From Hyphomicrobiaceae bacterium (lineage in GTDB: Bacteria; Pseudomonadota; Alphaproteobacteria; Rhizobiales; Xanthobacteraceae), in contig JAJPJB010000040.1 in the NCBI GenBank assembly GCA_021324465.1, positions 1 to 64,000 on the forward strand: 64,000 bases of DNA. The letters are read 5' to 3'. The notes below the pieces were generated by a model. It had not been told where the DNA came from, ran no database searches, and saw only the letters and a program-made list of their open reading frames with translations. Each line of letters opens with the position of its first letter. Position 1 is the first letter of the stretch. Made by a program: the position numbers and the translations under genes. Shown in pieces: positions 1 through 64,000 of the stretch.

Positions 1-72
1 ATCGCCAGCGCCGAGGCTTGGATCCTCATCGCCCACATCCGCTTGATCTGCCAACGCCTCGCCAGAGCCTGA
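1..72 (+). CDS. IS5-family transposase, C-terminal fragment
   Basis: Frame 1 reads IASAEAWILIAHIRLICQRL and stops at TGA 70-72. The IASA-(E/T)-A-W-x-L-I-A-H-I-R-L string is the usual C-terminus of IS5-family (IS427-like) DDE transposases, just after the second half of the catalytic domain. Only 23 residues lie inside the window, so it is not possible to say whether the full transposase is intact or the element active. The call rests on this short but characteristic tail and on the inverted-repeat-like sequence that follows it. Confidence 0.6.
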   Translation: MASAEAWILIAHIRLICQRLARA

Positions 73-102
73 AAATACGCATATCATTTTTGAGTCAGAC
101 TC
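1..102 (+). mobile_element. Right end of an IS5-family insertion sequence (cut by window edge)
   Basis: The first 72 bases encode the C-terminal tail of a DDE transposase, and 15 bases further on lies TTTTGAGTCAGACTC (88-102), which read outward-in as GAGTCTGACTC resembles IS5-type terminal inverted repeats. The TGA just outside (103-105) would fit the short TNA target duplication used by part of the family. The left end is outside the window, so neither the partner repeat nor the duplication can be checked. Confidence 0.6.
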
Positions 103-123
103 TGAGGTGCGAGCGAAGCGAGC
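103..123 (+). repeat. 21-bp dispersed repeat, copy 1
   Basis: TGAGGTGCGAGCGAAGCGAG plus C is identical, in opposite orientation, to 19683-19703. Both copies sit in intergenic sequence with a GATGACGGA or GGTGACGGA string nearby, typical of the small dispersed repeats of Bradyrhizobium-like genomes. Here it directly abuts the putative IS end, so the element may have inserted into a repeat. Confidence 0.7.
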
Positions 124-150
124 CGCGAAGGGCGCTCGTGGATGACGGAA

Positions 151-1287
151 TTAGGAGCGTATCTTCTCCCTTAAGCCCATGCGCTCCAGCCGCCCGATCA
201 CTTCGTCGGCGAAATAGGGCAGCTCGTCGGCGTAGTTCACCAGCGAAAGGCCGATGCCGGTGAGGCCGGCCTTTGCCAGATCGGCGATCTGGGCTGCGAC
301 AAAATCGGGATCGCCGACGATCGGCAAGCCGCCCATGCCCTGCGCATAATGGCGGCGCTGGGTGAGGAATTCTTCCATCGGCACGGTCTGCGGCGAGATG
401 TTTTTCATCGCCAAAATGCTGTCGACCGCCGACCAGTCGGCATGCTCGACGATGCAGTGGTGGAAATAGTCTTCCGCCGCCTTCCTGGTCGGTCGGCAGC
501 TGACGACGCCGACCGTATAGCAGCCGATCTCGCGACCTTGCGCGCGCGCTGCGTTTTGCGCGTTCTTGACCTTCTGCGCGGTGTCCGCAAGCGAGGTGCG
601 CGAGGCTTGCAGAAAAAACGCATCGCAATTCCTCACCGCGAAAGCCTGGCCGACGGCGGACGCCCCGGCATTCATGATCAGCGGCCGCGTGCCGCCATAA
701 GGCTTCGGCTTGCCGCGGACGCCTTTCATGTTGAGATATTTGCCCCGGAAGTCGAAATCCTCCCGGTCGGACTAGATCATCTTGATCACGTCGATCCATT
801 CCTGCGCATAGTCGTAGCGCGCGTCGTGCTCGCGCTGCGCGACGCCGAACATGTCGAACTCGCCTTCGTTCCAGCCGACCACGATATTGAGGCCGAAGCG
901 GCCCTCGCCGACATGGTCGGCGGTGACCATCTGCTTGGCGGCGACGATCGGGTTGAAGATCGGCGCATGCACGGTGCCGAACACGGTGATGCGCTTGGTG
1001 AGCGCAAGGAGCGCAGTGGCCCAGGTGATCGTCTCAAGCGTCTCGCCCTGATAATCGGTGTCGCCGCCATAGCCCTTCCAGCGGCCGATCGGCAGCATGA
1101 AATCGATGCCGATCTCATCCGCCAGCTGAGCGAGCCTTTTGTTGTCGGCCCAAGTGCCCGACCAACGCTCGCGCACCAGTGTCACCGCGCGACCCGACGA
1201 GCAATTGGCGCCGAACAGGCCGATCTGGATCTTATTGTTGTTGTACATCGCGCGGCGCGCGGCAAGCGACGGGGCGGGAGCATGCAT
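151..1287 (-). pseudogene. LLM-class flavin-dependent monooxygenase, interrupted by one in-frame TAG
   Basis: Translated through codon 172 this is a complete 378-residue luciferase-like (LLM) FMN-dependent oxidoreductase of the RutA/SfnG/SsuD type, which uses reduced flavin to oxidise small organic substrates. The N-terminal half (1287-775) carries NNNKIQIGLFGANCSSG and GRFGLNIVVGWNEGEF; the C-terminal half (771-154) carries YGGTRPLIMNAGAS and GLTGIGLSLVNYADELPYF. Both halves are in the same frame and join as DVIKMI-stop-SDREDFDFRG, where the family has Trp, so TGG has become TAG (772-774). No other damage is seen, which implies a recent mutation, read-through or a base-call error. The start ATG at 1287 follows AAGG; an upstream ATG at 1317 is possible. 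An IS remnant lies 48 bp beyond its 3' end. Confidence 0.8.
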
Positions 1288-1599
1288 GGCGGATACCTTC
1301 GAATGACGCTGAGGCACGCAAAGTCTAGACCGTCAACGTGGCGGGCGGATAGCCCGGGTAGGGATGCGGCTTGCCCGTTCCCAAATGGCTGTGTTCTGCA
1401 GCCGTCCTTTCATCGACAGTCCCATGACAGCGGCGAGGAATTGAACTCAACGAACCGCCGCCCCTTGCTCGCAACCGGCATTGTTCGAACGCCTACAGGA
1501 CCATCCCGCCGGCTGGCGATCATTGCTATTGACGCGGTATATGTTGACTTGTCCACCGCAATGCCCGCGAATGAACCTCAACCATCCGGGAGGCGCACA

Positions 1600-2838
1600 A
1601 TGAGCAAAGCCTGGTTCGCCGTCGCAACGATGTTCGCCGCCATCATTCTTCCGGCCCACGCCGCCGAATCCGTGAAGATCGGCGTCATCTTCCCGCTCAC
1701 CGGAAATTCGGCGAGCGCCGGCCAGTCGGCGAAGGAGGCGGTCGAACTCGGCGCCGAGATCATCAACACGGCGCATCCGGAGCTCAAGGCCATGCCGCTT
1801 GCGGCAACCGCCGGCCTGCCCAAGCTCGGCGGCGCCAAGATCGTGCTCGACGAGGCCGATCATCAGGGCAATCCGCAAGTCGCCCAGCAGCAGACGCTGC
1901 GGCTGATCTCGGAAGATCATGTCGCCGCCATGCTCGGCTCATACCAGTCCTCGGTGTCGCTGGTTGCCACCGCCGTCGCGGAGCGGCAGGCGGTACCGTT
2001 TCTGGTCGCCGATTCGGTTGCTGCCAATATCACCGGCCGCGGCTTCAAATTCACCTTCCGCACCACGCCGATCGCGCCGGATTTCGGCAAGGCCTATACG
2101 CAATTTCTCAACGACGTGAAGAAATCCGGCCGCAAGCTCGATTCGATCGCGATCGTCAACGAGAACACCGACTACGGCACTTCGGTTGCCGCGAGCCTGT
2201 TGGAAGCGGCCAAGAACGCCAATATCAACGTGTCGGCGCATATCAGCTACAACGCCAATAGTCCCGACGTTTCGGCGCAGGTGCTCCAGCTCAAATCGGC
2301 CAATCCGGATGCGGTAATCTTTGTCAGCTATACCGCCGACAGCATCCTCTATTTCAGGACGATGAAGAATCTCGACTACTTGCCGCCGATCATCATTGGC
2401 GATGATTCCGGCTTCTCGGATCCGAGCTTCATTCCCGCCGTCGGCGATCTGGCGCAGGGCGCGATCAACCGCAGCGCCTTCGATATCGGCAAGCCCGGCA
2501 GCAACAGCTACATCGTCAATCAGATGTTTCGCGCCAAATATAACCGCGATCTCGACGATACCAGCGCGCGGTGGATGCAGGGCCTGTTCGTGCTTGCAGA
2601 CGCGATCAATCGCGCCGGCTCGACGGACGCTGAACAGATCCGCGAGGCGCTCAACGCCACCGACCTCAAAGCCGATCAGCTGATGATCGGCTATAACGGC
2701 GTGAAGTTCGACGGCACCGGGCAGAACACGCTGGCCTCGACCTTCCTGATCCAGCTGCAGGGCAAGCAATATGTCTCGGTCTGGCCGGAAGACCGCGCCA
2801 CCGGCAAGCTCGAATTACCGATGAAGGGCTGGCGGTAA
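1600..2838 (+). CDS. ABC transporter substrate-binding protein, branched-chain amino acid type
   Basis: This is a 412-residue periplasmic binding protein (type 1 fold, LivJ/urea/amide family) that would deliver a small polar ligand to an ABC importer. A signal peptide ends at PAHA before AESVKIGVIFPLTG, the usual first strand of the family. Further family features are SEDHVAAMLGSYQS, a central NENTDYGTS hinge segment and a C-terminal NDVKFDG-like YNGVKFDGTGQN. The ATG at 1600 is preceded by GGGAGG eight bases upstream; the long upstream extension of this frame has no family match. No permease or ATPase genes are adjacent, so it is an orphan binding protein. The ligand cannot be told from sequence. 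Confidence 0.85.
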   Translation: MSKAWFAVATMFAAIILPAHAAESVKIGVIFPLTGNSASAGQSAKEAVELGAEIINTAHPELKAMPLAATAGLPKLGGAKIVLDEADHQGNPQVAQQQTLRLISEDHVAAMLGSYQSSVSLVATAVAERQAVPFLVADSVAANITGRGFKFTFRTTPIAPDFGKAYTQFLNDVKKSGRKLDSIAIVNENTDYGTSVAASLLEAAKNANINVSAHISYNANSPDVSAQVLQLKSANPDAVIFVSYTADSILYFRTMKNLDYLPPIIIGDDSGFSDPSFIPAVGDLAQGAINRSAFDIGKPGSNSYIVNQMFRAKYNRDLDDTSARWMQGLFVLADAINRAGSTDAEQIREALNATDLKADQLMIGYNGVKFDGTGQNTLASTFLIQLQGKQYVSVWPEDRATGKLELPMKGWR

Positions 2839-2957
2839 GCGTCGTAGCGGCCGTTCAACCCGGCGAAATCGGGCATCGACAACCTGGATTCCCGCGTCGC
2901 TTGCGCAAGAACGGGCGGACGCTGCCGCAACCTTCGCGCATCGTCCCAAATCTTAGA

Positions 2958-3190
2958 CCGCCGGTACAGCACAACAAGCGCAACAAGGCTCAGGAGCGCC
3001 GTTGCGATCATGTAATAGCTCGGCGCGAGCTTTGAGCCGGTGAGATCGATCAGCGACTGCGCGAAGAACGGCGCGAAGCCGCCGAAGATCGGCACGCCGA
3101 TATTGTAAGAGAGCGACATTCCGGTCACCCGCGTCGAGACCGGAAAGATCTTCGCCATCAAAGATGGCAGCGCGCCGGAGAACAGCGGGC
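2958..3190 (-). pseudogene. C-terminal remnant of an MHS-family MFS transporter
   Basis: Codons between 3191 and 2958 read GALPSLMAKIFPVSTRVTGM, SLSYNIGVPIFGGFAPFF and TGSKLAPSYYMIATALLSL. This is the region covering the last two transmembrane helices of metabolite:H+ symporters (ProP/ShiA/KgtP-like MHS family). The remaining ten helices are absent: upstream on this strand the frame runs into Pro/Val-rich low-complexity sequence that is the complement of a Gly-rich gene tail. It is therefore a truncated relic and cannot make a transporter. No start codon or ribosome site belongs to it. Confidence 0.75.
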
Positions 3191-3309
3191 CCGGGCTTGG
3201 GACAGCCGGGACGCCCTGATTGAACGGTAACGGCACGGCCCCTGGTTCGACCGGGACCGGGACAACCGGCATGAACGGAACCGGAATGGGCAATACCAAT
3301 ACCCGATAG
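3181..3309 (+). pseudogene. Remnant of a Gly/Thr-rich protein 3' end
   Basis: On the plus strand the frame ending at TAG 3307-3309 reads LNGNGTAPGSTGTGTTG then MNGTGMGNTNTR, with a TGA at 3217-3219 interrupting an upstream GPGLGTAGTP stretch. Gly/Thr/Asn-rich tails of this kind end many small secreted proteins in Bradyrhizobium-like genomes. There is no start or N-terminus, so it appears to be a leftover joined tail-to-tail with the MFS remnant. The DNA is a degenerate run of GG(N)AC(C/N)GG units, so low-complexity sequence without a coding history is the alternative. Confidence 0.4.
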
Positions 3310-3370
3310 GCCTTAGCTCTCCGGCGCAATGTCAGGCTCAATGGAGCGTCAATTCGCTGGAGAGCTTCTC

Positions 3371-4339
3371 ATGCGCCGCATCGGCCGGGCCGCTTTTGTG
3401 CTCATCGCTGGACTCATCGCCACACCGACACTCGCACAAGACAATTATCCCAATCGGCCAATCCATATCGTCGTGCCGTTTCCGACCGGCGGGCCGTCCG
3501 ACGTGATGGCGCGACTGATTGGCGACAAGATGAGCGCCGATTTCGGCCAGGGCGTCGTGATCGACAACCGCCCGGGCGCCAACACGGTCATCGGCGCCGA
3601 GCTGGTCGCCAAAAGCGCGCCTGACGGCTACACGCTGTTGATGGCGATCGATTCCACTCTGGTGATGAACCAATATCTCTACAGCAAGCTGCCCTATGAT
3701 CCAGCCAAAGATTTTGCGCCGATCACCCTCGTTGCGAAGACCATCGGCCTGCTCGTTGTCAATGCCGCGAGCGACATCAAAACGGCGAAAGACCTGATCG
3801 CCATGGCCAAAGCCGCGCCCGGAAAGATCAATTGCGGCGCCGGCACGATTACGACCAAGCTCACCTGTGTTCTGTTCAACGACAAAGCCGGGATCGATAC
3901 CGTGCTGTTGCCCTATAATGGCAGCGCCGAAGTCGCCCATGCGATCCTCACGCGCAGCGTCGATTTCGTCTTCGATGGACCGTCGGCCGTACTGCCGCTG
4001 ATCAAGTCCGGCGATCTGCGTGCGCTCGCGAAACTTGACGCCCGCCCCTTTCCGGCGATTCCTGATCTGCCGACGCTGCCGCAAGCCGCCGGCGTCGATC
4101 TCGGTGACGTGACGGTGTGGCTCGGTCTCGTCGCCCCGCGTAACACGCCGGCGCCGATCATCGACAAGCTTTCGCGGGAGGTCGCAAAAATCCTCAGCGA
4201 TCCGGATGTGAAGGCGCGCGCCGATGCGGTCGGCCTCGGCCCCGCCACCAGCACGCCAGCCGAGCTCGCGTCATTCATCCAGCAGCAAGCCGCGCGCTGG
4301 CCCGACGTGGTCAAGAAGAGCGGCCTGCATTTCGACTAA
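3371..4339 (+). CDS. Bug-family (tripartite tricarboxylate transporter) substrate-binding protein
   Basis: The 322-residue protein has a signal peptide ending near TLAQ and then DNYPNRPIHIVVPFPTGGPS, the hallmark start of the mature TctC/Bug fold. It also has VIDNRPGAN, SAPDGYTLL, LPYDPAKDFAPIT and a C-terminal WPDVVKKSGLHFD. Such proteins bind carboxylates (citrate, aromatic acids, others) in the periplasm for TctAB-type carriers or for signalling. The ATG at 3371 follows GGAGAGC and gives a normal signal peptide; an in-frame upstream ATG at 3329 would add a non-signal extension. No tctA or tctB lies near, as is usual for this expanded family. The ligand is unknown. Confidence 0.9.
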   Translation: MRRIGRAAFVLIAGLIATPTLAQDNYPNRPIHIVVPFPTGGPSDVMARLIGDKMSADFGQGVVIDNRPGANTVIGAELVAKSAPDGYTLLMAIDSTLVMNQYLYSKLPYDPAKDFAPITLVAKTIGLLVVNAASDIKTAKDLIAMAKAAPGKINCGAGTITTKLTCVLFNDKAGIDTVLLPYNGSAEVAHAILTRSVDFVFDGPSAVLPLIKSGDLRALAKLDARPFPAIPDLPTLPQAAGVDLGDVTVWLGLVAPRNTPAPIIDKLSREVAKILSDPDVKARADAVGLGPATSTPAELASFIQQQAARWPDVVKKSGLHFD

Positions 4340-4386
4340 CGCAGAATCCAACACGCGCCTGATTCGACAGCCGCGTTGAGAAGCGG

Positions 4387-4803
4387 TTACCGTTCGCCCG
4401 GCGCGGTAAAAAACTTTTCGCCATAGGCGAAGCGATTGGGCCTGAGAAAAAAGCCGAGCAGCACGGCGCCGTTGGGCGCAACCGCCTCGTGCTGATTGCC
4501 GGCGGGGCGCCAGACGAATTGACCGGGTCCGCATTTGCCTTCGTGGTCCTCCAGCGAGCCCTCGATGACATAGGTCTGTTCGAGCGCGGTGTGCTCGTGC
4601 AGCGGCACGACGGCACCCGGATCGAGCTTGAACAAAGCCGTCGTGATCCCGCTATCGTCCGTATAGAGGACCTTGATCTTTATGCCGGGAAACTTCGTTG
4701 CCTCCCAGGGCATGTTGGGCACGTCAAGATAATGCGCCGCGCGTTCCGGCGGGTTTTCCGGCTTGATGTCGGAATGCACGAGCTTGCGTTCCTGCATGGA
4801 CAT
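4387..4803 (-). CDS. Cupin-domain protein (ChrR-like, single domain)
   Basis: This 138-residue single-domain cupin has a metal-binding first motif in PGAVVPLHEHTALEQTYVIE (two His and a Glu) and a second motif in GPGQFVWRPAGNQHEA. Such proteins are small beta-barrel dioxygenases, isomerases or sensors of the ChrR/anti-sigma type; the exact reaction cannot be read here. The start at 4803 is chosen because GAGGAG lies six bases upstream; an in-frame ATG at 4797 has poorer spacing. It lies 148 bp downstream of a small same-strand reading frame and converges with the Bug protein gene. Confidence 0.8.
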   Translation of the reverse strand: MSMQERKLVHSDIKPENPPERAAHYLDVPNMPWEATKFPGIKIKVLYTDDSGITTALFKLDPGAVVPLHEHTALEQTYVIEGSLEDHEGKCGPGQFVWRPAGNQHEAVAPNGAVLLGFFLRPNRFAYGEKFFTAPGER

Positions 4804-4951
4804 GACGGACTCCTCGGCCATCTGCCTTGGCCTTCCCGGCCCCGGTATCAGAGAATACTGCCCGCAGCGCGTGACCGAAAGTGAAAACCAAGAGGCCGCA
4901 GCCGCTCGGCGCGCCCCAGCTGAAAAATCAGCTTTGCCACAGACGCGCCGA

Positions 4952-5119
4952 TCACAAGTACCGTTCGATCGGATCGTCGCCGACGGTCGCGTAAACCAGG
5001 GCTTCGTCTTGCAGCCGCGTGACCAGCTGATTGTTTTCCACCGGATCGACGGTGATGCAGTTGTTGCTCCTGCCCAGCGGAGGCCGGGCATTAATTGCAC
5101 CGTCGCAGGTCATCAGCAT
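4952..5119 (-). CDS. Small hypothetical protein, 55 residues
   Basis: A short frame starting at ATG 5119, four bases after the stop of the secreted protein gene upstream, encodes 55 residues containing CITVDPVENNQ and ALVYATVGDDPIERYL. Composition (acidic, hydrophobic, few Arg) looks like real protein rather than antisense noise, and its position suggests translational coupling to 5124-5528. No ribosome site of its own is obvious; a second ATG lies at 5113. It could be a genuine small partner or a fragment of a longer ancestral gene. I do not recognise a family. Confidence 0.4.
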   Translation of the reverse strand: MLMTCDGAINARPPLGRSNNCITVDPVENNQLVTRLQDEALVYATVGDDPIERYL

Positions 5120-5123
5120 TGGG

Positions 5124-5528
5124 TCAGCTTACGCGTTTTCTCAGACGCAGCAGAACGTAATCGTATTTGACGCGCTCACTGTTCTCACCGAGCGCCTGGA
5201 TCTTGAATTCGCCGTCGGTTTGGAAAACCCGCACGCCGGTGCCGTGCATGACGGTGCTTTGCGGCGCACCGCCATCGAGCGGCTTCCAATAGACCCTGGC
5301 GTCGGTATCGGAATCCCAGATGGTCAGGAATACCGCGTGCTGCTCGTCGTCATCAACCAGTGTCTTAGGCGGCGAGCCGCCGCGAACGGTTCCCGCGCCC
5401 ATGGATTCGAACGCGCCGATGCGGCTGAAATCGATTTCCTGCGCCTGCGCCCCGGGAATTGCAGCGAGGACGGTCGCCCCCAGCATAACTGCGCGCAATG
5501 TTTGTCCTAACGGGCTTCCAAAGCTCAT
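5124..5528 (-). CDS. Small secreted protein of unknown function
   Basis: The 134-residue product begins with a classical signal peptide (hydrophobic AVMLGATVLAAIPG, cleavage after AQA) and continues as a soluble, beta-rich domain of about 105 residues with TIWDSDTDARVYWKPLDGG and VFQTDGEFKIQALG. It has no cysteines in the mature part. I recognise no family. It is followed after four bases by a 55-codon reading frame on the same strand, so the two may form a small operon. Confidence 0.65.
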   Translation of the reverse strand: MSFGSPLGQTLRAVMLGATVLAAIPGAQAQEIDFSRIGAFESMGAGTVRGGSPPKTLVDDDEQHAVFLTIWDSDTDARVYWKPLDGGAPQSTVMHGTGVRVFQTDGEFKIQALGENSERVKYDYVLLRLRKRVS

Positions 5529-5782
5529 TCTTTCCTCATACGGGAGTGTCGCCTCCGCGACCTAAACGAGCGGAGCCCCGCCGGGTTCCCGCCGCTGCCG
5601 CGGCCCATCGCAACATCCGGTGCCGGTGCCTGTGCCGCGTGTCGCAGCGAAGGATGCGCTTTGACTAATGGCCGACGCGGCACAGAGCATGATCGGCGTC
5701 TCGCGATCGAGCGCGCCATGGCAGGGCTGCAGATTATCCCCTATACGTGCTGCCTGATCGCAAACGCGGCAACGGAGTGACG

Positions 5783-6901
5783 ATGAGCGGTACGGATATT
5801 CTTTCCCCGTTCGCCCTGGGTCCCCTCACCTTGCCCAATCGCGTGGTGATGGCGCCGATGACGCGCAATCGTGCCGGGCCGGGCAATGTGCCGACGGCGA
5901 TGAATGCGACGTATTATGCGCAACGCGCCGGCGCCGGCCTGATCGTGAGCGAAGCGACGCAAGTCTCGCCGCAAGGGCTCGGCTATCCGGGCACGCCGGG
6001 CATTCACAGCGCCGAACAGGTCGAAGGCTGGAAACTCGTGACCGAGGCGGTGCATCGGGCCGGCGGGAGGATGTTTTTGCAGCTCTGGCATGTCGGGCGG
6101 ATCTCGCATCCGGTGCTGCAGCCCGGCGGCGCGCTCCCGGTCGCGCCGTCGGCGATCGCGCCGAAGGGACAGGCGTGGACGCTCGAGGGCATGAAGGACT
6201 ATGTGACGCCGCGCGCGCTCGAGGCGGCGGAGATCGCAAGCGTGGTCGAGGACTACCGGCGCGGTGCACACCATGCGCGCGCGGCCGGCTTCGACGGCGT
6301 CGAGGTGCACGGCGCCAACGGCTATCTGATCGATCAGTTCTTGCGCGATGGCAGCAACAAGCGCACCGATCGTTACGGCGGCTCGCCGCTCAATCGCGCG
6401 CGCTTTCTGTTCGAGGTCATGGAGGCCGTTGTCGCCGAATGGGGCGCGGCGCGCGTCGGCGTGCGGCTGTCGCCGACCAATCCGTTCAACGACATGCGCG
6501 ATAGCAATCCGGCAGCGACATTCGCGACAGCGGTCAACGAGCTCAACCGGCTCGAGCTCGCTTATCTGCACATCGTCGAGCCGGCGCCCGGCGACCCTGT
6601 TCCGGCGGGCGAGGTGCCGGACATCCGCTTCTTCCGAAAGATCTGGGGTGGCGCGCTGATCGCCAACAAGGGCTATGACCTTGCGCGCGCCAATGCGGTG
6701 ATCCGCGAGGGTGCCGCCGACCTCGTCTCGTTTGCCGCTCTGTTCCTTGCCAATCCGGATCTGCCCGAACGTTTCCGCCGCGGCGGCCCGTTCAACGTGC
6801 CCGACCGCAAGACCTTCTATGGCGGCGGGGCGGCGGGTTACACCGACTATCCCGCGCTGGCGGCAGGACAGCCGCCGTCATTCCGGGGCGCCACACGGTG
6901 A
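5783..6901 (+). CDS. Old yellow enzyme family alkene reductase (NemA-like)
   Basis: The 372-residue FMN-dependent TIM-barrel ene-reductase reduces activated C=C bonds or nitro/ester xenobiotics with NAD(P)H. It shows LGPLTLPNRVVMAPMTRNRA at the N-terminus, QLWHVGRISHP, the substrate-anion-binding pair in DGVEVHGANGYLIDQFL (His/Asn), RTDRYGGS and a C-terminal ADLVSFAALFLANPDLPERF. Length and motifs match NemA/GTN reductases. The ATG at 5783 has GGAG five bases upstream; an in-frame ATG at 5747 adds 12 residues with no family match. It stands alone between divergent or distant neighbours, and no dedicated TetR/LysR regulator is adjacent. Confidence 0.92.
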   Translation: MSGTDILSPFALGPLTLPNRVVMAPMTRNRAGPGNVPTAMNATYYAQRAGAGLIVSEATQVSPQGLGYPGTPGIHSAEQVEGWKLVTEAVHRAGGRMFLQLWHVGRISHPVLQPGGALPVAPSAIAPKGQAWTLEGMKDYVTPRALEAAEIASVVEDYRRGAHHARAAGFDGVEVHGANGYLIDQFLRDGSNKRTDRYGGSPLNRARFLFEVMEAVVAEWGAARVGVRLSPTNPFNDMRDSNPAATFATAVNELNRLELAYLHIVEPAPGDPVPAGEVPDIRFFRKIWGGALIANKGYDLARANAVIREGAADLVSFAALFLANPDLPERFRRGGPFNVPDRKTFYGGGAAGYTDYPALAAGQPPSFRGATR

Positions 6902-7000
6902 CCAGGCCGTTATCCAAAGGCCCGGCGCCGAGAGCATTGATCGCGGCTCGGCGTGCAGGAATGGCAAGCAATTTCAGTTATTTACATCAAAGCGCAATGC

Positions 7001-7016
7001 TGTGACGCCTGTCACT
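7001..7016 (+). promoter_or_regulatory. CRP/FNR-type palindrome upstream of a small gene
   Basis: TGTGA-CGCCTG-TCACT fits the CRP consensus TGTGA-N6-TCACA in nine of ten core positions and contains the perfect inverted repeat GTGAC-N4-GTCAC. It lies 66 bp upstream of the 37-codon gene at 7082, a sensible distance for an activator site. A chance match is possible, and the regulator is unknown. Confidence 0.4.
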
Positions 7017-7081
7017 TCGGCCAATGGCCGACCGGCCTAATGTTGCAGTAATGGTTAATGAAGTTGAAACAGGGACTTCAG

Positions 7082-7195
7082 ATGACCGCCGCGCTCGCCT
7101 TCCTCACCCGCAAGACCAACGAGATTTTCGAGGCTCGCATGCAGCGCGCCGCGCAGCAAATCTGCGAGCGTCAGCGCGTGTTCCGCCGGGCTTGA
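7082..7195 (+). CDS. Small basic helical protein, 37 residues
   Basis: The frame from ATG 7082 to TGA 7193-7195 encodes MTAALAFLTRKTNEIFEARM followed by an Arg/Gln-rich helix ending QRVFRRA. It is predicted to be one long amphipathic, Arg-rich helix; no family is recognised, although short proteins of this style are common in Bradyrhizobium-like genomes. AGGGA is placed six bases before the ATG, and a CRP/FNR-type palindrome lies 66 bp upstream. A strong hairpin 91 bp beyond its stop would terminate the transcript. Codon use matches the neighbours. Confidence 0.5.
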   Translation: MTAALAFLTRKTNEIFEARMQRAAQQICERQRVFRRA

Positions 7196-7286
7196 TATCG
7201 TCGCCACCGGACGTGACCCGGCGGCGCCGTGCCGAGCATCAGCCTCCTAAAATTGCAATGCAGTGCTTGAGGCAATTCAGCAGCTG

Positions 7287-7307
7287 TGCGCGGGCCAAGC
7301 CCGCGCA
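7287..7307. terminator. Strong GC hairpin between convergent genes
   Basis: TGCGCGGGC-CAA-GCCCGCGCA is a perfect 9-bp stem with a three-base loop. It lies between the 37-codon gene (plus) and the HAD gene (minus), which converge, so it could end both transcripts. There is no T-tract, and the same kind of palindrome is often a dispersed repeat in this group. Confidence 0.5.
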
Positions 7308-7344
7308 TGACAATTGTGGAAGCGTGGAGCACGCGACGTAAGCT

Positions 7345-8052
7345 TCACACCCCGAGCTTATCCGCCAACTCGCCGAGACTCGTCACCGCAAAGTCAACCG
7401 GCACGCGCGGCGCGACTTCGCCGCGGCCCGGACCATGTTCGTTCGGGCGCGCGATATGCGCGGTACGCAGGCCAAGCGCCGCAGCGGCCGACAAGTCGTT
7501 GGAATGTGCAGCCACCATCATGCAGTCAGCGGGCCGCAGATCAAAAGCGTCGGCGGCGGCGAGATAGACGCGCGGCTTTGGCTTGTAATCGCCGGCGATC
7601 TCGGCGCCGAGGATTGCATCCCAGGGGAAGCCGTTGCGGCGCGCCAGATCGACCATCAGCGATATATTGCCGTTCGACACCGGCGCCAAAAGAAATTTGC
7701 GCTTGAGGCGGACGAGCGCCGGCCTCACATCGGGCCAGGCGTCGAGCCGATGCCAGGCGAGATTGAGCTCATGCTTTTCCGCGTCGCCCAAGCCGGTGAC
7801 GGCGAAGCGCCTGAGCGTGATTTCGAGATTGCGCAAATGCAGCCCGTCGAGCTTGCAGAACGGCCTGCGGCCGGAACGCACCTCTTCCAGCGCGTCCTGA
7901 TACTCACCGCGCCAGGCGTCGGCGAAGGCGCCGAAGTCGAGCGCAAAGCCTTTCGGCTTGAGCACGGCCTCGGCCGCCCGCGCGACGCCCGAGCGCCAGT
8001 CGGTCAACGTGCCGAACACATCGTAGAACAGGGCTTTTACGGTAAGTGGCAT
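7345..8052 (-). CDS. HAD-superfamily haloacid dehalogenase, type II
   Basis: The 235-residue protein has the nucleophile motif in ALFYDVFGTLTDWRSG (Asp in DVFGT), a long cap region, motif II in LAPVSNGNISLM and motifs III/IV in YKPKPRVYLAAAD and MMVAAHSNDLSAAAALG. This is the pattern of L-2-haloacid dehalogenases (DhlB type), which displace halide through an aspartyl ester; some relatives are phosphatases. The start at 8052 is preferred because the family begins about eight residues before DVFGT; the ATG at 8079 is the alternative. It is divergent from the class II aldolase gene, with 72 bp between them. Confidence 0.87.
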   Translation of the reverse strand: MPLTVKALFYDVFGTLTDWRSGVARAAEAVLKPKGFALDFGAFADAWRGEYQDALEEVRSGRRPFCKLDGLHLRNLEITLRRFAVTGLGDAEKHELNLAWHRLDAWPDVRPALVRLKRKFLLAPVSNGNISLMVDLARRNGFPWDAILGAEIAGDYKPKPRVYLAAADAFDLRPADCMMVAAHSNDLSAAAALGLRTAHIARPNEHGPGRGEVAPRVPVDFAVTSLGELADKLGV

Positions 8053-8124
8053 GCGCAAACTCCCTAGCTCAATTCGCAACGAGATGCCAAAAAGTTTTGT
8101 TTTGCGTCAGCCGAGGAGGAAATA

Positions 8125-8934
8125 ATGCCCGACGGGATTGCCGAGATTTTGCAGCAGCTGATTCTGACCACGCGCATATTGGCCAACGAAAAAGTGCTCG
8201 ACGCTTTCGGCCATGTCAGCGTGCGTCATCCGCGCGATCCGCAGCGCTACTTCATTCCGCGGCATCGCGCGCCGGAATTGGCGGAAATCGCCGACATCGT
8301 CGAGCTCAATCTCGACTCCGAGCCGGTGCGGCCGACGCAGTTTCGACTCTACAGCGAGCGCGTGATCCATGGCGAGATCTACAAGGCGCGGCCGGACGTC
8401 AACGCGGTGGTGCATCACCATGCGCACGCAGTGCTGCCCTTTGCGATCTCGGGCCGCGAATTGGTGCCGGTGTTTCACCTCGGCGCAGTGATCGGCAAGG
8501 TGCCGTTCTGGGACCAGCGCGATGAGTTCGGCGACACGAATATGCTGGTGGTGAAACCGGAAGAAGGCGCCTCGCTGGCGCGTGCGCTGGGGCCGCACTG
8601 GATGGTGCTGATGCGCCGCCACGGCGCCACGGTCGCCGGCACCGATCTGCGCCAGCTCGCCTTCCGCACAGTGTTCGGCTGCCACAACGCGGCGCTGCAG
8701 AGCGCGGCGATCGCGCATGATACCGGCCGCGTCGATCAGCTTTCCGCCGGTGAACAGGAGTTGACCGAAGCCGGGCAGTTGAGCCCGCGCCCGATCGAAC
8801 GTGCATGGGACTATTGGGTGCGCCAGGTGGAGAAGGCGGGGCTCATGCCCGCCAAGGCGAAACGCCGAGCGGCAACAGCAGCCAAAATCTCGCGAACGAC
8901 TGCGCCAAAGCGAAAGCCGAAGAAGCGCCGCTAG
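8125..8934 (+). CDS. Class II aldolase/adducin family protein
   Basis: A 269-residue member of the zinc-dependent class II aldolase (fuculose-phosphate aldolase/AraD-like) fold. Metal ligands are visible in VNAVVHHHAHAVLPFAIS and in the later WMVLMRRHGATVAG. GHVSVRHPRDPQRYFIPRHR at the N-terminus matches the substrate-phosphate/backbone loop of the family. The start has an excellent GAGGAGG ribosome site. The C-terminal 30 residues are a Lys/Arg/Ala-rich tail (PAKAKRRAATAAK) of unknown role. The substrate is not known; relatives in this group act on short hydroxy-acids or sugar degradation products. Confidence 0.88.
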   Translation: MPDGIAEILQQLILTTRILANEKVLDAFGHVSVRHPRDPQRYFIPRHRAPELAEIADIVELNLDSEPVRPTQFRLYSERVIHGEIYKARPDVNAVVHHHAHAVLPFAISGRELVPVFHLGAVIGKVPFWDQRDEFGDTNMLVVKPEEGASLARALGPHWMVLMRRHGATVAGTDLRQLAFRTVFGCHNAALQSAAIAHDTGRVDQLSAGEQELTEAGQLSPRPIERAWDYWVRQVEKAGLMPAKAKRRAATAAKISRTTAPKRKPKKRR

Positions 8935-8941
8935 GGCGCGC

Positions 8942-8961
8942 TCCGATTCGATGGAATCGGA
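8942..8961. repeat. Palindromic dispersed repeat TCCGATTC-GATG-GAATCGGA
   Basis: A perfect 8-bp inverted repeat with GATG loop, seven bases after the aldolase stop codon. A near copy (TCCGATTC-GATG-GAATCCGGA) follows another gene end at 62666-62686. It may act as a terminator or protective 3' hairpin as well as being a dispersed element. Confidence 0.6.
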
Positions 8962-8995
8962 AACGCTCCAGGGTTTCTTGTCTTGTCGCATTTTC

Positions 8996-9034
8996 TTGCG
9001 GAAAGCCGGTACCCATTTTTCCGGAAAATGCTCG
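8996..9034 (+). repeat. 39-bp dispersed repeat, copy A
   Basis: The block starting TTGCGGAAAGCCGGTACCCA and ending AATGCTCG matches 20794-20832 at 35 of 39 positions. Its middle can fold as CCGGTACCC...TTTTTCCGG. Both copies are intergenic, so this is a small mobile or REP-like element rather than coding sequence. Confidence 0.7.
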
Positions 9035-9184
9035 CCAGGGGCGAAGCGAACCAGTGGCGCCGGCGGCCTCACGGCGCGCGGGCGAGGACAAGTCACCAAA
9101 ACGGCCGGGGATGGATGGCGCCGCGCGCAATCCAGGCTACTATTCGACCGATCTTTTTTCACAATCCCGTTGCAAGAGGAGAAT

Positions 9185-9766
9185 ATGCCCAAGAGCCTGC
9201 AATCGCCCCGCCTGCCCGAGTTGTCGCCGGAAACCTTTACGCACGAGCAGAAGGCGCTCGCCGAATCGATCGCGGCCGGCCCGCGCGGTGTGTTCAAACT
9301 CGCAGGTCCCTTTGCGATCTACCTGCATGCACCGGCCTTTGGCGAGCTTGCGCAAAAGCTCGGCGGCCATCTGCGCTTTAAGACCAGCGTGCCGCCGCGG
9401 CTGTCGGAATTCGCGATCCTGGTCACCGCGCAGCACTGGAAGGCGCAATATGAATGGGCGATGCATGAGCCGCAGGCCGCCAAAGCCGGGGTGAAGCCGG
9501 AGACGATCAGAGCGCTGCAAGCGGGACGCAAGCCGACCACAGCGCCGCGTGACGAGCTCGCGATCTACGATTTCGTCAAGGAGCTTTACGCCAAGAAGCG
9601 TGTCGGCAATGCCAATTTCAATCGCGTGAAGAAATTGCTCGGCGACGCCGGCACGGTCGAGCTCGTCGGCATTCTCGGCTATTACGCCATGGTGTCGATG
9701 ACGCTCAACACATTTCGTGCGCCGCTGCCGGAAGGCACGCCGACGCCGTTCGTCGAGCCGAACTAA
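9185..9766 (+). CDS. Carboxymuconolactone decarboxylase (CMD) family protein
   Basis: A 193-residue AhpD/CMD-like all-helical protein. Recognisable parts are RGVFKLAGPFAIYLHAPAF, LRFKTSVPPRLSEFAILV, AQHWKAQYEWAMHEPQAAKA and a C-terminal VGILGYYAMVSMTLNTFRAP. Where AhpD enzymes have a redox CxxC, this protein has AQHWKAQYEW, so it belongs to the non-thiol branch found beside aromatic and hydroxy-acid catabolism genes. The ATG at 9185 follows GAGGAGAAT. It lies downstream of the class II aldolase on the same strand, separated by 250 bp of repeats, so shared regulation is uncertain. Confidence 0.85.
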   Translation: MPKSLQSPRLPELSPETFTHEQKALAESIAAGPRGVFKLAGPFAIYLHAPAFGELAQKLGGHLRFKTSVPPRLSEFAILVTAQHWKAQYEWAMHEPQAAKAGVKPETIRALQAGRKPTTAPRDELAIYDFVKELYAKKRVGNANFNRVKKLLGDAGTVELVGILGYYAMVSMTLNTFRAPLPEGTPTPFVEPN

Positions 9767-9859
9767 TTCACCCGCCTCGCTGCGACCTAAACGACAAGCA
9801 ATTCAAGGCCGCGGCGCCGATTGGATTGCCTCGCTGCGCCCGCAACGACCGAGCGCCTG

Positions 9860-10432
9860 CTATTTGTTCTGCTGCATCATGCCGCCGCCCGGGCCCATCA
9901 TGGGGCCGCCGTGGCCGCCCATCATCATGTTGCCGCCGGTATCGGCGCCCGGCGCCGGCGCGCCGATGGCGACAACCGGATAATCGACATCCACCGTTCC
10001 GGCGTGCTCGAATTTCAACGTGACTTTGACCGACTGGCCGGCCTGCAGCGGATGTTTGAGATCCTCCATCATCAGATGATAGCCGCCCGGCTTGAGCGTC
10101 ACTGTTTCGCCCGGCTTGATTTCCAGGCCTGCGACCGGACGCATCTTCATGACGCCGTTTTCCGTGCTCATGCTGTGGATCTGGCACTGCGCGCTGGCGT
10201 CGCTTGACACACACGTGACCTTGTCCGGCGTCGCGCCCTTGTTGGTGATGGTCATATATCCGGCGGCCGAGCTTGCGCCTTTGGGCGTTGCCCGTGCCCA
10301 GGTCTGAGTGATGTGGATCGGGCCGACATCATAGTCGGCCGCTTGGGCCGGCGGCGCCACTGCCAGCGGAATCGCGAGTGCGGCGATTGCGCTCATGCCG
10401 CACCGAAGAAAATGTGAATGACGACTTTTCAT
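9860..10432 (-). CDS. Periplasmic copper chaperone PCu(A)C with Met/Gly/His tail
   Basis: This 190-residue protein has a signal peptide ending PPAQA and a cupredoxin-like PCu(A)C domain with the Cu(I) ligands of the H-M-x(n)-M-x(n)-H-x-M pattern: CQIHSMSTENGVMKM and PGGYHLMMEDL. PCu(A)C delivers copper to the CuA/CuB site of cytochrome c oxidase. Beyond the domain is a 25-residue tail rich in Met, Gly and one His (GGNMMMGGHGGPMMGPGGGM), plausibly a second copper-binding segment. It follows the DUF2946 gene by 53 bp on the same strand, so the two probably form a copper-handling operon. Confidence 0.92.
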   Translation of the reverse strand: MKSRHSHFLRCGMSAIAALAIPLAVAPPAQAADYDVGPIHITQTWARATPKGASSAAGYMTITNKGATPDKVTCVSSDASAQCQIHSMSTENGVMKMRPVAGLEIKPGETVTLKPGGYHLMMEDLKHPLQAGQSVKVTLKFEHAGTVDVDYPVVAIGAPAPGADTGGNMMMGGHGGPMMGPGGGMMQQNK

Positions 10433-10485
10433 GGCCTTGCTCCATCTTGAATGCCTGCCGCAACAAAAATCCCACCCGTGATCGG

Positions 10486-10860
10486 TCAGGCACGCGGCGG
10501 AGCACGGGAGCGGTGTGCGTTGAGGCTGCGGATGAGGGCGGCCGCCCTGACCTCGGTCGCAAGCGCCATCGTTCGCGGCCGCGCCGGCGCGTGCGTTGCC
10601 GCGGGCGCGGCCCCGATCGCGGCGCCGGCGCAGCAGCCGGTCAGACAGGCCCCAAAGCAGGCCTTATCGTGATCATGGTGGCCATGGCCGCGACCGGCGG
10701 GCGTGGAATCACCGGCAATCGCCCCGGTGCAGAGCGGAAATAGGGCACGGCCGTGCGCATCGGCGGCCACTGCGCCGAGCGCGAGCAATATGGCTTGCAA
10801 AGCAATGGCGTAGGCTGAAGCCAGCGCAACGCCGGCGCGAACATGCTGCCGCAATCTCAT
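10486..10860 (-). CDS. DUF2946-like small copper-associated protein
   Basis: A 124-residue protein with one hydrophobic segment near the N-terminus (AGVALASAYAIALQAILLAL), then PLCTGAIAGDSTPAG, a His/Asp patch (GRGHGHHDHDKACFGACLTG) with a CxxxC and a further Cys pair, and an Arg/Ala-rich tail. DUF2946 proteins are linked to copper in several proteobacteria, and the position directly upstream of PCu(A)C supports that. The start at 10860 is chosen because the hydrophobic segment then begins about ten residues in; upstream codons add an unrelated Arg-rich stretch. Confidence 0.75.
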   Translation of the reverse strand: MRLRQHVRAGVALASAYAIALQAILLALGAVAADAHGRALFPLCTGAIAGDSTPAGRGHGHHDHDKACFGACLTGCCAGAAIGAAPAATHAPARPRTMALATEVRAAALIRSLNAHRSRAPPRA

Positions 10861-11032
10861 GGCGCGGAGTCTAGGCCAGTTTGCCCGCTGTTGGAATGAC
10901 GCCGCGCGGCGGCAATTTGGAACGCGCAATTTGGTCACGAATTATCTGTATCGGATGGACGAATTTTGCCCTTAGCGCGGGGCCCGCGAAGGCGTATCTT
11001 ATCCTTGCCGCTGGTTTGCAAGTGATAAAGCC

Positions 11033-11374
11033 GTGACGCAAAATCGACCCGCTGCGCGCGACGCCGAAAAATTCGGACAGGTGCTGCAATTTCGGCCCCG
11101 TTCGAAGTTCGCTCCGCGGCGCGTGCTTACGCCGCTGGCGGAACAGCCGGAGCACGCCGATGAGGATTTTGCCCGTTTTGAAGAGGAGCGGGACGAGCCG
11201 ATCAATTATCGCCAGCGCATGCTGATGAATATCATCGCGATCGCTGTCGTGACCATGTTGGTCACCGCGGGCGTATGGATCGCTGATACGATTGCAGTGA
11301 TGCAGAAGACCCAGGACTGCGCACTGCAGGGCCGAGGCAATTGCGCGCCGATCGAGACGCCGGTGCAGCCGTAA
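11033..11374 (+). CDS. Small inner-membrane protein of unknown function
   Basis: The 113-residue product has a soluble, charged N-terminal half (PLAEQPEHADEDFARFEEER), one transmembrane helix (MNIIAIAVVTMLVTAGVWIA, about residues 64-83) and a short periplasmic tail with two cysteines (KTQDCALQGRGNC). Start is GTG at 11033. The layout suggests a bitopic protein with the N-terminus in the cytoplasm. I do not recognise a family. It is divergent from the DUF2946/PCu(A)C pair, with 172 bp between. Confidence 0.65.
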   Translation: MTQNRPAARDAEKFGQVLQFRPRSKFAPRRVLTPLAEQPEHADEDFARFEEERDEPINYRQRMLMNIIAIAVVTMLVTAGVWIADTIAVMQKTQDCALQGRGNCAPIETPVQP

Positions 11375-11557
11375 GTTTCGACCACTCGTCACCGCGACCC
11401 GCCTGCGCTCGCGCGGTGAGCCATGGCGCGTTGATGTCCGTCCAAGCGCGGAGCGCGTAGGCGGAAAGCGGGGACCCAGTGCCATAAGAGCGTTTACACC
11501 AGGCAACCGCCGGAATTTCCGCTTGCGCGCGATTAAGCGGACGACTTTCGCAAAGAA

Positions 11558-12559
11558 TCAGTTCGGGACTTGCGCCGCAGCCGCATTCACGGGTGCGGCC
11601 GGCGCAAGCGGCTTGTGCGCCGCGGGCGGCGCTTCGGCGGCCGGCGTGCTGTGATGCTCGGGCAGGGCAATGATCGGCGTGCCGCTATCGGCGATCGGTT
11701 TCACATCCGCGCCGCTCGACGCTGCGCCGGTTCGCGACGGCACCGGCGCGGCCGGTGCGGGCGCCGCTTCCGGCCTGGCCGGTGCAGGCGCCGCTTCCGG
11801 CTTGGCCGGTGCAGGCGCAGCGCTAGCGGGCGCCGGCGTGCCATTTCCGGCCGGCGCGTTGACCGGAAGCGGATGGGGCGTCGTGCTGCCGGGCGCCGGC
11901 GGAACGCCGCGGTGCGAGCCGACCACGGCGAGAACCTCGCTGATCACGCGGGCGTGCAGCCGCGGCGATTTGTCGATGTTGAGATGATCGATGCTCGGAT
12001 CGGAGCTGACATCGAGATTGACCAGCGTGCCTTTGAAGCCGGGCCCCCTGCGCATATAGGCGTAGTCGCGCTGAGTCAGATTGAGCACGCGCTGAATATT
12101 GGCGGAGGCGGCGAAAGATTGCGTACCGTCGAACGGCACGGCAAGCGCCACCGGCACCCCCTTCCGGTCAAGATAGGCCGACATTTCCATGACTGCATCG
12201 GCGCCGAGCGAATGGCCGATGATAATGATCGGCCCTTCCTGGCCGGCCTTGTAACGGGCGGCGGCCTGATCGGCGAGCGCCTGCCATTGAGTATGATTAT
12301 AGACGGTGGCATAGACGCCACGGCGCGTAAGCTCTTCGGCTAGCGTGTCCATGCCGAGCGAGAAAATGTTCATCAGACCGCGCAACAGATAAACATGCGC
12401 GCGCGGCTCGGCCACGCTCGACTTTGAGCCGAGCGCCAGCGTCATGCTGGCGGCCAACAGCCCTACAGCTGCAAATCGCCACAAGCCGGTCACGCGACCG
12501 CGCTTGCCTGTGTTGGTAGCGATCCTGGCACCTGTGATGCCACCTTTCATGGCCCTCAT
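11558..12559 (-). CDS. Exported alpha/beta-hydrolase-like protein with Pro/Ala-rich tail
   Basis: A 333-residue protein with an N-terminal hydrophobic segment (WRFAAVGLLAASMTLALG), followed by a thioesterase/lipase-type alpha/beta fold: HVYLLRGLMNIFSLGMDTLA, then the nucleophile elbow in PIIIIGHSLGADAVMEMSAY (Ser in GHSLG) and a possible catalytic His in SIDHLNIDKSPRLH. The last 100 residues are low-complexity Pro/Ala with a repeated PAPAKPEAA/PAPARPEAA unit, suggesting a flexible periplasmic tail. Two ATG starts (12559, 12550) both lie just after GAGGAGG. Substrate unknown. Confidence 0.78.
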   Translation of the reverse strand: MRAMKGGITGARIATNTGKRGRVTGLWRFAAVGLLAASMTLALGSKSSVAEPRAHVYLLRGLMNIFSLGMDTLAEELTRRGVYATVYNHTQWQALADQAAARYKAGQEGPIIIIGHSLGADAVMEMSAYLDRKGVPVALAVPFDGTQSFAASANIQRVLNLTQRDYAYMRRGPGFKGTLVNLDVSSDPSIDHLNIDKSPRLHARVISEVLAVVGSHRGVPPAPGSTTPHPLPVNAPAGNGTPAPASAAPAPAKPEAAPAPARPEAAPAPAAPVPSRTGAASSGADVKPIADSGTPIIALPEHHSTPAAEAPPAAHKPLAPAAPVNAAAAQVPN

Positions 12560-12800
12560 GGCCTCCTCACCGCTTGCCGCATCCTACACAACGCGTCACC
12601 AAACCGTTCACTCAACCAGTAATCCGGTCCGCCACCGGCATTCTATGCGATCCATACCGCACGGCCAGACGAAGTGGCCGAATTTCTCGCCGATTTTGCC
12701 GCTGTGTCGCAAAGCGGCGCGGACCTGTAGCAAAAATGCCACTGATGGCAAGCCGATCGGCCGCAGACCTCGTCTTGTGAGTTCGGCAACACCCTCCTCG

Positions 12801-13385
12801 TCAATAGATCCACGGCACCACGCGTGCCGTGCGGCGCATATAGGTACGATAGTCCTCTCCGAATGCACGCATCATCATCGCTTCTTCGCGACCCACGCGA
12901 CCGAAAAACAGAATGCCAAAGCCGACCAGTCCGGCAGGACCCGCGATCCAATTCGGCAAGAGCAGCAATTGCGCAAGCGCCATCAGCCAGAATGCCGAAT
13001 ACATCGGATGCCGAACGCGTGCGTAGACGCCGGTTGTGACGAGCGTGTGGCGCTCCCGCAGATCGAGGCTGACCGACCAGTTTTTGCCGAGATCGTGATG
13101 GGTGCGATAGAACAGCCATAGGCTTGCCGCATCGACCAGGACGCCCAGATAGGTCAAAGCCGGAACATAGGGATAATCGGCAAAGCGCGGAAAATGGGTG
13201 ATGGCGTAGACCGCAGGCACGATGCCCAACCCGGTGAACGAGGCCGCCATCAGCACGCGCTCGCGAAGGTCGCGCCCGGAATAGCTGACCGGCGTCCTGC
13301 GTGAGTGCCGGCCGGGCTGCTGGCGCAGCGCGGCCCAGGCCAGCATGAACGCGAACCAGATGATTTTTGAAATCGTCGGCGTCAC
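12801..13385 (-). CDS. Isoprenylcysteine carboxyl methyltransferase-like membrane protein
   Basis: A 194-residue polytopic protein of the ICMT/PEMT-like family, with about four to five transmembrane segments. The conserved SAM-binding C-terminal block is present: LVTTGVYARVRHPMYSAFWL and GREEAMMMRAFGEDYRTYM. Bacterial members methylate unknown lipid or carboxyl substrates with SAM. The start is GTG at 13385, within a GTGA overlap with the stop of the upstream membrane hydrolase gene and with GGAG upstream, so translation of the two is probably coupled. This suggests a shared lipid substrate (inference). Confidence 0.8.
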   Translation of the reverse strand: MTPTISKIIWFAFMLAWAALRQQPGRHSRRTPVSYSGRDLRERVLMAASFTGLGIVPAVYAITHFPRFADYPYVPALTYLGVLVDAASLWLFYRTHHDLGKNWSVSLDLRERHTLVTTGVYARVRHPMYSAFWLMALAQLLLLPNWIAGPAGLVGFGILFFGRVGREEAMMMRAFGEDYRTYMRRTARVVPWIY

Positions 13386-14635
13386 GTGCTCGGCTCCGCC
13401 GCGCTCACGGCCATTGGCACCGCATCGGCTGCGGCGCACGCAATCAGCGCCCCATCCGGGCCAAAGGCCGCGACCGCCTCGTCGGGACTATTTACGCGAT
13501 CGGTCAGCGCGATCGGGCCGCAGCAAAGCATGTAATAGTCGTAGAAATAGCGCCGCTCATTGCCCATCACTGCCTGGCGGTGGATGCGCAGGAAACTCAG
13601 CCGGAAGCGGCGATAAGTGTGCTCTTCCAGCATCAGACGGATGCGGATGATTTTCACGACCGGCCTTCCGGTCGCGGCGAAGCCGAGCGCCACGACCGGA
13701 TCGACCTTATAGACGTTGATGACGTCGACCAGTGCCTGATATTCGACCCAGAAAATATCGGCCTTGGCGATGCGCTGTACGACCTCGCGCAGCCAGCCGG
13801 CGGCCGGGTGCAGCGCAAGCTTAAGCAGCGACGAGCCGCTTGAGACCAAATGCAGTTGCTTGCCGCGACCTGTCAGCTGCGGATCGAGCTTGAGCGCTCG
13901 GTCAAGCACGATGATCGACAGCGGCGCACCCAGGCTGTGGCCGTCAATGACGATCTCCTCGGCATCAGTCGCACGCACGATGCGCACGAGTTCATGCGCC
14001 AGCCTGTCGAGGCGCGCTTCAAGCCCCGGCCGCACGCGGTGAATGAGATCGCGCGCAAAATACCAATCATCCAGCGCGTAGCGGATGTGCCAGACGCGCC
14101 CAAAGGTCCAGCGGAAGACGACAAATAGCGCGAACCACAGCGGCGGCGCGAGCAGCATGTGATGCGGCAGGCCGAGATGGATGACGGCAAAGCGCGTCAG
14201 CGCAATCGAAGCCCACATCATGCCGAGGATAAAGACGACCGGCGACAGAAAGAAACCGGCATAACGCCATGCCACCATGAAATATTTGGCGACTGTTCCA
14301 TTGAGGATGAATTCCATGAGCGCCGCGACGCCGAGCGGAAAGCGCAACCAGTCGCTCTGCGCCGCGTCGGCCCGGACGAAATCGTCCCAACGGAACCAGT
14401 GAAACTCGGTGGCAACGCGCCAATTTGGCCCGCGCGTCTCGATCGCCCAGCTCGCGACCGCGCCGTCGGCCGACAGAATTGGCGGCGCGACGCTGCCCTG
14501 TACGTTCCAGGCTTTTTGAAACCGCGCCATTTCGCGGATGAAGCGGCGATGCTGCTGCTCCACGCCGACCGGCTCATAGCCGGTCATCTGCACAAAGCAG
14601 CGCTTGCGCACAGCTCGATAGACCGCATTCGGCAT
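13382..14635 (-). CDS. Membrane-anchored alpha/beta hydrolase with GHSLGAP motif
   Basis: The 417-residue protein has a soluble N-terminal part, two hydrophobic helices (VAWRYAGFFLSPVVFILGMM and a second segment in LLAPPLWFALFVVF), and then a serine-hydrolase elbow IVIDGHSLGAPLSIIVLDRA as in lipases. A histidine-containing C-terminal segment follows. It may act on membrane lipid or acyl esters; no closer family is recognised. Its stop overlaps the start of the ICMT-like methyltransferase by four bases. The 287 bp upstream, shared with the divergent lipid A cluster, hold no other recognisable gene. Confidence 0.7.
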   Translation of the reverse strand: MPNAVYRAVRKRCFVQMTGYEPVGVEQQHRRFIREMARFQKAWNVQGSVAPPILSADGAVASWAIETRGPNWRVATEFHWFRWDDFVRADAAQSDWLRFPLGVAALMEFILNGTVAKYFMVAWRYAGFFLSPVVFILGMMWASIALTRFAVIHLGLPHHMLLAPPLWFALFVVFRWTFGRVWHIRYALDDWYFARDLIHRVRPGLEARLDRLAHELVRIVRATDAEEIVIDGHSLGAPLSIIVLDRALKLDPQLTGRGKQLHLVSSGSSLLKLALHPAAGWLREVVQRIAKADIFWVEYQALVDVINVYKVDPVVALGFAATGRPVVKIIRIRLMLEEHTYRRFRLSFLRIHRQAVMGNERRYFYDYYMLCCGPIALTDRVNSPDEAVAAFGPDGALIACAAADAVPMAVSAAEPST

Positions 14636-14922
14636 AGCGCCCCCTCCAGCCCGGCTTCAACCGGTTCATTAGGTAACAAGGCCATTACGATCAAGCGCGC
14701 CAGGATAACTGCTGCAACTTGAAGGCCCCGCGATAAGCCTTTGCGCTACACGTGCAATTGGCCGCTTTGGCGGCAGATGTTTCGGGCGTCCGCCGGCGCC
14801 GGCGCCGTTGAACTTAGCGGCGTCCTTCGCTATAGGGGGCATTCACATTGAGGGGCCCGAACCACGGGCTTGCTCGCGCCGGGCTGGGCCGGCGCCTAGC
14901 TTCGGATCAATGAGCACGCCCG

Positions 14923-15204
14923 ATGTCCACTACGTTCGATAAAGTGGCTGAAATCATTGCGGAAACCTGCGACATTCCGCGTGAAAACATCAAGCCGGAG
15001 TCGCACGCCATCAACGATCTCGAGATCGACAGTCTCGACTTCCTCGACATTGCCTTCGCCATCGACAAGGCCTTCGGCATCAAGCTGCCGCTGGAGCAAT
15101 GGACCCAGGAGGTCAATGACGGCAAGGCGACCACTGATCAGTATTTCGTGCTGAAGAACTTGTGCGAGCGGATCGACGAATTGATCGATGCCAAGGGCGC
15201 CTGA
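14923..15204 (+). CDS. acpXL: Acyl carrier protein AcpXL for very-long-chain hydroxy fatty acid
   Basis: A 93-residue acidic acyl carrier protein with the 4'-phosphopantetheine site Ser37 in [20 protein letters not shown]. The SLDFLD version (instead of SLDTVE in AcpP), the length and the following genes identify AcpXL. AcpXL carries the growing C26-C28 (omega-1)-hydroxy chain that LpxXL places on lipid A in Hyphomicrobiales. It is the first gene of a plus-strand cluster ending with lpxXL. No strong ribosome site is seen before ATG 14923. An out-of-frame ATG lies 13 bases upstream. Confidence 0.95.
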
Positions 15205-15214
15205 GGCGCCATTC

Positions 15215-15685
15215 ATGCGTCTTGAATATTTTCAGATGATCGACCGCTTCACTGCCGTCGATGTCGGCGCGCGCGTGGCGCGCGCGGTGTGCAAAGTGCC
15301 GATGGAGTCGCCGGTCTTCGTCGGCCACTTCCCGGGCTATCCGCTGATGCCCGGCGTGCTTTTGATCGAATGCATGGCGCAGACAACCGGCTGGCTGGTA
15401 AGCGCACTCACCGGGTTCACCGGATTGCCGGCGCTCGCCGGCGTCAAGGAAGGCAAGATCCGCAACGCCGTGTTTCCCGGCGACGAGCTCGAATTCGAGG
15501 GCCGCGTCATCCATGAAGGCTCGGGCTATGCGATCGGTGAAGCCAAGGGCTGGAGCAAAGGCGCGCCGATCTGCGATGCTACGCTGACCTATCGCATCGT
15601 GCCCTATCCGAGCAAAGAACTGCGCGACGGCCTGTGGCAATGGGCCGACCGCATCAACTTCCCGGCACGGGAGTACGCCAAGTGA
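15215..15685 (+). CDS. fabZXL: 3-hydroxyacyl-ACP dehydratase of the lipid A long-chain pathway
   Basis: This 156-residue hotdog-fold dehydratase has the FabZ active site FVGHFPGYPLMPGVLLIECM with catalytic His38 and Glu52 at the standard spacing. In the acpXL cluster it dehydrates 3-hydroxyacyl-AcpXL during elongation to C28. The start at 15215 leaves ten bases after acpXL; an earlier in-frame ATG (15188) overlaps acpXL and adds nine unrelated residues. Its stop overlaps the GTG start of fabF2XL as GTGA, indicating coupled translation. Confidence 0.93.
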   Translation: MRLEYFQMIDRFTAVDVGARVARAVCKVPMESPVFVGHFPGYPLMPGVLLIECMAQTTGWLVSALTGFTGLPALAGVKEGKIRNAVFPGDELEFEGRVIHEGSGYAIGEAKGWSKGAPICDATLTYRIVPYPSKELRDGLWQWADRINFPAREYAK

Positions 15686-16869
15686 GTGAACGCCGGGAGG
15701 TGTGGATCACCGGCATCGGTCTCCTCACCTGTCTGGGCGAGGGATTGGATGCGGCGTGGGAGCAGCTGATGCGGGGCGACCCGCACACCTACGACGCCAC
15801 GAGCTTTGCGCCTTACATCGTGCATCAGCTGCCGGCGATGAGCTTCGACAGGCAAATCCCGAAAAAGAGCGATCAGCGACAGATGGAGACCTGGCAGCGG
15901 GTCGGCGTCTATTCCGCCGGCCTTGCGCTCGCCGATGCCGGCATTGCCGGGAACGCTGAAATTCTCGATCGCGCCGACATGATCGTCGCCGCCGGCGGCG
16001 GTGAACGCGACATCGCGGTCGATACCGCGATCATGGCGGGGCTGCGCAAGACCAATACGCCCGAAGCCTTTCTCAACGAACGGCTGATGAACGATCTGCG
16101 CCCCACGCTGTTCCTGGCGCAGCTGCCGAACTTGCTTGCCGGCAACATCTCGCTGGTGCATGGCGTGGTCGGCTCGTCGCGCACCTTCATGGGCGAAGAG
16201 TCGGCCGGCGTCGACGCGGTGCGCGTCGCGCAGGCCCGCATTGCCGCGGGCCAGAGTGACCTGACGCTGGTCGGCGGCGCCTATCACGGCACGCGCTGGG
16301 ACGTGCTGCTCACCTTCGAGCTCGGCCGCGTGGCGCTGAAGGACAAGTTCGCCTCGGTGTGGGACCGCGGTCCGCATGGCGGCATCGCCTTCGGTACGAT
16401 GGGCGGCTTCCTGGTGCTGGAAAGCAAGGACCACGCGCTCGCGCGCGGCGCCAAGCCGCGCGCGCGCATCGCGCCGGTCTATTCCGACCGCAATGCACGC
16501 AAGCAAGGTGACACCGAGGCCAGCCTGCGCCGGCAGTGGGAAAAGCTAAAGCCGCGCGTCGACCCTGCGCATGCGGTCGTGATTTCCGGCGCGTCGGGCC
16601 TCGAGCCGGCGACTGCGGCGGAGCTCACTGTGCTCAAGGAGATCGGGCTTCCGGTGCGCAATACCGGCTCGTATATCGGGCACGGCGTCGACAGCCAGTT
16701 CACCGCCAACCTTGCCATTGGCTGCGCGGTGCTCGAACATGGCAAGCTGTTCGCGCCGACCGGAAGCGGCGACGCCGGCGATACGCCGCCCGGCCTGTCG
16801 CAGGTCGTCGTCACCGGCGTGGGGAATTGGCGCGGCGAAGGACTCGCGCTGATCGAACGCGTGAATTGA
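15682..16869 (+). CDS. fabF2XL: Ketosynthase-fold protein FabF2XL lacking the catalytic Cys
   Basis: A 395-residue thiolase-fold protein with the ketosynthase start VWITGIGLLTCLGEGLDAAW and the C-terminal NTGSYIGHGVDSQFTANLAI segment. At the active-site position, where its neighbour has TACASGGTAI, it has VVGSSRTFMG: aligned on GVDAVR/GVEAIR, Ser166 replaces Cys. The HGTST block with the first catalytic His is also gone (ISGASGLEPATAAE). It therefore cannot condense in the normal way and resembles the KS-beta/chain-length-factor partner of type II polyketide synthases. Starts with GTG overlapping fabZXL by four bases; fabF1XL follows after 11 bases. A heterodimer with FabF1XL is inferred. Confidence 0.9.
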   Translation: MSERREVWITGIGLLTCLGEGLDAAWEQLMRGDPHTYDATSFAPYIVHQLPAMSFDRQIPKKSDQRQMETWQRVGVYSAGLALADAGIAGNAEILDRADMIVAAGGGERDIAVDTAIMAGLRKTNTPEAFLNERLMNDLRPTLFLAQLPNLLAGNISLVHGVVGSSRTFMGEESAGVDAVRVAQARIAAGQSDLTLVGGAYHGTRWDVLLTFELGRVALKDKFASVWDRGPHGGIAFGTMGGFLVLESKDHALARGAKPRARIAPVYSDRNARKQGDTEASLRRQWEKLKPRVDPAHAVVISGASGLEPATAAELTVLKEIGLPVRNTGSYIGHGVDSQFTANLAIGCAVLEHGKLFAPTGSGDAGDTPPGLSQVVVTGVGNWRGEGLALIERVN

Positions 16870-16880
16870 AGGAGGACGTT

Positions 16881-18185
16881 ATGGCCGTTTCGTCCCGTCC
16901 CACCGCAAGCGCGCATCGCGACAAAGCCGGCCGTCCGATCATCGCCATCACCGGCATGGGCGTGGTCACTTCGCTCGGCATCGGCAAAGAAGACAATTGG
17001 GCCAAGCTAGTGGCCGGCATTTCCGGCATCCGCCGCATTTCGCGTTTTCCGCTCGACAGCCTGCGCACCACCATCGCCGGCACTGTCGACGACGTCTACA
17101 AGGACTACATGCCGCCGGCGCATTTGTCGGAACAGATCGCGACGCTCGCCTGCGAGGAAGCGATCGGCCAGTCCGCCATCGGCTCGAAGGGCTACTTCCC
17201 GGGCCCGCTGTTCCTGGCGCTGCCGCCGCTTGAGATCGAGTGGCATTATCGCAACGAATTGGCGGCACATACCGGGTCCGACCACGATCCGACCTATCCC
17301 GATCTAGTGCGAGTGGCGCGCGAGCCGCAATTCGCGCCGGTGCTCGACACCTTGAAATACGGCATTATCGGTGAGCACCTGGCCGAGCGTTTTGGCACCC
17401 AAGGCTCGCCGATCTCGCTGACCACAGCCTGCGCCTCGGGCGGCACTGCGATCCAGCTCGGCGTCGAAGCGATCCGTCGCGGCGAATGCGAGGCCGTGCT
17501 TGCGGTCGGCGCCGACGGCTCGTTGACGCTGGAGTCGCTGGTACGCTTCTCGCTGCTCTCGGCGCTGTCGACGCAGAACGATCCGCCGGAGCAGGCGTCA
17601 AAGCCATTCTCGAAGAACCGCGACGGCTTTGTGCTCGCCGAAGGCGCGGCCGCGCTGGTGCTCGAAGACTATGATCATGCGCTCGCGCGCGGCGCAGAAA
17701 TTCTGGGCATTGTCGAAGGTTGCGGCGAGAAATCCGATTCGTTTCATCGCACGCGGTCGAGCCCGGACGGCAAGCCGGTGATCGCCTGCATGCGCATTGC
17801 GCTGGCGGATGCCGGCGTCGGGCCGCAGGACATCGACTATATCAATGCGCACGGCACTTCGACGCCGGAGAATGACAAGATGGAATGCCTCGGCGTCACC
17901 ACCGTATTCGGTGATCGCATCCGTTCAATTCCGATGTCCTCGAACAAGTCGATGATCGGGCACACATTGACCGCAGCCGGCGCAGTGGAAGCGGTGTTCA
18001 CCGCGCTCACGCTCGAGCATCAGCGCATTCCGCCGACCATCAACTACCGCGTGCCAGACCCGGCGATCACGCTGGATGTCGTGCCGAACGAGGCGCGCGA
18101 TGCGAAGATCAAGCGCGCGATCTCCAATTCCTTCGGCTTCGGCGGCCAGAACATTTCGCTCGTGCTGACCCGGGAGCCGGCGTGA
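16881..18185 (+). CDS. fabF1XL: Beta-ketoacyl-ACP synthase FabF1XL
   Basis: The 434-residue ketosynthase has a full catalytic triad: Cys184 in TTACASGGTAIQLG, His324 in INAHGTSTPENDKME and His361 in NKSMIGHTLTAAGAVEA. It performs the malonyl condensations that extend the acyl chain on AcpXL to very long length, presumably together with FabF2XL encoded just upstream. GGAGGA before ATG 16881 is a strong ribosome site. The N-terminal 15 residues before GRPIIAITGMGVV are a variable extension. The protein ends SNSFGFGGQNISLVLT, as in FabF. Confidence 0.94.
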   Translation: MAVSSRPTASAHRDKAGRPIIAITGMGVVTSLGIGKEDNWAKLVAGISGIRRISRFPLDSLRTTIAGTVDDVYKDYMPPAHLSEQIATLACEEAIGQSAIGSKGYFPGPLFLALPPLEIEWHYRNELAAHTGSDHDPTYPDLVRVAREPQFAPVLDTLKYGIIGEHLAERFGTQGSPISLTTACASGGTAIQLGVEAIRRGECEAVLAVGADGSLTLESLVRFSLLSALSTQNDPPEQASKPFSKNRDGFVLAEGAAALVLEDYDHALARGAEILGIVEGCGEKSDSFHRTRSSPDGKPVIACMRIALADAGVGPQDIDYINAHGTSTPENDKMECLGVTTVFGDRIRSIPMSSNKSMIGHTLTAAGAVEAVFTALTLEHQRIPPTINYRVPDPAITLDVVPNEARDAKIKRAISNSFGFGGQNISLVLTREPA

Positions 18186-18310
18186 GCCGTGTCAACACCA
18201 CGAATTGCCTGGTCGCGCCATGCCGTCGATCGCAACGGCGGCAGATGCGTTCGAGCAAATCACGGCGTCAAGGGCGCTTTCGGCGCCGAGAGGCGGTTTT
18301 CACCCTTGAC

Positions 18311-18335
18311 ACCCTGATTTGTTCGGAAACAGGGT
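18311..18335. terminator. Weak hairpin between fabF1XL and adh2XL
   Basis: ACCCTG-a-TT...AA-c-AGGGT can form an interrupted stem in the 234-bp gap between fabF1XL and adh2XL. No T-tract follows, so it could equally be a regulatory or mRNA-processing hairpin, or chance. The long gap suggests adh2XL may have its own promoter. Confidence 0.25.
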
Positions 18336-18419
18336 CGCCGTTGCGATCGACAGCTCTCTGCGGTCATTGACTGTCATCCGCCGCCTCCCTGCTGTCAATG
18401 TTCTCGGTCGAGTTACGTT

Positions 18420-19511
18420 ATGGGTATTGAGCAAACCATCGCAGCACCCGCCGTTGATCAGCGCACTGGCACCGCGCCGGCGAGGGCCATGCGCGCGCTC
18501 ACGCTGGTCGCCGACCGCAAGATCGAGCTCGTCGAGACCGCGGCGCCGCCTGCGCCGGGCCCCGGTGAAGTGCAAATCGGCATCAAGGCGATCGGCCTCA
18601 ACCATATCGACGTATGGGGCTGGCGCGGCATGGCCTTCGCCAAACGCAAGCTGCCGCTGATCGTCGGCGTCGAGGCGGCGGGCGAAGTCGCTGCTGTAGG
18701 GCCGGATGTCACCATGTCCAAGGTCGGCGACCGCGTCGTCGCCTATGGCGCGCTGACCTGCGGCCAGTGCAAAGCCTGCCGCGAAGGCCGCGACAATCTC
18801 TGCGAGAATGTCGCGAGCATCATGGGCTTTCACATCGACGGCTTTGCCCGTGATTTCGTCAACATGCCGGCGCGCCTCGTCGTGAAGGTCCCGGACAATG
18901 TGAGCATGCGCGACGCGGTCTGCGCGCCGGTCGCGTTCGGCACGGTTCAGCACATGCTGTTCGACAATGCCAGGCTCGAACCCGGCGAGACCATTCTGGT
19001 CCAGGCCGGCGGCTCCGGCATCGGCACGAGCGCGATCAAGATGGCCAAGGCCATCGGCGCCACCGTGTTCACCACGGTCGGGGACGATGCCAAGGCGGAA
19101 AAGGCGAAGGCGCTCGGCGCCGATCATGTGATCAACTATCGCACCGAACGCTTCGAAAGCGTGGTGCGCAAGCTGACCGGCAAGAAGGGCGTCGATGTCG
19201 CCTTCGAGCATGTCGGCCCCGACACGTTCAACGGCTCCCTGCTCTGTCTCAAGCGCGGCGGGCGGCTGGTGACCTGCGGCTCTACGACCGGACAGTCGAT
19301 TCAATTCAACCTGTTCCAGCTCTATCTGCAGCAGTATCGCATCTTCGGCTCGTTCGGCTGCTCGATCCGCAATATTCGCGAAAGCCTTGCCAAGATGGCC
19401 GCGGGCCTGCTGCCGGTGATCGACACCGAGGTGCCGCTGTCAGAATTCGAGCGCGGGCTGAACCGGCTGGAAAGCCGGCAGGTGTTCGGCAAGATCGTCG
19501 TCATGTTCTGA
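18420..19511 (+). CDS. adh2XL: Zinc-binding alcohol dehydrogenase of the lipid A long-chain cluster
   Basis: A 363-residue medium-chain dehydrogenase. The structural-zinc loop is present with four Cys in CGQCKACREGRDNLC (residues 114-128), the NAD(P) Rossmann motif reads ILVQAGGSGIGTSAIKMAKA, and the C-terminus is GRLVTCGSTTG...GKIVVMF. In other Hyphomicrobiales this gene (annotated adhXL/adh2XL) always lies between fabF1XL and lpxXL; its reaction in very-long-chain fatty acid synthesis is not established, but an enoyl-reductase-like role is plausible. ATG 18420 is used; MRALTLVADRK from 18489, preceded by GGCGAGGG, is an equally reasonable start. Confidence 0.88.
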   Translation: MGIEQTIAAPAVDQRTGTAPARAMRALTLVADRKIELVETAAPPAPGPGEVQIGIKAIGLNHIDVWGWRGMAFAKRKLPLIVGVEAAGEVAAVGPDVTMSKVGDRVVAYGALTCGQCKACREGRDNLCENVASIMGFHIDGFARDFVNMPARLVVKVPDNVSMRDAVCAPVAFGTVQHMLFDNARLEPGETILVQAGGSGIGTSAIKMAKAIGATVFTTVGDDAKAEKAKALGADHVINYRTERFESVVRKLTGKKGVDVAFEHVGPDTFNGSLLCLKRGGRLVTCGSTTGQSIQFNLFQLYLQQYRIFGSFGCSIRNIRESLAKMAAGLLPVIDTEVPLSEFERGLNRLESRQVFGKIVVMF

Positions 19512-19682
19512 TCATCGGGCGTAGGGCATGATCCTCACTGCGATCCGCCATCCCGAGATGCCCGCGCGCAGCGCGGGGCTCGAAGGATGCTCATGGAGGC
19601 GGAATGAAAATCGGCATGCCGATTTCGAAAACGTCAATGACCAGGTCGCCGGCAGCGACTTGGGCGGCCGCCGCCCTTTGAA

Positions 19683-19703
19683 GCTCGCTTCGCTCGCACC
19701 TCA
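19683..19703 (-). repeat. 21-bp dispersed repeat, copy 2
   Basis: Identical to 103-123 on the opposite strand. It is part of a longer intergenic repeat-like stretch (about 19540-19715) containing GCGCGCAGCGCGGGGCTCGA and a CCTCAGGGTGACGGA string, of the kind seen also near 38400-38440 and 53780-53890. Confidence 0.7.
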
Positions 19704-19751
19704 GGGTGACGGAACGCACCCCGCGACCGTCCTTATTTCACTCGTTGTCTA

Positions 19752-20657
19752 ATGAAGCGCTCGCGCTTCAAGCCGCTTGTCGACAAAATCGTCGGCACAC
19801 TGACCGTCGGCCTGCTCAACGCGATCAAGCACACTGACCGCAAGCGCATGGCTAATTTCGCCGGCGCGCTGATGCGCAGGATTGGCCCGCTCTTCAAGGA
19901 ACATCGGATCGGCCGCGAGCAATTGCGCTTGGCCTTTCCGGAAAAATCCGACGTCGAGATCGAAAAAATTCTCGGCGGAGTGTGGGATAATCTCGGCCGC
20001 ATCGCCATCGAATTCGCCCATCTCGACGACTTTTGCGTTGACGGTTTTGGCCCGCAAAAACCGGATGTCATCACGTTTGCGCAGGACTCGCATGATCGCT
20101 ACGTGAAAGTGATGGAAAGCGGCAGGCCGACGCTGGTCTTTGCCGCTCATCTCGCCAATTGGGAACTGCCCGCGGTCGGCACGACGGCACTCGGCGTACG
20201 CACGGCCGTGCTGTTTCGGCGCCCGAATATCGACGCAGTGGCCGAGGTGATCGTAAAACTGCGCACGCCGCTGATGGGCGAACTGGTTCAGACCGGGCTC
20301 GACGCGCCGGTGCGACTGGCCCGGCTTGTTGAATCCGGCGTGCATATCGGCATGCTCGCCGATCAGCATTATACGCGCGGCGTCGATGTCACTTTTTTCG
20401 GCCGCACCTGCAAAGCCAATCCGCTGATCGCGATGCTGGCGCGGCAGACCGGTGCACCGATCTATGGCACGCGCGTGGTGCGGCTGCCCGACGGCAACAG
20501 TTTTTGGGGCGAAATGTCCGACGAAGTGAAGCCGGTCCGAGATGCGCAGGGCCGCGTCGACATAAGGGGCACCATGCAGGCCATCACCAATGTGATCGAG
20601 GGCTGGGTGCGCGAGCATCCGGAACAATGGCTCTGGCTGCATCGCCGCTGGCGATAA
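19752..20657 (+). CDS. lpxXL: Lipid A very-long-chain acyltransferase LpxXL
   Basis: This 301-residue inner-membrane-associated acyltransferase is of the HtrB/LpxL family. The catalytic HX4E motif is HLANWE (His133, Glu138), followed by the usual GVRTAVLFRRPNID, GVHIGMLADQHY (substrate arginine/aspartate region) and a C-terminal REHPEQWLWLHRRW. As the last gene of the acpXL cluster it transfers the (omega-1)-hydroxy C26-C28 acyl chain from AcpXL to Kdo2-lipid A. A 240-bp gap with repeats separates it from adh2XL. Confidence 0.94.
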   Translation: MKRSRFKPLVDKIVGTLTVGLLNAIKHTDRKRMANFAGALMRRIGPLFKEHRIGREQLRLAFPEKSDVEIEKILGGVWDNLGRIAIEFAHLDDFCVDGFGPQKPDVITFAQDSHDRYVKVMESGRPTLVFAAHLANWELPAVGTTALGVRTAVLFRRPNIDAVAEVIVKLRTPLMGELVQTGLDAPVRLARLVESGVHIGMLADQHYTRGVDVTFFGRTCKANPLIAMLARQTGAPIYGTRVVRLPDGNSFWGEMSDEVKPVRDAQGRVDIRGTMQAITNVIEGWVREHPEQWLWLHRRWR

Positions 20658-20793
20658 GGTCGCGGGTCGCGCCGTTAAGTCGTTTTCGCGAAAGGGGGAA
20701 TCCAAGTCGTCCGTGTCACAGGAGGTCCTGCGCCGGAGCATGGGTTCCCAGTTTTGCGGGGACGACGTGGCGAGAACCCTCGTGTCCGACCTG

Positions 20794-20832
20794 TTGCGGA
20801 AAGCCGGTACCCACTCTTGCGGACAATGCTCG
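20794..20832 (+). repeat. 39-bp dispersed repeat, copy B
   Basis: Matches 8996-9034 at 35 of 39 positions, including the invariant GGAAAGCCGGTACCCA block. It sits in the 315-bp gap between lpxXL and the radical SAM gene, which also holds GTCGTTTTCGCGAAAGGGGG and ACGACGTGG outer arms, suggesting a composite repeat from about 20680 to 20840. Confidence 0.7.
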
Positions 20833-20972
20833 AGTGTCGCAATTCAGCCACAGGTTGGGTTAGTTCTTCATGTCCTCCGCGCCCGGCTGGATTGAAACGC
20901 CCAAAACGGGTAAGTAGGCTCGGGTTGCTGGGACTTCGCGAGCTGGCCAACGGGGGCTGGCGGGAGGGGGTT

Positions 20973-22556
20973 ATGGCCGGATCCGCGACACGGGTCCTGA
21001 TGGTCTACCCGGCTTTTTTCGGCGAGACCTTCTGGAACTACTCGGAAGTTTGCAAGCTTCTTGGCGCGCGTTACACCGCAGCCCCGCTCGGGCTGATCAC
21101 GGTGGCGGCGATGCTGCCGGACACCTGGGACGTTCGGCTCATCAATCGCAACACCGAAGAGCTGACCGAGGACGATGTCGCCTGGGCCGACATGGTCATG
21201 ACCGGCGGCATGCTGCTACAGCAGCAAGACACGCTGCACATAATCCGACTCGCCCATAAGCATGGCAAATTCACCGTGGTCGGCGGGCCGGACGCCACGT
21301 CGAGTCCCCATATCTATGCCGAATCCGATTTCCGGGTGCTGGGCGAAGCCGAAGGCGTCATCGACCAATTCATCGCCGCCTGGGAAAAGGGCGAGCGGCG
21401 CGGCACCTTCACCGCGGAGAAGTTCGCCATCGACGTCACCAAGACGCCTATCCCGCGCTTCGATCTGCTGAAATTCGATCACTATCTCTATATCGGCGTG
21501 CAGTATTCGCGCGGCTGCCCGTTCACCTGCGAATTCTGCGATATCATCGAGCTCTACGGCCGCGCGCCGCGCGCCAAGACGCACGAGCAGATGCTGGCCG
21601 AGCTCGACCGGCTCTATGAGCTCGGCTATCGCGGCCATGTCGATTTCGTCGACGACAATCTGATCGGCAACAAGAAGGCGGTGAAGGCTTTTCTTCCCCA
21701 TCTCGCGAAATGGGTGAAGGAAAAGGACTATCCGTTCGAGTTTTCGACCGAAGCCTCGATCAACCTATCCGACGATGCCGAGCTGATGGGACTGATGCGG
21801 GACGCGAACTTCTTCGCCGTCTTCGTCGGCATCGAAAGCCCGGACCCGGAAACGCTGCGGCAGATGCGCAAGAAGCAGAACACCCGCCGCAATATCGCCG
21901 AGAGCATCCACAAGATCTATTCCTACGGCATGTTCGTGAATGCCGGATTCATCTTGGGCTTCGACAGCGAAAAGGAATCGGTGGCCGATGCCATGGTCGA
22001 CCTGATCACGGATGCCGCGATCCCGCTCTGCATCGTCGGCCTGCTCTATGCGCTGCCCGGCACGCAGCTGACGCGGCGGCTGGAGAAGGAAGGCAGGTTG
22101 CATCCCAACCATGACGTATTCTCACCGGGCGACCAGTGCACGCACGGCATCAACTTCGATCCGGCGCGGCCGATGCGCGACATTCTCCTGGACTACAAGA
22201 GCATCCTCGAACGGGTCTTCGACCCGATCGTCTATGCCAAACGGCTCGATCGCCTGGTGTCGATGCTCGACCGTTCCGGCCGGCCGAACAAGCTGCCGCA
22301 AGGCGATCTGCGTGCTTCGTTCAGCTCTCTGGAAAAGGTGCACCGGATCATGAGCGGGCTGCCGGAGCGCGACGCGTTCTGGAAGGTTTTCACCAATTGC
22401 GTGAAGAACAATCCGTCGGTGGTGAGTTCGCTGCTGTTGCTGACGGCGGTGTACCACCATCTCGGCCCCTATTCGCGGCACATCATCAAGAGCATCGACG
22501 AGCGGCTTACCGCGCTCGGCGTCAATGACCTTGTGCCGGCGGTCGCGGCGGAGTAG
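20973..22556 (+). CDS. B12-binding radical SAM protein (DUF4070 type)
   Basis: The 527-residue protein has an N-terminal cobalamin-binding Rossmann-like domain (VLMVYPAFFGETFWNY, APLGLITVAAMLP), without the DxHxxG lower-ligand motif. A radical SAM domain follows with the 4Fe-4S Cys182, Cys186, Cys189 in SRGCPFTCEFCDIIELYG, then HVDFVDDNLIGNKKA and VNAGFILGFDSEKES. The C-terminal domain of about 150 residues is DUF4070-like. This architecture is shared with HpnP-type methylases that methylate unactivated lipid carbons with SAM and cobalamin. Here it lies 315 bp after lpxXL on the same strand, so a lipid A or fatty-acid substrate is an attractive inference. ATG 20973 follows GGGAGGGGG; further upstream codons read through a dispersed repeat. 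Confidence 0.88.
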   Translation: MAGSATRVLMVYPAFFGETFWNYSEVCKLLGARYTAAPLGLITVAAMLPDTWDVRLINRNTEELTEDDVAWADMVMTGGMLLQQQDTLHIIRLAHKHGKFTVVGGPDATSSPHIYAESDFRVLGEAEGVIDQFIAAWEKGERRGTFTAEKFAIDVTKTPIPRFDLLKFDHYLYIGVQYSRGCPFTCEFCDIIELYGRAPRAKTHEQMLAELDRLYELGYRGHVDFVDDNLIGNKKAVKAFLPHLAKWVKEKDYPFEFSTEASINLSDDAELMGLMRDANFFAVFVGIESPDPETLRQMRKKQNTRRNIAESIHKIYSYGMFVNAGFILGFDSEKESVADAMVDLITDAAIPLCIVGLLYALPGTQLTRRLEKEGRLHPNHDVFSPGDQCTHGINFDPARPMRDILLDYKSILERVFDPIVYAKRLDRLVSMLDRSGRPNKLPQGDLRASFSSLEKVHRIMSGLPERDAFWKVFTNCVKNNPSVVSSLLLLTAVYHHLGPYSRHIIKSIDERLTALGVNDLVPAVAAE

Positions 22557-22658
22557 CGACGGCGGATCATTCCGCGTGTTTTTATGCATTCACGCACCAC
22601 GTGTCGACGTGGTCGCTTGGCGGTTGCCCACCCCCTCTGGCGATTTTCAATTCGGGGG

Positions 22659-23066
22659 CTACGGCTTCGCCGGGCAGCGCTGATATGGCTTGAGATCCGC
22701 AAATGACCTGCCGATCGACATCTGATCGGCGCCTTCCGGCCGCATGATCACATTGACGACATGCGGCCGGTCCTGCGGGCTGGCGCTGCAGCGCCCGCGC
22801 ACCGAGTAATTTGTCCCGTGCGAACCCGCCGTCTCGACAATGACCTCGACGGCGCAGGCGCCGTCGGGGCCGATGTAATTGGCCGCCGAGATGGCAAAAT
22901 TGGATTTGTCGTTCTTGGCGCAAAACTCCGCGCTCTGCGCCCAGGTGCCGATGAGCGGCGTCGCGAACGAGGTGTGCCTTATCTCATCGGCCATGATTGG
23001 GTCGGTCATGGCGGCCTGCAGCATCAGCCCGAAGCCTGTTGCGGCCAGAACAATCATCCGCGTCAT
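22659..23066 (-). CDS. Small secreted cysteine-containing protein
   Basis: A 135-residue protein with a signal peptide (MTRMIVLAATGFGLMLQAA, cleavage near MADE) and a mature domain of about 105 residues with four cysteines in EFCAKN, DGACAVE, RGRCSAS and YQRCPAKP, probably two disulfides. No family is recognised; the mature part, with ATPLIGTWAQSAEFC near the start, looks like a small periplasmic domain. ATG 23066 is preceded by AGGGGGC; an earlier in-frame ATG at 23153 would bury the signal peptide. It converges with the radical SAM gene. Confidence 0.65.
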   Translation of the reverse strand: MTRMIVLAATGFGLMLQAAMTDPIMADEIRHTSFATPLIGTWAQSAEFCAKNDKSNFAISAANYIGPDGACAVEVIVETAGSHGTNYSVRGRCSASPQDRPHVVNVIMRPEGADQMSIGRSFADLKPYQRCPAKP

Positions 23067-23220
23067 GTGAGCCCCCTGCGTTATGCGCGTCATGTCTTGC
23101 GATCGGCCGGCGGACTTGCGCGCGGCCACTCGCCTGACGCCGTAGAGAGACAAATTAACGGAGCAATAATAGACCGCTTGGACGGTGCAAGTGGTTGAAT
23201 TTCACCATGCCTCCCGCAAT

Positions 23221-23322
23221 CGTCATTCCCGGCCGCCGCGTAGCGACGAGCCGGAAATCTATAATCCCAGCTCAGGGATTATGATTCCGGACTCCTTGCC
23301 CTGCCGGGCCCCCGGAATGACG
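23221..23322. repeat. Long inverted-repeat intergenic element A
   Basis: Bounded by CGTCATTCC and GGAATGACG, with an internal perfect stem ATAATCCC-agctca-GGGATTAT (23261-23282). The outer arms are the same as those of 49142-49261 and nearly those of 24465-24605. It fills most of the 300-bp space between two minus-strand genes and contains no coding sequence. Confidence 0.7.
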
Positions 23323-23366
23323 TTTTCGGGGCCGGATTGCGTCGCTTTGCTCGCCGTGATGGCGGC

Positions 23367-24383
23367 TTACAGCTTCGCAATCCCTGCCTGATCAATGATT
23401 TGCCTGAAGGTGTCCATTTCTTTGGTCACGCGCGCCCAGCACGCATCCGCCCCTTTGGCGCGGACCAGAAAACCGTTCTGGAACATCTTGTCCTTCATCG
23501 CAGGCGTATTGAGAACCTTTAACGTCTCCGTCTCGAGCCATTTGATGCTTTCAGCAGGCGTCCGGGCCGGCGCCAGCAGCATCGCGTCGGTGGCGAAGAC
23601 GAAATCCGGATATCCGGATTCGATCATGGTAGGCGTGTCCGGCAGATCGGGCCAGCGCTGTTCGGAACAGACGGCAAGACCGCGCAGCGCGCCCGCCTTA
23701 ATATGCGCCACCGACGGCGCGACCGACCCGGAGCAGATTTGCACCGTGCCGGCGAGCAGCGCCGCGACCGCATCGCCACCGCCCTTGAACACGACCTCCT
23801 CGAGGTTCGGCAGCTTTTCCTTGACCTTCAAGAGCGCCATCTGCAGTTGCGGCGTGGTGCCAATCGGCGGCACCGAGGCGTTGAATTTTTCCGGGCGCGA
23901 ACGCGCCAGCGCGACAAAATCCTTCATTGTCTTGGCCGGCAAATCGGGCTTGACCAGAAAGATGTTGGGCGAGCCGCCGAGTTCGCTCACCGCCACGAAG
24001 TCTCTCAGCGGATCATAAGGCAGCGACTTGTAAAGCCCGGGATTGACGGAAAAGGCCGTGGTGCCGAGCAGGATGGTGTAGCCGTCCGGATCGGCATGGG
24101 CGACATATTCCATCCCGATATTGCCTCCGGCACCACCGCGGTTCTCGATGACGAAGGTCTTGCCGGTCGACTGCTGCAGCGCCGCGGTGACGATGCGGCC
24201 GACGATGTCCGACGGCCCGCCCGGCGTATTGGCGACGACGAACTTGATCGGGCGGTCGGGATAGGCGGCATAGGCGGAGCGGACGCGCAGAATCGCGGGC
24301 GCGGCGATGCCAGCGGCTGCGGCGACCGCGGCTTTGATGAGACTGCGTCGTGATGGCGTCGACCCTCGGCTCGATTTATTCAT
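23367..24383 (-). CDS. Bug-family (tripartite tricarboxylate transporter) substrate-binding protein
   Basis: The 338-residue protein has a Tat-like signal sequence (SRRSLIKAAVAAAAG, cleavage near SAYA), then YPDRPIKFVVANTPGGPSDI, VIENRGGAGGNIGMEYVA, ADPDGYTILLGTTAFSVNP and LPYDPLRDFVAVSELGGSPN, the standard TctC/Bug blocks. It would bind a carboxylate in the periplasm. No TctA/TctB membrane genes are near. The twin-arginine pair differs from the Sec-type signal of the other Bug protein in this window (3371-4339), so the two are distinct paralogues and may be exported by different routes. Confidence 0.9.
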   Translation of the reverse strand: MNKSSRGSTPSRRSLIKAAVAAAAGIAAPAILRVRSAYAAYPDRPIKFVVANTPGGPSDIVGRIVTAALQQSTGKTFVIENRGGAGGNIGMEYVAHADPDGYTILLGTTAFSVNPGLYKSLPYDPLRDFVAVSELGGSPNIFLVKPDLPAKTMKDFVALARSRPEKFNASVPPIGTTPQLQMALLKVKEKLPNLEEVVFKGGGDAVAALLAGTVQICSGSVAPSVAHIKAGALRGLAVCSEQRWPDLPDTPTMIESGYPDFVFATDAMLLAPARTPAESIKWLETETLKVLNTPAMKDKMFQNGFLVRAKGADACWARVTKEMDTFRQIIDQAGIAKL

Positions 24384-24464
24384 GGCCCTCCCCGCCTCTC
24401 CAAGATCATCTGTGGACTCTATTAAAACAGCTCGTACGGTTGCTTACCAGCGTCCGCAGGCCCG

Positions 24465-24605
24465 CCGCCATTCCGGGGCCGAGCCAACGGGTCCGCGCGG
24501 AGCGCGCAGCCCAATGACAGGCCTCCTGCGGAGGCCGGAATCCGCAGTCCCAGCGCCGCAAGCCGGGATTGCGGACTCCCGCTTCGCGGCAGTCCGGAAT
24601 GGCGG
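24465..24605. repeat. Long inverted-repeat intergenic element B
   Basis: Outer arms CCGCCATTCCGG (24465-24476) and CCGGAATGGCGG (24594-24605) are perfect inverted repeats. The interior holds further pairs such as CCGGAATCCGCAGTCC/ GGATTGCGGACTCC. It ends three bases before the stop codon of the polyamine-binding gene and may serve as its 3' structure. Confidence 0.75.
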
Positions 24606-24607
24606 GG

Positions 24608-25798
24608 CTATTCCCCCGTCTTGATCTTCGTCCACAGGCGATTGATCAGCCGCTGCGTTTTCGCATCGTGGGCGACGATGGTGTAAAACTTCGCCATCGT
24701 GGCGGCGTCCGGATAGACAGTGCGATCGTCGCGAATAGCCTTGTCGATGAAGTCGGTCGGCGTGTCGCCATTGGCGTAAGAGATGTAATTGGTGTTCTTC
24801 GCCGCAACTTCCGGCTTGATCAGATAATTGATCAGCTCCAGCGCCTCCTGCGGGTCGGGCGCATCGCGCGGAATGGCGAGCGTGTCGAACCACACTTGCG
24901 CGCCCTCCTTCGGAATCGAATAGCCGATTTCGACCCCGCCTTTGGCCTGTGCGGCGCGCGTCTGCGCCTGCTTAATGTCGCCGGAGAAGCCGACCACGAA
25001 GCAGATCTCACCGGTGGCGAGCGCGTTGAGATACTCCGAGGAATGGAATTTGCGCACATAGGGCCTGATCTTCAAGAGAAGATCGGTGACCTTCTCCAGG
25101 TCTTCCGGATTGCCGGTGTTGGGATCGAGATGCAGATAATGCAGCCCCGCCGACATGATGTCATCGGATGAATCGAGCAGGTGAATGCCGCAATCCTTGA
25201 ATTTCGAGATTTTCTGCGGATCGAACACGTAGTCCCAGGAATCGATCACCGCGTCGGGACCGAGGATTTGCTTCACCTTCTTGACGTTATAGCCGATGCC
25301 GGTGGTGCCCCACATGTAATCGACCGCATATTGATTGCCCGGATCGTAGAAGGCCAGCCGCTTGCTGATCTCGGGCCACAGCGCCGACAGATTGGGCAGC
25401 TTCGACTTGTCGAGCTTCTGAAAAATTCCGGCATTGATCTGGCGGCCGAGAAAATAGGCGCTTGGCACCACGACATCATAGCCGGAGCCGCCGGCCAAGA
25501 GCTTGGCCTCGAGCGTATCATTGGAGTCGTAGGTGTCGAAGCGGACTTTGATGCCGGTCTGTCTGGTGAAATCGTCCAGCACGGTCGGATCCTGATAGTC
25601 CGACCAATTATAGTAATTGACGACCCGATCCTTTGTGGCGGCAGGCGGCGTAAACAAGAAAACTATCGCGATCGCAAGCACAGGCAGCGCAAGCAGCCCG
25701 CTCGTCCCCGCGATAGCGGGGGCCCAGTATCCGCGCGGCGACGACGACCGAACTCCCGCTGTCGCGAGAATGGGCGGCGATTTGTCGATAGCACTCAT
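24608..25798 (-). CDS. Polyamine ABC transporter substrate-binding protein (PotD/PotF-like)
   Basis: A 396-residue type 2 periplasmic binding protein of the spermidine/putrescine family. Recognisable parts are VVNYYNWSDYQDPTVLDDFT, GYDVVVPSAYFLGRQINAGI, YAVDYMWGTTGIGYNVKKVK and FVVGFSGDIKQAQTRA. It lacks a normal short signal peptide: the hydrophobic segment GLLALPVLAIAIVFLF starts about residue 34, after an Arg/Ser/Pro-rich leader whose DNA is a dispersed palindrome. The protein may therefore be membrane-anchored. Its start overlaps the rhodanese gene stop by four bases (ATGA), so they are co-translated. No potABC genes are adjacent. Confidence 0.87.
   Translation of the reverse strand: MSAIDKSPPILATAGVRSSSPRGYWAPAIAGTSGLLALPVLAIAIVFLFTPPAATKDRVVNYYNWSDYQDPTVLDDFTRQTGIKVRFDTYDSNDTLEAKLLAGGSGYDVVVPSAYFLGRQINAGIFQKLDKSKLPNLSALWPEISKRLAFYDPGNQYAVDYMWGTTGIGYNVKKVKQILGPDAVIDSWDYVFDPQKISKFKDCGIHLLDSSDDIMSAGLHYLHLDPNTGNPEDLEKVTDLLLKIRPYVRKFHSSEYLNALATGEICFVVGFSGDIKQAQTRAAQAKGGVEIGYSIPKEGAQVWFDTLAIPRDAPDPQEALELINYLIKPEVAAKNTNYISYANGDTPTDFIDKAIRDDRTVYPDAATMAKFYTIVAHDAKTQRLINRLWTKIKTGE
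25706..25721. repeat. REP-like palindrome inside the 5' end of the polyamine-binding gene
   Basis: CCCCGC-GATA-GCGGGG, followed by the GGCCCAGTATCC string common in intergenic repeats of this group, lies within codons 26-31 of the gene at 24608-25798. It encodes part of its unusual N-terminal leader. Confidence 0.6.
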
Positions 25799-26121
25799 GT
25801 CTCGGTGGGCAAACCCGCAGCCTTCCAGGCCAGGATGCCGCCGGCGAGATGCGAGCTGTAGGCATAGCCCTGTTCCTGCGCGGCAAGCGAGGCGGTGACC
25901 GAGCGGCGACCGGAACGGCAGGCGAAGACCACGTCGCGCCCTTTCGGGTCTGGAATGGCCGCCGGATCAAACGCCGACAGCGGCACCAGGACGGCGTCGG
26001 GAAAGCGTTCGACCGCGGTCTCGTTCGGCTCGCGCACATCGACCAGTACCATGCGGCCCTCGCGCAGGCCGGCGGCGACCTCTTGCGGCGTCAGATCGCG
26101 GACACTGGGATTTTCCGACAT
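25795..26121 (-). CDS. Single-domain rhodanese-like protein
   Basis: The 108-residue protein is one rhodanese domain (MVLVDVREPNETAVERFPDA) with active-site Cys68 in the loop ACRSGRRS and a C-terminal GGILAWKAAGLP, typical of GlpE/PspE-like sulfurtransferases that carry persulfide sulfur. It overlaps the start of the polyamine-binding protein gene by four bases, an unexpected functional pairing. It is probably cytoplasmic, as no signal peptide is present. The 289 bp upstream (26122-26410) hold no convincing gene. Confidence 0.9.
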   Translation of the reverse strand: MSENPSVRDLTPQEVAAGLREGRMVLVDVREPNETAVERFPDAVLVPLSAFDPAAIPDPKGRDVVFACRSGRRSVTASLAAQEQGYAYSSHLAGGILAWKAAGLPTET

Positions 26122-26410
26122 CGCGATACTCCTTCACTCATTTAGGACACGACATTGAATGCTGGCAATGGGTTCGCGAAGCGCTTGCCTCCCGAACAAG
26201 TCGAGCGAGGGTCACAACCCATAAATGACAGCCGCTGGCCGCTTAGCGCCCTCAATCACGACGGCCGGTTCTGGCCGCAGCCAGCGCGATCAGTCGATCC
26301 TCGAAGTCTGCGTTGGTCTGTCATTTCATGAGCTTTGGCCCTGAACTAATACGGATGTCCGAAGCATCTGCTCTCCATGCCGCCGCCCAGCCGGGCGAAT
26401 TCAAGCTCCC

Positions 26411-28348
26411 TCAGATCGTCACTTGCGTGCCGACCTCGACGACGCGATCCGTCGGTATCTGGAAATAGTCGGTCGCGTCATTGGCGGAGCGTGCCAAAGT
26501 GATGAACAACCGGTCCTGCCACAGCGGCATTCCCGGGCGCGGCGCCGGCCGCAGCGTGCGGCGCGACAGGAAGAAGGACGTCGACATGATGTCGAAATGC
26601 CAGCCAAGCTTGCGCGCGATCGCAAGGGCGCGCGGAATGTTCGGCGTTTCCATATAGCCGAAGCGCAGGAGGACGCGCATGAAGGTCGAGCCGACCGGCT
26701 CGATGCGCACCCGCTTGTCCGGCCCGACGCGCGGGGTGTGCGTGGTCTCGACGGACAGGATCACGTTCTTTTCGTGCAGCACCTTATAGTGCTTGAGGCT
26801 GTGCAACAGCGCGGTCGGCGCGCTTTTCGGATCGCTGGTGAGGAACACGGCAGTACCGGGCACGCGCTGCGGCGGCTTCTTCTCGAGAATGCGGACCAGA
26901 TCATCGAGTGGCGTCTCAAGCCGGCGCGTCTTGGCGAACAGAATGCGCGTGCCGCGCCGCCACGTATACATCACCAGCATCACCAGCCCGCCGAGCGCAA
27001 GCGGCACCCAGCCGCCCTGTACGACTTTGAGCATGTTCGCCGACAGGAAGGTGAGGTCGATCAGAAGGAACGGCGCGATCAGCGCCGCCGCTGCAACCGG
27101 CGACCAGCGCCACATGCGCCAGATGACGATGAAGGCCATCATGGCGGTGACGACCATGGTACCGGTTACGGCTATGCCATAGGCTGAGGCCAGCGCGCTC
27201 GACGAGCGGAACAGAGCGACCAGAAGCAGCACGCCAATCAGCAAGAGCTTGTTGACGCGCGGCATAAAAATCTGGCCGGCCTGTTGCGCCGAGGTGTGGC
27301 GAATCTCGAACCGCGGCAAAAGTCCGAGCTGGATCGCCTGGCTGGTCAGCGAATAGGCGCCGGTGATGACGGCTTGGCTCGCGATTACGGTCGCCGCCGT
27401 CGCCAGGACCACCATCGGAATGAGCGCCCAGTCGGGATAAAGGAGATAAAACGGATTTTCGAGCGCCTTGGGCTGCGCGAAAACCAGAGCGCCCTGACCC
27501 AAGTAATTCACCGCCAGCGAGGGCAGCACCAGTCCAAGCCAAGCGAACTGGATCGGGCCGCGTCCGAAATGACCGAGATCGGCATAAAGCGCTTCCGCAC
27601 CGGTGACGGCGAGAAACACTGCACCGAGCGTATAAAGCCCGATCATGCCGTGATGGGCGAGGAAGGACAGGCCATGCAGCGGATTGAGCGCCCACAGAAT
27701 GCCCGGATCGGACGCAATCCATCCAATGCCCGGCAGCGCGATGGAAACGAACCAGATAGTCGTGATCGGACCGAACAGGGCGGCCACCTTCGCAGTTCCC
27801 GATGCTTGTGCCGCGAACAACGCAAGCAAAATAATGACGGTCAGCGGCACCACATATTCGTGCAAGGCGGGAGTGGCGACGTCGATGCCTTCGACCGCAG
27901 AGAGAACCGACAGCGCCGGCGTGATCACTGCATCGCCGTAGAACAAGGCGGCGCTGATAATCCCAAGCAGCGTGACAATCGCAGCCGCGCGACCGATCCG
28001 GTTGACCGCGCGCGACGCCAAGGCCATCAAGGTCAGCGTACCGCCCTCGCCGTTGTTGTCGGCGCGCAGCAGGATGACGACGTATTTCAGAGTGACGACG
28101 ATCAGTAGCGCCCAAAGGATGAGCGACACCACACCAAGAACAGTGCCGCGGTCGATCGCGCCATGCTGCCCGTCGGTGGCGGCGCTCACCGCTTCGCGCA
28201 GCGCATAGAGCGGGCTCGTGCCGATGTCGCCATAGACGACACCGATACTGCCGAGCGTGAGCGCCAGGAATCCAGCACGCGAACGCGGCTCAGCGCTGCC
28301 GTTTACCGGCACGTCGCTCCCGGCCGGGGCGCTTACCCTGTCTGTCAT
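26411..28348 (-). CDS. kup: Kup potassium uptake transporter
   Basis: The 645-residue KUP/HAK/KT-family K+/H+ symporter has the family start [20 protein letters not shown] and YALREA, twelve predicted membrane helices, [36 protein letters not shown], and [14 protein letters not shown]-type [21 protein letters not shown] cytoplasmic C-terminal domain of about 150 residues ends in [11 protein letters not shown]. It imports K+ at low pH or under osmotic change. It is a single-gene unit here. The 305 bp upstream (28349-28653) contain no gene; a hairpin near 28600 belongs to the end of motB. Confidence 0.96.
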
Positions 28349-28585
28349 GAATTATGAAACAGGCCCGTGCCTGCTCCTGGTCGGGCATCTGAAGGACGAT
28401 GCAGGGCCGCGCCTATACACCCTTCGCGATCCGGAGTCATGAGTAACATCGTGACAACGCGGCGCCTCACGTCTGCGCCCTGCTCAGAAGCGGCCAACCG
28501 GCTGCCGGCGGGCCGCGCTGGCGCCGCTCGCCGCGGAGCGCTATAATTTCCTTCTCTGGATCAAATACTTAGGTTTTCAGTCCGA

Positions 28586-28614
28586 GGCCCGCCTGCGGCA
28601 AGGCACCGCGGGCC
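28586..28614 (-). terminator. Hairpin downstream of motB
   Basis: GGCCCGC (28586-28592) pairs with GCGGGCC (28608-28614), about 40 bp after the motB stop codon on the minus strand. It lacks a clear U-tract, so it may stabilise the mRNA end rather than terminate by itself. Confidence 0.4.
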
Positions 28615-28653
28615 CCTTCATTGATCCTATTGGCTGCGCATCGGAACCCGCCG

Positions 28654-29478
28654 TCAGGGCTTCAGGTTCGGCGGCACCGGCGGCGCTTCGCGCATCAAGG
28701 TGATGGTCACGCGGCGATTGGCGGCAATATAGGGATCGTCCGGGAACAGTGGATCGGTGTCGGCCTTGCCGGCCACCTGGTAGATATTTGTCGCAGGCAG
28801 ACCCTGCTCTTCCAGGATCTGGCGCACCGCATTGGCCCGGTCGGCGGAAAGGTTCCAGGGCCCATAATCCGCAGAGGCCGGGGTCTGCGAGGCCGAGGTG
28901 TGACCAGTGATTGAGATTCGATACGGCAGCGCCTTCAGCGGGATGGCGATCTTCTCGATGATCCGCCGCGTGCGCTCATAAGGCTCCTTGGAGCCTTCCG
29001 GAAACATCGATCGGCCCTCCTGGTCGACAATGTCGATGTCGAGCCCCTCCTTGGTTTCCTCGACCATGATGTGCTTGCTGGCCTCCGCAAGCTCCGGCAT
29101 GTCCTGCAGGGCCTGACGCAGCGAGGCTGAGGCCAGCGCGAAGGCCTGATCCTGCTCGAATTTGCCGCCATATTGCTGATTGCGATTGTTCTGATCGGGC
29201 GTTGGCGTGGCGGAGGCGTCTTCAGGCTGGATATGCGCGGCGTTCTTGAGCTTGGGCCGGGTCGGCAGGCCGTCGACTTCGATAATGCCGGAATAGCGCA
29301 CATTGGTTTGCACGCCGAAGGCGTCCCGCATCGAGCCGGCAACGATCTGCAGCTTCTGCTGGTCCTGGTTGGAGAACGCCACCAGCATGACGAAGAAGCT
29401 GACGAGCAGTCCCATCAGGTCGGCGAAAGTGACGAACCAGCCATGACCGCCCTTATGCGCTTCCTTGTGGCGCGCCAT
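28654..29478 (-). CDS. motB: Flagellar motor stator protein MotB
   Basis: A 274-residue protein with one N-terminal transmembrane helix carrying the proton-channel aspartate Asp20 in WFVTFADLMGLLVSFFVMLV. A linker of about 90 residues with Asn/Gln-rich DQNNRNQQYGG follows, then a peptidoglycan-binding OmpA/MotB domain with RISITGHTSASQTPA, YGPWNLSADRANAVRQILEE and NRRVTITL. MotB anchors the stator to the wall and forms the ion path with MotA. It follows motA by 26 bp. No flagellar structural genes are in the window. Confidence 0.92.
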   Translation of the reverse strand: MARHKEAHKGGHGWFVTFADLMGLLVSFFVMLVAFSNQDQQKLQIVAGSMRDAFGVQTNVRYSGIIEVDGLPTRPKLKNAAHIQPEDASATPTPDQNNRNQQYGGKFEQDQAFALASASLRQALQDMPELAEASKHIMVEETKEGLDIDIVDQEGRSMFPEGSKEPYERTRRIIEKIAIPLKALPYRISITGHTSASQTPASADYGPWNLSADRANAVRQILEEQGLPATNIYQVAGKADTDPLFPDDPYIAANRRVTITLMREAPPVPPNLKP

Positions 29479-29504
29479 CGCTTAGCCTCGCTGGCTCTGG
29501 CTCA

Positions 29505-30278
29505 TTATGCGGGGACCGGCTCGGGCTCGGGATCGCGGTGCTTCTCCGGCAGATAGGCGATCAGCATTTCGCGCACGAGCGTCGGGCTCTTTGATTCTCG
29601 GATCATGAGAACACCGTCGATGATCAGCGTGCGGTTGATCTCTTCGTCGGCCAATTTCAGGTGGAGCTTATCGGCGATTGGCAGGCAGATGATGTTGGCG
29701 ACGACAGCGCCGTAAAGCGTCGCGAGCAGCGCGGTGGCCATGAACGGACCAAGCTTCGAGGGATCGGTCATGTTGGCGAACATCTGCACCATGCCGATCA
29801 GCGTGCCGATCATGCCGAAGGCCGGCGCGCAGTCGCCGACTGCGCGATAGATCTTTTGGCCTTCGTCCAGATGGCTCAGAAAATTGTCGCGGTCGCGCTC
29901 GAGATTGTCGCGGATGAATTCGGCATCGTAGCCGTCGGCCACGAAACGAATGCCCTTTGCGAGAAACGGATCCTCGATCTCGACCTTTTCCAGGCCGATC
30001 GGGCCCTGCTTGCGTGCAATCTCGGCGAGCCCTGCGATCTCATCGACCAGTTCGCGCTGGGTGATACGGCGCATCGAGAATACGAATTTGGCGCCGAGCG
30101 GCAGGCCGTGAAAGATCGATGACAGCGGGAAGCGGATTAACGTCGCCGCGAACGAGCCGCCAAAGATGATGATGATGGCGTGGTCGCTCACGAACATGCC
30201 GAGCCCGCCACCCATGAGCATCAAGGTGACGACTACGGTTGCCCCGGCGAGCAGGCCCAGGCCCGTTGCAATATCCAT
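29505..30278 (-). CDS. motA: Flagellar motor stator protein MotA
   Basis: The 257-residue polytopic protein (four predicted helices) is of the MotA/PomA type. It has an N-terminal GLGMFVSDHAIIIIFGGSFA pair of helices, a cytoplasmic loop with the torque residues in FLAKGIRFVADGYDAEFIRD and GIEKVEIEDPF-like GPIGLEKVEIEDPF, and the two channel helices in APAFGMIGTLIGMVQMFANM and LATLYGAVVANIICLPIADK. It pairs with MotB encoded immediately downstream. The start is ATG 30278. Length is closer to the short PomA-like group than to the 285-295-residue rhizobial MotA. Confidence 0.92.
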   Translation of the reverse strand: MDIATGLGLLAGATVVVTLMLMGGGLGMFVSDHAIIIIFGGSFAATLIRFPLSSIFHGLPLGAKFVFSMRRITQRELVDEIAGLAEIARKQGPIGLEKVEIEDPFLAKGIRFVADGYDAEFIRDNLERDRDNFLSHLDEGQKIYRAVGDCAPAFGMIGTLIGMVQMFANMTDPSKLGPFMATALLATLYGAVVANIICLPIADKLHLKLADEEINRTLIIDGVLMIRESKSPTLVREMLIAYLPEKHRDPEPEPVPA

Positions 30279-30585
30279 GAAACCGCACCCAACCCGCGAC
30301 GGCGGGCGCTGCTACGCCCGGACGCCCAAGAACCTGCGCAATGGCCTATAGGTACGGTCACGCGCTTAAGGGACGGTTACCGGTGGAACTCTGGCGGTTA
30401 CGGCGGGCGGAATGCCTAACGAATCCCGGCGGGGCGCTTACCCGCGTCCGCTGGCCCACCCTTGTCACCGCCGCGACTTTCCCGCCCCGTGACATGGCGG
30501 CAAAACGCGTCACAATAGGCTCTCTTTAACGGCCAGACCCGATCGGCTCGGTGGCCGCCTAATCAATATTCAGGGAGATAAGTCC
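30279..30585. other. Divergent promoter region between motA and mmsA, no gene
   Basis: No coding sequence is supported in these 307 bases. An inverted pair TGTCAC (near 30465) and GTGACA (near 30490) could be a regulatory site for either gene. GGGAGA eight bases before the mmsA ATG is its ribosome site. Confidence 0.4.
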
Positions 30586-32082
30586 ATGCGCGAGATCGGC
30601 CATTTCATCGGCGGCAAGGAGGTGAAAGGGGCATCCGGGCGCTTCGGCGACGTCTTCAATCCGGCAACCGGCGAAGTGCAGGCCAAGGTCGCGCTGGCGT
30701 CCAAGGCCGAGGTCGAAAAGGCCATCGTCAATGCGCAGGCCGCGTTTCCGGCCTGGGCCGCCGTCAATCCGCAGCGCCGCGCCCGGGTGATGTTCAAGTT
30801 CCTCGAACTGATCCAGGACGAATACGACGACCTGGCACGATTGCTGTCGTCCGAGCACGGCAAGACCTTTGCCGACTCCAAAGGCGACATTCAGCGCGGG
30901 CTCGAAGTCGTCGAGTTCGCCTGCGGCATTCCGCATCTGATGAAGGGCGAGTTCAGCGAAGGCGCCGGTCCCGGCATCGACCTCTATTCGTTTCGCCAGC
31001 CGCTCGGCGTCGTCGCCGGCATCACGCCGTTCAATTTTCCGGCCATGATCCCGCTCTTGAAATGCGCGCCGGCCATCGCCTGCGGCAATACTTTCATCCT
31101 AAAGCCGTCGGAACGCGATCCTTCGGTGCCCATGCGGATCGCCGAGCTGTTCATCAAGGCCGGCCTGCCCGAAGGCGTCCTCAATGTGGTCAACGGTGAC
31201 AAGGAAGCGGTCGATGCGCAGCTCACCGATGCGCGCGTCAAGGCGATCGGCTTTGTTGGCTCCTCCGCGATCGCCGAATACATCTATGCGACCGGCACCG
31301 CGCACGGCAAACGCGTGCAATGCTTCGGCGGCGCCAAGAACCACATGATCGTGATGCCGGACGCCGACATGGATCAGGCGGTGGATGCGCTGATCGGCGC
31401 CGGTTACGGCTCGGCTGGCGAACGCTGCATGGCGGTGTCGGTCGCTGTTCCGGTCGGCAAGAAGACGGCCGACACGCTGGTGCAAAAGCTCATCCCGCGC
31501 GTCGAAGGACTCAAGATCGGACCTGCGACGGACCCGCAAATCGATTACGGTCCGCTGGTGACGCGCGAACTGCTCAACAAGGTGCGCGACTATATCGATT
31601 CCGGCGTCAAAGAAGGCGCCAAGCTTGTCGTCGACGGTCGCGATTTCAAGCTTCAGGGCTTTGAGAACGGCAATTTCATCGGCGGCTGTCTGTTCGATGA
31701 GGTGAAGCCCGACATGAAAATCTACAAGGAGGAGATTTTCGGCCCTGTTCTCTCTGTCGTGCGCGCCAAGGATTACGAGGAGGCGGTGCGGCTGCCGTCG
31801 GAACACGACTACGGCAACGGCGTCGCCATCTTCACGCGCGACGGCGACACCGCGCGCGATTTCACGAGCCGCGTCCAGGTCGGGATGGTTGGCGTCAATT
31901 TCGCGATCCCCGTGCCGCTGTCCTATTACACGTTCGGCGGCTGGAAGCGCTCGGGCTTCGGCGACCTCAATCAGCACGGTCCGGATGCGATCCGCTTCTA
32001 CACCAAGACCAAGACCGTGACCGCGCGCTGGCCGTCCGGCACCAAGGAAGGCGCGGAATTCGTCATCCCGACGATGCGGTGA
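30586..32082 (+). CDS. mmsA: CoA-acylating methylmalonate-semialdehyde dehydrogenase
   Basis: This 498-residue aldehyde dehydrogenase is of the MmsA/IolA subgroup, converting methylmalonate or malonate semialdehyde with CoA and NAD+ to propionyl-CoA or acetyl-CoA (valine and inositol catabolism). Seen are the cofactor segment GVVAGITPFNFPAMIPLLKC, catalytic Cys in GSAGERCMAVSVAVPVG, the subgroup-typical GAKNHMIVMPDADMDQAVDA and SYYTFGGWKRSGFGDLNQHG. Length and absence of the usual glutamate general base fit the CoA-dependent subgroup. It stands alone, with no mmsB or valine genes adjacent. Confidence 0.95.
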   Translation: MREIGHFIGGKEVKGASGRFGDVFNPATGEVQAKVALASKAEVEKAIVNAQAAFPAWAAVNPQRRARVMFKFLELIQDEYDDLARLLSSEHGKTFADSKGDIQRGLEVVEFACGIPHLMKGEFSEGAGPGIDLYSFRQPLGVVAGITPFNFPAMIPLLKCAPAIACGNTFILKPSERDPSVPMRIAELFIKAGLPEGVLNVVNGDKEAVDAQLTDARVKAIGFVGSSAIAEYIYATGTAHGKRVQCFGGAKNHMIVMPDADMDQAVDALIGAGYGSAGERCMAVSVAVPVGKKTADTLVQKLIPRVEGLKIGPATDPQIDYGPLVTRELLNKVRDYIDSGVKEGAKLVVDGRDFKLQGFENGNFIGGCLFDEVKPDMKIYKEEIFGPVLSVVRAKDYEEAVRLPSEHDYGNGVAIFTRDGDTARDFTSRVQVGMVGVNFAIPVPLSYYTFGGWKRSGFGDLNQHGPDAIRFYTKTKTVTARWPSGTKEGAEFVIPTMR

Positions 32083-32240
32083 CGGCGGCAGTCGGCACTT
32101 GGTGCGGCGCTTTAAGATAAGGCCGACGTTCGGCGATCTTCTTGTTCGCGATCCACCAGATTCCGCGGAACTCCATCCTCGTGCCGTTTGTGGAATCGAA
32201 TTGCGGGTCCTTGCCGGCGCGCCGCCTCCGGCATGACGGT

Positions 32241-32633
32241 TCAACTCACGCACAGACGGTTGGCCGTATCGCCGCCGGCATTGAGTCGGCAGACGCAGCG
32301 TGGCGGGCGCTCAAGCAGCGAAACTGTCACCGTCGTGATGCGATCCTTTTTCACCTCGATCTGACAGAGCGGCACGAGGTTGTTGCCGAACACCTCGCCC
32401 CGCAGCGTGAGCGTGCCGACGCTTTGGCGAAGGAGCGCCGTGCCGTTGCGTACCGGCGCGAGCCGCACCTTGTCGAGATAGAGCGGCGCCTGGCTGGCCG
32501 TTGTCACCGGCACGGTGTTGAGCTGGACGTAGCCGACATCACCCGACGGCCGCCAGGCCACAATCGCGGCACCGACAATGGCGGCGCTGGCCAGCACATA
32601 GGCCGCGCGCTGGATCATTGCGCCGCGCTTCAT
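32241..32633 (-). CDS. Membrane-anchored small protein of unknown function
   Basis: A 130-residue protein with an N-terminal hydrophobic helix (AAYVLASAAIVGAAIVAW) that is either an anchor or an uncleaved signal, then a periplasmic beta-rich domain with TLTLRGEVFGNNLVPLCQIE and a C-terminal PPRCVCRLNAGGDTANRLC holding three cysteines. It lies 38 bp downstream of the coiled-coil secreted protein gene on the same strand, so they probably share a transcript. I do not recognise a family. ATG 32633 places the hydrophobic helix close to the N-terminus. Confidence 0.6.
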   Translation of the reverse strand: MKRGAMIQRAAYVLASAAIVGAAIVAWRPSGDVGYVQLNTVPVTTASQAPLYLDKVRLAPVRNGTALLRQSVGTLTLRGEVFGNNLVPLCQIEVKKDRITTVTVSLLERPPRCVCRLNAGGDTANRLCVS

Positions 32634-32671
32634 TTTTGCGCTCCCGGGCCGAACGCCGATCGGGCTCGCAA

Positions 32672-33388
32672 TCAAGCTCCCGGCGGCTTGATGCTGCCGA
32701 TCAGCCTGTTGAGCTGTGTCGAGGCATTGCGGATATCCTGCGTCAACCCGCGAATGACATCGAGCGCTTTTTCGGCCTGCCTGATCTCCACCAGTTCAGC
32801 GATGAAGTCCTCATTGGACTGTAGCGTCTGCAGCAGGCCGACGAATTGCGAGCGCGCATCCTCGAGCTCCTTGGTTGCGCTCTGGGTCTGCGCATCGAGC
32901 CGCTGCCACTGCTCGATCAGATATTGGCGCTCTTCGGGCTTGAAACGGCCGTCCTGCGCGAGCGCCTTCAGCTTCGCATGGATATGCGCGAGCGCCTTGG
33001 CGCCAAGCTGGGCGATCGGGCCGTTGTCCGACACCGCTCCCAGGAGCGTCGAGACTTCGCCACGCAGATCATCGATCTCGGCGCGGGCCTGGTCGATATT
33101 GGTCACGCTGTCGATGCTCGACGCGCTGTCCTGGATCTTCTTGGTCAGGTCGGGAACGGTCTTCTGAAAGTCCTCGAGCTGCTGCGAAAACTCGTCGACC
33201 GGCGATGCCGGCGTGCTGCTCTGGCTGCTTTGAGAACCGCCGATGATCTTGTTGCTCAGTGCGCCGATGCCGCTAGTGGATAACGGGTCGCTACCGTCCG
33301 CCCGCGCAAAGCCGGAAAGCGCGAAAGCAGCGAGAACGAGCGCGGTCGCAAAGGCCGGCGAACGACCTTTCGTCGATAGCCTTGTCAT
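32672..33388 (-). CDS. Secreted coiled-coil protein of unknown function
   Basis: The 238-residue product has a signal peptide (FATALVLAAFALSGFARA) and a mature part that is Ser/Gln-rich at first (SQSSQSSTPASP) and then almost entirely helical with heptad-like patterns: LEDFQKTVPDLTKKIQDSAS and LEDARSQFVGLLQTLQSNED. It has no cysteine. It looks like an extended periplasmic or envelope coiled coil. It forms a likely two-gene unit with the anchored protein at 32241-32633. No family recognised. Confidence 0.65.
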   Translation of the reverse strand: MTRLSTKGRSPAFATALVLAAFALSGFARADGSDPLSTSGIGALSNKIIGGSQSSQSSTPASPVDEFSQQLEDFQKTVPDLTKKIQDSASSIDSVTNIDQARAEIDDLRGEVSTLLGAVSDNGPIAQLGAKALAHIHAKLKALAQDGRFKPEERQYLIEQWQRLDAQTQSATKELEDARSQFVGLLQTLQSNEDFIAELVEIRQAEKALDVIRGLTQDIRNASTQLNRLIGSIKPPGA

Positions 33389-33574
33389 GATGGAATGCCT
33401 CCCGCTAAACGGGTCCGACTGCTATTGTCGAGCGGAAATGTTGGCGCAAGTGGGGCGCTCTTGCCTGCACAAGAGCCTGGATTCACCTTCCGACAATGGC
33501 TTGCGGCAGTGTGGCAATTGGCCTTTGTTGTGGCATTGCAGATGGGTCAACGGGTTGCGGCGGCGCTTGCTTGA

Positions 33575-34063
33575 ATGATCGGTTCGGAGCAGGTCAGCTA
33601 TTGGGGTACCGGAAAACAGGCGGCCATGACACAGGCGGCCATGACACAGGCGGCCATCACACAGGCGGCCATCAGTGCCGCGCTTGTCCTGGTCATGGTC
33701 GGCCTGAGCGGCTGTACCAGCACCGGTCAGCCGGGTGGACAGCCGGAGCCGACGAGCGCGCCGGCACCGCCTGCGCCCTCCCCGCCCCCGGTCGATCTCG
33801 CCGGCAAATGGAAGCTTTCGGTCTCGGGCGGCGGCGCCTGCATGATGACATTTGGCGGCTCGACCGGCGCCGCAGACGGATCGATCGCGCCGGCGGGCGG
33901 CTGCCCGGGCAATTTCTTCACCAGCCGAAAATGGACTTACGAGCATAACAATCTGATCATCCGCAACCATAAGGGCGAAGTGCTGGTCGAGTTGTCATTC
34001 GCCAACGGGCATTTCGAAGGACAGCCGATCGCTGGCGGCGGAGCGGTTTCGCTGACGCGGTAG
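33575..34063 (+). CDS. Omp19/AprI-Inh family lipoprotein (protease-inhibitor fold)
   Basis: The C-terminal 90 residues match the Inh/Omp19 beta-barrel inhibitor fold: LAGKWKLSVSGGGACMMTFG, AGGCPGNFFTSRKW (the Cys pair) and NGHFEGQPIAGGGAVSLTR. A lipobox LVMVGLSGC precedes it, so it is an outer-membrane lipoprotein; a Pro-rich linker joins lipobox and domain. Related Brucella Omp19 inhibits host and bacterial proteases. The N-terminus before the lipobox is built from four 15-bp tandem repeats (QAAMT-type), two of which contain in-frame ATG codons (33626, 33641), so the true start is unclear between 33575 and 33641. Confidence 0.78.
   Translation: MIGSEQVSYWGTGKQAAMTQAAMTQAAITQAAISAALVLVMVGLSGCTSTGQPGGQPEPTSAPAPPAPSPPPVDLAGKWKLSVSGGGACMMTFGGSTGAADGSIAPAGGCPGNFFTSRKWTYEHNNLIIRNHKGEVLVELSFANGHFEGQPIAGGGAVSLTR
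33616..33675 (+). repeat. Four 15-bp tandem repeats in a signal-peptide region
   Basis: Units ACAGGCGGCCATGAC (33616, 33631), ACAGGCGGCCATCAC (33646) and ACAGGCGGCCATCAG (33661) are consecutive. Each encodes five residues in frame with the Inh-family lipoprotein, immediately before its hydrophobic signal segment. Copy number changes would alter the n-region length without a frameshift. Confidence 0.9.
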
Positions 34064-34187
34064 ATGATCTTCTTTCGCTCGCGCATATGAGAGCCCGACC
34101 GAGGCAGACATGCAATAATGACCATGTGGCGCCGAGCAGCGCAGCGTTTGAAGGTCGTTCAGGTGGAATAAAAGGGGGAAATCTCCT

Positions 34188-34832
34188 ATGCCGGAATACC
34201 AACTCTATTGCTTCGCGCAATCGGGCAACGCCTATCGCGCGGCGCTGATGCTCAATCTGATCGGCGCCGACTGGAAGCCGATCTTCGTCGATTTTTTCAA
34301 AGGCGGCGAGACGCGCACGCCGCATTATCGCGCCGAAATCAATGAAATGGGCGAAGTGCCGGTGCTAGCGCACGGCGGCAGGATGCTCAGCCAGTCCGGC
34401 GTGATCCTGACCTATCTCGCCAAGCGCAGCGGCAAGTTCAAGCCGCAAGGCGAAGATGAAGAGCTTGAAGCGCTGCGCTGGATCATTTTTGACAATCAGA
34501 AGGTCAACGGCTTCCTTGGCCCGTTTCGCTTTCTGAAAAATTTTGTGCGTCCGGCCGGCGATCCTACCGTGCTCGCGTTTTTGAAGGGGCGCATCGACGG
34601 CAATCTCGCCATTCTCGACAAAAGGCTCGGCAAGGCTCCCTTTGTCCTCGGCGACCGGCCGACCATCGCGGATATTTCGTTCTGCGGCTATCTGTACTAT
34701 CCGGCCGAGGAATTCGGCTTCGATATCGCCGCCGAGCACAAGAATATTGGCAGCTGGCTCAATCGGATGAAGGCATTGCCGGGCTGGGCGCATCCGTACG
34801 ACCTGATGCCGGGTCATCCGCTGAAGCTTTAG
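34188..34832 (+). CDS. Glutathione S-transferase family protein
   Basis: This 214-residue two-domain GST has an N-terminal thioredoxin-like domain with YQLYCFAQSGNAYRAALMLN (Ser as likely catalytic residue), the cis-proline GSH-binding segment MGEVPVLAHGGRMLSQSGVI, and a helical C-terminal domain with VLGDRPTIADISFCGYLYY (N-capping box). It conjugates or reduces with glutathione; the substrate is not known. A purine-rich AAAGGGGGAAA sequence precedes ATG 34188. It is convergent with the TRAP binding protein gene. Confidence 0.9.
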   Translation: MPEYQLYCFAQSGNAYRAALMLNLIGADWKPIFVDFFKGGETRTPHYRAEINEMGEVPVLAHGGRMLSQSGVILTYLAKRSGKFKPQGEDEELEALRWIIFDNQKVNGFLGPFRFLKNFVRPAGDPTVLAFLKGRIDGNLAILDKRLGKAPFVLGDRPTIADISFCGYLYYPAEEFGFDIAAEHKNIGSWLNRMKALPGWAHPYDLMPGHPLKL

Positions 34833-34910
34833 CCTGTCAGGTCGGCGTTAGTGCGAGGCGGCAAAGGGTTCGCGCGAGGCGCGTGCCCGGTGCCCGACAT
34901 CGGCATCGCC

Positions 34911-36425
34911 CTAAAGCGGAATATCGAGCGTCTTGGGAACGGGTTTTGGCGCCGGCGCGGGGGGCGGCGGCGGGGCGGCGGCAACACTCGGCGGCGCGGG
35001 CGCGGTCGCCGGCGCAAGGGTGGGCGCAATCGCGGATTTCGCCGCAGGTGCCACCGTTGTCGGCGCGGGTGCCGGCGCCGGCAGCGGCGCAGGTACGGGC
35101 GCGGACGGCGCCGCGACATGCGGTGCGGGCGTGGTCGGCGCAATAGCTGCGACCGGCGGAGCAGGTTTCGCGACGGATGCGGGCGCGGGTGCTGACGGCG
35201 CCGGCGGCGCAAGATGCGGGGGCGAAGGCTGCAACGGCGGCGGAGCGAGGGGCTTGGCTACGGACGCGGGCGGCGCGGCAGCTGGGGCGGGCGATGGCGG
35301 CGAGACGGCAGGTTGCGACTGCACGGTTGCCTGCTGCTGCGATGGCGCGGGCCGCACAGTCAGTGCCGGCTGCGGCTCCGGCTCGCCGGCATATTTTGCA
35401 AGCAAAGCGCGCGCGCCAGCGAGCAATTTGGCGCCGTCGATTTTCTGCGCTTTCATCTCCTTCAGCCACTGCTCGACCACCGGCTCGGTCGCCTTGCGCC
35501 AATGCGCGACGGCTTCCGGCAGCAGCGTGATAATGGAATCGCCGCCCTGCACGACCGAGTCGGCGACGCTTGCGGCTTCGAGGTCCCACATCGCGCCGGC
35601 CAGGCTGGCTGCGCCCTGGCCGGAATTGCTGTCGATCACCACTTTCAGATCGCGCGGCAAGCGGCCATAGGCCGCGCTGTTCATGGCCAGCACGAAGCTT
35701 GTGCTGCTCGGCGATAACTCGGAGAACTCGGTATGCGACTTCAAAAGATCGTTGAGCCGCAGCCCGGGCACCATATGCCAGGGATCAAGGCAGCCGTCGA
35801 CCACATGTTGCGTGATCGCCGGCGGCAATTGCCCCGGCGGCATCGGTACCGGCTGTCCGCCGAGCACGCGCATCGCCTCGGCGGCAAAGCGCGTTTGCAC
35901 ATGCAGTTTGGCGCCCCTGACATCCTCGACGGTGCGGATCGGCCGGCTGGCATGCAGAACGCCGCGATCGCTGCAGGAAAAGCAAATGGGATGGACATCG
36001 CGGAATTCGTCTTTCAGATTGATCGTTGCGAAATCCTGCAGCGCCTTGGAGCCGACCAAAGCGCGGCGCGAGACGACAAACGGCAGATCGAACATTTCGA
36101 TCTTGGCAAAACGGCCGGGCGTGAGGGCCGGCGCGGCAAAGACGATTTCGGCGTCGCCATTCTGCACCTGATCGAACAGACGCGCCGGCGTGCCGCCGAG
36201 CTGCATCGAAGGAAAAATGTCGATGCGGATACGTCCCTGCGAGTCGGCTTCGACCTTGCGCGCCCACGGCACGATAAACTTGTCATGGGCACTCGATACC
36301 GACGACATGAAGTGATGCAGCTTGAGAACGACCGGCGGCGCATCGGCGCGGGCCAGCCGCAGCACTGCCGGCGCGGCGAGCGAAGCAACGCAGGTCGCGA
36401 GGAATGTGCGCCGCCTAACTCGCAT
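34911..36425 (-). CDS. TRAP transporter DctP-like binding protein with 157-residue Pro/Ala tail
   Basis: Residues 1-28 are a signal peptide with RRRTFLATCVASLAAPAVLR (twin-arginine-like). Residues about 30-345 are a DctP-type TRAP solute-binding protein: VLKLHHFMSSVSSAHDKFIV, MQLGGTPARLFDQVQNGDAE, the carboxylate-binding arginine region in KLHVQTRFAAEAMRVLGGQP, and TSFVLAMNSAAYGRLPRDLK. Residues 348-504 are a low-complexity tail of Pro and Ala with Val/Lys/Ser, ending PKPVPKTLDIPL. Such a tail is not part of the family (normal length about 330). No DctQ/DctM membrane genes are near. The tail may span the periplasm or tether the protein (inference). Confidence 0.85.
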   Translation of the reverse strand: MRVRRRTFLATCVASLAAPAVLRLARADAPPVVLKLHHFMSSVSSAHDKFIVPWARKVEADSQGRIRIDIFPSMQLGGTPARLFDQVQNGDAEIVFAAPALTPGRFAKIEMFDLPFVVSRRALVGSKALQDFATINLKDEFRDVHPICFSCSDRGVLHASRPIRTVEDVRGAKLHVQTRFAAEAMRVLGGQPVPMPPGQLPPAITQHVVDGCLDPWHMVPGLRLNDLLKSHTEFSELSPSSTSFVLAMNSAAYGRLPRDLKVVIDSNSGQGAASLAGAMWDLEAASVADSVVQGGDSIITLLPEAVAHWRKATEPVVEQWLKEMKAQKIDGAKLLAGARALLAKYAGEPEPQPALTVRPAPSQQQATVQSQPAVSPPSPAPAAAPPASVAKPLAPPPLQPSPPHLAPPAPSAPAPASVAKPAPPVAAIAPTTPAPHVAAPSAPVPAPLPAPAPAPTTVAPAAKSAIAPTLAPATAPAPPSVAAAPPPPPAPAPKPVPKTLDIPL

Positions 36426-36468
36426 AATATCCTCGCAGCAGATCCGCGCAGCGACTGGACGAAAAATT

Positions 36469-37383
36469 TCAATTCAACCGTGACGGGCGATCAGCTTCAT
36501 CATCGGGCCTGATCATATTCACGACCACGCCGCCGGCGGCAGACGATCCCGCTTCGGCCTTGACCTCGGTCTTGCCCCCGATCTTGGCTTCCGCTCTGGC
36601 CTCGGCTGAGCGCCGTTCGTGATTGCGATAGGACAGATACCCAAACGGCAGACTGACGAGATAGGCCACCGTGCCCGTCGTCAGCACGATCCACGGATAG
36701 GCGATCAAAAGCGCAACGCACAGAATCAAGAATACGATGAGCGGGCCGACCATTTCCGGCGGCACGCGAGTGCCGACGCGCTTGCCGGAAAAGACCGGAA
36801 GCCGCGACACCATCAGCGAGGCGACCACGAGCGTATAGGCGAGCGTCGCCCAGGTCAGAAAGGCCGCGCGCGGCAGGCCGAGAAAAGCGAGATAGATCGG
36901 CAGCAGCACGGTGATGGCGCCGGCCGGCGCCGGCATGCCGACAAAGAAATTCGCCGTCCAGGCCGGCCGATCCGGATCGTCGATCATCACATTGAAGCGG
37001 GCGAGCCGCAGACTGCCGCAAATCGCGAACACCATGGCGGCGATCCAGCCGGCAGATTTTAGATCGTGCAGGCCCCAGAAATAAAGGATCAGCGCCGGCG
37101 CCACGCCGAAATTGACGAAGTCGGAGAGGCTGTCGAGCTCGGCGCCGAAGCGCGAGGTGCCTTTCAAGAGACGCGCCAGCCGGCCGTCGATACCGTCGAG
37201 GATGGCCGCAAAGACCACGCCGGCGACCGCGAGGACAAAGCGGCCCTCGAACGCCATCCGGATCGCCGTCAGTCCGGCGCACATGGCAAGCAGCGTCACC
37301 ATGTTAGGCGCCAGCGTGCGCACCGGAATGCGCCGGAACCGGCGCCGCCGCGGGTCGCGAAAGATGGACGGGTTAATGGCCAC
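36469..37383 (-). CDS. pssA: CDP-diacylglycerol-serine O-phosphatidyltransferase
   Basis: The 304-residue integral membrane enzyme makes phosphatidylserine from CDP-diacylglycerol and serine. The CDP-alcohol phosphotransferase signature is complete: DGIDGRLARLLKGTSRFGAE followed by LDSLSD. About eight membrane helices follow. The C-terminal 50 residues are a charged Lys/Glu/Ala tail beyond the family core. The start is GTG 37383 with GGAGGT seven bases upstream; the longer upstream frame has no family match. psd lies 210 bp upstream on the same strand, giving consecutive steps to phosphatidylethanolamine. Confidence 0.93.
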   Translation of the reverse strand: MAINPSIFRDPRRRRFRRIPVRTLAPNMVTLLAMCAGLTAIRMAFEGRFVLAVAGVVFAAILDGIDGRLARLLKGTSRFGAELDSLSDFVNFGVAPALILYFWGLHDLKSAGWIAAMVFAICGSLRLARFNVMIDDPDRPAWTANFFVGMPAPAGAITVLLPIYLAFLGLPRAAFLTWATLAYTLVVASLMVSRLPVFSGKRVGTRVPPEMVGPLIVFLILCVALLIAYPWIVLTTGTVAYLVSLPFGYLSYRNHERRSAEARAEAKIGGKTEVKAEAGSSAAGGVVVNMIRPDDEADRPSRLN

Positions 37384-37593
37384 TGCCGTTACCTCCGCTC
37401 GCATGCAAATATAGCGCGCTTTTGGCGAGCTCGCCACGCGGCGGGCTATCATTGCCGGGCCGAGCGCCGGCGAGCCCGAAATCCATGCTCGCTGTTCTCG
37501 CCTTTCATGGTTGAGGCCGCGCAGGGGTTCTGCATGCGCCGCGATCGTGGATCGCTGGCTCACGGCTTTCGCGGCACCCCGGAATGATGGCAA

Positions 37594-38295
37594 TCACGCC
37601 ACCCTGAACGTGCGTCCCGGATCGCCCGCGGCAAGATCGGCGATGATGGTCTCGCCGGCGATCGCGGTCTGGCCCTCCGCAGCGAGCGCGCGGGTGCCGT
37701 CGGGGAGATAGACGTCGACACGGGAGCCGAAGCGGATCATGCCGATGCGCTGGCCGGCGCCGACGATCTCGCGCTCACGCGCAAAGCTTACGATACGGCG
37801 TGCCACAAGTCCGGCGATCTGAATGACGCCGATGCGCTGGCCATTGCTCATGGCGATGACAAAGGCATTCCGCTCATTGTCTTCGCTCGCTTTGTCGAGA
37901 TCGGCGCTGACGAATTTCCCTGGGCGATAGACGATGCGTTCGATGCGGCCGGCGACCGGACTGCGATTCACATGGCAGTCGAACACGCTCATGAAAATGG
38001 AAATGCGCAGCAGCGGGCGATCGCCAAGATCGAGCTCCTTTGGCGGCGCAACATTGACGATCTGGCTGACGCGGCCGTCGGCCGGCGCCACCACGATGCC
38101 CTCGCGCACGGGCGTCACGCGCGCCGGATCGCGGAAGAAATAGGCGCACCACAGCGTCAGCACGGTCGCGATCCAGCCGAGCGGCGCCCACAGCCAGAAC
38201 AGGACAATGCTGGCAGCCGCAAAGCCGCCCACAAAGGAATAGCCCTCGGGGTGGATCGGTACGAGCTGCTTGCGGATCGAGTCGATGGCGGACAT
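37594..38295 (-). CDS. psd: Phosphatidylserine decarboxylase (short archaeal/rhizobial type)
   Basis: A 233-residue proenzyme of the short Psd class. It has two N-terminal hydrophobic segments, VAPADGRVSQIV, ISIFMSVFDCHVNRSPVAGR, and the self-cleavage site IRFGSRVDVYLP, where cleavage between Gly190 and Ser191 gives the pyruvoyl prosthetic group. It decarboxylates phosphatidylserine to phosphatidylethanolamine, the step after PssA encoded downstream. The start at 38295 (MSAIDSIRKQL) is the family N-terminus; the frame continues upstream without similarity. Confidence 0.94.
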   Translation of the reverse strand: MSAIDSIRKQLVPIHPEGYSFVGGFAAASIVLFWLWAPLGWIATVLTLWCAYFFRDPARVTPVREGIVVAPADGRVSQIVNVAPPKELDLGDRPLLRISIFMSVFDCHVNRSPVAGRIERIVYRPGKFVSADLDKASEDNERNAFVIAMSNGQRIGVIQIAGLVARRIVSFAREREIVGAGQRIGMIRFGSRVDVYLPDGTRALAAEGQTAIAGETIIADLAAGDPGRTFRVA

Positions 38296-38450
38296 GCGAC
38301 CTTTAGCGATATGGAGATTTGCCGGCCTACTTAACCCGTCCTGCGTGCTCGGCGTGGAGCGCCGGCCGGGGTGCCGGTCGACGCATCGGGGCCGTTCCTC
38401 CTTCCACGCTCGCCGCGCCCGCACCTCAGGATGACGGAAACACGCTCGCT

Positions 38451-40409
38451 TTACTCTGCTGCATCGATAGCCGGCAAGAGTTCTTTCGCCGAATCGTCGT
38501 GTTTGGGCTGATCTGGCCCCGCGGGCGAACCGGTTCCCTCCTTCTCCGCCTCCGCGAGAATCTCGCGCGCCAACTGCGCTTCACGCTGACGGTTCCACAT
38601 GCTGGCGTAGAGGCCGCCGTAGCCGAGCAGATCGCGATGCGTGCCGCGCTCGACAATTGCGCCATGGTCAAGCACCAAAATCTCGTCGGCATCGACGATG
38701 GTCGACAGCCGGTGCGCAATGACCAGCGTGGTGCGGTTCTTCGCGACCCGGTCAAGCTCGTCCTGAATATCCTTTTCGGTGTGACTGTCCAGCGCCGAGG
38801 TTGCTTCGTCGAGCAGCAGGATCGGCGGCCCCTTGAGAATAGTGCGCGCTATGGCAACCCGTTGCTTTTCGCCGCCGGACAATTTGAGGCCGCGCTCGCC
38901 AACCTCGGTATCATAGCCTTTGGGTGAACGGCGGATGAAGGCGTCGATCTGCGCCTGGCGCGCGGCCTCTTCCACCTCCGCATCGCTCGCGTCGCAGCGA
39001 CCGTAGCGGATGTTGTAACGGATCGTATCATTGAACAGAACGGTGTCCTGCGGCACCATGCCGATGGCGGCGCGCAGTGACGCCTGTGTTACATCGCGGA
39101 TGTCCTGCCCATCGATCAGGATGCGGCCGCCGGACACGTCATAGAAGCGAAACAGCAGTCGTGAAATCGTCGACTTGCCGGCGCCGGACGGCCCGACAAT
39201 GGCCACGGTGTGTCCGGCCTTCACTTCGAAACTCAAGTTTCTGAGGATCGGCCGCGCCGGTTCATAGGCGAATGAGACATTCTCGAAGCGGATGTTGCCG
39301 GCCAGCACGCGCAGCGGCGGCGCACCGGGCTTGTCCTTGATCTCGGGCTCCTTGGCCAGGATCGAGAACATGATCTCGATATCGATCAGCGCCTGTTTGA
39401 TCTCGCGATAGACCATGCCCATGAAATTCAGCGGCACATAGAGCTGGATCATCATGGCATTGATCATGACGAAGTCACCGACCGTATTGGCATGCTGCTC
39501 GATGCCGTAAGCGCAGAGCACCATGGTCGCCGCAAGACCGGCCGTGAAGATCACCGCCTGCCCGGCATTGAGCACGGCAAGCGACGTATAGGCTTTGACG
39601 CTTGCGTCCTCGTAGCGCGCCATCGAACGATCGTAGCGCTTGGCTTCGCGCGTCTCGGCGGAAAAATATTTGACGGTCTCGTAATTGAGCAGCGAGTCGA
39701 TCGCCTTGGCATTGGCGTCGCTGTCGCTCTCGTTCATCTTACGACGGATATTGATGCGCCACTCGGTCGCGTAATAGGTGAACAGCATATAAACGATAAC
39801 AGTGAGGCCAATCACGGCGACATAGCGCCAGTCGAAATGCCACAGCAGCACGGCCACGATCATCAAAAGCTCGACGATCGTGGGCGCAAGCTGCAGCAGG
39901 ATCATGCGCACGATGGTTTCGATGGCGTTGCGGCCGCGTTCGAGCACGCGGGTGAGGCCCCCTGTCTTGCGCTCGAGATGAAAGCGCAGCGAGAGCAGAT
40001 GCATGTGCTCGAAGGTGAGCATCGCCAGCCGACGCACCGCATTCATCGCCACCTTGGCGAAAATGCCATCGCGCCACTGCGTCAATAGCGCCATGACGAT
40101 GCGCGTGCCGCCATAGGCGAGCGTCAGCACGACCGGCGCGGCGAACGCCCAGAGCAGCCAGTTGCCTGATGCCAGCGGAGCGGTGCCGCGGCCGGCCAGC
40201 GCATCGGTCGCCCATTTGAAGGTGAAGGGCACCGCCATGGTGGCGGCTTTGGCGAGAAACAGGAGCACGGTGGCGAAGACGACACGCGCCTTGAGGTCAC
40301 GCCGATCAGTCGGCCAGATGTAAGGCCACAGGCGCACCAGTGTCGCCAGCAAGGCACCGCTGTCGGCATTGACCTGGCGCTCGCCCGTGAATCGTTGAAT
40401 GTCGCTCAT
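38451..40409 (-). CDS. Atm1-type ABC exporter (half transporter)
   Basis: A 652-residue fusion of a six-helix membrane domain and an ATPase. The ATPase has Walker A GPSGAGKST, Q-loop VPQDTVLF, signature LSGGEKQR and Walker B ILLLDEATSALD. The membrane domain has the Atm1 hallmarks NYETVKYFSAETREAKRYD and LNFMGMVYREIKQALIDIE. Family members export glutathione-bound sulfur, Fe-S precursors or heavy metals, and function as homodimers. ATG 40409 (MSDIQRFTG) is the likely start, though its ribosome site is weak; ATG 40439 is an alternative. It diverges from the LOG-family gene across a 220-bp space. Confidence 0.92.
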   Translation of the reverse strand: MSDIQRFTGERQVNADSGALLATLVRLWPYIWPTDRRDLKARVVFATVLLFLAKAATMAVPFTFKWATDALAGRGTAPLASGNWLLWAFAAPVVLTLAYGGTRIVMALLTQWRDGIFAKVAMNAVRRLAMLTFEHMHLLSLRFHLERKTGGLTRVLERGRNAIETIVRMILLQLAPTIVELLMIVAVLLWHFDWRYVAVIGLTVIVYMLFTYYATEWRINIRRKMNESDSDANAKAIDSLLNYETVKYFSAETREAKRYDRSMARYEDASVKAYTSLAVLNAGQAVIFTAGLAATMVLCAYGIEQHANTVGDFVMINAMMIQLYVPLNFMGMVYREIKQALIDIEIMFSILAKEPEIKDKPGAPPLRVLAGNIRFENVSFAYEPARPILRNLSFEVKAGHTVAIVGPSGAGKSTISRLLFRFYDVSGGRILIDGQDIRDVTQASLRAAIGMVPQDTVLFNDTIRYNIRYGRCDASDAEVEEAARQAQIDAFIRRSPKGYDTEVGERGLKLSGGEKQRVAIARTILKGPPILLLDEATSALDSHTEKDIQDELDRVAKNRTTLVIAHRLSTIVDADEILVLDHGAIVERGTHRDLLGYGGLYASMWNRQREAQLAREILAEAEKEGTGSPAGPDQPKHDDSAKELLPAIDAAE

Positions 40410-40630
40410 TGCAGGTCTTTTTGCCCCTCGCCGCGTCATCGGGCGCGGCCGCAAGTTCCCGTCTCTCCAGGAAACATCAGTTGGTTTCCCATCATATAGA
40501 AGATCTGGAGCCGCTCTGCACCGGCGCCTGGCTCGCCCTTGGCGCCCTCTTGGCCGGCGCGGTTGCGCGCCAAATTGCTTGCGGCGCGCGCAAATCGGCG
40601 CCACATCTAGCGTCGAACGAGTGATACTCC

Positions 40631-41233
40631 ATGAGCAAAATCAATGCTGTGTGCGTTTATTGCGGATCGAGCGCGGGCACCGATCCGGCCTTTGTCAAAG
40701 CAGCCCAGGCTTTCGGCAAAATCCTCGCCGAAAATCGGGTCCGGCTCGTCTATGGCGGCGGCTCCGTCGGCATGATGGGCGCGCTGGCGCGTGCCGTGCT
40801 CGAGCATGGCGGCCAGGCCACCGGGATCATTCCGGAATTCCTGTTCCGCAGGGAGCGGCCGCAGACGCTGCGTGAGGAGCTCATCGTGACGCGCGATATG
40901 CATGAGCGCAAGCGCAAGATGTTCGACGAAGCCGACGCGTTCGTCGCCCTCCCCGGTGGGATCGGCACTTTGGAGGAGCTGGTCGAGCAGTTGACCTGGG
41001 TCCAGCTTGGCCACCACAAGAAGCCGATTCTGGTCGCCAATATCAACGACTTCTGGGAACCATTGCGCGAGCTTCTCGACCACATGGACAAGCTCGGCTT
41101 CATCTATGGCGGTCTCAATGCCGATCTGCTGATGGCCGAGAAGGTCGAGGACATTTTGCCAAAACTTCAGGAAGCGGCGCGGCGCGTTGCCGAGGCGGAG
41201 AAGACAATGGCGTTGCCGGCCGAACGGCTGTGA
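40631..41233 (+). CDS. LOG-family protein (nucleoside 5'-monophosphate phosphoribohydrolase)
   Basis: This 200-residue Rossmann-like protein has the family start AVCVYCGSSAGTDPAFVKAA, GGGSVGMMGALARAV and the signature PGGIGTLEEL with VTRDMHERKRKMFDEADAFV. LOG proteins hydrolyse AMP or cytokinin nucleotides to the free base and ribose 5-phosphate. In bacteria the physiological role is usually unknown. ATG 40631 is nine bases after a short GAACGAG. No cytokinin synthesis genes are adjacent. Confidence 0.93.
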   Translation: MSKINAVCVYCGSSAGTDPAFVKAAQAFGKILAENRVRLVYGGGSVGMMGALARAVLEHGGQATGIIPEFLFRRERPQTLREELIVTRDMHERKRKMFDEADAFVALPGGIGTLEELVEQLTWVQLGHHKKPILVANINDFWEPLRELLDHMDKLGFIYGGLNADLLMAEKVEDILPKLQEAARRVAEAEKTMALPAERL

Positions 41234-41353
41234 GTCGATTGCCGTCGTTTTCGGATTGGCGCGACGCGTCAAGTCCGGCATCGACAGATCCAGTGCAGGG
41301 AGGATGGACTCCGTGCTCGCGCGCTAACGCCAGCGCGCTCGGCAAAGACCAAT

Positions 41354-41737
41354 TCACTTACCCTGAGCAAACGTCACGGCTTCGATGCGATTGCCGTCGG
41401 GATCGCGGATGAAAGCCGCGTAATAATTGTCGTGATATTTGGTGCGGCGCCCCGGCGCGCCGTCGGATGCGCCGCCGGCTTGCAGCGCCGCCGCGTGGAA
41501 GGCATCGACGGCAGCGGTATCGGCGGCGCGCAGGCAGATGTGCACCCCGGAATCGTCGGCGACGCGATCCATGGCGTGACGCAAGTTGATCCAGAAATCC
41601 GGGTATTTCTTGCCGTAGCCGATCGCGGCACCGGGCCATTCACGCAGCTTCGTCATGCCGAGCGGCGCGAGCAGCGCGGCGTAGAACGCTTCGGCCTTTT
41701 TCAGATCACGCACCGCGATAGAGACGTGGTCGATCAT
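41354..41737 (-). CDS. VOC-family (glyoxalase-like) protein
   Basis: A 127-residue vicinal-oxygen-chelate domain protein: MIDHVSIAVRDLKKAEAFYA at the N-terminus, SGVHICLRAADTAAVDAFHA in the middle, and a C-terminal YYAAFIRDPDGNRIEAV with the metal-ligand Glu. Two beta-alpha-beta-beta-beta halves are visible. It probably dimerises and acts on a small electrophile; specific substrate unknown. AGAGGGG precedes ATG 41737. It is 107 bp downstream of cimA on the same strand and may be on its transcript. Confidence 0.88.
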   Translation of the reverse strand: MIDHVSIAVRDLKKAEAFYAALLAPLGMTKLREWPGAAIGYGKKYPDFWINLRHAMDRVADDSGVHICLRAADTAAVDAFHAAALQAGGASDGAPGRRTKYHDNYYAAFIRDPDGNRIEAVTFAQGK

Positions 41738-41844
41738 GATTGCCCCTCTTTTCCCTTCCTTCTTGTGCGGAGAGAAGCTGGATGAAAATGGCGACGCATT
41801 CACCTCACCTCGCGAGCCCCACCCTCCCCACCAGGGGGCCCATC

Positions 41845-43455
41845 TCACGCCGGCGCGCCCGATTTCAGGAGCTTGTAGACGATCGAGTCCATCAGCGCCT
41901 GGAACGATGCATCGATGATGTTGGCGGAGACACCGACCGTGGTCCAGTGATCGCCGGTCTCGTCGGTGCTTTCGATCAGCACGCGGGTGACGGCTTGCGT
42001 GCCCCCATTGAGAATGCGCACGCGATAATCGGTGAGCGTTAGCCCGGTGATGTAGCTCTGGTATCTGCCGAGATCCTTGCGCAGCGCGAGATCAAGCGCG
42101 TTGACCGGGCCGATGCCTTCCGCGACCGAGATCAACTCCTCCTCGCCGACTTTGATTTTCACGACCGCTTGACTGACCGTGACCGGCTCGCCCCTGCCGT
42201 TCCGGCGCTGCTCGACATTGACGTCGAATTTCTCGACGTCGAAATAATGCGGCACCTGACCGAGCATACGGCGGGCGAGCAGATCGAACGAAGCATCAGC
42301 GGCCTCGTAGGCATAGCCGATCGCTTCGCGCTCCTTGACCTCTTCCAGAAGCCGCGTCACGCGCGGATCGTCCTTGTCGATCGCAAGGCCGATGCGCTCC
42401 AGCTCGGCCAAGACATTGGAGCGGCCGGACTGATCCGAGACGAGAAGCTTTCGCTTGTTGCCGACGCGTTCCGGCGCGACATGCTCGTAAGTCGCCGGCT
42501 CCTTCACGATAGCGGACGCGTGAATGCCGGCTTTGGTGGCAAAGGCGCTCTCGCCGACATAGGGCGCGTGGCGATCCGGGGAGCGATTGAGCAGCTCGTC
42601 GAGCGCGTGCGAGACGCGCGACAGCCGCGCCAGCGCCGCATCCGTGACGCCGATCGCGAACCGTTCGGCATATTCCTTTTTCAACTTCAACGTCGGAATG
42701 ATCGAGACCAGATTGGCATTGCCGCAGCGCTCGCCGAGCCCGTTGAGCGTGCCCTGAATCTGCCGCGCGCCGGCGCGCACCGCCGCAAACGAGTTCGCCA
42801 CCGCCTGCTCGGTGTCGTTATGCGCATGAATGCCAACGTGGTCGCCCGGAATTTTCGCGCAGACTTCGCCGACAATGCGCTCGATCTCGTGCGGCAGCGT
42901 GCCGCCATTGGTATCGCATAAGACGACCCAGCGCGCGCCCTCCTCGTATGCAGCCCTGGCGCAGGCGAGCGCATAGGCGGGCTTGGCCTTGTAGCCGTCG
43001 AAAAAATGCTCACAGTCGAGCAGCACTTCGCGGCCCCTGGCTTTGGCGGCGCGTACACTGTCGCGGATCGACGCGAGATTTTCGTCCTCCGTGGTCTCGA
43101 GCGCCACGCGCACGTGATAGTCCCAGGACTTTGCCACGAAGCAGATCGCATCGGCCTGCGCGTCAAGCAGCGCAACCAGGCCCGGATCGTTGGACGCCGA
43201 GCGGCCGGGCCGCCGCGTCATGCCGAAGGCGGTGAGCTTTGCCCGCATCGGCCGCCGCTCGGAAAAAAAATTCGTGTCGATAGGATTGGCCCCCGGATAG
43301 CCGCCCTCGACGTAATCGAGGCCGAGCTCGTCAAGCATGCGAGCGATGGCGAGCTTGTCGGCCAGCGTGAAATCGACGCCGTTGGTCTGCGCGCCGTCGC
43401 GCAGCGTGGTATCGAACAAGTAGAGCCGCGATTTTTCGCTGTTAACGAGCGCCAT
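41845..43455 (-). CDS. cimA: (R)-citramalate synthase
   Basis: The 536-residue protein is of the LeuA/CimA family: metal and substrate motif LYLFDTTLRDGAQTNGVDFT, HAHNDTEQAVANS with the metal His pair, LNGLGERCGNANL and a C-terminal LeuA-type regulatory domain (about residues 400-530). The DG-A-Q-T-x-G-V form and length indicate the CimA type, which condenses acetyl-CoA with pyruvate at the start of the threonine-independent isoleucine route. It is the last gene of the cysS-GNAT-small protein operon, with four bases after the small membrane protein. Feedback control by isoleucine is known in the family. Confidence 0.92.
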   Translation of the reverse strand: MALVNSEKSRLYLFDTTLRDGAQTNGVDFTLADKLAIARMLDELGLDYVEGGYPGANPIDTNFFSERRPMRAKLTAFGMTRRPGRSASNDPGLVALLDAQADAICFVAKSWDYHVRVALETTEDENLASIRDSVRAAKARGREVLLDCEHFFDGYKAKPAYALACARAAYEEGARWVVLCDTNGGTLPHEIERIVGEVCAKIPGDHVGIHAHNDTEQAVANSFAAVRAGARQIQGTLNGLGERCGNANLVSIIPTLKLKKEYAERFAIGVTDAALARLSRVSHALDELLNRSPDRHAPYVGESAFATKAGIHASAIVKEPATYEHVAPERVGNKRKLLVSDQSGRSNVLAELERIGLAIDKDDPRVTRLLEEVKEREAIGYAYEAADASFDLLARRMLGQVPHYFDVEKFDVNVEQRRNGRGEPVTVSQAVVKIKVGEEELISVAEGIGPVNALDLALRKDLGRYQSYITGLTLTDYRVRILNGGTQAVTRVLIESTDETGDHWTTVGVSANIIDASFQALMDSIVYKLLKSGAPA

Positions 43456-43459
43456 GATC

Positions 43460-43582
43460 TCAACCGTGATAGAGCCGATAGACGGTGTAGAAGGTCACGG
43501 CGACGGCGGCCACGATCACCGCATATTTGAGGATCAGATAATACAGCCAATGCCGCGGGAACGGCGTTTCCGGACCTTTCAT
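43460..43582 (-). CDS. Small single-pass membrane protein, 40 residues
   Basis: [20 protein letters not shown] opens a 40-residue protein that continues with the hydrophobic AVIVAAVAVTFYTVYRLYHG to the stop. One transmembrane helix (about residues 12-34) with a Pro-rich cytoplasmic start and a short basic end is predicted. The ATG lies in an ATGA overlap with the GNAT gene stop, and cimA starts four bases after its stop, so all three are translationally coupled. Its conserved-looking embedding argues that it is a real gene. Function unknown. Confidence 0.75.
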   Translation of the reverse strand: MKGPETPFPRHWLYYLILKYAVIVAAVAVTFYTVYRLYHG

Positions 43583-44103
43583 GACCCACCCCCGTCGCGT
43601 TTGCCGCCCGGCGCTGCGGCAAGCGTCTTGCTCATGGTCGTATTGGCGAGCCATTCATCGCCCAGCGCAATCGTATTGCGTTGTTGCGCCTTGAAGCCGC
43701 GCTTTTCGAAAAAGCTACGCGCATTGTCGCTGGCGTCGACCGAGAGCTGTTTCGTGCCGCGCGCGGCAGCAAGCTTCTCCAGCGCGTCAACGAGCATCGC
43801 GCCGGCGCCCTGCCCGGCCGCCGCCGGGTGCACATAGAGCATGTCAATGTGGCGATTGTCGGCGAGTGCCGCGAAGCCGACCGCCGCGCCATCGAACGTC
43901 GCGACCAGCGTCAATTCGCCGGCAAGCTTCCGGCCGAACGCCTCCTCGTCGTCGGCGGTCGCTACCCAGGCTTCCCGCTGCGCCTCGCTATAATCCTCCG
44001 ACGTCAATTCCTCGATGCTCGAGCGAAAGATTTCGGCAAGGAACGGCACGTCGGTCGGCAGCATCGGCCGCATGGCAAGCTTTGGATTGGCGCGGGCGCT
44101 CAT
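43579..44103 (-). CDS. GNAT-family N-acetyltransferase
   Basis: A 174-residue acetyl-CoA-dependent acetyltransferase with [20 protein letters not shown] at the N-terminus and the acetyl-CoA loop in [20 protein letters not shown] (Q/R-x-x-G-x-G/A pattern as GQGAGA), then [18 protein letters not shown]. The last 25 residues are a Lys/Gly-rich extension. The substrate (protein N-terminus, amine or amino acid) cannot be told. Its start overlaps the cysS stop by four bases and its stop overlaps the 40-residue membrane protein start by four bases. Confidence 0.88.
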
Positions 44104-45482
44104 CGTGCGATCTCCCAGGTGGTGCCATCCTTGGTGTCCTTCAGCACGACGCCCATTTTGGCGAGCTCGTCACGGATGCGATCGGACTCCTTGAAGTTCT
44201 TTACCCTGCGCGCGGCATTGCGGGCCTCGATCAAACCGACAACCTTGCTTTCGTCGACCGCGAGCGAAGCGGGACGGAAGGCCGACCATTGTGCCGGCGT
44301 TTGCTGCAGCAGACCGATCAGCCGTGCGCTTGCTTTCAAACACGCGGCCGCAGGTCTGGCCCCTTTGGCCGCCTCGCCGCGCAGTTCGTGCAAGGCCGCA
44401 AGCGCCTTCGGCGTATTGAGATCGTCGGCAAGCGCCTCGATCGCATCGGCGCAAAGATATCCGGGCATCGTGTCAGCGGTGAGACCGTACCAGTGATCGA
44501 GCGTCTTCTGCGCCTCGCGCAGACCGGAAACGGTCCAATTGATCGGCTGGCGATAATGCGTTTGCAGCATCGCGAGACGGATCACCTCGCCCGGCCAGTC
44601 CTTCAGCAGGTCATGAATCGTCACGAAGTTGCCGAGCGACTTCGACATCTTCTCGCCTTCGACCTGAAGGAAGCCGTTGTGCATCCAGAAATTCGCCATC
44701 ACCGGCGTATGGAAGACGCAGCGCGATTGTGCGATCTCGTTCTCGTGGTGCGGAAAGACGAGGTCGATGCCGCCGCCGTGGATGTCAAATGTCTCGCCGA
44801 GATGCTTCCATGACATCGCCGAGCATTCGATATGCCAGCCGGGCCGGCCGGGCGCCTTGATGCCGGCGGGCGACGGCCACGCCGGCTCGCCCGGCTTGGA
44901 GGGTTTCCACAAGACAAAATCCATCGGGTCGCGCTTATAGGGCGCGACATCGACACGGGCGCCGGCGATCATCTCGTCCAGCGGTCGCTTCGACAGCTTG
45001 CCGTAGTCCGGCATCGACGGCACGGAAAACAGCACGTTGTCCTCGGCGACATAGGCGTTGCCCGACGCGACCAGCCGCTCGATCAGGATGCGCATCTCGG
45101 CAATGTGCTCGGTGGCGCGCGGCTCGACGGTCGGCGGCAAAGCGCCGAGCGCCGCCACATCCTCGTGAAATTGCTTATCGGTCTGCTCGGTGACTTTGCG
45201 GATCGCTTCGTTCAGCGGCAGATCCGGATATTCCTCGGCGGCTCGCGCATTGATCTTGTCGTCGACGTCGGTGATGTTGCGCACATAGGTGACATGATCG
45301 GCGCCGTAGAGGTGGCGCAACAGGCGGAACAGCACGTCGAAGACGATGACGGGGCGCGCGTTGCCGATATGGGCGAAGTCATAGACGGTCGGTCCGCAGA
45401 CATAGATGCGGACATTGTTCGGGTCGAGCGGCCTGAAGAGCCGCTTCTCGCGCGTGAGCGTATCGTAGAGCTTCAATTCCAT
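44100..45482 (-). CDS. cysS: Cysteinyl-tRNA synthetase
   Basis: The 460-residue class I synthetase charges tRNA-Cys. The HIGH-type motif is in [11 protein letters not shown], the zinc ligands appear in [23 protein letters not shown] and [11 protein letters not shown], and the KMSKS motif is in [12 protein letters not shown]. It heads an operon with a GNAT enzyme, a 40-residue membrane protein and cimA, joined by four-base overlaps or gaps. A 159-bp leader upstream contains a short reading frame with three Cys codons and hairpins, suggesting control by charged tRNA-Cys. ATG 45482 has no strong ribosome site nearby. Confidence 0.96.
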
Positions 45483-45532
45483 CGCATCGAATCAGGTCGG
45501 ATCGGAATCAAACAGTACACCTCGGGCCTGCT

Positions 45533-45574
45533 GGCCGGGCGTCTATCGCTCTCGATATATGAGAAAAGACGGCC
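45533..45574 (-). promoter_or_regulatory. Second hairpin of the cysS leader
   Basis: On the minus strand CGTCT (45572-45568) can pair with AGACG (45545-45541) and the adjacent TCTC with GAGA, giving an extended stem 51 bp before cysS. The outer sequence GGCCAGC can alternatively pair with GCTGGC in the first hairpin's 3' arm, so the two structures are mutually exclusive. Confidence 0.4.
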
Positions 45575-45576
45575 GC

Positions 45577-45596
45577 AGCCAGCGTTGTCGCTAGCT
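45577..45596 (-). promoter_or_regulatory. First hairpin of the cysS leader, overlapping the leader stop codon
   Basis: AGCTAGCG-acaa-CGCTGGCT forms an 8-bp stem with one G-T pair and an ACAA loop. Its 5' arm is the last sense codon and stop codon of the short Cys-rich frame, so a ribosome finishing that frame would block it and one stalled at the Cys codons would not. TTTT follows 10 bases later (45567-45564). Confidence 0.45.
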
Positions 45597-45641
45597 GATA
45601 ATCTCCCGGCAAATGCCGCAGATGATGTGAAGGCCGCACAT
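45591..45641 (-). CDS. Candidate cysteine leader peptide upstream of cysS
   Basis: The frame encodes MCGLHIICGICREIIS, then TAG: 16 residues with Cys at 2, 8 and 11. It ends 108 bases before cysS. A TTGACG-17-CATTGT promoter places transcription start at or one base before its ATG, so it would be a leaderless message, like the leaderless trpL leader peptide described in Sinorhizobium. A hairpin overlaps its stop codon. Three Cys codons in 16, in front of the gene for cysteinyl-tRNA synthetase, is what amino-acid-specific attenuation predicts. It is too short to be certain; codon function must be tested. Confidence 0.55.
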   Translation of the reverse strand: MCGLHIICGICREIIS

Positions 45642-45648
45642 TGCCGGC

Positions 45649-45677
45649 ACAATGATGGGTCGAGGGCGCGGCGTCAA
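45649..45677 (-). promoter_or_regulatory. cysS: Sigma-70-type promoter for the cysS operon
   Basis: On the minus strand TTGACG (45677-45672), a 17-base spacer and CATTGT (45654-45649) fit a vegetative promoter. The predicted start point is 45642 or 45641, which coincides with the ATG of the short Cys-rich frame. Confidence 0.5.
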
Positions 45678-46158
45678 GGTCTATCGGTGCCGGCCTTCTG
45701 GACGCCATCCAGGGCGGGCGGTCTCTCCCTTGCATTGGACGATGTGCTGCGGCCGGCCGTGCAATATCAAAGTCATTTACCCGCCGCCGGCAGCTTTGCC
45801 GCGCGTGGCGGATGATCAAAAAATCCCCGGTCTGCATTTCACGTTCCTTATCCGAGCGATCTGTCACCGCGATGCCACGCGGCTCGGAAATGCGCCAACC
45901 GACCTGTGGAAACGCCGCCATCACTCTTCCCGATGCACCGCCTGCGCGCGCAAAACATGCTCACGCGAACGCACTGCTTCCGTGCAGCGGCACTTAACGA
46001 AAGCTTAACTCGGAAGCTGCATTCTCGGCCTGCATTTAATTTCCGGGGAATTGAGCGGGACCCGTCGGCGGCCCCGGTCGGACAATCTGATCGGATGACA
46101 CGGCCGCGCACCACGTCCTGTTGAGGGCTGCGCAGGTAGTATGCGTAGTGGATGAATC
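45678..46158. other. Intergenic region with no recognisable gene
   Basis: These 481 bases separate the cysS promoter from a small plus-strand secreted protein gene. Reading frames in both directions (for example minus 45924-45508) are Arg/His-rich with no family resemblance, and one crosses the cysS leader. I see no RNA gene. The right part must hold the promoter of the gene at 46159. Confidence 0.4.
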
Positions 46159-46461
46159 ATGCGGCTCGTGATCGCGGCAGCCGCCGCCGTGTTTGTTGTT
46201 ACCGCCGCGCAGGCGGAAAGGCGTATCTTCATTATCGCCAATGACGGCGACGGTTATGGCGTTGACCGTTGCCTGGAATCGGGCAGCGGCTGCGGTCAGG
46301 CGGTGGCGAATTCCTACTGCCATTCCCGCGAATTTGCCCAGGCCGTGTCGTTCCGCAAAGTCGACCGTGACGACATCACCGGTGACATCCCCGCAAGCGG
46401 CGCGGGGTCCTGTCACGGCGCAAGTTGCGCCAATTTTGTCGCCATCGAGTGCTCGCGCTGA
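46159..46461 (+). CDS. Small secreted cysteine-rich protein
   Basis: The 100-residue protein has a signal peptide (LVIAAAAAVFVVTAAQA) and a mature domain of about 80 residues beginning ERRIFIIANDGDGYGVDRCL, with cysteines in DRCLESGSGCG, NSYCHSRE, GSCHGASCAN and VAIECSR, likely three disulfides. No family is recognised, but the composition and signal sequence make it convincing as a gene. The ribosome site before ATG 46159 is weak. It stands alone upstream of the MarR regulator. Confidence 0.7.
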   Translation: MRLVIAAAAAVFVVTAAQAERRIFIIANDGDGYGVDRCLESGSGCGQAVANSYCHSREFAQAVSFRKVDRDDITGDIPASGAGSCHGASCANFVAIECSR

Positions 46462-46634
46462 CTGCGCCGATTAGACGATCTATCTGATCTATAAGTCCTA
46501 TTTGAGCAAGGCAAGCCTCTCCATACGCCGTTGCGCGAGGCGCCGACTTCGTTCATCCTCATCGTGCCACGTCAAAAGCTCAACGGGCCGCAGGAGGAAA
46601 CAACGCCCCCAACAACGCGACCAGAAGGTGGTCA

Positions 46635-47183
46635 ATGGCCGGGCACGAAGCAACAAAACGCAATTTCGAAGAGGAGTTGCCTTCTTCGGCAGCGGCGGAC
46701 GAGGAGCCGCCGCTGAAACTCGAACAATTCTTGCCGTATCAGCTCAATATCGCTGCAACGCTGGCGTCGCAGGCGATGTCGCGTGTCTATACCGGGCGCT
46801 ATAAAATGGGCATTCCGGAATGGCGGGTGCTGGTGACGCTAGGCGAGCTGGGCTGGATGAACGGCAAGGCGATCTGCTCGCAGACGTTCATGCACAAGAC
46901 CAAAGTGTCGCGAGCGATCGCGATGCTGGAACGGCGCAAGCTCGTCGTGCGACGCACCAATCACGCCGACATGCGCGAAACACTGGTGGCGCTCACCGCC
47001 GCCGGCCGCGCGATCTATGCCGACCTCGCGCCGCGCGCTGCCGCATTCAGCCGGCAGCTGACCGAAGTTTTGACGCCGAGCGATCGCGAGATTTTCCATC
47101 GTGCGCTTAAGCAGATCACCGACGGCTGCGCTCGGATCGTAGCCCAAGCCATCGCCCAAGACGGCAGGATCGAGGAACCGTGA
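46635..47183 (+). CDS. MarR-family transcriptional regulator
   Basis: The 182-residue winged-helix regulator has a poorly conserved, acidic 30-residue N-terminus and then dimer helix LPYQLNIAATLASQAMSRVY, DNA-binding region MGIPEWRVLVTLGELGWMNG with the recognition helix TFMHKTKVSRAIAMLERRKL, and the wing VVRRTNHADMRETLVALTAAG. MarR proteins typically repress neighbouring genes and respond to phenolic ligands. Its stop overlaps the GTG start of maiA (GTGA), so it likely controls the aromatic-acid (homogentisate-type) step encoded by that gene, and perhaps itself. Confidence 0.92.
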   Translation: MAGHEATKRNFEEELPSSAAADEEPPLKLEQFLPYQLNIAATLASQAMSRVYTGRYKMGIPEWRVLVTLGELGWMNGKAICSQTFMHKTKVSRAIAMLERRKLVVRRTNHADMRETLVALTAAGRAIYADLAPRAAAFSRQLTEVLTPSDREIFHRALKQITDGCARIVAQAIAQDGRIEEP

Positions 47184-47815
47184 AGCTTTATTCGTATTTT
47201 CGCTCGTCGGCCGCTTATCGCGTACGCATTGCGCTCAACATTAAAGGCATCGCCTACGAGACCGCGCCGGTTCATCTGGTCAAGGACGGCGGGCACAACA
47301 AGCGGCCGGAATTTCGCGCAATCAATCCGCAGATGCGCGTGCCGGTGCTGGTCACGCCGACGGGCGACACCCTGATCCAATCGCTCGCCATCATCGAATA
47401 TCTGGACGAGATGCATCCGGAGCCGCCGCTTCTGCCGAAGGAGCCGTTGGCGCGCGCCAAGGCGCGGGGGCTTGCCGAGCTGATCGCTTGCGATATCCAT
47501 CCGCTCAACAATATCGGCCCGCTGCGCTATCTGAAAAACACCATGGGCCACGACCAGAGCACGATCGACGCCTGGTACCACCACTGGGTCATCGCCGGCT
47601 TCGAGGCGCTCGAAGCCATGATCGAGCCAAGGCCGTATGTCTGCGGTAAGGACGTCACGCTGGCCGACATTTGTCTGGTGCCGCAGGTCTATAATGCGCG
47701 GCGGCTTAAAGTGCCGCTCGACAAGTTTCCGAAGATCGTCGCCGCGGATGCAGCCTGTCTCGCGCTCCCCGCATTCGAGAAAGCACGGCCGGAGAACCAG
47801 CCGGATGCGGAGTGA
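47180..47815 (+). CDS. maiA: Maleylacetoacetate isomerase (zeta-class GST)
   Basis: A 211-residue zeta-class glutathione transferase with the signature KLYSYFRSSAAYRVRIALNI (SSCS/SSAAxRVRIAL active-site motif), QMRVPVLVTPTGDTLIQSLA and IACDIHPLNNIGPLRYL. It isomerises maleylacetoacetate to fumarylacetoacetate in homogentisate (Phe/Tyr) breakdown, using glutathione as cofactor. The start is GTG 47180, overlapping the MarR gene. Homogentisate dioxygenase and fumarylacetoacetase genes are not in the window. Relatives sometimes act on maleylpyruvate instead. Confidence 0.93.
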   Translation: MKLYSYFRSSAAYRVRIALNIKGIAYETAPVHLVKDGGHNKRPEFRAINPQMRVPVLVTPTGDTLIQSLAIIEYLDEMHPEPPLLPKEPLARAKARGLAELIACDIHPLNNIGPLRYLKNTMGHDQSTIDAWYHHWVIAGFEALEAMIEPRPYVCGKDVTLADICLVPQVYNARRLKVPLDKFPKIVAADAACLALPAFEKARPENQPDAE

Positions 47816-47977
47816 GCGCACTCGATGAGACGCTCAACGCGCCGCCGCGATTGACACCTGTGGCTTCACATTTTAGTCACCATTCCGGGGCTTGATCCGC
47901 AACCCCGATGCAACCGGGGGCCGGAACCCGAAATGCTGACAAAATCACGCGGCTACGGCCGAATCAGGCTGCAAGTC

Positions 47978-49138
47978 ATGTCGCGTTGCGTGTTTGGGGC
48001 GGTTCTTGGCTTGCTCGGCTCGGGCGCGGCGGCGCTCGCGCAGTCGACCTATCACCCGCAGCAGCCGTATCAACAGCGGCCCTATCCGCCGGCAAATCAG
48101 CCGGCAGCGAGCCAGCCGGCGCCCGGCCAGACGTCGTCAAATCCGGTCTGCGTGCGGCTCCAGGCGCAACTCGCCACGCTCGATCAAGGCGCCACCGATC
48201 CGGCGCGCGCCGAGCAGATCAAGCGCGCCGACGAGGCGATCGCCAAGCAGCAGGCCGATCTCGACCGTGCGGTGGCGCAGGCCCACAGGCAGGGCTGCGC
48301 CGGTGAAGGGTTCTTTGCGTTGTTCTCGGCGCTGTCGCCGCAATGCGGACCGATCACATCATCGATTCAGCAGATGCGCGGTAGTCTCGATCGCATGATG
48401 AGCGAGGAGCAGCAGCTCAAGACCGGCGGTGACGCGCAGGCCGGCCAGCGCCGCGCGCTGATCGGCGCCTTGGCGCAAAACAATTGCGGCGCGCAATATG
48501 CGTCCGCCGCCTCCGCTTCCGGCCCCACCGGCTTTTTCGACGCGCTGTTCGGCATCGGCACCGTGGTCAATCCGAGCGGCGACGGCGCGCCGGAGGGCAC
48601 GTACCACACGGTCTGCGTGCGCAGCTGCGACGGCTATTATTTTCCAATCTCCTATTCGACGGTGCCGAGCCGCTTCGCCGATGACGAGAAAGCATGCCTG
48701 CGGTTGTGCCCGGCGAGCGAGGTTGCGCTCTATTCGTTTCGCAATCCCGGCGAAGGCATGGACCAGGCAGTCTCGATCACCGGTCAGCTCTATACGGCGC
48801 TGCCCAATGCCTATCGCTACCGCAAGGAAATCATCCAGGGCTGCTCTTGCCGCCGGCCGGGCCAGAGCTGGGCCGAGGCGCTCAAAGGCGCCGATGATTC
48901 AAGCACGCTTGAACAAGGCGACATTGTCGTCACCGATCAAAACGCCAAAGCGCTGTCGACACCGAAGCAGACCGGCAAGCCGGCGACCATGCCTGCGGCA
49001 GGCCAGCCGGACGCAACCACGGCTTCGGCAAGCCCGGCGGCCGCGAGCAGCGGCGATCCCGCCAAGCGTACCGTGCGCACGGTCGGGCCGCCCTTCCTGT
49101 CGCAAGGGCAAATGCAGCAGCAGCAACAATCGCGCTGA
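47978..49138 (+). CDS. DUF2865-family secreted protein
   Basis: The 386-residue protein has a signal peptide (FGAVLGLLGSGAAALA) and a Pro/Gln-rich linker (HPQQPYQQRPYPPANQPAAS). A helical region with CVRLQAQLATLDQGATDPAR follows, then the conserved DUF2865 core with HTVCVRSCDGYYFPISYSTV, KACLRLCPASEVALYSFRNP and EIIQGCSCRRPGQSW. Eight or more cysteines suggest several disulfides. DUF2865 proteins are found in Hyphomicrobiales and are predicted envelope proteins of unknown function. ATG 47978 starts the signal peptide; an in-frame ATG at 47933 adds 15 residues. The C-terminal 80 residues are low-complexity, ending in poly-Gln. Confidence 0.82.
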   Translation: MSRCVFGAVLGLLGSGAAALAQSTYHPQQPYQQRPYPPANQPAASQPAPGQTSSNPVCVRLQAQLATLDQGATDPARAEQIKRADEAIAKQQADLDRAVAQAHRQGCAGEGFFALFSALSPQCGPITSSIQQMRGSLDRMMSEEQQLKTGGDAQAGQRRALIGALAQNNCGAQYASAASASGPTGFFDALFGIGTVVNPSGDGAPEGTYHTVCVRSCDGYYFPISYSTVPSRFADDEKACLRLCPASEVALYSFRNPGEGMDQAVSITGQLYTALPNAYRYRKEIIQGCSCRRPGQSWAEALKGADDSSTLEQGDIVVTDQNAKALSTPKQTGKPATMPAAGQPDATTASASPAAASSGDPAKRTVRTVGPPFLSQGQMQQQQQSR

Positions 49139-49141
49139 AGC

Positions 49142-49261
49142 CGTCATTCCGGGACGCCGACGGCGTCGGCCCGGAGTCCGCAGTGCTGTCCGAACAGATT
49201 CTGGACCAACCGTGATGATGGATTCCAGGCTTGCCGCTTGCAGCGGCAATCCGGAATGACG
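49142..49261. repeat. Long inverted-repeat intergenic element C
   Basis: Outer arms CGTCATTCCGG (49142-49152) and CCGGAATGACG (49251-49261) are perfect inverted repeats enclosing GGCGTCGGCCCGGAGTCCGC-type arms. It begins three bases after the DUF2865 stop codon and ends two bases before the nadE stop codon, between convergent genes, so it may also act as a bidirectional terminator. Confidence 0.8.
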
Positions 49262-49263
49262 CC

Positions 49264-51024
49264 TCAAAAATCTCCGGCGCTCGCCTTCGCCATGGCTGTG
49301 CCCTTGACCAGCGTGCGGTCCGGCTGCGGCACCGGCGTGCCGGGGTCGTTGAACCGATTGACGATCGGATAGCGGCGGTCGCGGCCAAAATTCTTCAGAG
49401 TGACCTTCACGCCGGGTGCCGCCTGCCGGCGCTTGTATTCGGCGAGATAGAGCATCCGCTCGACTTTCAACACCGTATCGCGATCGAATCCCGCTGCGAC
49501 GATGGTTGCGGTCGATTCCTCGCGCTCGACCAGGCGCTCGAGAATTTGATCGAGGATGTCATAAGGCGGCAGCGTATCCTGGTCGGTCTGGTTCTCGCGC
49601 AGCTCGGCGCTCGGCGCCCGCGTGATGACGTTTTCCGGAATCACGCCGCCATCGGGGCCGCGTGCGCCAAAAGGTTTCCAGCGGTTGCGCAACTTGGCGA
49701 GCCGATAAACTTCGGTTTTGTACAGGTCCTTGATCGGATTGAAACCGCCGTTCATGTCGCCATAGAGCGTGGCGTAGCCGACCGACATTTCCGACTTGTT
49801 GCCGGTCGTCACCACCATGGACGCGAATTTATTTGAGATCGCCATCAGGATCGTGCCGCGGGCGCGCGCTTGCAAATTTTCTTCGGTCACATCCCGCGCC
49901 AAGTCTTTGAACAAGCCCGAGAGCGACGCTTCGAGCCCATGCACGGCACTCTCGATCGGAACGACGTCGTACCGTACGCCCAGCGCCTTGGCGATCGCTG
50001 CGGAATCGGCGATCGAGGCCTGCGAGGTGTAGCGGAACGGCAGCATCACGCAGCGTACCCGTTCGGGCCCGAGCGCGTCGGTTGCCATGGCCGCGCACAG
50101 CGCCGAGTCGATGCCGCCGGAGAGACCGATCACCACGCCCTTGAAGCGATTCTTTTCCACGTAGTCGCGCAGGCCCAGTACGCAGGCGGTGTAATCGGCT
50201 TTGTCCCGATCTTCGGCCGGCGCAATTGTCCCGCGCGCGCAGCACCACTTGCCGTCGATGCGCGACCACTGCGTGGTGACAACGTCTTCGCGGAAGGCCG
50301 GGAGCTGAAATGCGACGGAACGGTCGGCATTGAGCGCAAAGGAAGCGCCATCGAAGACGAGCTCGTCCTGACCGCCGATCTGATTGATATAGATGAGCGG
50401 CAGTGCGGCTTCTGTCACACGCGCGACGATGACATTGAGCCGCACCTCGCTCTTGTCCCGCCAATACGGCGAGCCGTTGGGCACGATGAGAATTTCGGCG
50501 CCGGTCTCGGCAAGACACTCGACGACATTTTCATAGTCGCCCCAGTCGGTCCATGCGTCTTCGCAGACCGGCAGGCCGAGTCGCACGCCCCGAAAATTGA
50601 CCGGCCCGGGCACGGGCCCCGAGGCAAACACGCGCTTCTCGTCGAAGACGCCATAATTCGGCAGATTGACCTTGAAGCGGATCGCCTCGACGCGGCCGTT
50701 GGCGACCAGCGCATAGGCATTGTAGAGCTTGCCGTCCTCGACCCAAGGCGTGCCCATCAAGACGGCCGGCCCGCCATCGGCGGTGTCGCGCGCGAGCGCA
50801 TCGACCGCGGCACGGCAGGCGGCCTGGAAAGCGGGCTTGAGCACCAGGTCCTCGGGCGGATAGCCGGCCATAAACAGCTCGGAAAAGGCGATGAGATCTG
50901 CCTGGTCGTGCGCCGCTTGTGCGCGCGCCTTGCGGGCACGCTCCAGATTGCCGGACACGTCGCCGACGATCGGATTGAGCTGCGCCACCGCGATAGCCAG
51001 ACGGTCGGCGGGACGGTCGTTCAT
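49264..51024 (-). CDS. nadE: Glutamine-dependent NAD+ synthetase
   Basis: This 586-residue two-domain enzyme has an N-terminal nitrilase-like glutaminase domain with catalytic Glu in FSELFMAGYPPEDL, Lys in IRFKVNLPNYGVFDE and Cys in GLPVCEDAWTDWG, and a C-terminal synthetase domain with the P-loop GVVIGLSGGIDSALCAAMA, TTGNKSEMSVGYATLYGDMN and LAEYKRRQAAPGVK. It amidates deamido-NAD+ with ammonia channelled from glutamine. It is a single-gene unit converging on the DUF2865 gene. Confidence 0.96.
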   Translation of the reverse strand: MNDRPADRLAIAVAQLNPIVGDVSGNLERARKARAQAAHDQADLIAFSELFMAGYPPEDLVLKPAFQAACRAAVDALARDTADGGPAVLMGTPWVEDGKLYNAYALVANGRVEAIRFKVNLPNYGVFDEKRVFASGPVPGPVNFRGVRLGLPVCEDAWTDWGDYENVVECLAETGAEILIVPNGSPYWRDKSEVRLNVIVARVTEAALPLIYINQIGGQDELVFDGASFALNADRSVAFQLPAFREDVVTTQWSRIDGKWCCARGTIAPAEDRDKADYTACVLGLRDYVEKNRFKGVVIGLSGGIDSALCAAMATDALGPERVRCVMLPFRYTSQASIADSAAIAKALGVRYDVVPIESAVHGLEASLSGLFKDLARDVTEENLQARARGTILMAISNKFASMVVTTGNKSEMSVGYATLYGDMNGGFNPIKDLYKTEVYRLAKLRNRWKPFGARGPDGGVIPENVITRAPSAELRENQTDQDTLPPYDILDQILERLVEREESTATIVAAGFDRDTVLKVERMLYLAEYKRRQAAPGVKVTLKNFGRDRRYPIVNRFNDPGTPVPQPDRTLVKGTAMAKASAGDF

Positions 51025-51149
51025 GACTCTGCTCTAGTGTCCATGATCAAACGATGTGAAGCCCGGGCTTCACATCGGTCTACTCCATCTCGACTCTAGC
51101 TCTTCGGCAAATTCGCGAAAGTGGCTCCAAGCCGCAAGGCTGGAAGGCC

Positions 51150-52163
51150 TTAATGGCCCGCCACCGGATAGGGACCGAATTTGAAGCTCGCCTGGACAAA
51201 GCCGCCATAGATGTCGGTCTTCCAACTCTCCGGCTGCGGCATGGCTCCGGGCACGACATCCTCGAAATGCGCACTGCCATTGGTTGCGATGTGCCAATAG
51301 CGGCCGCCGATGCCGACACTGGCATAAGACGTGACCTTGTAGGAGAGCAGCGCCTCCAGCTGAAAGCCCTGACCGGTGCCGTCTTCCGGAATTGGACCGC
51401 CAAGATCAGCGCGCAAAAGATGATCGTCATGGCCCTTTAGATTCACATAGGGCAGCCAGGCGCCCTCGGCCCAAAGTGTGAAATGATCGCCGAGCTGCAC
51501 CGCGCCGTCGAGCCCGAGTCGCAGCGAGTTCCAGGTATTGTTCTGCGAGATCGCTTCGACGGTCGCCGGGATCGGCGGCTGACAGATCAGCGGATTGGCG
51601 GCGTTCTGGACGCAGCCAAAAGCATTCTCGGCTTGCTTAAGATAATGATAGCCGGCGAAAGCGCCGACGCGAAAATCGCCGCCGCGAACAACGTCATAGC
51701 CGACATCGACGCTGCCATAGCCCAAGAAGCCGCCCATTTCGTTGCTGGTGGTCGAGGAATACGGCGTCAGCGCCGGCGGAAAATCTTCGTCCTGGAGCTG
51801 TCCTTGGGTGGAGGCGCCGCCGCCAATGTAACCTTTGATGAACCAACCGCTCGAAAAAGCGACGCGCCAGTCGAATTCGCCGGCATTAATCAGCATCCCG
51901 CCGTAAGTGAGCCGCGACACCAGCCCGTTATAGACGCTCGGCACACCATAAAGGTTCTTGCTGGTCTTGCCTGTGCCGAACCAGTATCGCGCGCCAAATT
52001 CGGTCTGAAAGGCCGGTACCGGGTGCGGTACGAAATATTCAACATCCGGAACCGGCGCGGCCGCCGGCAGAGGCGCAAACAGGGGCAGATCGGCCGCAAA
52101 AGCCGGCCTCGCGATCATCACAGCGATCGCAATCGCGATCGGAAAATATTTCCGTAACGACAC
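51150..52163 (-). CDS. Outer-membrane beta-barrel protein
   Basis: The 337-residue protein has a signal peptide (YFPIAIAIAVMIARPAFA) and a mature part of alternating amphipathic strands rich in Gly and aromatics: GARYWFGTGKTSKNLYGVPS, GEFDWRVAFSSGWFIKGYIG and FLGYGSVDVGYDVVRGGDFR. It ends near FGGFVQASFKFG-like YGGFVQASFKFGPYPVAGH. This is a predicted 10-12-strand barrel in the omptin/Opa/OmpW size range; no active-site motif is seen. Two cysteines (FGCVQ, LICQP) lie in one loop and could form a disulfide. Such proteins are common in Bradyrhizobium-like genomes; function unknown. Confidence 0.75.
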   Translation of the reverse strand: MSLRKYFPIAIAIAVMIARPAFAADLPLFAPLPAAAPVPDVEYFVPHPVPAFQTEFGARYWFGTGKTSKNLYGVPSVYNGLVSRLTYGGMLINAGEFDWRVAFSSGWFIKGYIGGGASTQGQLQDEDFPPALTPYSSTTSNEMGGFLGYGSVDVGYDVVRGGDFRVGAFAGYHYLKQAENAFGCVQNAANPLICQPPIPATVEAISQNNTWNSLRLGLDGAVQLGDHFTLWAEGAWLPYVNLKGHDDHLLRADLGGPIPEDGTGQGFQLEALLSYKVTSYASVGIGGRYWHIATNGSAHFEDVVPGAMPQPESWKTDIYGGFVQASFKFGPYPVAGH

Positions 52164-52369
52164 TGCACGCCCCGCGCCTGTTGCCGCTTGCCGTTCTGGC
52201 GCGGAAAAATTGAATCAAATTGCTTGTGCATTTATTGATCGGCCGGCCGCCGATGCGTTCAGGCTGAGCGCCTGGTAAAGCGTCTTGGTATACGAGACAC
52301 AAACGAACTCGCCCCGTTGCCCGGGCCGAGCGCCCAGGCGGGCGAGGCCGTTAGCTCGTCAAAGCGGCC

Positions 52370-53767
52370 TTAGAGCGCCGCCACCTGCGGCAGCGGCTTG
52401 GCCTTGGCCTGGCGCTCCGATTTCAAGAGATCTGCGAGCAGGAACGCCAGATCGAGCGACTGCTCGGCATTGAGCCGCGGATCGCACACCGTGTGATAGC
52501 GGTCGTTGAGATCTTCCTCGCTGATGGCCCGGGCGCCGCCGGTGCATTCGGTGACGTTCTGCCCGGTCATTTCCAGATGCACGCCGCCGGCATGGGTGCC
52601 TTCGGCGGCATGAACCTGAAAGAACGTCCGCACCTCTTTGAGGATTTGATCGAATGGTCGCGTTTTATAGCCGGTTACCGATGTGATTGTGTTGCCGTGC
52701 ATGGGATCGCATGACCACACCACGTTACGCCCCTCGCGCTTCACCGCGCGCACCAAGGGCGGCAATAGGTCGGCGGCCTTCTCGGCGCCGACCCGGCAGA
52801 TCAGCGTCAGCCGGCCGGGCTCGTTATCCGGATCGAGAATGTCGATCAGCCGCAACAGCTCGTCCGCCTTCTGTGACGGCCCGGTCTTCAATCCGAGCGG
52901 ATTTTTGATGCCACGGCAATATTCGACATGCGCGTGATCAGGCTGACGCGTGCGATCGCCGATCCACACCATGTGCCCCGACGTGCAGTACCAGTCGCCG
53001 GTCGTCGAATCGATGCGCGTAAAAGCCTGCTAACCGAGCAACAGCGCCTCGTGGCTGGTGAAGAAATCGGTCGTGCGCATTTCCGGATGGATCTCCGGAT
53101 CGATGCCGCAGGCGCGCATGAAGTCGAGCGCCGCAGTCAGGTGATCGGCCAAGTCCTGGTAGCGCTTGGACTGCGGAGAGTCCTTGACGAAGGACAGCAT
53201 CCATTGATGCGCATTCGACAGGTTCGCATAGCCGCCGGTCGAGAAAGCGCGCAAGAGATTGAGAGTCGCCGCCGACTGCCGGTAGGCTTCCAACTGCCGA
53301 CGCGGATCGGGCGTGCGCGCTTCTGCGGTGAACTCGGTGCCATTGATGATATCGCCGCGATACACCGGCAATTCGACGCCGCCGCGCTTCTCGGTGGGCG
53401 ACGTGCGCGGTTTGGCAAACTGCCCGGCGATGCGGCCGACTTTCACGACGGGGGATGCCGCCGCATAAGTCAGCACCACCGCCATCTGCAAAAACAGGCG
53501 GAAAAAATCGCGAATATTGTTGGCGCCATGCTCGGCGAAGCTCTCGGCGCAATCGCCGCCTTGCAGCAGAAAAGCATTGCCGGCCGCGACCTGCGCCAGC
53601 GCCCTTTTCAGATTGCGTGCCTCGCCGGCAAAAACCAGCGGCGGAAAGGTCGCAAGCTGCGCCTCGACTTCGGCCAGCAGCTGCGGATCCGGGTAATCCG
53701 GCATCTGCACCCTGGGCTTGCCGCGCCAGGAGTCCGGGCTCCATTTCGCATTCGATCGCGTCGACAT
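52370..53767 (-). pseudogene. aroG: Class II 3-deoxy-7-phosphoheptulonate (DAHP) synthase, interrupted by in-frame TAG
   Basis: Read through codon 246, the frame encodes about 464 residues of a plant-type (class II) DAHP synthase, first enzyme of the shikimate pathway: [56 protein letters not shown], and after the stop [39 protein letters not shown] and [15 protein letters not shown]. The break reads LLLG[15 protein letters not shown]; the family has G-(Y/F)-E-Q. GGTTACGAGCAG losing CGA gives GGTTAGCAG, so a 3-base in-frame deletion that fuses Tyr-Glu into TAG (53030-53032) explains it. Everything else is intact. ATG 53767 has GGAG six bases upstream. Either a second DAHP synthase exists, TAG is read through, or this is an assembly error. 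Confidence 0.85.
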
Positions 53768-53949
53768 AACCATCTCCAACTTCCGTCACCCTGAGCTGCT
53801 CGGCGCAAAGCGCCCAGCCTCGAAGAGCGGCGTCTGGTCTCGCTTCGTATCCCGCGGACTGCCTTCGACTGCCGGCTGAGGATGAGGCTGAACAGTTGGG
53901 CGGTCTTATACACGTCGGAGACCGGCTGCGACAGCCCGCGAAAAGCTGT

Positions 53950-55332
53950 CTATTCCGCGCCTTCCCGCGCGTAGCTAGCGCTCCTTTTGCGCATCGTGAC
54001 GAGCTCTTCCGCCGCGGTCGGATGGAGTGCAATGGTGGCGTCGAAGTCAGCTTTGGTCGCACCCATCTTCACCGCAATCGCCGCGATCTGAGCCATTTCG
54101 GCCGCACCCTCCCCGATCACGTGAACACCGACGACCCGTTCGGACAGGCCGTCGACCACAAGCTTCATCAGCACGCTCGTGGCACGACCCGAGAGCGTCG
54201 CCTTCATCGGCTTGAACATGGCCTTGTAGATGTCGGTGCGGGCCAGCCGAGCGCGGGCCTGCGCCTCAGTCAGCCCGACGGTGCCAATCTCGGGATCGGA
54301 GAATACCGCGGTCGGCACATTGGTATGATCGACCGCCGTCGCCCGGCCGCCAAACACAGTATCGGCAAAGGCATGGCCTTCGCGAATGGCGACGGGGGTG
54401 AGATTGATCCGGTTGGTGACATCGCCAACGGCATAGATGTTCCCGACCGTGGTGCGCGAATATTCGTCGACCGCAATCCCGCCGTTTGCGGCGATTTGCA
54501 CACCGGCTTGGGAGAGCCCGAGCTTTGCCACATTGGGCTTGCGGCCGGTCGCGAACATGACCCGATCGGCCGGCACATGATTGCCGCTCGAAAGCTCGAC
54601 CAGGTAATGGGTGCCGGCATGTTCGATGCCGACGACCTTGCAGCCGGTCAGCACGCGAATGCCATGCGCCTCCATTTCGACGCGCAGATGCTGGCGCAGG
54701 TCGTCGTCGAAACCGCGCAAGATATTCTCGCCGCGATAGACCAGCGTCACGTGCGAACCGAGCCCGGCAAAGATGCCGGCAAATTCGACGGCGATGTAAC
54801 CGCCGCCCTGGATCAGCACGCGGCGCGGAAGCTCGGTCAGATGAAAGGCGTCGTTCGAGGAGATCGCGTGTTCGAGGCCGCGGATCGGGTCGCCAAAGCT
54901 CGGCGTGGCTCCCGTCGCGATCAGGATGTAGCCGGCGCGCACGCGCTCGCCGCTGGCCAAGCGGACGGTATGCGCATCCTCGATCTCCGCGCGGGTCTTG
55001 ACGACCTTGACGCCGGCTTTTGTCAGCGTCGCGTCATAGGCAGCCTCGAGGCGAGCAATCTCGCGATCCTTGTTGGCGATCAGTGTCGGCCAATCGAATG
55101 AGGTCTGCGATACGGTCCAGCCGTATCCGACTGCATCCTCGAATTCGGCGCGAAAGCGCGAGCTATAGACTAGAAGCTTCTTCGGCACGCAGCCGCGAAT
55201 GACGCAGGTGCCGCCGAGCCGATATTCCTCGGCAACCATGACGCGCGCGCCGTGCTCGGCGGCAATCCGCGCAGCGCGCACACCGCCTGAACCGCCTCCA
55301 ATGACAAAAAGATCAACGTCGTATTGCGCCAT
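53950..55332 (-). CDS. gor: Glutathione-disulfide reductase
   Basis: A 460-residue FAD/NADPH flavoprotein with FAD-binding DVDLFVIGGGSGGVRAARIA, redox pair Cys43-Cys48 in LGGTCVIRGCVPKKLLVYSS, NAD(P) motif VLIQGGGYIAVEFAGIFAGL with VYRGENILRGFDDDLR (NADPH-type Arg), and C-terminal catalytic His in IALHPTAAEELVTMR. The R-G-C-V-P-K-K-L spacing is that of glutathione reductase. ATG 55332 is the family start; an in-frame ATG at 55368 overlaps the DUF2059 gene. It follows rpiA and DUF2059 on the same strand. Confidence 0.95.
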   Translation of the reverse strand: MAQYDVDLFVIGGGSGGVRAARIAAEHGARVMVAEEYRLGGTCVIRGCVPKKLLVYSSRFRAEFEDAVGYGWTVSQTSFDWPTLIANKDREIARLEAAYDATLTKAGVKVVKTRAEIEDAHTVRLASGERVRAGYILIATGATPSFGDPIRGLEHAISSNDAFHLTELPRRVLIQGGGYIAVEFAGIFAGLGSHVTLVYRGENILRGFDDDLRQHLRVEMEAHGIRVLTGCKVVGIEHAGTHYLVELSSGNHVPADRVMFATGRKPNVAKLGLSQAGVQIAANGGIAVDEYSRTTVGNIYAVGDVTNRINLTPVAIREGHAFADTVFGGRATAVDHTNVPTAVFSDPEIGTVGLTEAQARARLARTDIYKAMFKPMKATLSGRATSVLMKLVVDGLSERVVGVHVIGEGAAEMAQIAAIAVKMGATKADFDATIALHPTAAEELVTMRKRSASYAREGAE

Positions 55333-55364
55333 GCATCCCTGTTGTTGGTTGCCCGCGCGCCCCG

Positions 55365-55931
55365 TCACATGTCGTGGCCGCGTTTTTTCATCTCCGCACG
55401 CATTGAATTTATGACGTCTTGAGAGAGATTATCAGCCCAGGTGCCGGCATAGACCATGCTCTCGTCCAGCACCTTCGGCTCCTCGGCCAGCGCCTTTTTG
55501 CCGAGCGGCGATTGATAGAAAGCCAGCAGATCGCGCAATTCCTGTTCACTGAAATGGGTGGCATAGATGCGGGCGCTCTGGTCGATCAGCTCGCTCACGC
55601 GCGGTTCGTATTGCTTCTGCACCATCGCCGCCACTTCATTGAGATCCTTGCCCCACATGAAGTTTGTTTGCATGAACATGTCCTTGGTCTTCTGCACGAC
55701 GCCGGCGATGATCGGGGCAAAGACATCTTTGACGTTCTTGATCTGAACGATCTGCTTGGCGAGCAAGAGGGCGCCGGGGCTCGGCTGTGCGGCCGCGCTT
55801 TGCGGCGCGGCGCCCTGAGCGGCGGCCGGCCCGGCAAGGCCGATCACGGCAAACGCAACGAGCGCGACCAAGGCGCGGCGCGCCGTCTCATGGCGTCGCC
55901 CGGCAAGACGCGTGAATAGAGTGGCAATCAT
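55365..55931 (-). CDS. DUF2059-domain periplasmic protein
   Basis: The 188-residue protein has an N-terminal basic stretch and a signal-like hydrophobic segment (LVALVAFAVIGLAGPAAAQG), then a helical DUF2059 domain: YEPRVSELIDQSARIYATHF, SEQELRDLLAFYQSPLGKKA and a C-terminal SQDVINSMRAEMKKRG. The F-S-E-x-E-L-x-x-L-x-x-F-Y-x-S-P-x-G-x-K pattern is the family signature; function unknown. GGGGAG upstream supports ATG 55931. It is 43 bp after rpiA and 32 bp before gor, so the three probably form an operon. Confidence 0.85.
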   Translation of the reverse strand: MIATLFTRLAGRRHETARRALVALVAFAVIGLAGPAAAQGAAPQSAAAQPSPGALLLAKQIVQIKNVKDVFAPIIAGVVQKTKDMFMQTNFMWGKDLNEVAAMVQKQYEPRVSELIDQSARIYATHFSEQELRDLLAFYQSPLGKKALAEEPKVLDESMVYAGTWADNLSQDVINSMRAEMKKRGHDM

Positions 55932-55974
55932 TGGTGCACTCCCCTCTGTCATTGAGATCAAGATCACTTGAGAT

Positions 55975-56685
55975 TTACGGCCGCTCAATCAGGCGCACCC
56001 CATCCGGACCGGCCACAATAGCAGTCTGGGCAAGGCCGATGAACAAGCCGTGTTCCACGACGCCCGGGATGGCGGAGAGCCGCACCGCAAGTGTTCTTGG
56101 ATCGGCAATGCTCTGCAATTGGGCGTCGAGGAGCCAGTGCCCGCCATCCGTGACGAAAGGATGGCCGTTGGGCAAGCGCCGCGGCCGCGCCGGACCCGGG
56201 CAACCGGCCGCAGCGGTTGCCTGCTCGATCGCCCGACGGGTCGCCGTCGCGCCGAACGGCGCGATCTCGATCGGCAGTGGAAAGCGGCCCAGGACCTCGA
56301 CCAGCTTCGACTGATCGGCGATCACGACCATTTTCGCCGAGGCCGAGGCCACGATCTTCTCGCGCAACAGCGCGCCCCCGCCGCCTTTGATCAGCGTCAG
56401 ATCCGGCGCGATCTCGTCGGCACCATCGACGGTTAGATCCAGTTCGGGCGTCTCGTCGAGCGTGGTGAGTTTGATGCCGAGCCGGCCGGCCTGGGCGCGG
56501 GTTGCCTCCGAGGTCGGCACCGCGACGACATCAAGCCCGGCCTTGACCCGCTCCCCGAGCAGATCGACGAAATGCGCCGCGGTCGAGCCCGTGCCAAGCC
56601 CAAGCCGCATGCCCGGCCGTACGAAATCGAGCGCACGGGCCGCGGCAACCCGTTTTTGTGCGTCGGCGATCATCGCAACATTCAT
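55975..56685 (-). CDS. rpiA: Ribose-5-phosphate isomerase A
   Basis: The 236-residue RpiA interconverts ribose 5-phosphate and ribulose 5-phosphate. Family motifs are [20 protein letters not shown] (phosphate loop), [20 protein letters not shown] with catalytic Asp/Glu region and [15 protein letters not shown] with the catalytic Glu/Lys. The C-terminal [19 protein letters not shown] is typical. It heads the rpiA-DUF2059-gor group and diverges from gph. Supplying NADPH-linked pentose metabolism next to glutathione reductase is a common arrangement in this order. Confidence 0.95.
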
Positions 56686-56771
56686 GGGCTGGTGTGTAGC
56701 CGTGATCCGGCGGGCAGCCTAGGGGGCACGAATGGCTTGCTTAAGACCGAACAGCCGTCTAGGCGTGGCCT

Positions 56772-57443
56772 ATGCTGACCATCGTCTTCGATCTCGACGG
56801 CACGCTGATCGATACGGCCCCCGATCTCATCTCGACACTCAACCTCATTCTCGCCCGGGAGGGCATGGCGGCAATACCGTTCGAGGCCGCCCGGCGCATG
56901 ATCGGCGGCGGCGCCCGCGCGATGATCGAAAAGGCCGTGGCGGCGGAAGGCCGCGACGGCTCGAAGGCCGAGATCGACCGCATGGTCGGCCATTTCATCG
57001 ACCATTACGCAGCGCATATTGCCGACCACTCGCGGCCATTTCCACGCCTCGAGCCGGTGCTGGACCGTCTCGCCGACAAGGGTCACCGGCTCGCGGTCTG
57101 CACCAACAAGCTCGAATGGCTCTCCGTCAAACTTCTTAAGTCGCTCGATTTGGCGCGGCGCTTCGACGTGATTTGCGGTCAGGATACGTTCGGCGTGCAA
57201 AAGCCCAATCCGGAGGTGCTAAGGCGCACGATCCTGCAGGCCGGCGGCGCCCTCGACCGGGCCATCATGGTCGGCGATTCCGGCACGGACATACGCACCG
57301 CGCGCGCCGCTTGCGTGCCCGTGATCGCGGTCAATTTTGGCTATAGCGAAGTGCCGATCGAGACGTGGCAGCCTGACCGCATCATCGCCTCATACGACGA
57401 ACTGGAGCGGGCGATCGGCGCGCTTGCCAGCGCCTTGGCCTGA
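56772..57443 (+). CDS. gph: Phosphoglycolate phosphatase (HAD-IA)
   Basis: This 223-residue HAD phosphatase has motif I IVFDLDGTLIDTAPDL, motif II LAVCTNKLEWLSVKLL, the lysine of motif III in GVQKPNPEVLRRTI and motif IV in IMVGDSGTDIRTARAA. The cap domain type and length fit Gph, which removes 2-phosphoglycolate formed by oxidative damage repair. ATG 56772 begins at MLTIVFDLDG as in the family. A short perfect hairpin follows its stop. Confidence 0.9.
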   Translation: MLTIVFDLDGTLIDTAPDLISTLNLILAREGMAAIPFEAARRMIGGGARAMIEKAVAAEGRDGSKAEIDRMVGHFIDHYAAHIADHSRPFPRLEPVLDRLADKGHRLAVCTNKLEWLSVKLLKSLDLARRFDVICGQDTFGVQKPNPEVLRRTILQAGGALDRAIMVGDSGTDIRTARAACVPVIAVNFGYSEVPIETWQPDRIIASYDELERAIGALASALA

Positions 57444-57445
57444 AC

Positions 57446-57460
57446 GCCCGCAAAGCGGGC
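57446..57460 (+). terminator. Short hairpin after gph
   Basis: GCCCGC-AAA-GCGGGC is a perfect 6-bp stem three bases after the gph stop. No T-tract follows, but it may end or stabilise the gph transcript before moaA, which begins 93 bases further on. Confidence 0.45.
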
Positions 57461-57552
57461 CGAAAACGCCGGCAAAATGGGCCGAAGGCCTCGCCAAACT
57501 TCCTGGACTGTCAGGGGTTTATCCGGCAAAATTGGGACTTATCTAGACTGGG

Positions 57553-58593
57553 ATGAACAGCGTGCGGCCCTCCGAATTTGACACTGCAGTGGCCCGGCCG
57601 GCTCTGGTCGATCCGTTCGGCCGTGCGATCAGCTATTTGCGCGTCTCGGTCACGGATCGCTGCGACTTCCGCTGCGTCTATTGCATGGCGGAGAACATGT
57701 CGTTTCTGCCAAAGGCGGACGTGCTCAGCCTCGAAGAGCTGGATCGGCTGTGCTCGGCCTTTGTTGCGCGCGGCGTGCGCAAGATGCGCCTCACCGGCGG
57801 CGAGCCGCTGGTGCGCCGCGGCATCATGACACTGGTCGCCTCATTGTCGCGCCTCCTGCAGTCGGGCGATCTCGACGAGTTGACGCTGACCACCAATGGT
57901 TCGCAGCTCACCAAATATGCTGCGGAGCTTGCGGCACATGGCGTGCGTCGCATCAACGTTTCGCTCGACACGCTCGATGCCGACAAATTCCGCGCCATCA
58001 CCCGCTGGGGCGAGCTCGACAAGGTGCTGGCCGGCATCGATGCCGCGCAAGCGGCCGGATTGAAGATCAAAATCAATGCGGTCGCGCTTAAGGACGTCAA
58101 TGAGGATGAAATTGCGAAGTTGATCGAATGGGCGCATGGGCGCGGCATGGACTTGACGCTGATCGAAGTCATGCCGTTGGGCGAGATCGGCGAAGGCCGA
58201 CTTGAGCAGTATTTGCCGCTGTCGATGGTGCGGGCGCGGCTTGCCGAGCGCTACACGCTCGAAGACCTCGACTATCGCACCGGCGGGCCGGCGCGCTATG
58301 TGCGCGTCGCCGAGACGGGCGGCAAGCTCGGCTTCATCACGCCGATGACCCATAATTTCTGCGAGTCCTGCAACCGCGTGCGCGTGACCTGCACCGGCAC
58401 GCTCTACATGTGTCTTGGGCAAGAAGACGCCGCCGATCTGCGCAAGCCGCTGCGCGCGTCCGAGAGCAACGAGCTTTTGTTTGCCGCGATCGACGAAGCG
58501 ATCGGGCGAAAACCCAAGGGCCACGATTTCATCATCGATCGCCGCCACAAGCGGCCGGCACTCGCTCGGCATATGAGCGTAACGGGCGGCTGA
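57553..58593 (+). CDS. moaA: GTP 3',8-cyclase MoaA (molybdenum cofactor synthesis)
   Basis: A 346-residue radical SAM enzyme with the N-terminal 4Fe-4S cysteines 37, 41 and 44 in [20 protein letters not shown]. The C-terminal second cluster ligands are in [20 protein letters not shown] followed by another Cys, and the essential GG dipeptide is at the C-terminus (VTGG). With MoaC it turns GTP into cyclic pyranopterin monophosphate. Other moa genes are not adjacent. The 259 bases after it (58594-58852) hold no supported gene. Confidence 0.96.
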
Positions 58594-58852
58594 CTTTTGC
58601 AGGGCGGATTGGCAGAACCTAGTCCGCGACGCATTCCACTATCTGCGCGGCCGACGGATTACGGCCTCGGCGAATCCGGTCCACCCGTCGCTGCACGCGC
58701 ACGCGCAGATCCGCCGCGCGCGTTTCTCTCGGAGCGGCTTGCGATGCGCTCGATGCCCGCCGCCAGGATTGCGGGCCTCGATCCTGTCGCCCATGCGATG
58801 CCGAAGGATTAACCGTCTCGGTGTAGCCGGATCGCCGCACCGACCCGGGCTC

Positions 58853-59530
58853 CTAGCGGCGTGTTCGACAGCCATTGAGAAACAGTCGCACCGCCGCGCG
58901 CAGACGCCGTTCTTCTTGCTGCGGCGTTTCGCGAATGCCGAACAGCGCCAGCCGCTGCGGGATGCCGGCCACCGAAATTGAGAACTGCTCGGCCATCAAC
59001 TGCGGCTGTTTCAGCTCGATCTCGCCGCGCTCGGCATAAAAGGCAAGCACGCGCTCGACCTCGGCCACCCCGCGCCGGCGATTGCGGTCGTAAAACAGCT
59101 GGACGATGTCGGGAAATTTCGGCGCCGCAGAAATGAAGAGCCGCAGCAAGGCGATCCCGTCCGGCGCCGTGGCGGTATCCCTGAGCGTGCGACCGAATTC
59201 CAGGAGGCCGAATTCGACGCGCCGCCGTGCGGGTTGGAAGGCGTGCAGCGTCTGCAGCTTGGCGACGATCAATTGCTCGACGGCTGCAACGAACAGCTCG
59301 GATTTGCCGCGGTAGCGCGCGTAAATGAAGCGCTTGGCGACGCCCGCCTGCTTGGCGATTTCGTCGATCGACGCTGCATCCCACCCGCGCGCCAGAAATA
59401 CCCGCATCGCCGTTTCCAGAAGCGCAACATGACGGCGCCTGGCTTCCGCGCGGGTCGGCCGGCCGCCGGGACCTCGCTTGAATTCGCCCGGTTCGAGCGA
59501 CTGCTCGGGCATGCGATGCAAAGTCTCCAT
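58853..59530 (-). CDS. TetR/AcrR-family repressor of the adjacent efflux operon
   Basis: The 225-residue TetR regulator has the N-terminal helix-turn-helix in LLETAMRVFLARGWDAASID and EIAKQAGVAKRFIYARYRGK, and a C-terminal domain with LLRLFISAAPKFPDIVQLFY (TetR_C type AefR/YbiH-like). It is divergently transcribed from the HlyD-ABC-ABC2 operon, and the 64-bp space between them contains a perfect palindrome, so it most likely represses that operon and itself and releases DNA on binding an exported compound. ATG 59530 (METLHRM) is preferred; an in-frame ATG at 59605 would run across the operator. Confidence 0.9.
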   Translation of the reverse strand: METLHRMPEQSLEPGEFKRGPGGRPTRAEARRRHVALLETAMRVFLARGWDAASIDEIAKQAGVAKRFIYARYRGKSELFVAAVEQLIVAKLQTLHAFQPARRRVEFGLLEFGRTLRDTATAPDGIALLRLFISAAPKFPDIVQLFYDRNRRRGVAEVERVLAFYAERGEIELKQPQLMAEQFSISVAGIPQRLALFGIRETPQQEERRLRAAVRLFLNGCRTRR

Positions 59531-59556
59531 TGCCAGTTGCAGCGGTTTGAGATAAT

Positions 59557-59572
59557 GCAACAGTATCGTTGC
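59557..59572. promoter_or_regulatory. Palindromic operator between TetR gene and efflux operon
   Basis: GCAAC-AGTATC-GTTGC is a perfect inverted repeat (arms 5 bp, spacer 6), centred in the 64-bp divergent space and followed by a half-repeat GTTGCAA. The position suits a TetR-family operator covering both promoters. Confidence 0.55.
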
Positions 59573-59594
59573 GTTGCAAAGAGGGAAATTCGCC

Positions 59595-60620
59595 GTGCGC
59601 GGCACGCGTCGACTTGGCTTTGGTTTGGGCCTCGGCCTGGCGCTGGCGATTGCGAGCGGCGCAGGTCTCTTCTGGTATCAGCGGCAGGCGCAGGCGCCGG
59701 AACGGTGGCAGGGCTATGCCGAAGCCGATTTCGTCAAGGTCGGGCCGACCCAGCAGGGCCTGCTGACCGAAGTCGACGTGGCGCGCGGCGATGCGGTGAA
59801 GGAAGGCACGCTCCTGTTCGCGCAGGATGAAGCTCCGGACCGCGCGGCGCGCGATCAGGCCGCCCGTCAGCTCAATCAGGCGCGCGAGCAGCTCGCCAAT
59901 CTCGAGGCCGCCAGCAAGCCGACCGAGATCGAACAAGCCCAGGCCAATCTGGCCGAGGCGCGCGCCACGCTGGAGCGGGTCAAAAATGATCTCGACCGCG
60001 GCGAATTCCTGGTCAAGAGCGGCACCGTCACGCAGCAGACGCTGGATCAACGCCGCGCCGACTTCCGCTCGGCAAGCGCCCGTGTCACCGCGCTCGAAGC
60101 GGCGCTGGCGCAGGCGCGGGCGCCGATGGGACGGAGCCGCGAGATCGACGCGCAGAGAGCAGCGGTGCAGGCGGCGCAAGCCGCGCTCGATATGGCAGAG
60201 TGGCGTCTTTCGCAGCGGCGTGTGACCGCGCCGGTCGCCGCGCGCGTCGCTGACGTGTTGGCACGGCCCGGCGAGACCATGGCCGCCGGCGCGCCCGTCG
60301 TGTCGCTCTTGCCGCCGACAAATATTTTTGTGCGCTTTTTTGTTCCTGAGAGAGATTTTGCGAAACTGCATCTCGGCGATCGCGTCGCCATCGCCTGCGA
60401 CAGCTGCCCGCCGGATCTGACCGGCACAGTGTCTTTTGTCTCGCCGCAAGCCGAATATACGCCGCCGGTCATCTATAGCGATGAGGCCCGGGCAAAACTC
60501 GTCTTCATGATCGAGGCGCGGCCGCCGGCGCATCGCGCGTCCACTCTCAATCCCGGTCAGCCGGTGACGGTGCAGACGCTCACGGCGGACCAAGCGTCAA
60601 ACCAGGCGGCGACACCATGA
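59595..60620 (+). CDS. HlyD-family membrane-fusion protein of an ABC efflux system
   Basis: This 341-residue adaptor (YbhG/YhiI-like) has an N-terminal membrane anchor (LGFGLGLGLALAIASGAGLF), a lipoyl half-domain GLLTEVDVARGDAVKEGTLL, a long coiled-coil hairpin (QARQLNQAREQ-like RQLNQAREQLANLEAAS to RVTALEAALAQARA) and the second lipoyl half RVTAPVAARVADVLARPGET. A beta-barrel domain ends it. GTG 59595 has AGAGGGA eight bases upstream and is favoured over TTG 59574. Its stop overlaps the ATPase start as ATGA. It links the inner-membrane ABC pump to an outer-membrane channel. Confidence 0.92.
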   Translation: MRGTRRLGFGLGLGLALAIASGAGLFWYQRQAQAPERWQGYAEADFVKVGPTQQGLLTEVDVARGDAVKEGTLLFAQDEAPDRAARDQAARQLNQAREQLANLEAASKPTEIEQAQANLAEARATLERVKNDLDRGEFLVKSGTVTQQTLDQRRADFRSASARVTALEAALAQARAPMGRSREIDAQRAAVQAAQAALDMAEWRLSQRRVTAPVAARVADVLARPGETMAAGAPVVSLLPPTNIFVRFFVPERDFAKLHLGDRVAIACDSCPPDLTGTVSFVSPQAEYTPPVIYSDEARAKLVFMIEARPPAHRASTLNPGQPVTVQTLTADQASNQAATP

Positions 60621-61537
60621 ACGATGCGACCATCGATGTGCATGGTCTTTCCAAGAGCTTCGGCGCGCGGCGCGTCGTCGACAATCTTTCGCTGCGCGTC
60701 GCCGAGCGCGAGGTCTGCGGATTTTTGGGCGCCAATGGCAGCGGTAAGACCACCACGCTGCGCATGCTATGCGGCCTACTCAAGCCCGACGCTGGTTCCG
60801 GAACCTGTCTCGGCCTGGACATTGTGCGCGACGCCGCGTCGATCCGCCGTCAGGTCGGCTACATGACGCAGCGCTTCTCCTATTATGAAGATCTCACCGT
60901 CGCCGAAAATCTCGAACTGGTCGCGGGCGTCTACGAAATGCCCGAAGCGAGGGCGGCGGTGCGCGACATCATCATGCGGATGGAGCTTGGCAGCTACGCC
61001 GAGGAGCTCGCCGGCAATCTGTCGGGCGTCTGGAAGCAGCGGCTCGCGCTCGCAGCCTGCGTCTTGCATCGGCCGAAACTCCTCCTGCTCGACGAGCCGA
61101 CTGCGGGCGTCGACGCCAAGGCACGCCGCGAATTTTGGGATCTTATTCACGACCTGGCCGTCGAAGGCCTGACCGTGCTGGTCTCGACGCATTACATGGA
61201 CAAAGCCGAGCGCTGCAACCGCATCGTCTACCTCGCCAATGGCCGCATCATGGTCGAAGGCGATGCGCTCGATGTGGCGCGACAGTCGGGGCTCATCACC
61301 TATGACGGCATAGGGGAGGATATCGAGGATATCGCGCAACGCATCCGCGCGATGCCCGGCGTCGAAGCTGCCGGCGTTTTTCGGCGCGCGGTCCATGTCG
61401 CCGGCATCGATCGTGCGCAACTCGAGCGCGCCATCGGCGCGTTTACACAGCTGCAATGGCGCGAGGTCGAGCCGCGCATCGAAGACGTGTTCATCCACGA
61501 GCTGAGCGCCAAAGACCGACAGGAGGCGGTGCGATGA
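60617..61537 (+). CDS. ABC transporter ATP-binding protein of the efflux system
   Basis: A 306-residue single ATPase domain with Walker A GFLGANGSGKTTTLRML, Q-loop VGYMTQRFSYYEDLTVAENL, signature LSGVWKQRLALA (usual LSGG has Gly to Val at the last position), Walker B LLLLDEPTAGVDAKARREF and H-loop VLVSTHYMDKAERC. The C-terminal 60 residues are the DrrA/YbhF-type extension. It overlaps hlyD and the permease gene by four bases each. Unlike YbhF it has one, not two, ATPase domains, so it would work as a dimer. Confidence 0.93.
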   Translation: MNDATIDVHGLSKSFGARRVVDNLSLRVAEREVCGFLGANGSGKTTTLRMLCGLLKPDAGSGTCLGLDIVRDAASIRRQVGYMTQRFSYYEDLTVAENLELVAGVYEMPEARAAVRDIIMRMELGSYAEELAGNLSGVWKQRLALAACVLHRPKLLLLDEPTAGVDAKARREFWDLIHDLAVEGLTVLVSTHYMDKAERCNRIVYLANGRIMVEGDALDVARQSGLITYDGIGEDIEDIAQRIRAMPGVEAAGVFRRAVHVAGIDRAQLERAIGAFTQLQWREVEPRIEDVFIHELSAKDRQEAVR

Positions 61538-62658
61538 GCGGCATTTCCTCCAAACGCGTGCGCTCGCTGCTGCGCAAGGAATGGCTGCAGGTGCGGCGTG
61601 ATCCGTTCACCTTGCGGCTGATCATCGCGTTGCCAATCATGCAGCTCCTGTTGTTCGGCTATGCGATCAACACCAATCCCAAACATCTGCCGACGGGACT
61701 TCTGGCGGCCGAACCGTCGAAATATGAGCGCACCATCGTCGCCGGCCTGCAGAATACCGGCTATTACGACATCAAGACGCTCCGCTCTGAGCAGGAGGCC
61801 GAGAAAGGGCTGGCGCAAGGCGATTATTTGTTTGTCGTCAACATTCCTCCGAATTTCGACCGCTCGGTCGATCGCGGTGAATCGCCGTCGGTGCTGATCG
61901 ATGCCGACGCTACCGATCCGACGGCCATCGGCTATGCCACGGCCGCGCTCGGCGGACTTGCCAATGTGCTCAACCGCGATCTGCCGCCGATCCGCCGCGT
62001 GCAGCCCTCGACGCCGGCGTTCCAGTTCATTGTGCACAGCCGCTACAACCCGGAACAGCTCAGTGTGCTCAATATCGTGCCGGGCTTGATCTGCGTGGTG
62101 CTGACCATGTCGACGCTGTTTCTCACCACGCTATCGATCACGCGCGAGCGCGAGCGCGGCACCATGGAAAATCTGATGGCGATGCCGGTGCGGCCGATCG
62201 AGATCATGCTGGCCAAGATCGCGCCATACATCCTGATCGGCTATATCCAGGTGATCGTCATCCTAGCGGTCTCGGCAGCGGTGTTTCGGCTGCCGGTGCA
62301 CGGCTCGGTGATCGTGCTCCTGCTCGCGCTTGGCCTTTTCATCGCGAGCAATCTCGCGCTCGGACTCACTTTTTCGACGGTCGCCTCAAATCAGATGCAG
62401 GCAACACAAATGGCGCAGTTCGCCCTGATGCCCTCGATTCTGATGTCCGGTTTTTTCGCGCCCTTTGCCGGCATGCCGGTCTGGGCGCAATATGTCGGCG
62501 AGGCGCTGCCGACCACGCATGCGATCCGCATAGTTCGCGGCCTGTTGCTCAAGGGCAATGCCCCAACCGACATTCTGCCCGACCTCTGGCCGATCGCGGT
62601 GTTCACCGTGCTCGTAGTCGGGGTGGGCGCCTGGCTCTATCGCGAAACGCTGGATTAG
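61534..62658 (+). CDS. ABC-2 family permease of the efflux system
   Basis: The 374-residue permease (YbhS/YhhJ type) has an N-terminal cytoplasmic helix RVRSLLRKEWLQVRRDPFTL, a first membrane helix, and a periplasmic domain of about 150 residues with YLFVVNIPPNFDRSVDRGES. Five C-terminal membrane helices follow, with the signature RERERGTMENLMAMPVRPIE and MPSILMSGFFAPFAGMPVWA. It exports drugs or lipophilic compounds with the HlyD and ATPase encoded upstream. ATG 61534 overlaps the ATPase stop. An outer-membrane partner (TolC-like) is not in the window. Confidence 0.93.
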   Translation: MSGISSKRVRSLLRKEWLQVRRDPFTLRLIIALPIMQLLLFGYAINTNPKHLPTGLLAAEPSKYERTIVAGLQNTGYYDIKTLRSEQEAEKGLAQGDYLFVVNIPPNFDRSVDRGESPSVLIDADATDPTAIGYATAALGGLANVLNRDLPPIRRVQPSTPAFQFIVHSRYNPEQLSVLNIVPGLICVVLTMSTLFLTTLSITRERERGTMENLMAMPVRPIEIMLAKIAPYILIGYIQVIVILAVSAAVFRLPVHGSVIVLLLALGLFIASNLALGLTFSTVASNQMQATQMAQFALMPSILMSGFFAPFAGMPVWAQYVGEALPTTHAIRIVRGLLLKGNAPTDILPDLWPIAVFTVLVVGVGAWLYRETLD

Positions 62659-62665
62659 AGGGGTT

Positions 62666-62686
62666 TCCGATTCGATGGAATCCGGA
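62666..62686. repeat. Palindromic dispersed repeat, second copy
   Basis: TCCGATTC-GATG-GAATCCGGA matches the palindrome at 8942-8961 with one extra C. It begins eight bases after the permease stop codon and lies seven bases before the ATP12 stop codon, between convergent genes, where it could serve as a terminator. Confidence 0.6.
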
Positions 62687-62693
62687 AGACGCG

Positions 62694-63455
62694 CTAGAGA
62701 AGTCGAAGCATTGCGACCGCCGCTTCGAATTCGGCGTGCCGGAAGGCGCGGCGTTCGAGCGCGATCGGGTCGTGGCCCCATTGCTCCCAGTTCCAGTCTT
62801 CGTCGACATGGGCTGCCTGCCAGGCGGCCTCGCTTGAGGCGGCGCCCCGCAACAGAGCAAGCGCAAGCAGCGCCGAACCGGTGAGCGTCGTGACCGCGTG
62901 CAGCGCCCCGAGCTGCCACGCGTGGTCGGGAATGGCGGCACGCGCCGCTTCCAGCGCAGCCCTCGGCTGACCGACGTGAATGACGCCCTCGCCCTGCCGG
63001 AAATCGGCACCGAGCGCCTGGCGCGCCCAGGCAAGGATCGGGTCCCAGTAGCGGGCCTGACGCTCGCGTAGCGCCTGCGGAGTAGCGGCAGGGTAAAATA
63101 AAAGGTCGGACGCGAGGTATTTTTCGATTTCCGCGCGCACCGGACCGCCCGCTTGGGCAACACCGTCGATGATGGTGTTGGCGAGCCGCGTGAGCGGCAT
63201 AGTTGCGGGATCGATGTGCTCGCTTTGTGCCTGCCACTCTGCCGCGATGGCTTGCGCCAGCGCCGCCGTCGGCACCGTAAGCGGCCGATGCGCCGGCGTA
63301 TGCGCGGGTTTCTTGTCGAGCCGCACGACGTGGCCTTCTTCCGCAGGAACCGCGTCTGCTTCGCCATAGAAGCGCCGTCGCAGCACCGGGCGGGCGGCGC
63401 GTCGAGCCGCCGCCATCGGATCTCCTGGCGCAAAATTCTCAAATCGCTCGCGCAT
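62694..63455 (-). CDS. ATP12-family F1-ATPase assembly chaperone
   Basis: A 253-residue protein of the ATP12 family, shared by Alphaproteobacteria and mitochondria, which binds the F1 alpha subunit before assembly. Seen are RRFYGEADAVPAEEGHVVRL, LDKKPAHTPAHRPLTVPTAA, AIAAEWQAQSEHIDPATMPL, TRLANTIIDG, the conserved SDLLFYPA and WDPILAWARQALGADF. The C-terminus has DEDWNWEQWGHDPIALERR. It is a single gene, convergent with the efflux operon. The 302-bp space to the right is the divergent promoter region. Confidence 0.93.
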   Translation of the reverse strand: MRERFENFAPGDPMAAARRAARPVLRRRFYGEADAVPAEEGHVVRLDKKPAHTPAHRPLTVPTAALAQAIAAEWQAQSEHIDPATMPLTRLANTIIDGVAQAGGPVRAEIEKYLASDLLFYPAATPQALRERQARYWDPILAWARQALGADFRQGEGVIHVGQPRAALEAARAAIPDHAWQLGALHAVTTLTGSALLALALLRGAASSEAAWQAAHVDEDWNWEQWGHDPIALERRAFRHAEFEAAVAMLRLL

Positions 63456-63757
63456 CCGCGGATCTCGTCAATTTATCGTTTTAGTTGAGTAGGTTACGCC
63501 GTTTCGATGAAGCGATAGCGCGGCCGCCCCTGAGGCATTTCGCGCGAACTATACCGGTCGCAGCTTTGTTAACGTGCAAAAGGCACAAAAGCCTGTTGTT
63601 ACAAGTAGAAACGGTAGAAATCCGGTTCCCCCTCGACTACTATCCGCCGCCGGATTCGACCAGTTTCGGTCAATGGGCCCCGTCCGGGAGGATGAAAGCC
63701 ACGCAGCAGCGTCCATACCGCCGATCTCAAGAGCGGGCTGCGGGTTAAGAGGAGTCA
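63456..63757. other. Divergent intergenic region, no gene recognised
   Basis: These 302 bases separate ATP12 (minus) from the glutamate-synthase-like gene (plus). The left half is relatively AT-rich (TTTATCGTTTTAGTTGAGTA and GCACAAAAGCCTGTTGTTAC) and should contain promoters. Short frames in the right half show no protein-like signal. AAGAGGAG before ATG 63758 is a strong ribosome site. Confidence 0.4.
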
Positions 63758-64000
63758 ATGAAACCAACCGACATTTCGGTCCCGGATTATTTCCACAAGG
63801 TGGTGGACTGCCAGTGGGCCTGCCCGGCGCATACGCCAGTCCCCGAATATATCCGTCTGATTGCTGCCGGCCGCTACAGCGACGCCTACATGATCAATTG
63901 GCAGTCGAACGTGTTTCCGGGCATTCTCGGACGCACCTGCGACCGCCCCTGCGAGCCCGCCTGCCGGCGCGGCCGCGTCGAGAAGGAGCCGGTTGCGATC
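63758..64000 (+). CDS. Glutamate synthase small subunit-like FAD oxidoreductase (N-terminal part)
   Basis: The 81 residues inside the window read PDYFHKVVDCQWACPAHTPV and CDRPCEPACRRGRVEKEPV. This is the N-terminal Fe-S domain of the GltD/dihydropyrimidine-dehydrogenase-type oxidoreductases: a CxxxC then CDRPCEPxCRRG arrangement of ligands for 4Fe-4S clusters. These proteins pass electrons from NAD(P)H through FAD to a partner. The spacing (CQWACPAHTPVPEYIRLIA) resembles stand-alone FAD-dependent members found in Hyphomicrobiales rather than classical GltD. The rest of the gene is beyond the right edge, so length and FAD motifs cannot be checked. Confidence 0.8.
   Translation, partial: MKPTDISVPDYFHKVVDCQWACPAHTPVPEYIRLIAAGRYSDAYMINWQSNVFPGILGRTCDRPCEPACRRGRVEKEPVAI

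Follow-up and report, generated by a model that had tools for sequence, protein, structure and literature searches.

The closest described counterpart of the element reported here is uORFC-8-2, a short ORF with tandem cysteine codons that lies upstream of cysS in 145 Rhodobacterales examples and for which ribosome-mediated attenuation has been proposed as a computational prediction (PMC8632094). A cysS attenuator as such is already in print as this Rhodobacterales prediction; a preliminary description of the present DNA, made without searches, knew of none of this form in Hyphomicrobiales. The passages of PMC8632094 that deal with uORFC-8-2 make no mention of isoleucine, cimA, Hyphomicrobiales/Rhizobiales or Bradyrhizobium, and the term turned up in no further paper in the literature searched. 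Neither a Cys+Ile leader nor regulation of cysS-cimA was described among the matches listed, which covered few subscription papers, and among their titles and abstract openings none pointed to such a leader besides PMC8632094.

Other systems resemble the element in part. Mycobacterial polycysteine ORFs, which are leaderless, front cys biosynthetic operons and are reported to act by translation attenuation (Canestrari 2020, as cited in PMC13236596), and the cysteine leader candidates of Actinobacteria are reported to have no conserved terminator hairpins (PMC1262725). The mycobacterial ORFs share with the leader described below a short, leaderless Cys-codon frame controlling operons; they differ in that these are cys biosynthetic operons and that the relevant passages leave Ile codons unmentioned (PMC13236596, PMC1262725). 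The rhizobial trpL leader (peTrpL/rnTrpL), as portrayed in the sections of PMC10117765 on it, is likewise a leaderless short ORF from Hyphomicrobiales that works by attenuation, yet it is a tryptophan attenuator of trpE and involves no synthetase operon. A precedent for codons of more than one amino acid in one leader is that of ilvBN, which has both Ile and Val codons, but its amino acids share a pathway according to the part of PMC4117421 concerned, whereas the operon studied here combines a synthetase and a biosynthetic enzyme for two unrelated amino acids.

Our reading, which we place on the probable side, is that this operon, cysS-GNAT-cimA, is preceded by a ribosome-mediated attenuator that would sense both charged tRNA-Cys and charged tRNA-Ile. 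Like uORFC-8-2 as published, the element consists of a short Cys-codon ORF upstream of cysS, stems and a U run; what it adds, and what we consider new here, is the range in Hyphomicrobiales, the isoleucine arm, the link to cimA and a pairing that involves the start codon.

A short ORF upstream of cysS and its conservation in the genus

The locus lies on the minus strand of the window, by which we mean the whole stretch of 64,000 nucleotides that was analysed, and comprises the following features:

45649-45677, minus strand: promoter TTGACG-17-CATTGT (TTGACG at 45677-45672, CATTGT at 45654-45649)
45591-45641, minus strand: leader ORF MCGLHIICGICREIIS, with Cys at codons 2, 8 and 11 and Ile at 6, 7, 10, 14 and 15
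44100-45482, minus strand: cysS, cysteine--tRNA ligase (TIGR00435, 469.7 bits, cut-off 340)
43579-44103, minus strand: GNAT acetyltransferase (PF13673)
43460-43582, minus strand: small hydrophobic protein of 40 residues, a membrane protein as read from the sequence
41845-43455, minus strand: cimA, citramalate synthase of the isoleucine pathway (TIGR00977, 640.6 bits, cut-off 450)

The sequence bears out the 16-codon frame of the preliminary description with its three Cys codons, the promoter in front of its ATG, the 108 bases between leader stop and cysS start and the succession of genes from cysS through GNAT and the small membrane protein to cimA. Since a mere 7 nt separate CATTGT from the ATG, the leader transcript is probably leaderless; a strict scan of the window for sigma-70 promoters, based on the E. 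coli consensus, gave no match. The 40-residue protein begins at an internal ATG of the ORF at 43460-43654 and found no match in a Pfam search with the window copy; by eye, a similar short ORF lies 5' of cimA at locus L245. The genome also encodes a threonine deaminase scoring above its family cut-off, so CimA is probably one of several routes to 2-ketobutyrate rather than the sole one.

Taken alone, the window sequence is unremarkable: its single-sequence fold has a z of -1.3, with 25 of 200 shuffles folding equally well or better, and the one Rfam match in the region is sub-threshold, off the element and on the opposite strand. Across ten loci, Rhodobacterales included, no Rfam family exceeded its gathering score. 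The case for the leader comes instead from comparison. All 20 genus members compared, the window's own genome and 19 others, keep the ORF upstream of cysS; it starts with ATG in 17 and GTG in three, and its lengths of 16 codons (16 genomes), 17 (three) and 15 (one) differ by multiples of three nucleotides, that is, in frame. This conservation suggests that the ORF is translated, and on comparative grounds we regard the leader as real and conserved. Conservation of the Cys codons, which the preliminary description had taken as a test, is uneven: Cys11 is kept in 17 of the 20 leaders and Cys8 in 13, and Cys2 is confined to the window (1/20), with at least one Cys in 19. The Ile codons are no less constant, every genus leader ending in E-I-I-(R/G/S). 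One member of the genus (L017, genome G019) carries the otherwise intact leader VNGPNHISRGMSREIIR, with Ile codons and without Cys, the sole Cys-free case among 163 leaders collected. In a wider set of 36 leaders, picked by an REI-like peptide motif and for that reason no test of Ile content or frame, 35 have Cys and all 36 have at least two Ile.

The label 'cysteine-responsive' that the locus had initially been given is thus right as far as a conserved Cys-containing ORF and mutually exclusive pairings before cysS go; with the Ile codons equally constant and an isoleucine-pathway gene in the operon, it is probably too narrow by itself. The comparison with uORFC-8-2 has a similar outcome. As in that motif, the ORF precedes cysS and contains Cys codons; the two tandem Cys codons are absent, Cys8 and Cys11 being non-adjacent (C8-G9-I10-C11). 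Comparable leaders occur in Rhodobacterales too, and since these carry Ile and mostly precede cimA, uORFC-8-2 and the Hyphomicrobiales leader are probably one element, of which the window leader is likely to be a homologous variant.

Mutually exclusive pairings and a candidate switch

The pairing segments of the leader transcript are, from 5' to 3':

45632-45637, minus strand: segment A, GCGGCC, adjoining the start codon; pairs with D
45607-45618, minus strand: hairpin B, CGGC-AUUU-GCCG, spanning the Cys8 to Cys11 codons
45576-45597, minus strand: hairpin H1, CAGCTAGCG / CGCTGGCTG, across the stop codon
45561-45574, minus strand: segment D, GGCCGT, then U-rich CTTTTCTC (45568-45561)
45530-45544, minus strand: segment E, AGACGCCCGGCCAGC; can pair instead with D or with the 3' arm of H1

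Part of this architecture had been seen before. The stop-codon hairpin, put at 8 bp, is present with 9 bp (45597-45589 with 45584-45576); the GCCAGC motif assigned to a second structure at 45533-45574 exists, at 45535-45530 and partly outside that range; and in the predicted fold its pairing with GCTGGC reaches 15 bp. The start-codon region as an important 5' pairing partner, with A:D joining 45637-45632 to 45574-45569, was absent from the earlier account. In the minimum-energy fold of the window sequence through the cysS start, A:D, B and H1 form; folded alone, the post-stop part adopts the long D:E helix, and a shorter stretch of 122 nt gives a mixed fold.

To ask whether these pairings are maintained, we used the 163 collected leaders, a set for which either Cys and Ile or an REI motif had been required and which is thus no test of Ile content or frame, removed eight doubtful ones (L108, L188, L261, L268, L290, L116, L229, L233) and reduced the remaining 155 to 81 non-redundant leaders, in which the pairing of each segment with its own partner was compared with partners exchanged between species (2000 permutations). 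A:D (z -7.9), D:E (z -7.7) and H1 (z -8.5) were each matched by none of the 2000 permutations, and the control A:E gave +0.3; the controls A:promoter (-2.0) and A:reversed D (-1.7) were not quite neutral. A:D and D:E overlap: of the D positions that A:D occupies, a mean of 81% also take part in D:E. Covariation, proposed at the outset as a check for compensatory changes, is seen order-wide, with little of it in the close group of 36, where A:D shows one-sided changes alone, H1 two-sided changes at three pairs, D:E no covariation, and hairpin B, paired in 91% of cells, one-sided changes throughout; because the pairs barely vary there, the close-group tests say little. An early model had E:F as a classical terminator, situated between D:E and cysS; it was demoted because E:F covariation is weak (z -2.7, 9/2000 permutations as good; 73 of the 81 leaders, those in which 14 nt or more follow E).

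The locus combines two hallmarks of attenuators: a short ORF whose regulatory codons match the genes that follow it, and mutually exclusive helices over and downstream of that ORF. Attenuation at the cysS-cimA leader is very likely on this evidence. As for the switch itself, we find it moderately probable that a shortage of charged tRNA-Cys or tRNA-Ile turns on cysS-cimA through the stem between start codon and post-stop region. Transcription would start at the leader ATG or adjoining it. Completed translation of the leader would expose A, which would pair with D beyond the stop codon, and the resulting A:D stem, enclosing B and H1 and followed directly on its 3' side by the U-rich tract, would favour termination (OFF). 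A ribosome stalled at the early Ile or Cys codons would instead mask A, leaving D free to pair with E, and RNA polymerase would continue into cysS and cimA (ON). Leader translation, stalling, termination at the U tract, the direction of the response and the sensing of isoleucine are all steps that we infer.

The switch mechanism is partly supported by folding with a ribosome-sized mask whose size was assumed. At the U-rich tract, A:D had 7.7 pairs without a ribosome and 8.5 with a ribosome at the stop codon, and these fell to 1.9 upon a stall at the first Ile and 4.1 at the first Cys, so early stalls fit an antitermination logic acting during transcription. Stalls at the last Cys (7.0) and the last Ile (9.2) kept A:D intact, though the Ile-Ile pair often lies late in the leader; such late stalls would misfit antitermination unless A:D cannot close around the ribosome. 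In the full transcript D:E led in every state (10.1 pairs versus 3.8 for A:D when ribosome-free), so that A:D would need to act during transcription; in the window's own full transcript, A:D led when free (6.1 versus 3.8) and D:E after a stall.

Alternatively, the same helices might work with no intrinsic terminator, the competition of D:E with A:D or E:F gating the cysS start codon or the exposure of the leader to Rho or RNase. The dominance of D:E in the full-transcript fold would suit such translational attenuation, as would the nature of the putative termination site: a U-rich tract does follow A:D, yet no simple terminator scored in a scan of the window, and the tracts are modest, at least six T in eight positions occurring in 24 of the 73 leaders. 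Moreover, the gap between the end of the predicted E and cysS measures 12-30 nt in 41 of the 73 leaders, and at L013 the E-region hairpin ends beside the start codon. The weak E:F covariation and the range of distances from leader stop to cysS (66 to 258 nt), however, argue against this alternative, which we regard as rather unlikely.

Cysteine and isoleucine codons and the link to cimA across the order

We sampled 120 genomes of the order and obtained 110 cysS upstream regions, the window's own among them. Of these, 78 contain a short ORF whose last 11 residues include Cys and Ile-Ile; the reverse strand gave one such region and dinucleotide shuffles a mean of 1.1, while Cys with Leu-Leu and Cys with Val-Val each occurred in two of the 110. 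Leaders were found in 32 of the 40 sampled families of Hyphomicrobiales (at least one each), for example in Ensifer adhaerens (L046, MKTVICIICRKIIR). We also chose ORFs with no amino acid criterion, requiring a suitably spaced TTGAC-like box and a fitting ORF length and position. At 88 of 109 loci a short ORF followed a TTGAC, TTGAT or TTGGC box with similar spacing, and the 101 distinct peptides, a few of them clearly non-leaders that dilute the signal, were enriched 8.8-fold in Cys and 4.2-fold in Ile relative to the long ORFs of the window, with Val (0.3-fold) and Leu (0.5-fold) depleted; their last ten residues were 34% Ile and 15% Cys. For per-locus counts under this choice, the nested start with the most Cys and Ile was taken. 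Ile codons in leaders order-wide comprise 219 ATT, 112 ATC and 10 ATA, compared with 79 ATC versus 21 ATT in seven genes of the window.

One might argue that only the Cys codons regulate, in a cysteine attenuator of cysS, and that the Ile codons have some other role, for instance to leave the stretch of RNA under the ribosome rich in A+U and free of structure, or to shape the nascent peptide. Cys is indeed the most enriched residue and suits cysS directly, the preference for ATT over ATC is what a need for low G+C would give, and the passages of PMC8632094 on the Rhodobacterales motif treat Cys codons alone. On the other hand, Val, Leu, Phe, Tyr and Lys are unenriched (0.2-0.8-fold) though A+U-rich or hydrophobic, ATC is also used for leader Ile, and leader presence follows linkage with an isoleucine-pathway gene, as set out below. 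We therefore hold this explanation to be unlikely and the sensing of both Cys and Ile to be likely, to the extent that codon content and gene context can tell.

The linkage was tabulated for 115 of the 116 order genomes with cysS (G043 was left out). In 100 of them cimA lies 1.3-4.7 kb downstream of cysS on the same strand (start to start), and 82 of these 100 have a Cys+Ile-Ile leader, one call (G098) depending on a TTG start; the rule fires in 2/115 on the reverse strand and 1.6 times in shuffles. The non-linked genomes, nine without a cimA match and six with cimA elsewhere, include two with a leader, both at contig ends. With three contig-break cases set aside (G144 and G116, which have a leader, and G062, which has none), the leader is present in 82/100 linked and 0/12 resolved non-linked genomes (Fisher p 2e-8, uncorrected for relatedness), and four families (f1, f16, f18, f21) each hold both states. 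Some of the 18 linked genomes that lack a leader under the strict rule are near misses, such as MNGLLAICAICREITS (L148). Joint loss of the leader with the cysS-cimA operon, as part of the dual-sensing reading, seems to us somewhat more probable than its opposite.

Among 78 named GTDB loci, cimA lies no more than 2.5 kb away at 38; the leader is present at 21 of these, and seven more have Cys and two Ile, whereas 26 of the 34 without cimA at that distance have none. In seven of the eight exceptions cimA lies 3.9-4.6 kb downstream, distances derived by hand, an unlabelled contig being equated because coordinates and strand fit; the eighth, L108, looks like a false leader call. In a class-wide sample, 60 of 142 cysS-bearing genomes picked by linkage status, the leader was found in 7/40 linked and 0/20 non-linked regions, three of the seven (L261, L268, L290) later being excluded as doubtful. 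Linkage thus reaches beyond leader-bearing lineages, 33 of the 40 linked regions having no leader, which suggests that it is older or wider than the leader.

If the dual reading is true, a single leader peptide ties the synthesis of one amino acid to the charging of a different one, which would suggest why cysS and cimA are so widely linked in Alphaproteobacteria. It would also widen the Rhodobacterales prediction to most sampled Hyphomicrobiales families, rhizobia included, and makes the cysteine-isoleucine link testable in tractable rhizobia.

Rather than its codons reporting tRNA charging, a conserved C-terminal peptide (REIIR-like) could arrest the ribosome or act in trans, in keeping with the E-I-I at the end of all 20 genus leaders and with the rhizobial peTrpL peptide, which is reported to act in trans (PMC7298713); order-wide, Cys and Ile content persists and a single peptide sequence does not, making this very improbable. 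A chance ORF with chance hairpins, for which the single-sequence z of merely -1.3 might speak, is refuted by the conservation, the ORF controls, the covariation and the Cys/Ile enrichment, and can be set aside.

A covariance model built from the 36 leaders matched in 40 of 61 related genomes, 39 of them upstream of cysS, many of the matched sequences being already in the model. A second strong match, in G009, proved to come from a contig end that is duplicated (99.6% over 262 nt); the remaining extra matches had E values of 0.001 or weaker, and one of these, in G051, reads as protein-coding (phosphopentomutase-like).

Upstream of unlinked cimA, no Ile-only leader was seen in G125 or G151, and in G077 and G062 the contig end is too near cimA to judge. 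Directly upstream of the unlinked cimA of G125 and G151 (L242/L243) lies an ORF of 73-77 residues that matches PF23493, the CysS C-terminal domain, at 23.7 and 23.4 bits (cut-off 23); it may be a relic of an old cysS-cimA operon or a stand-alone domain.
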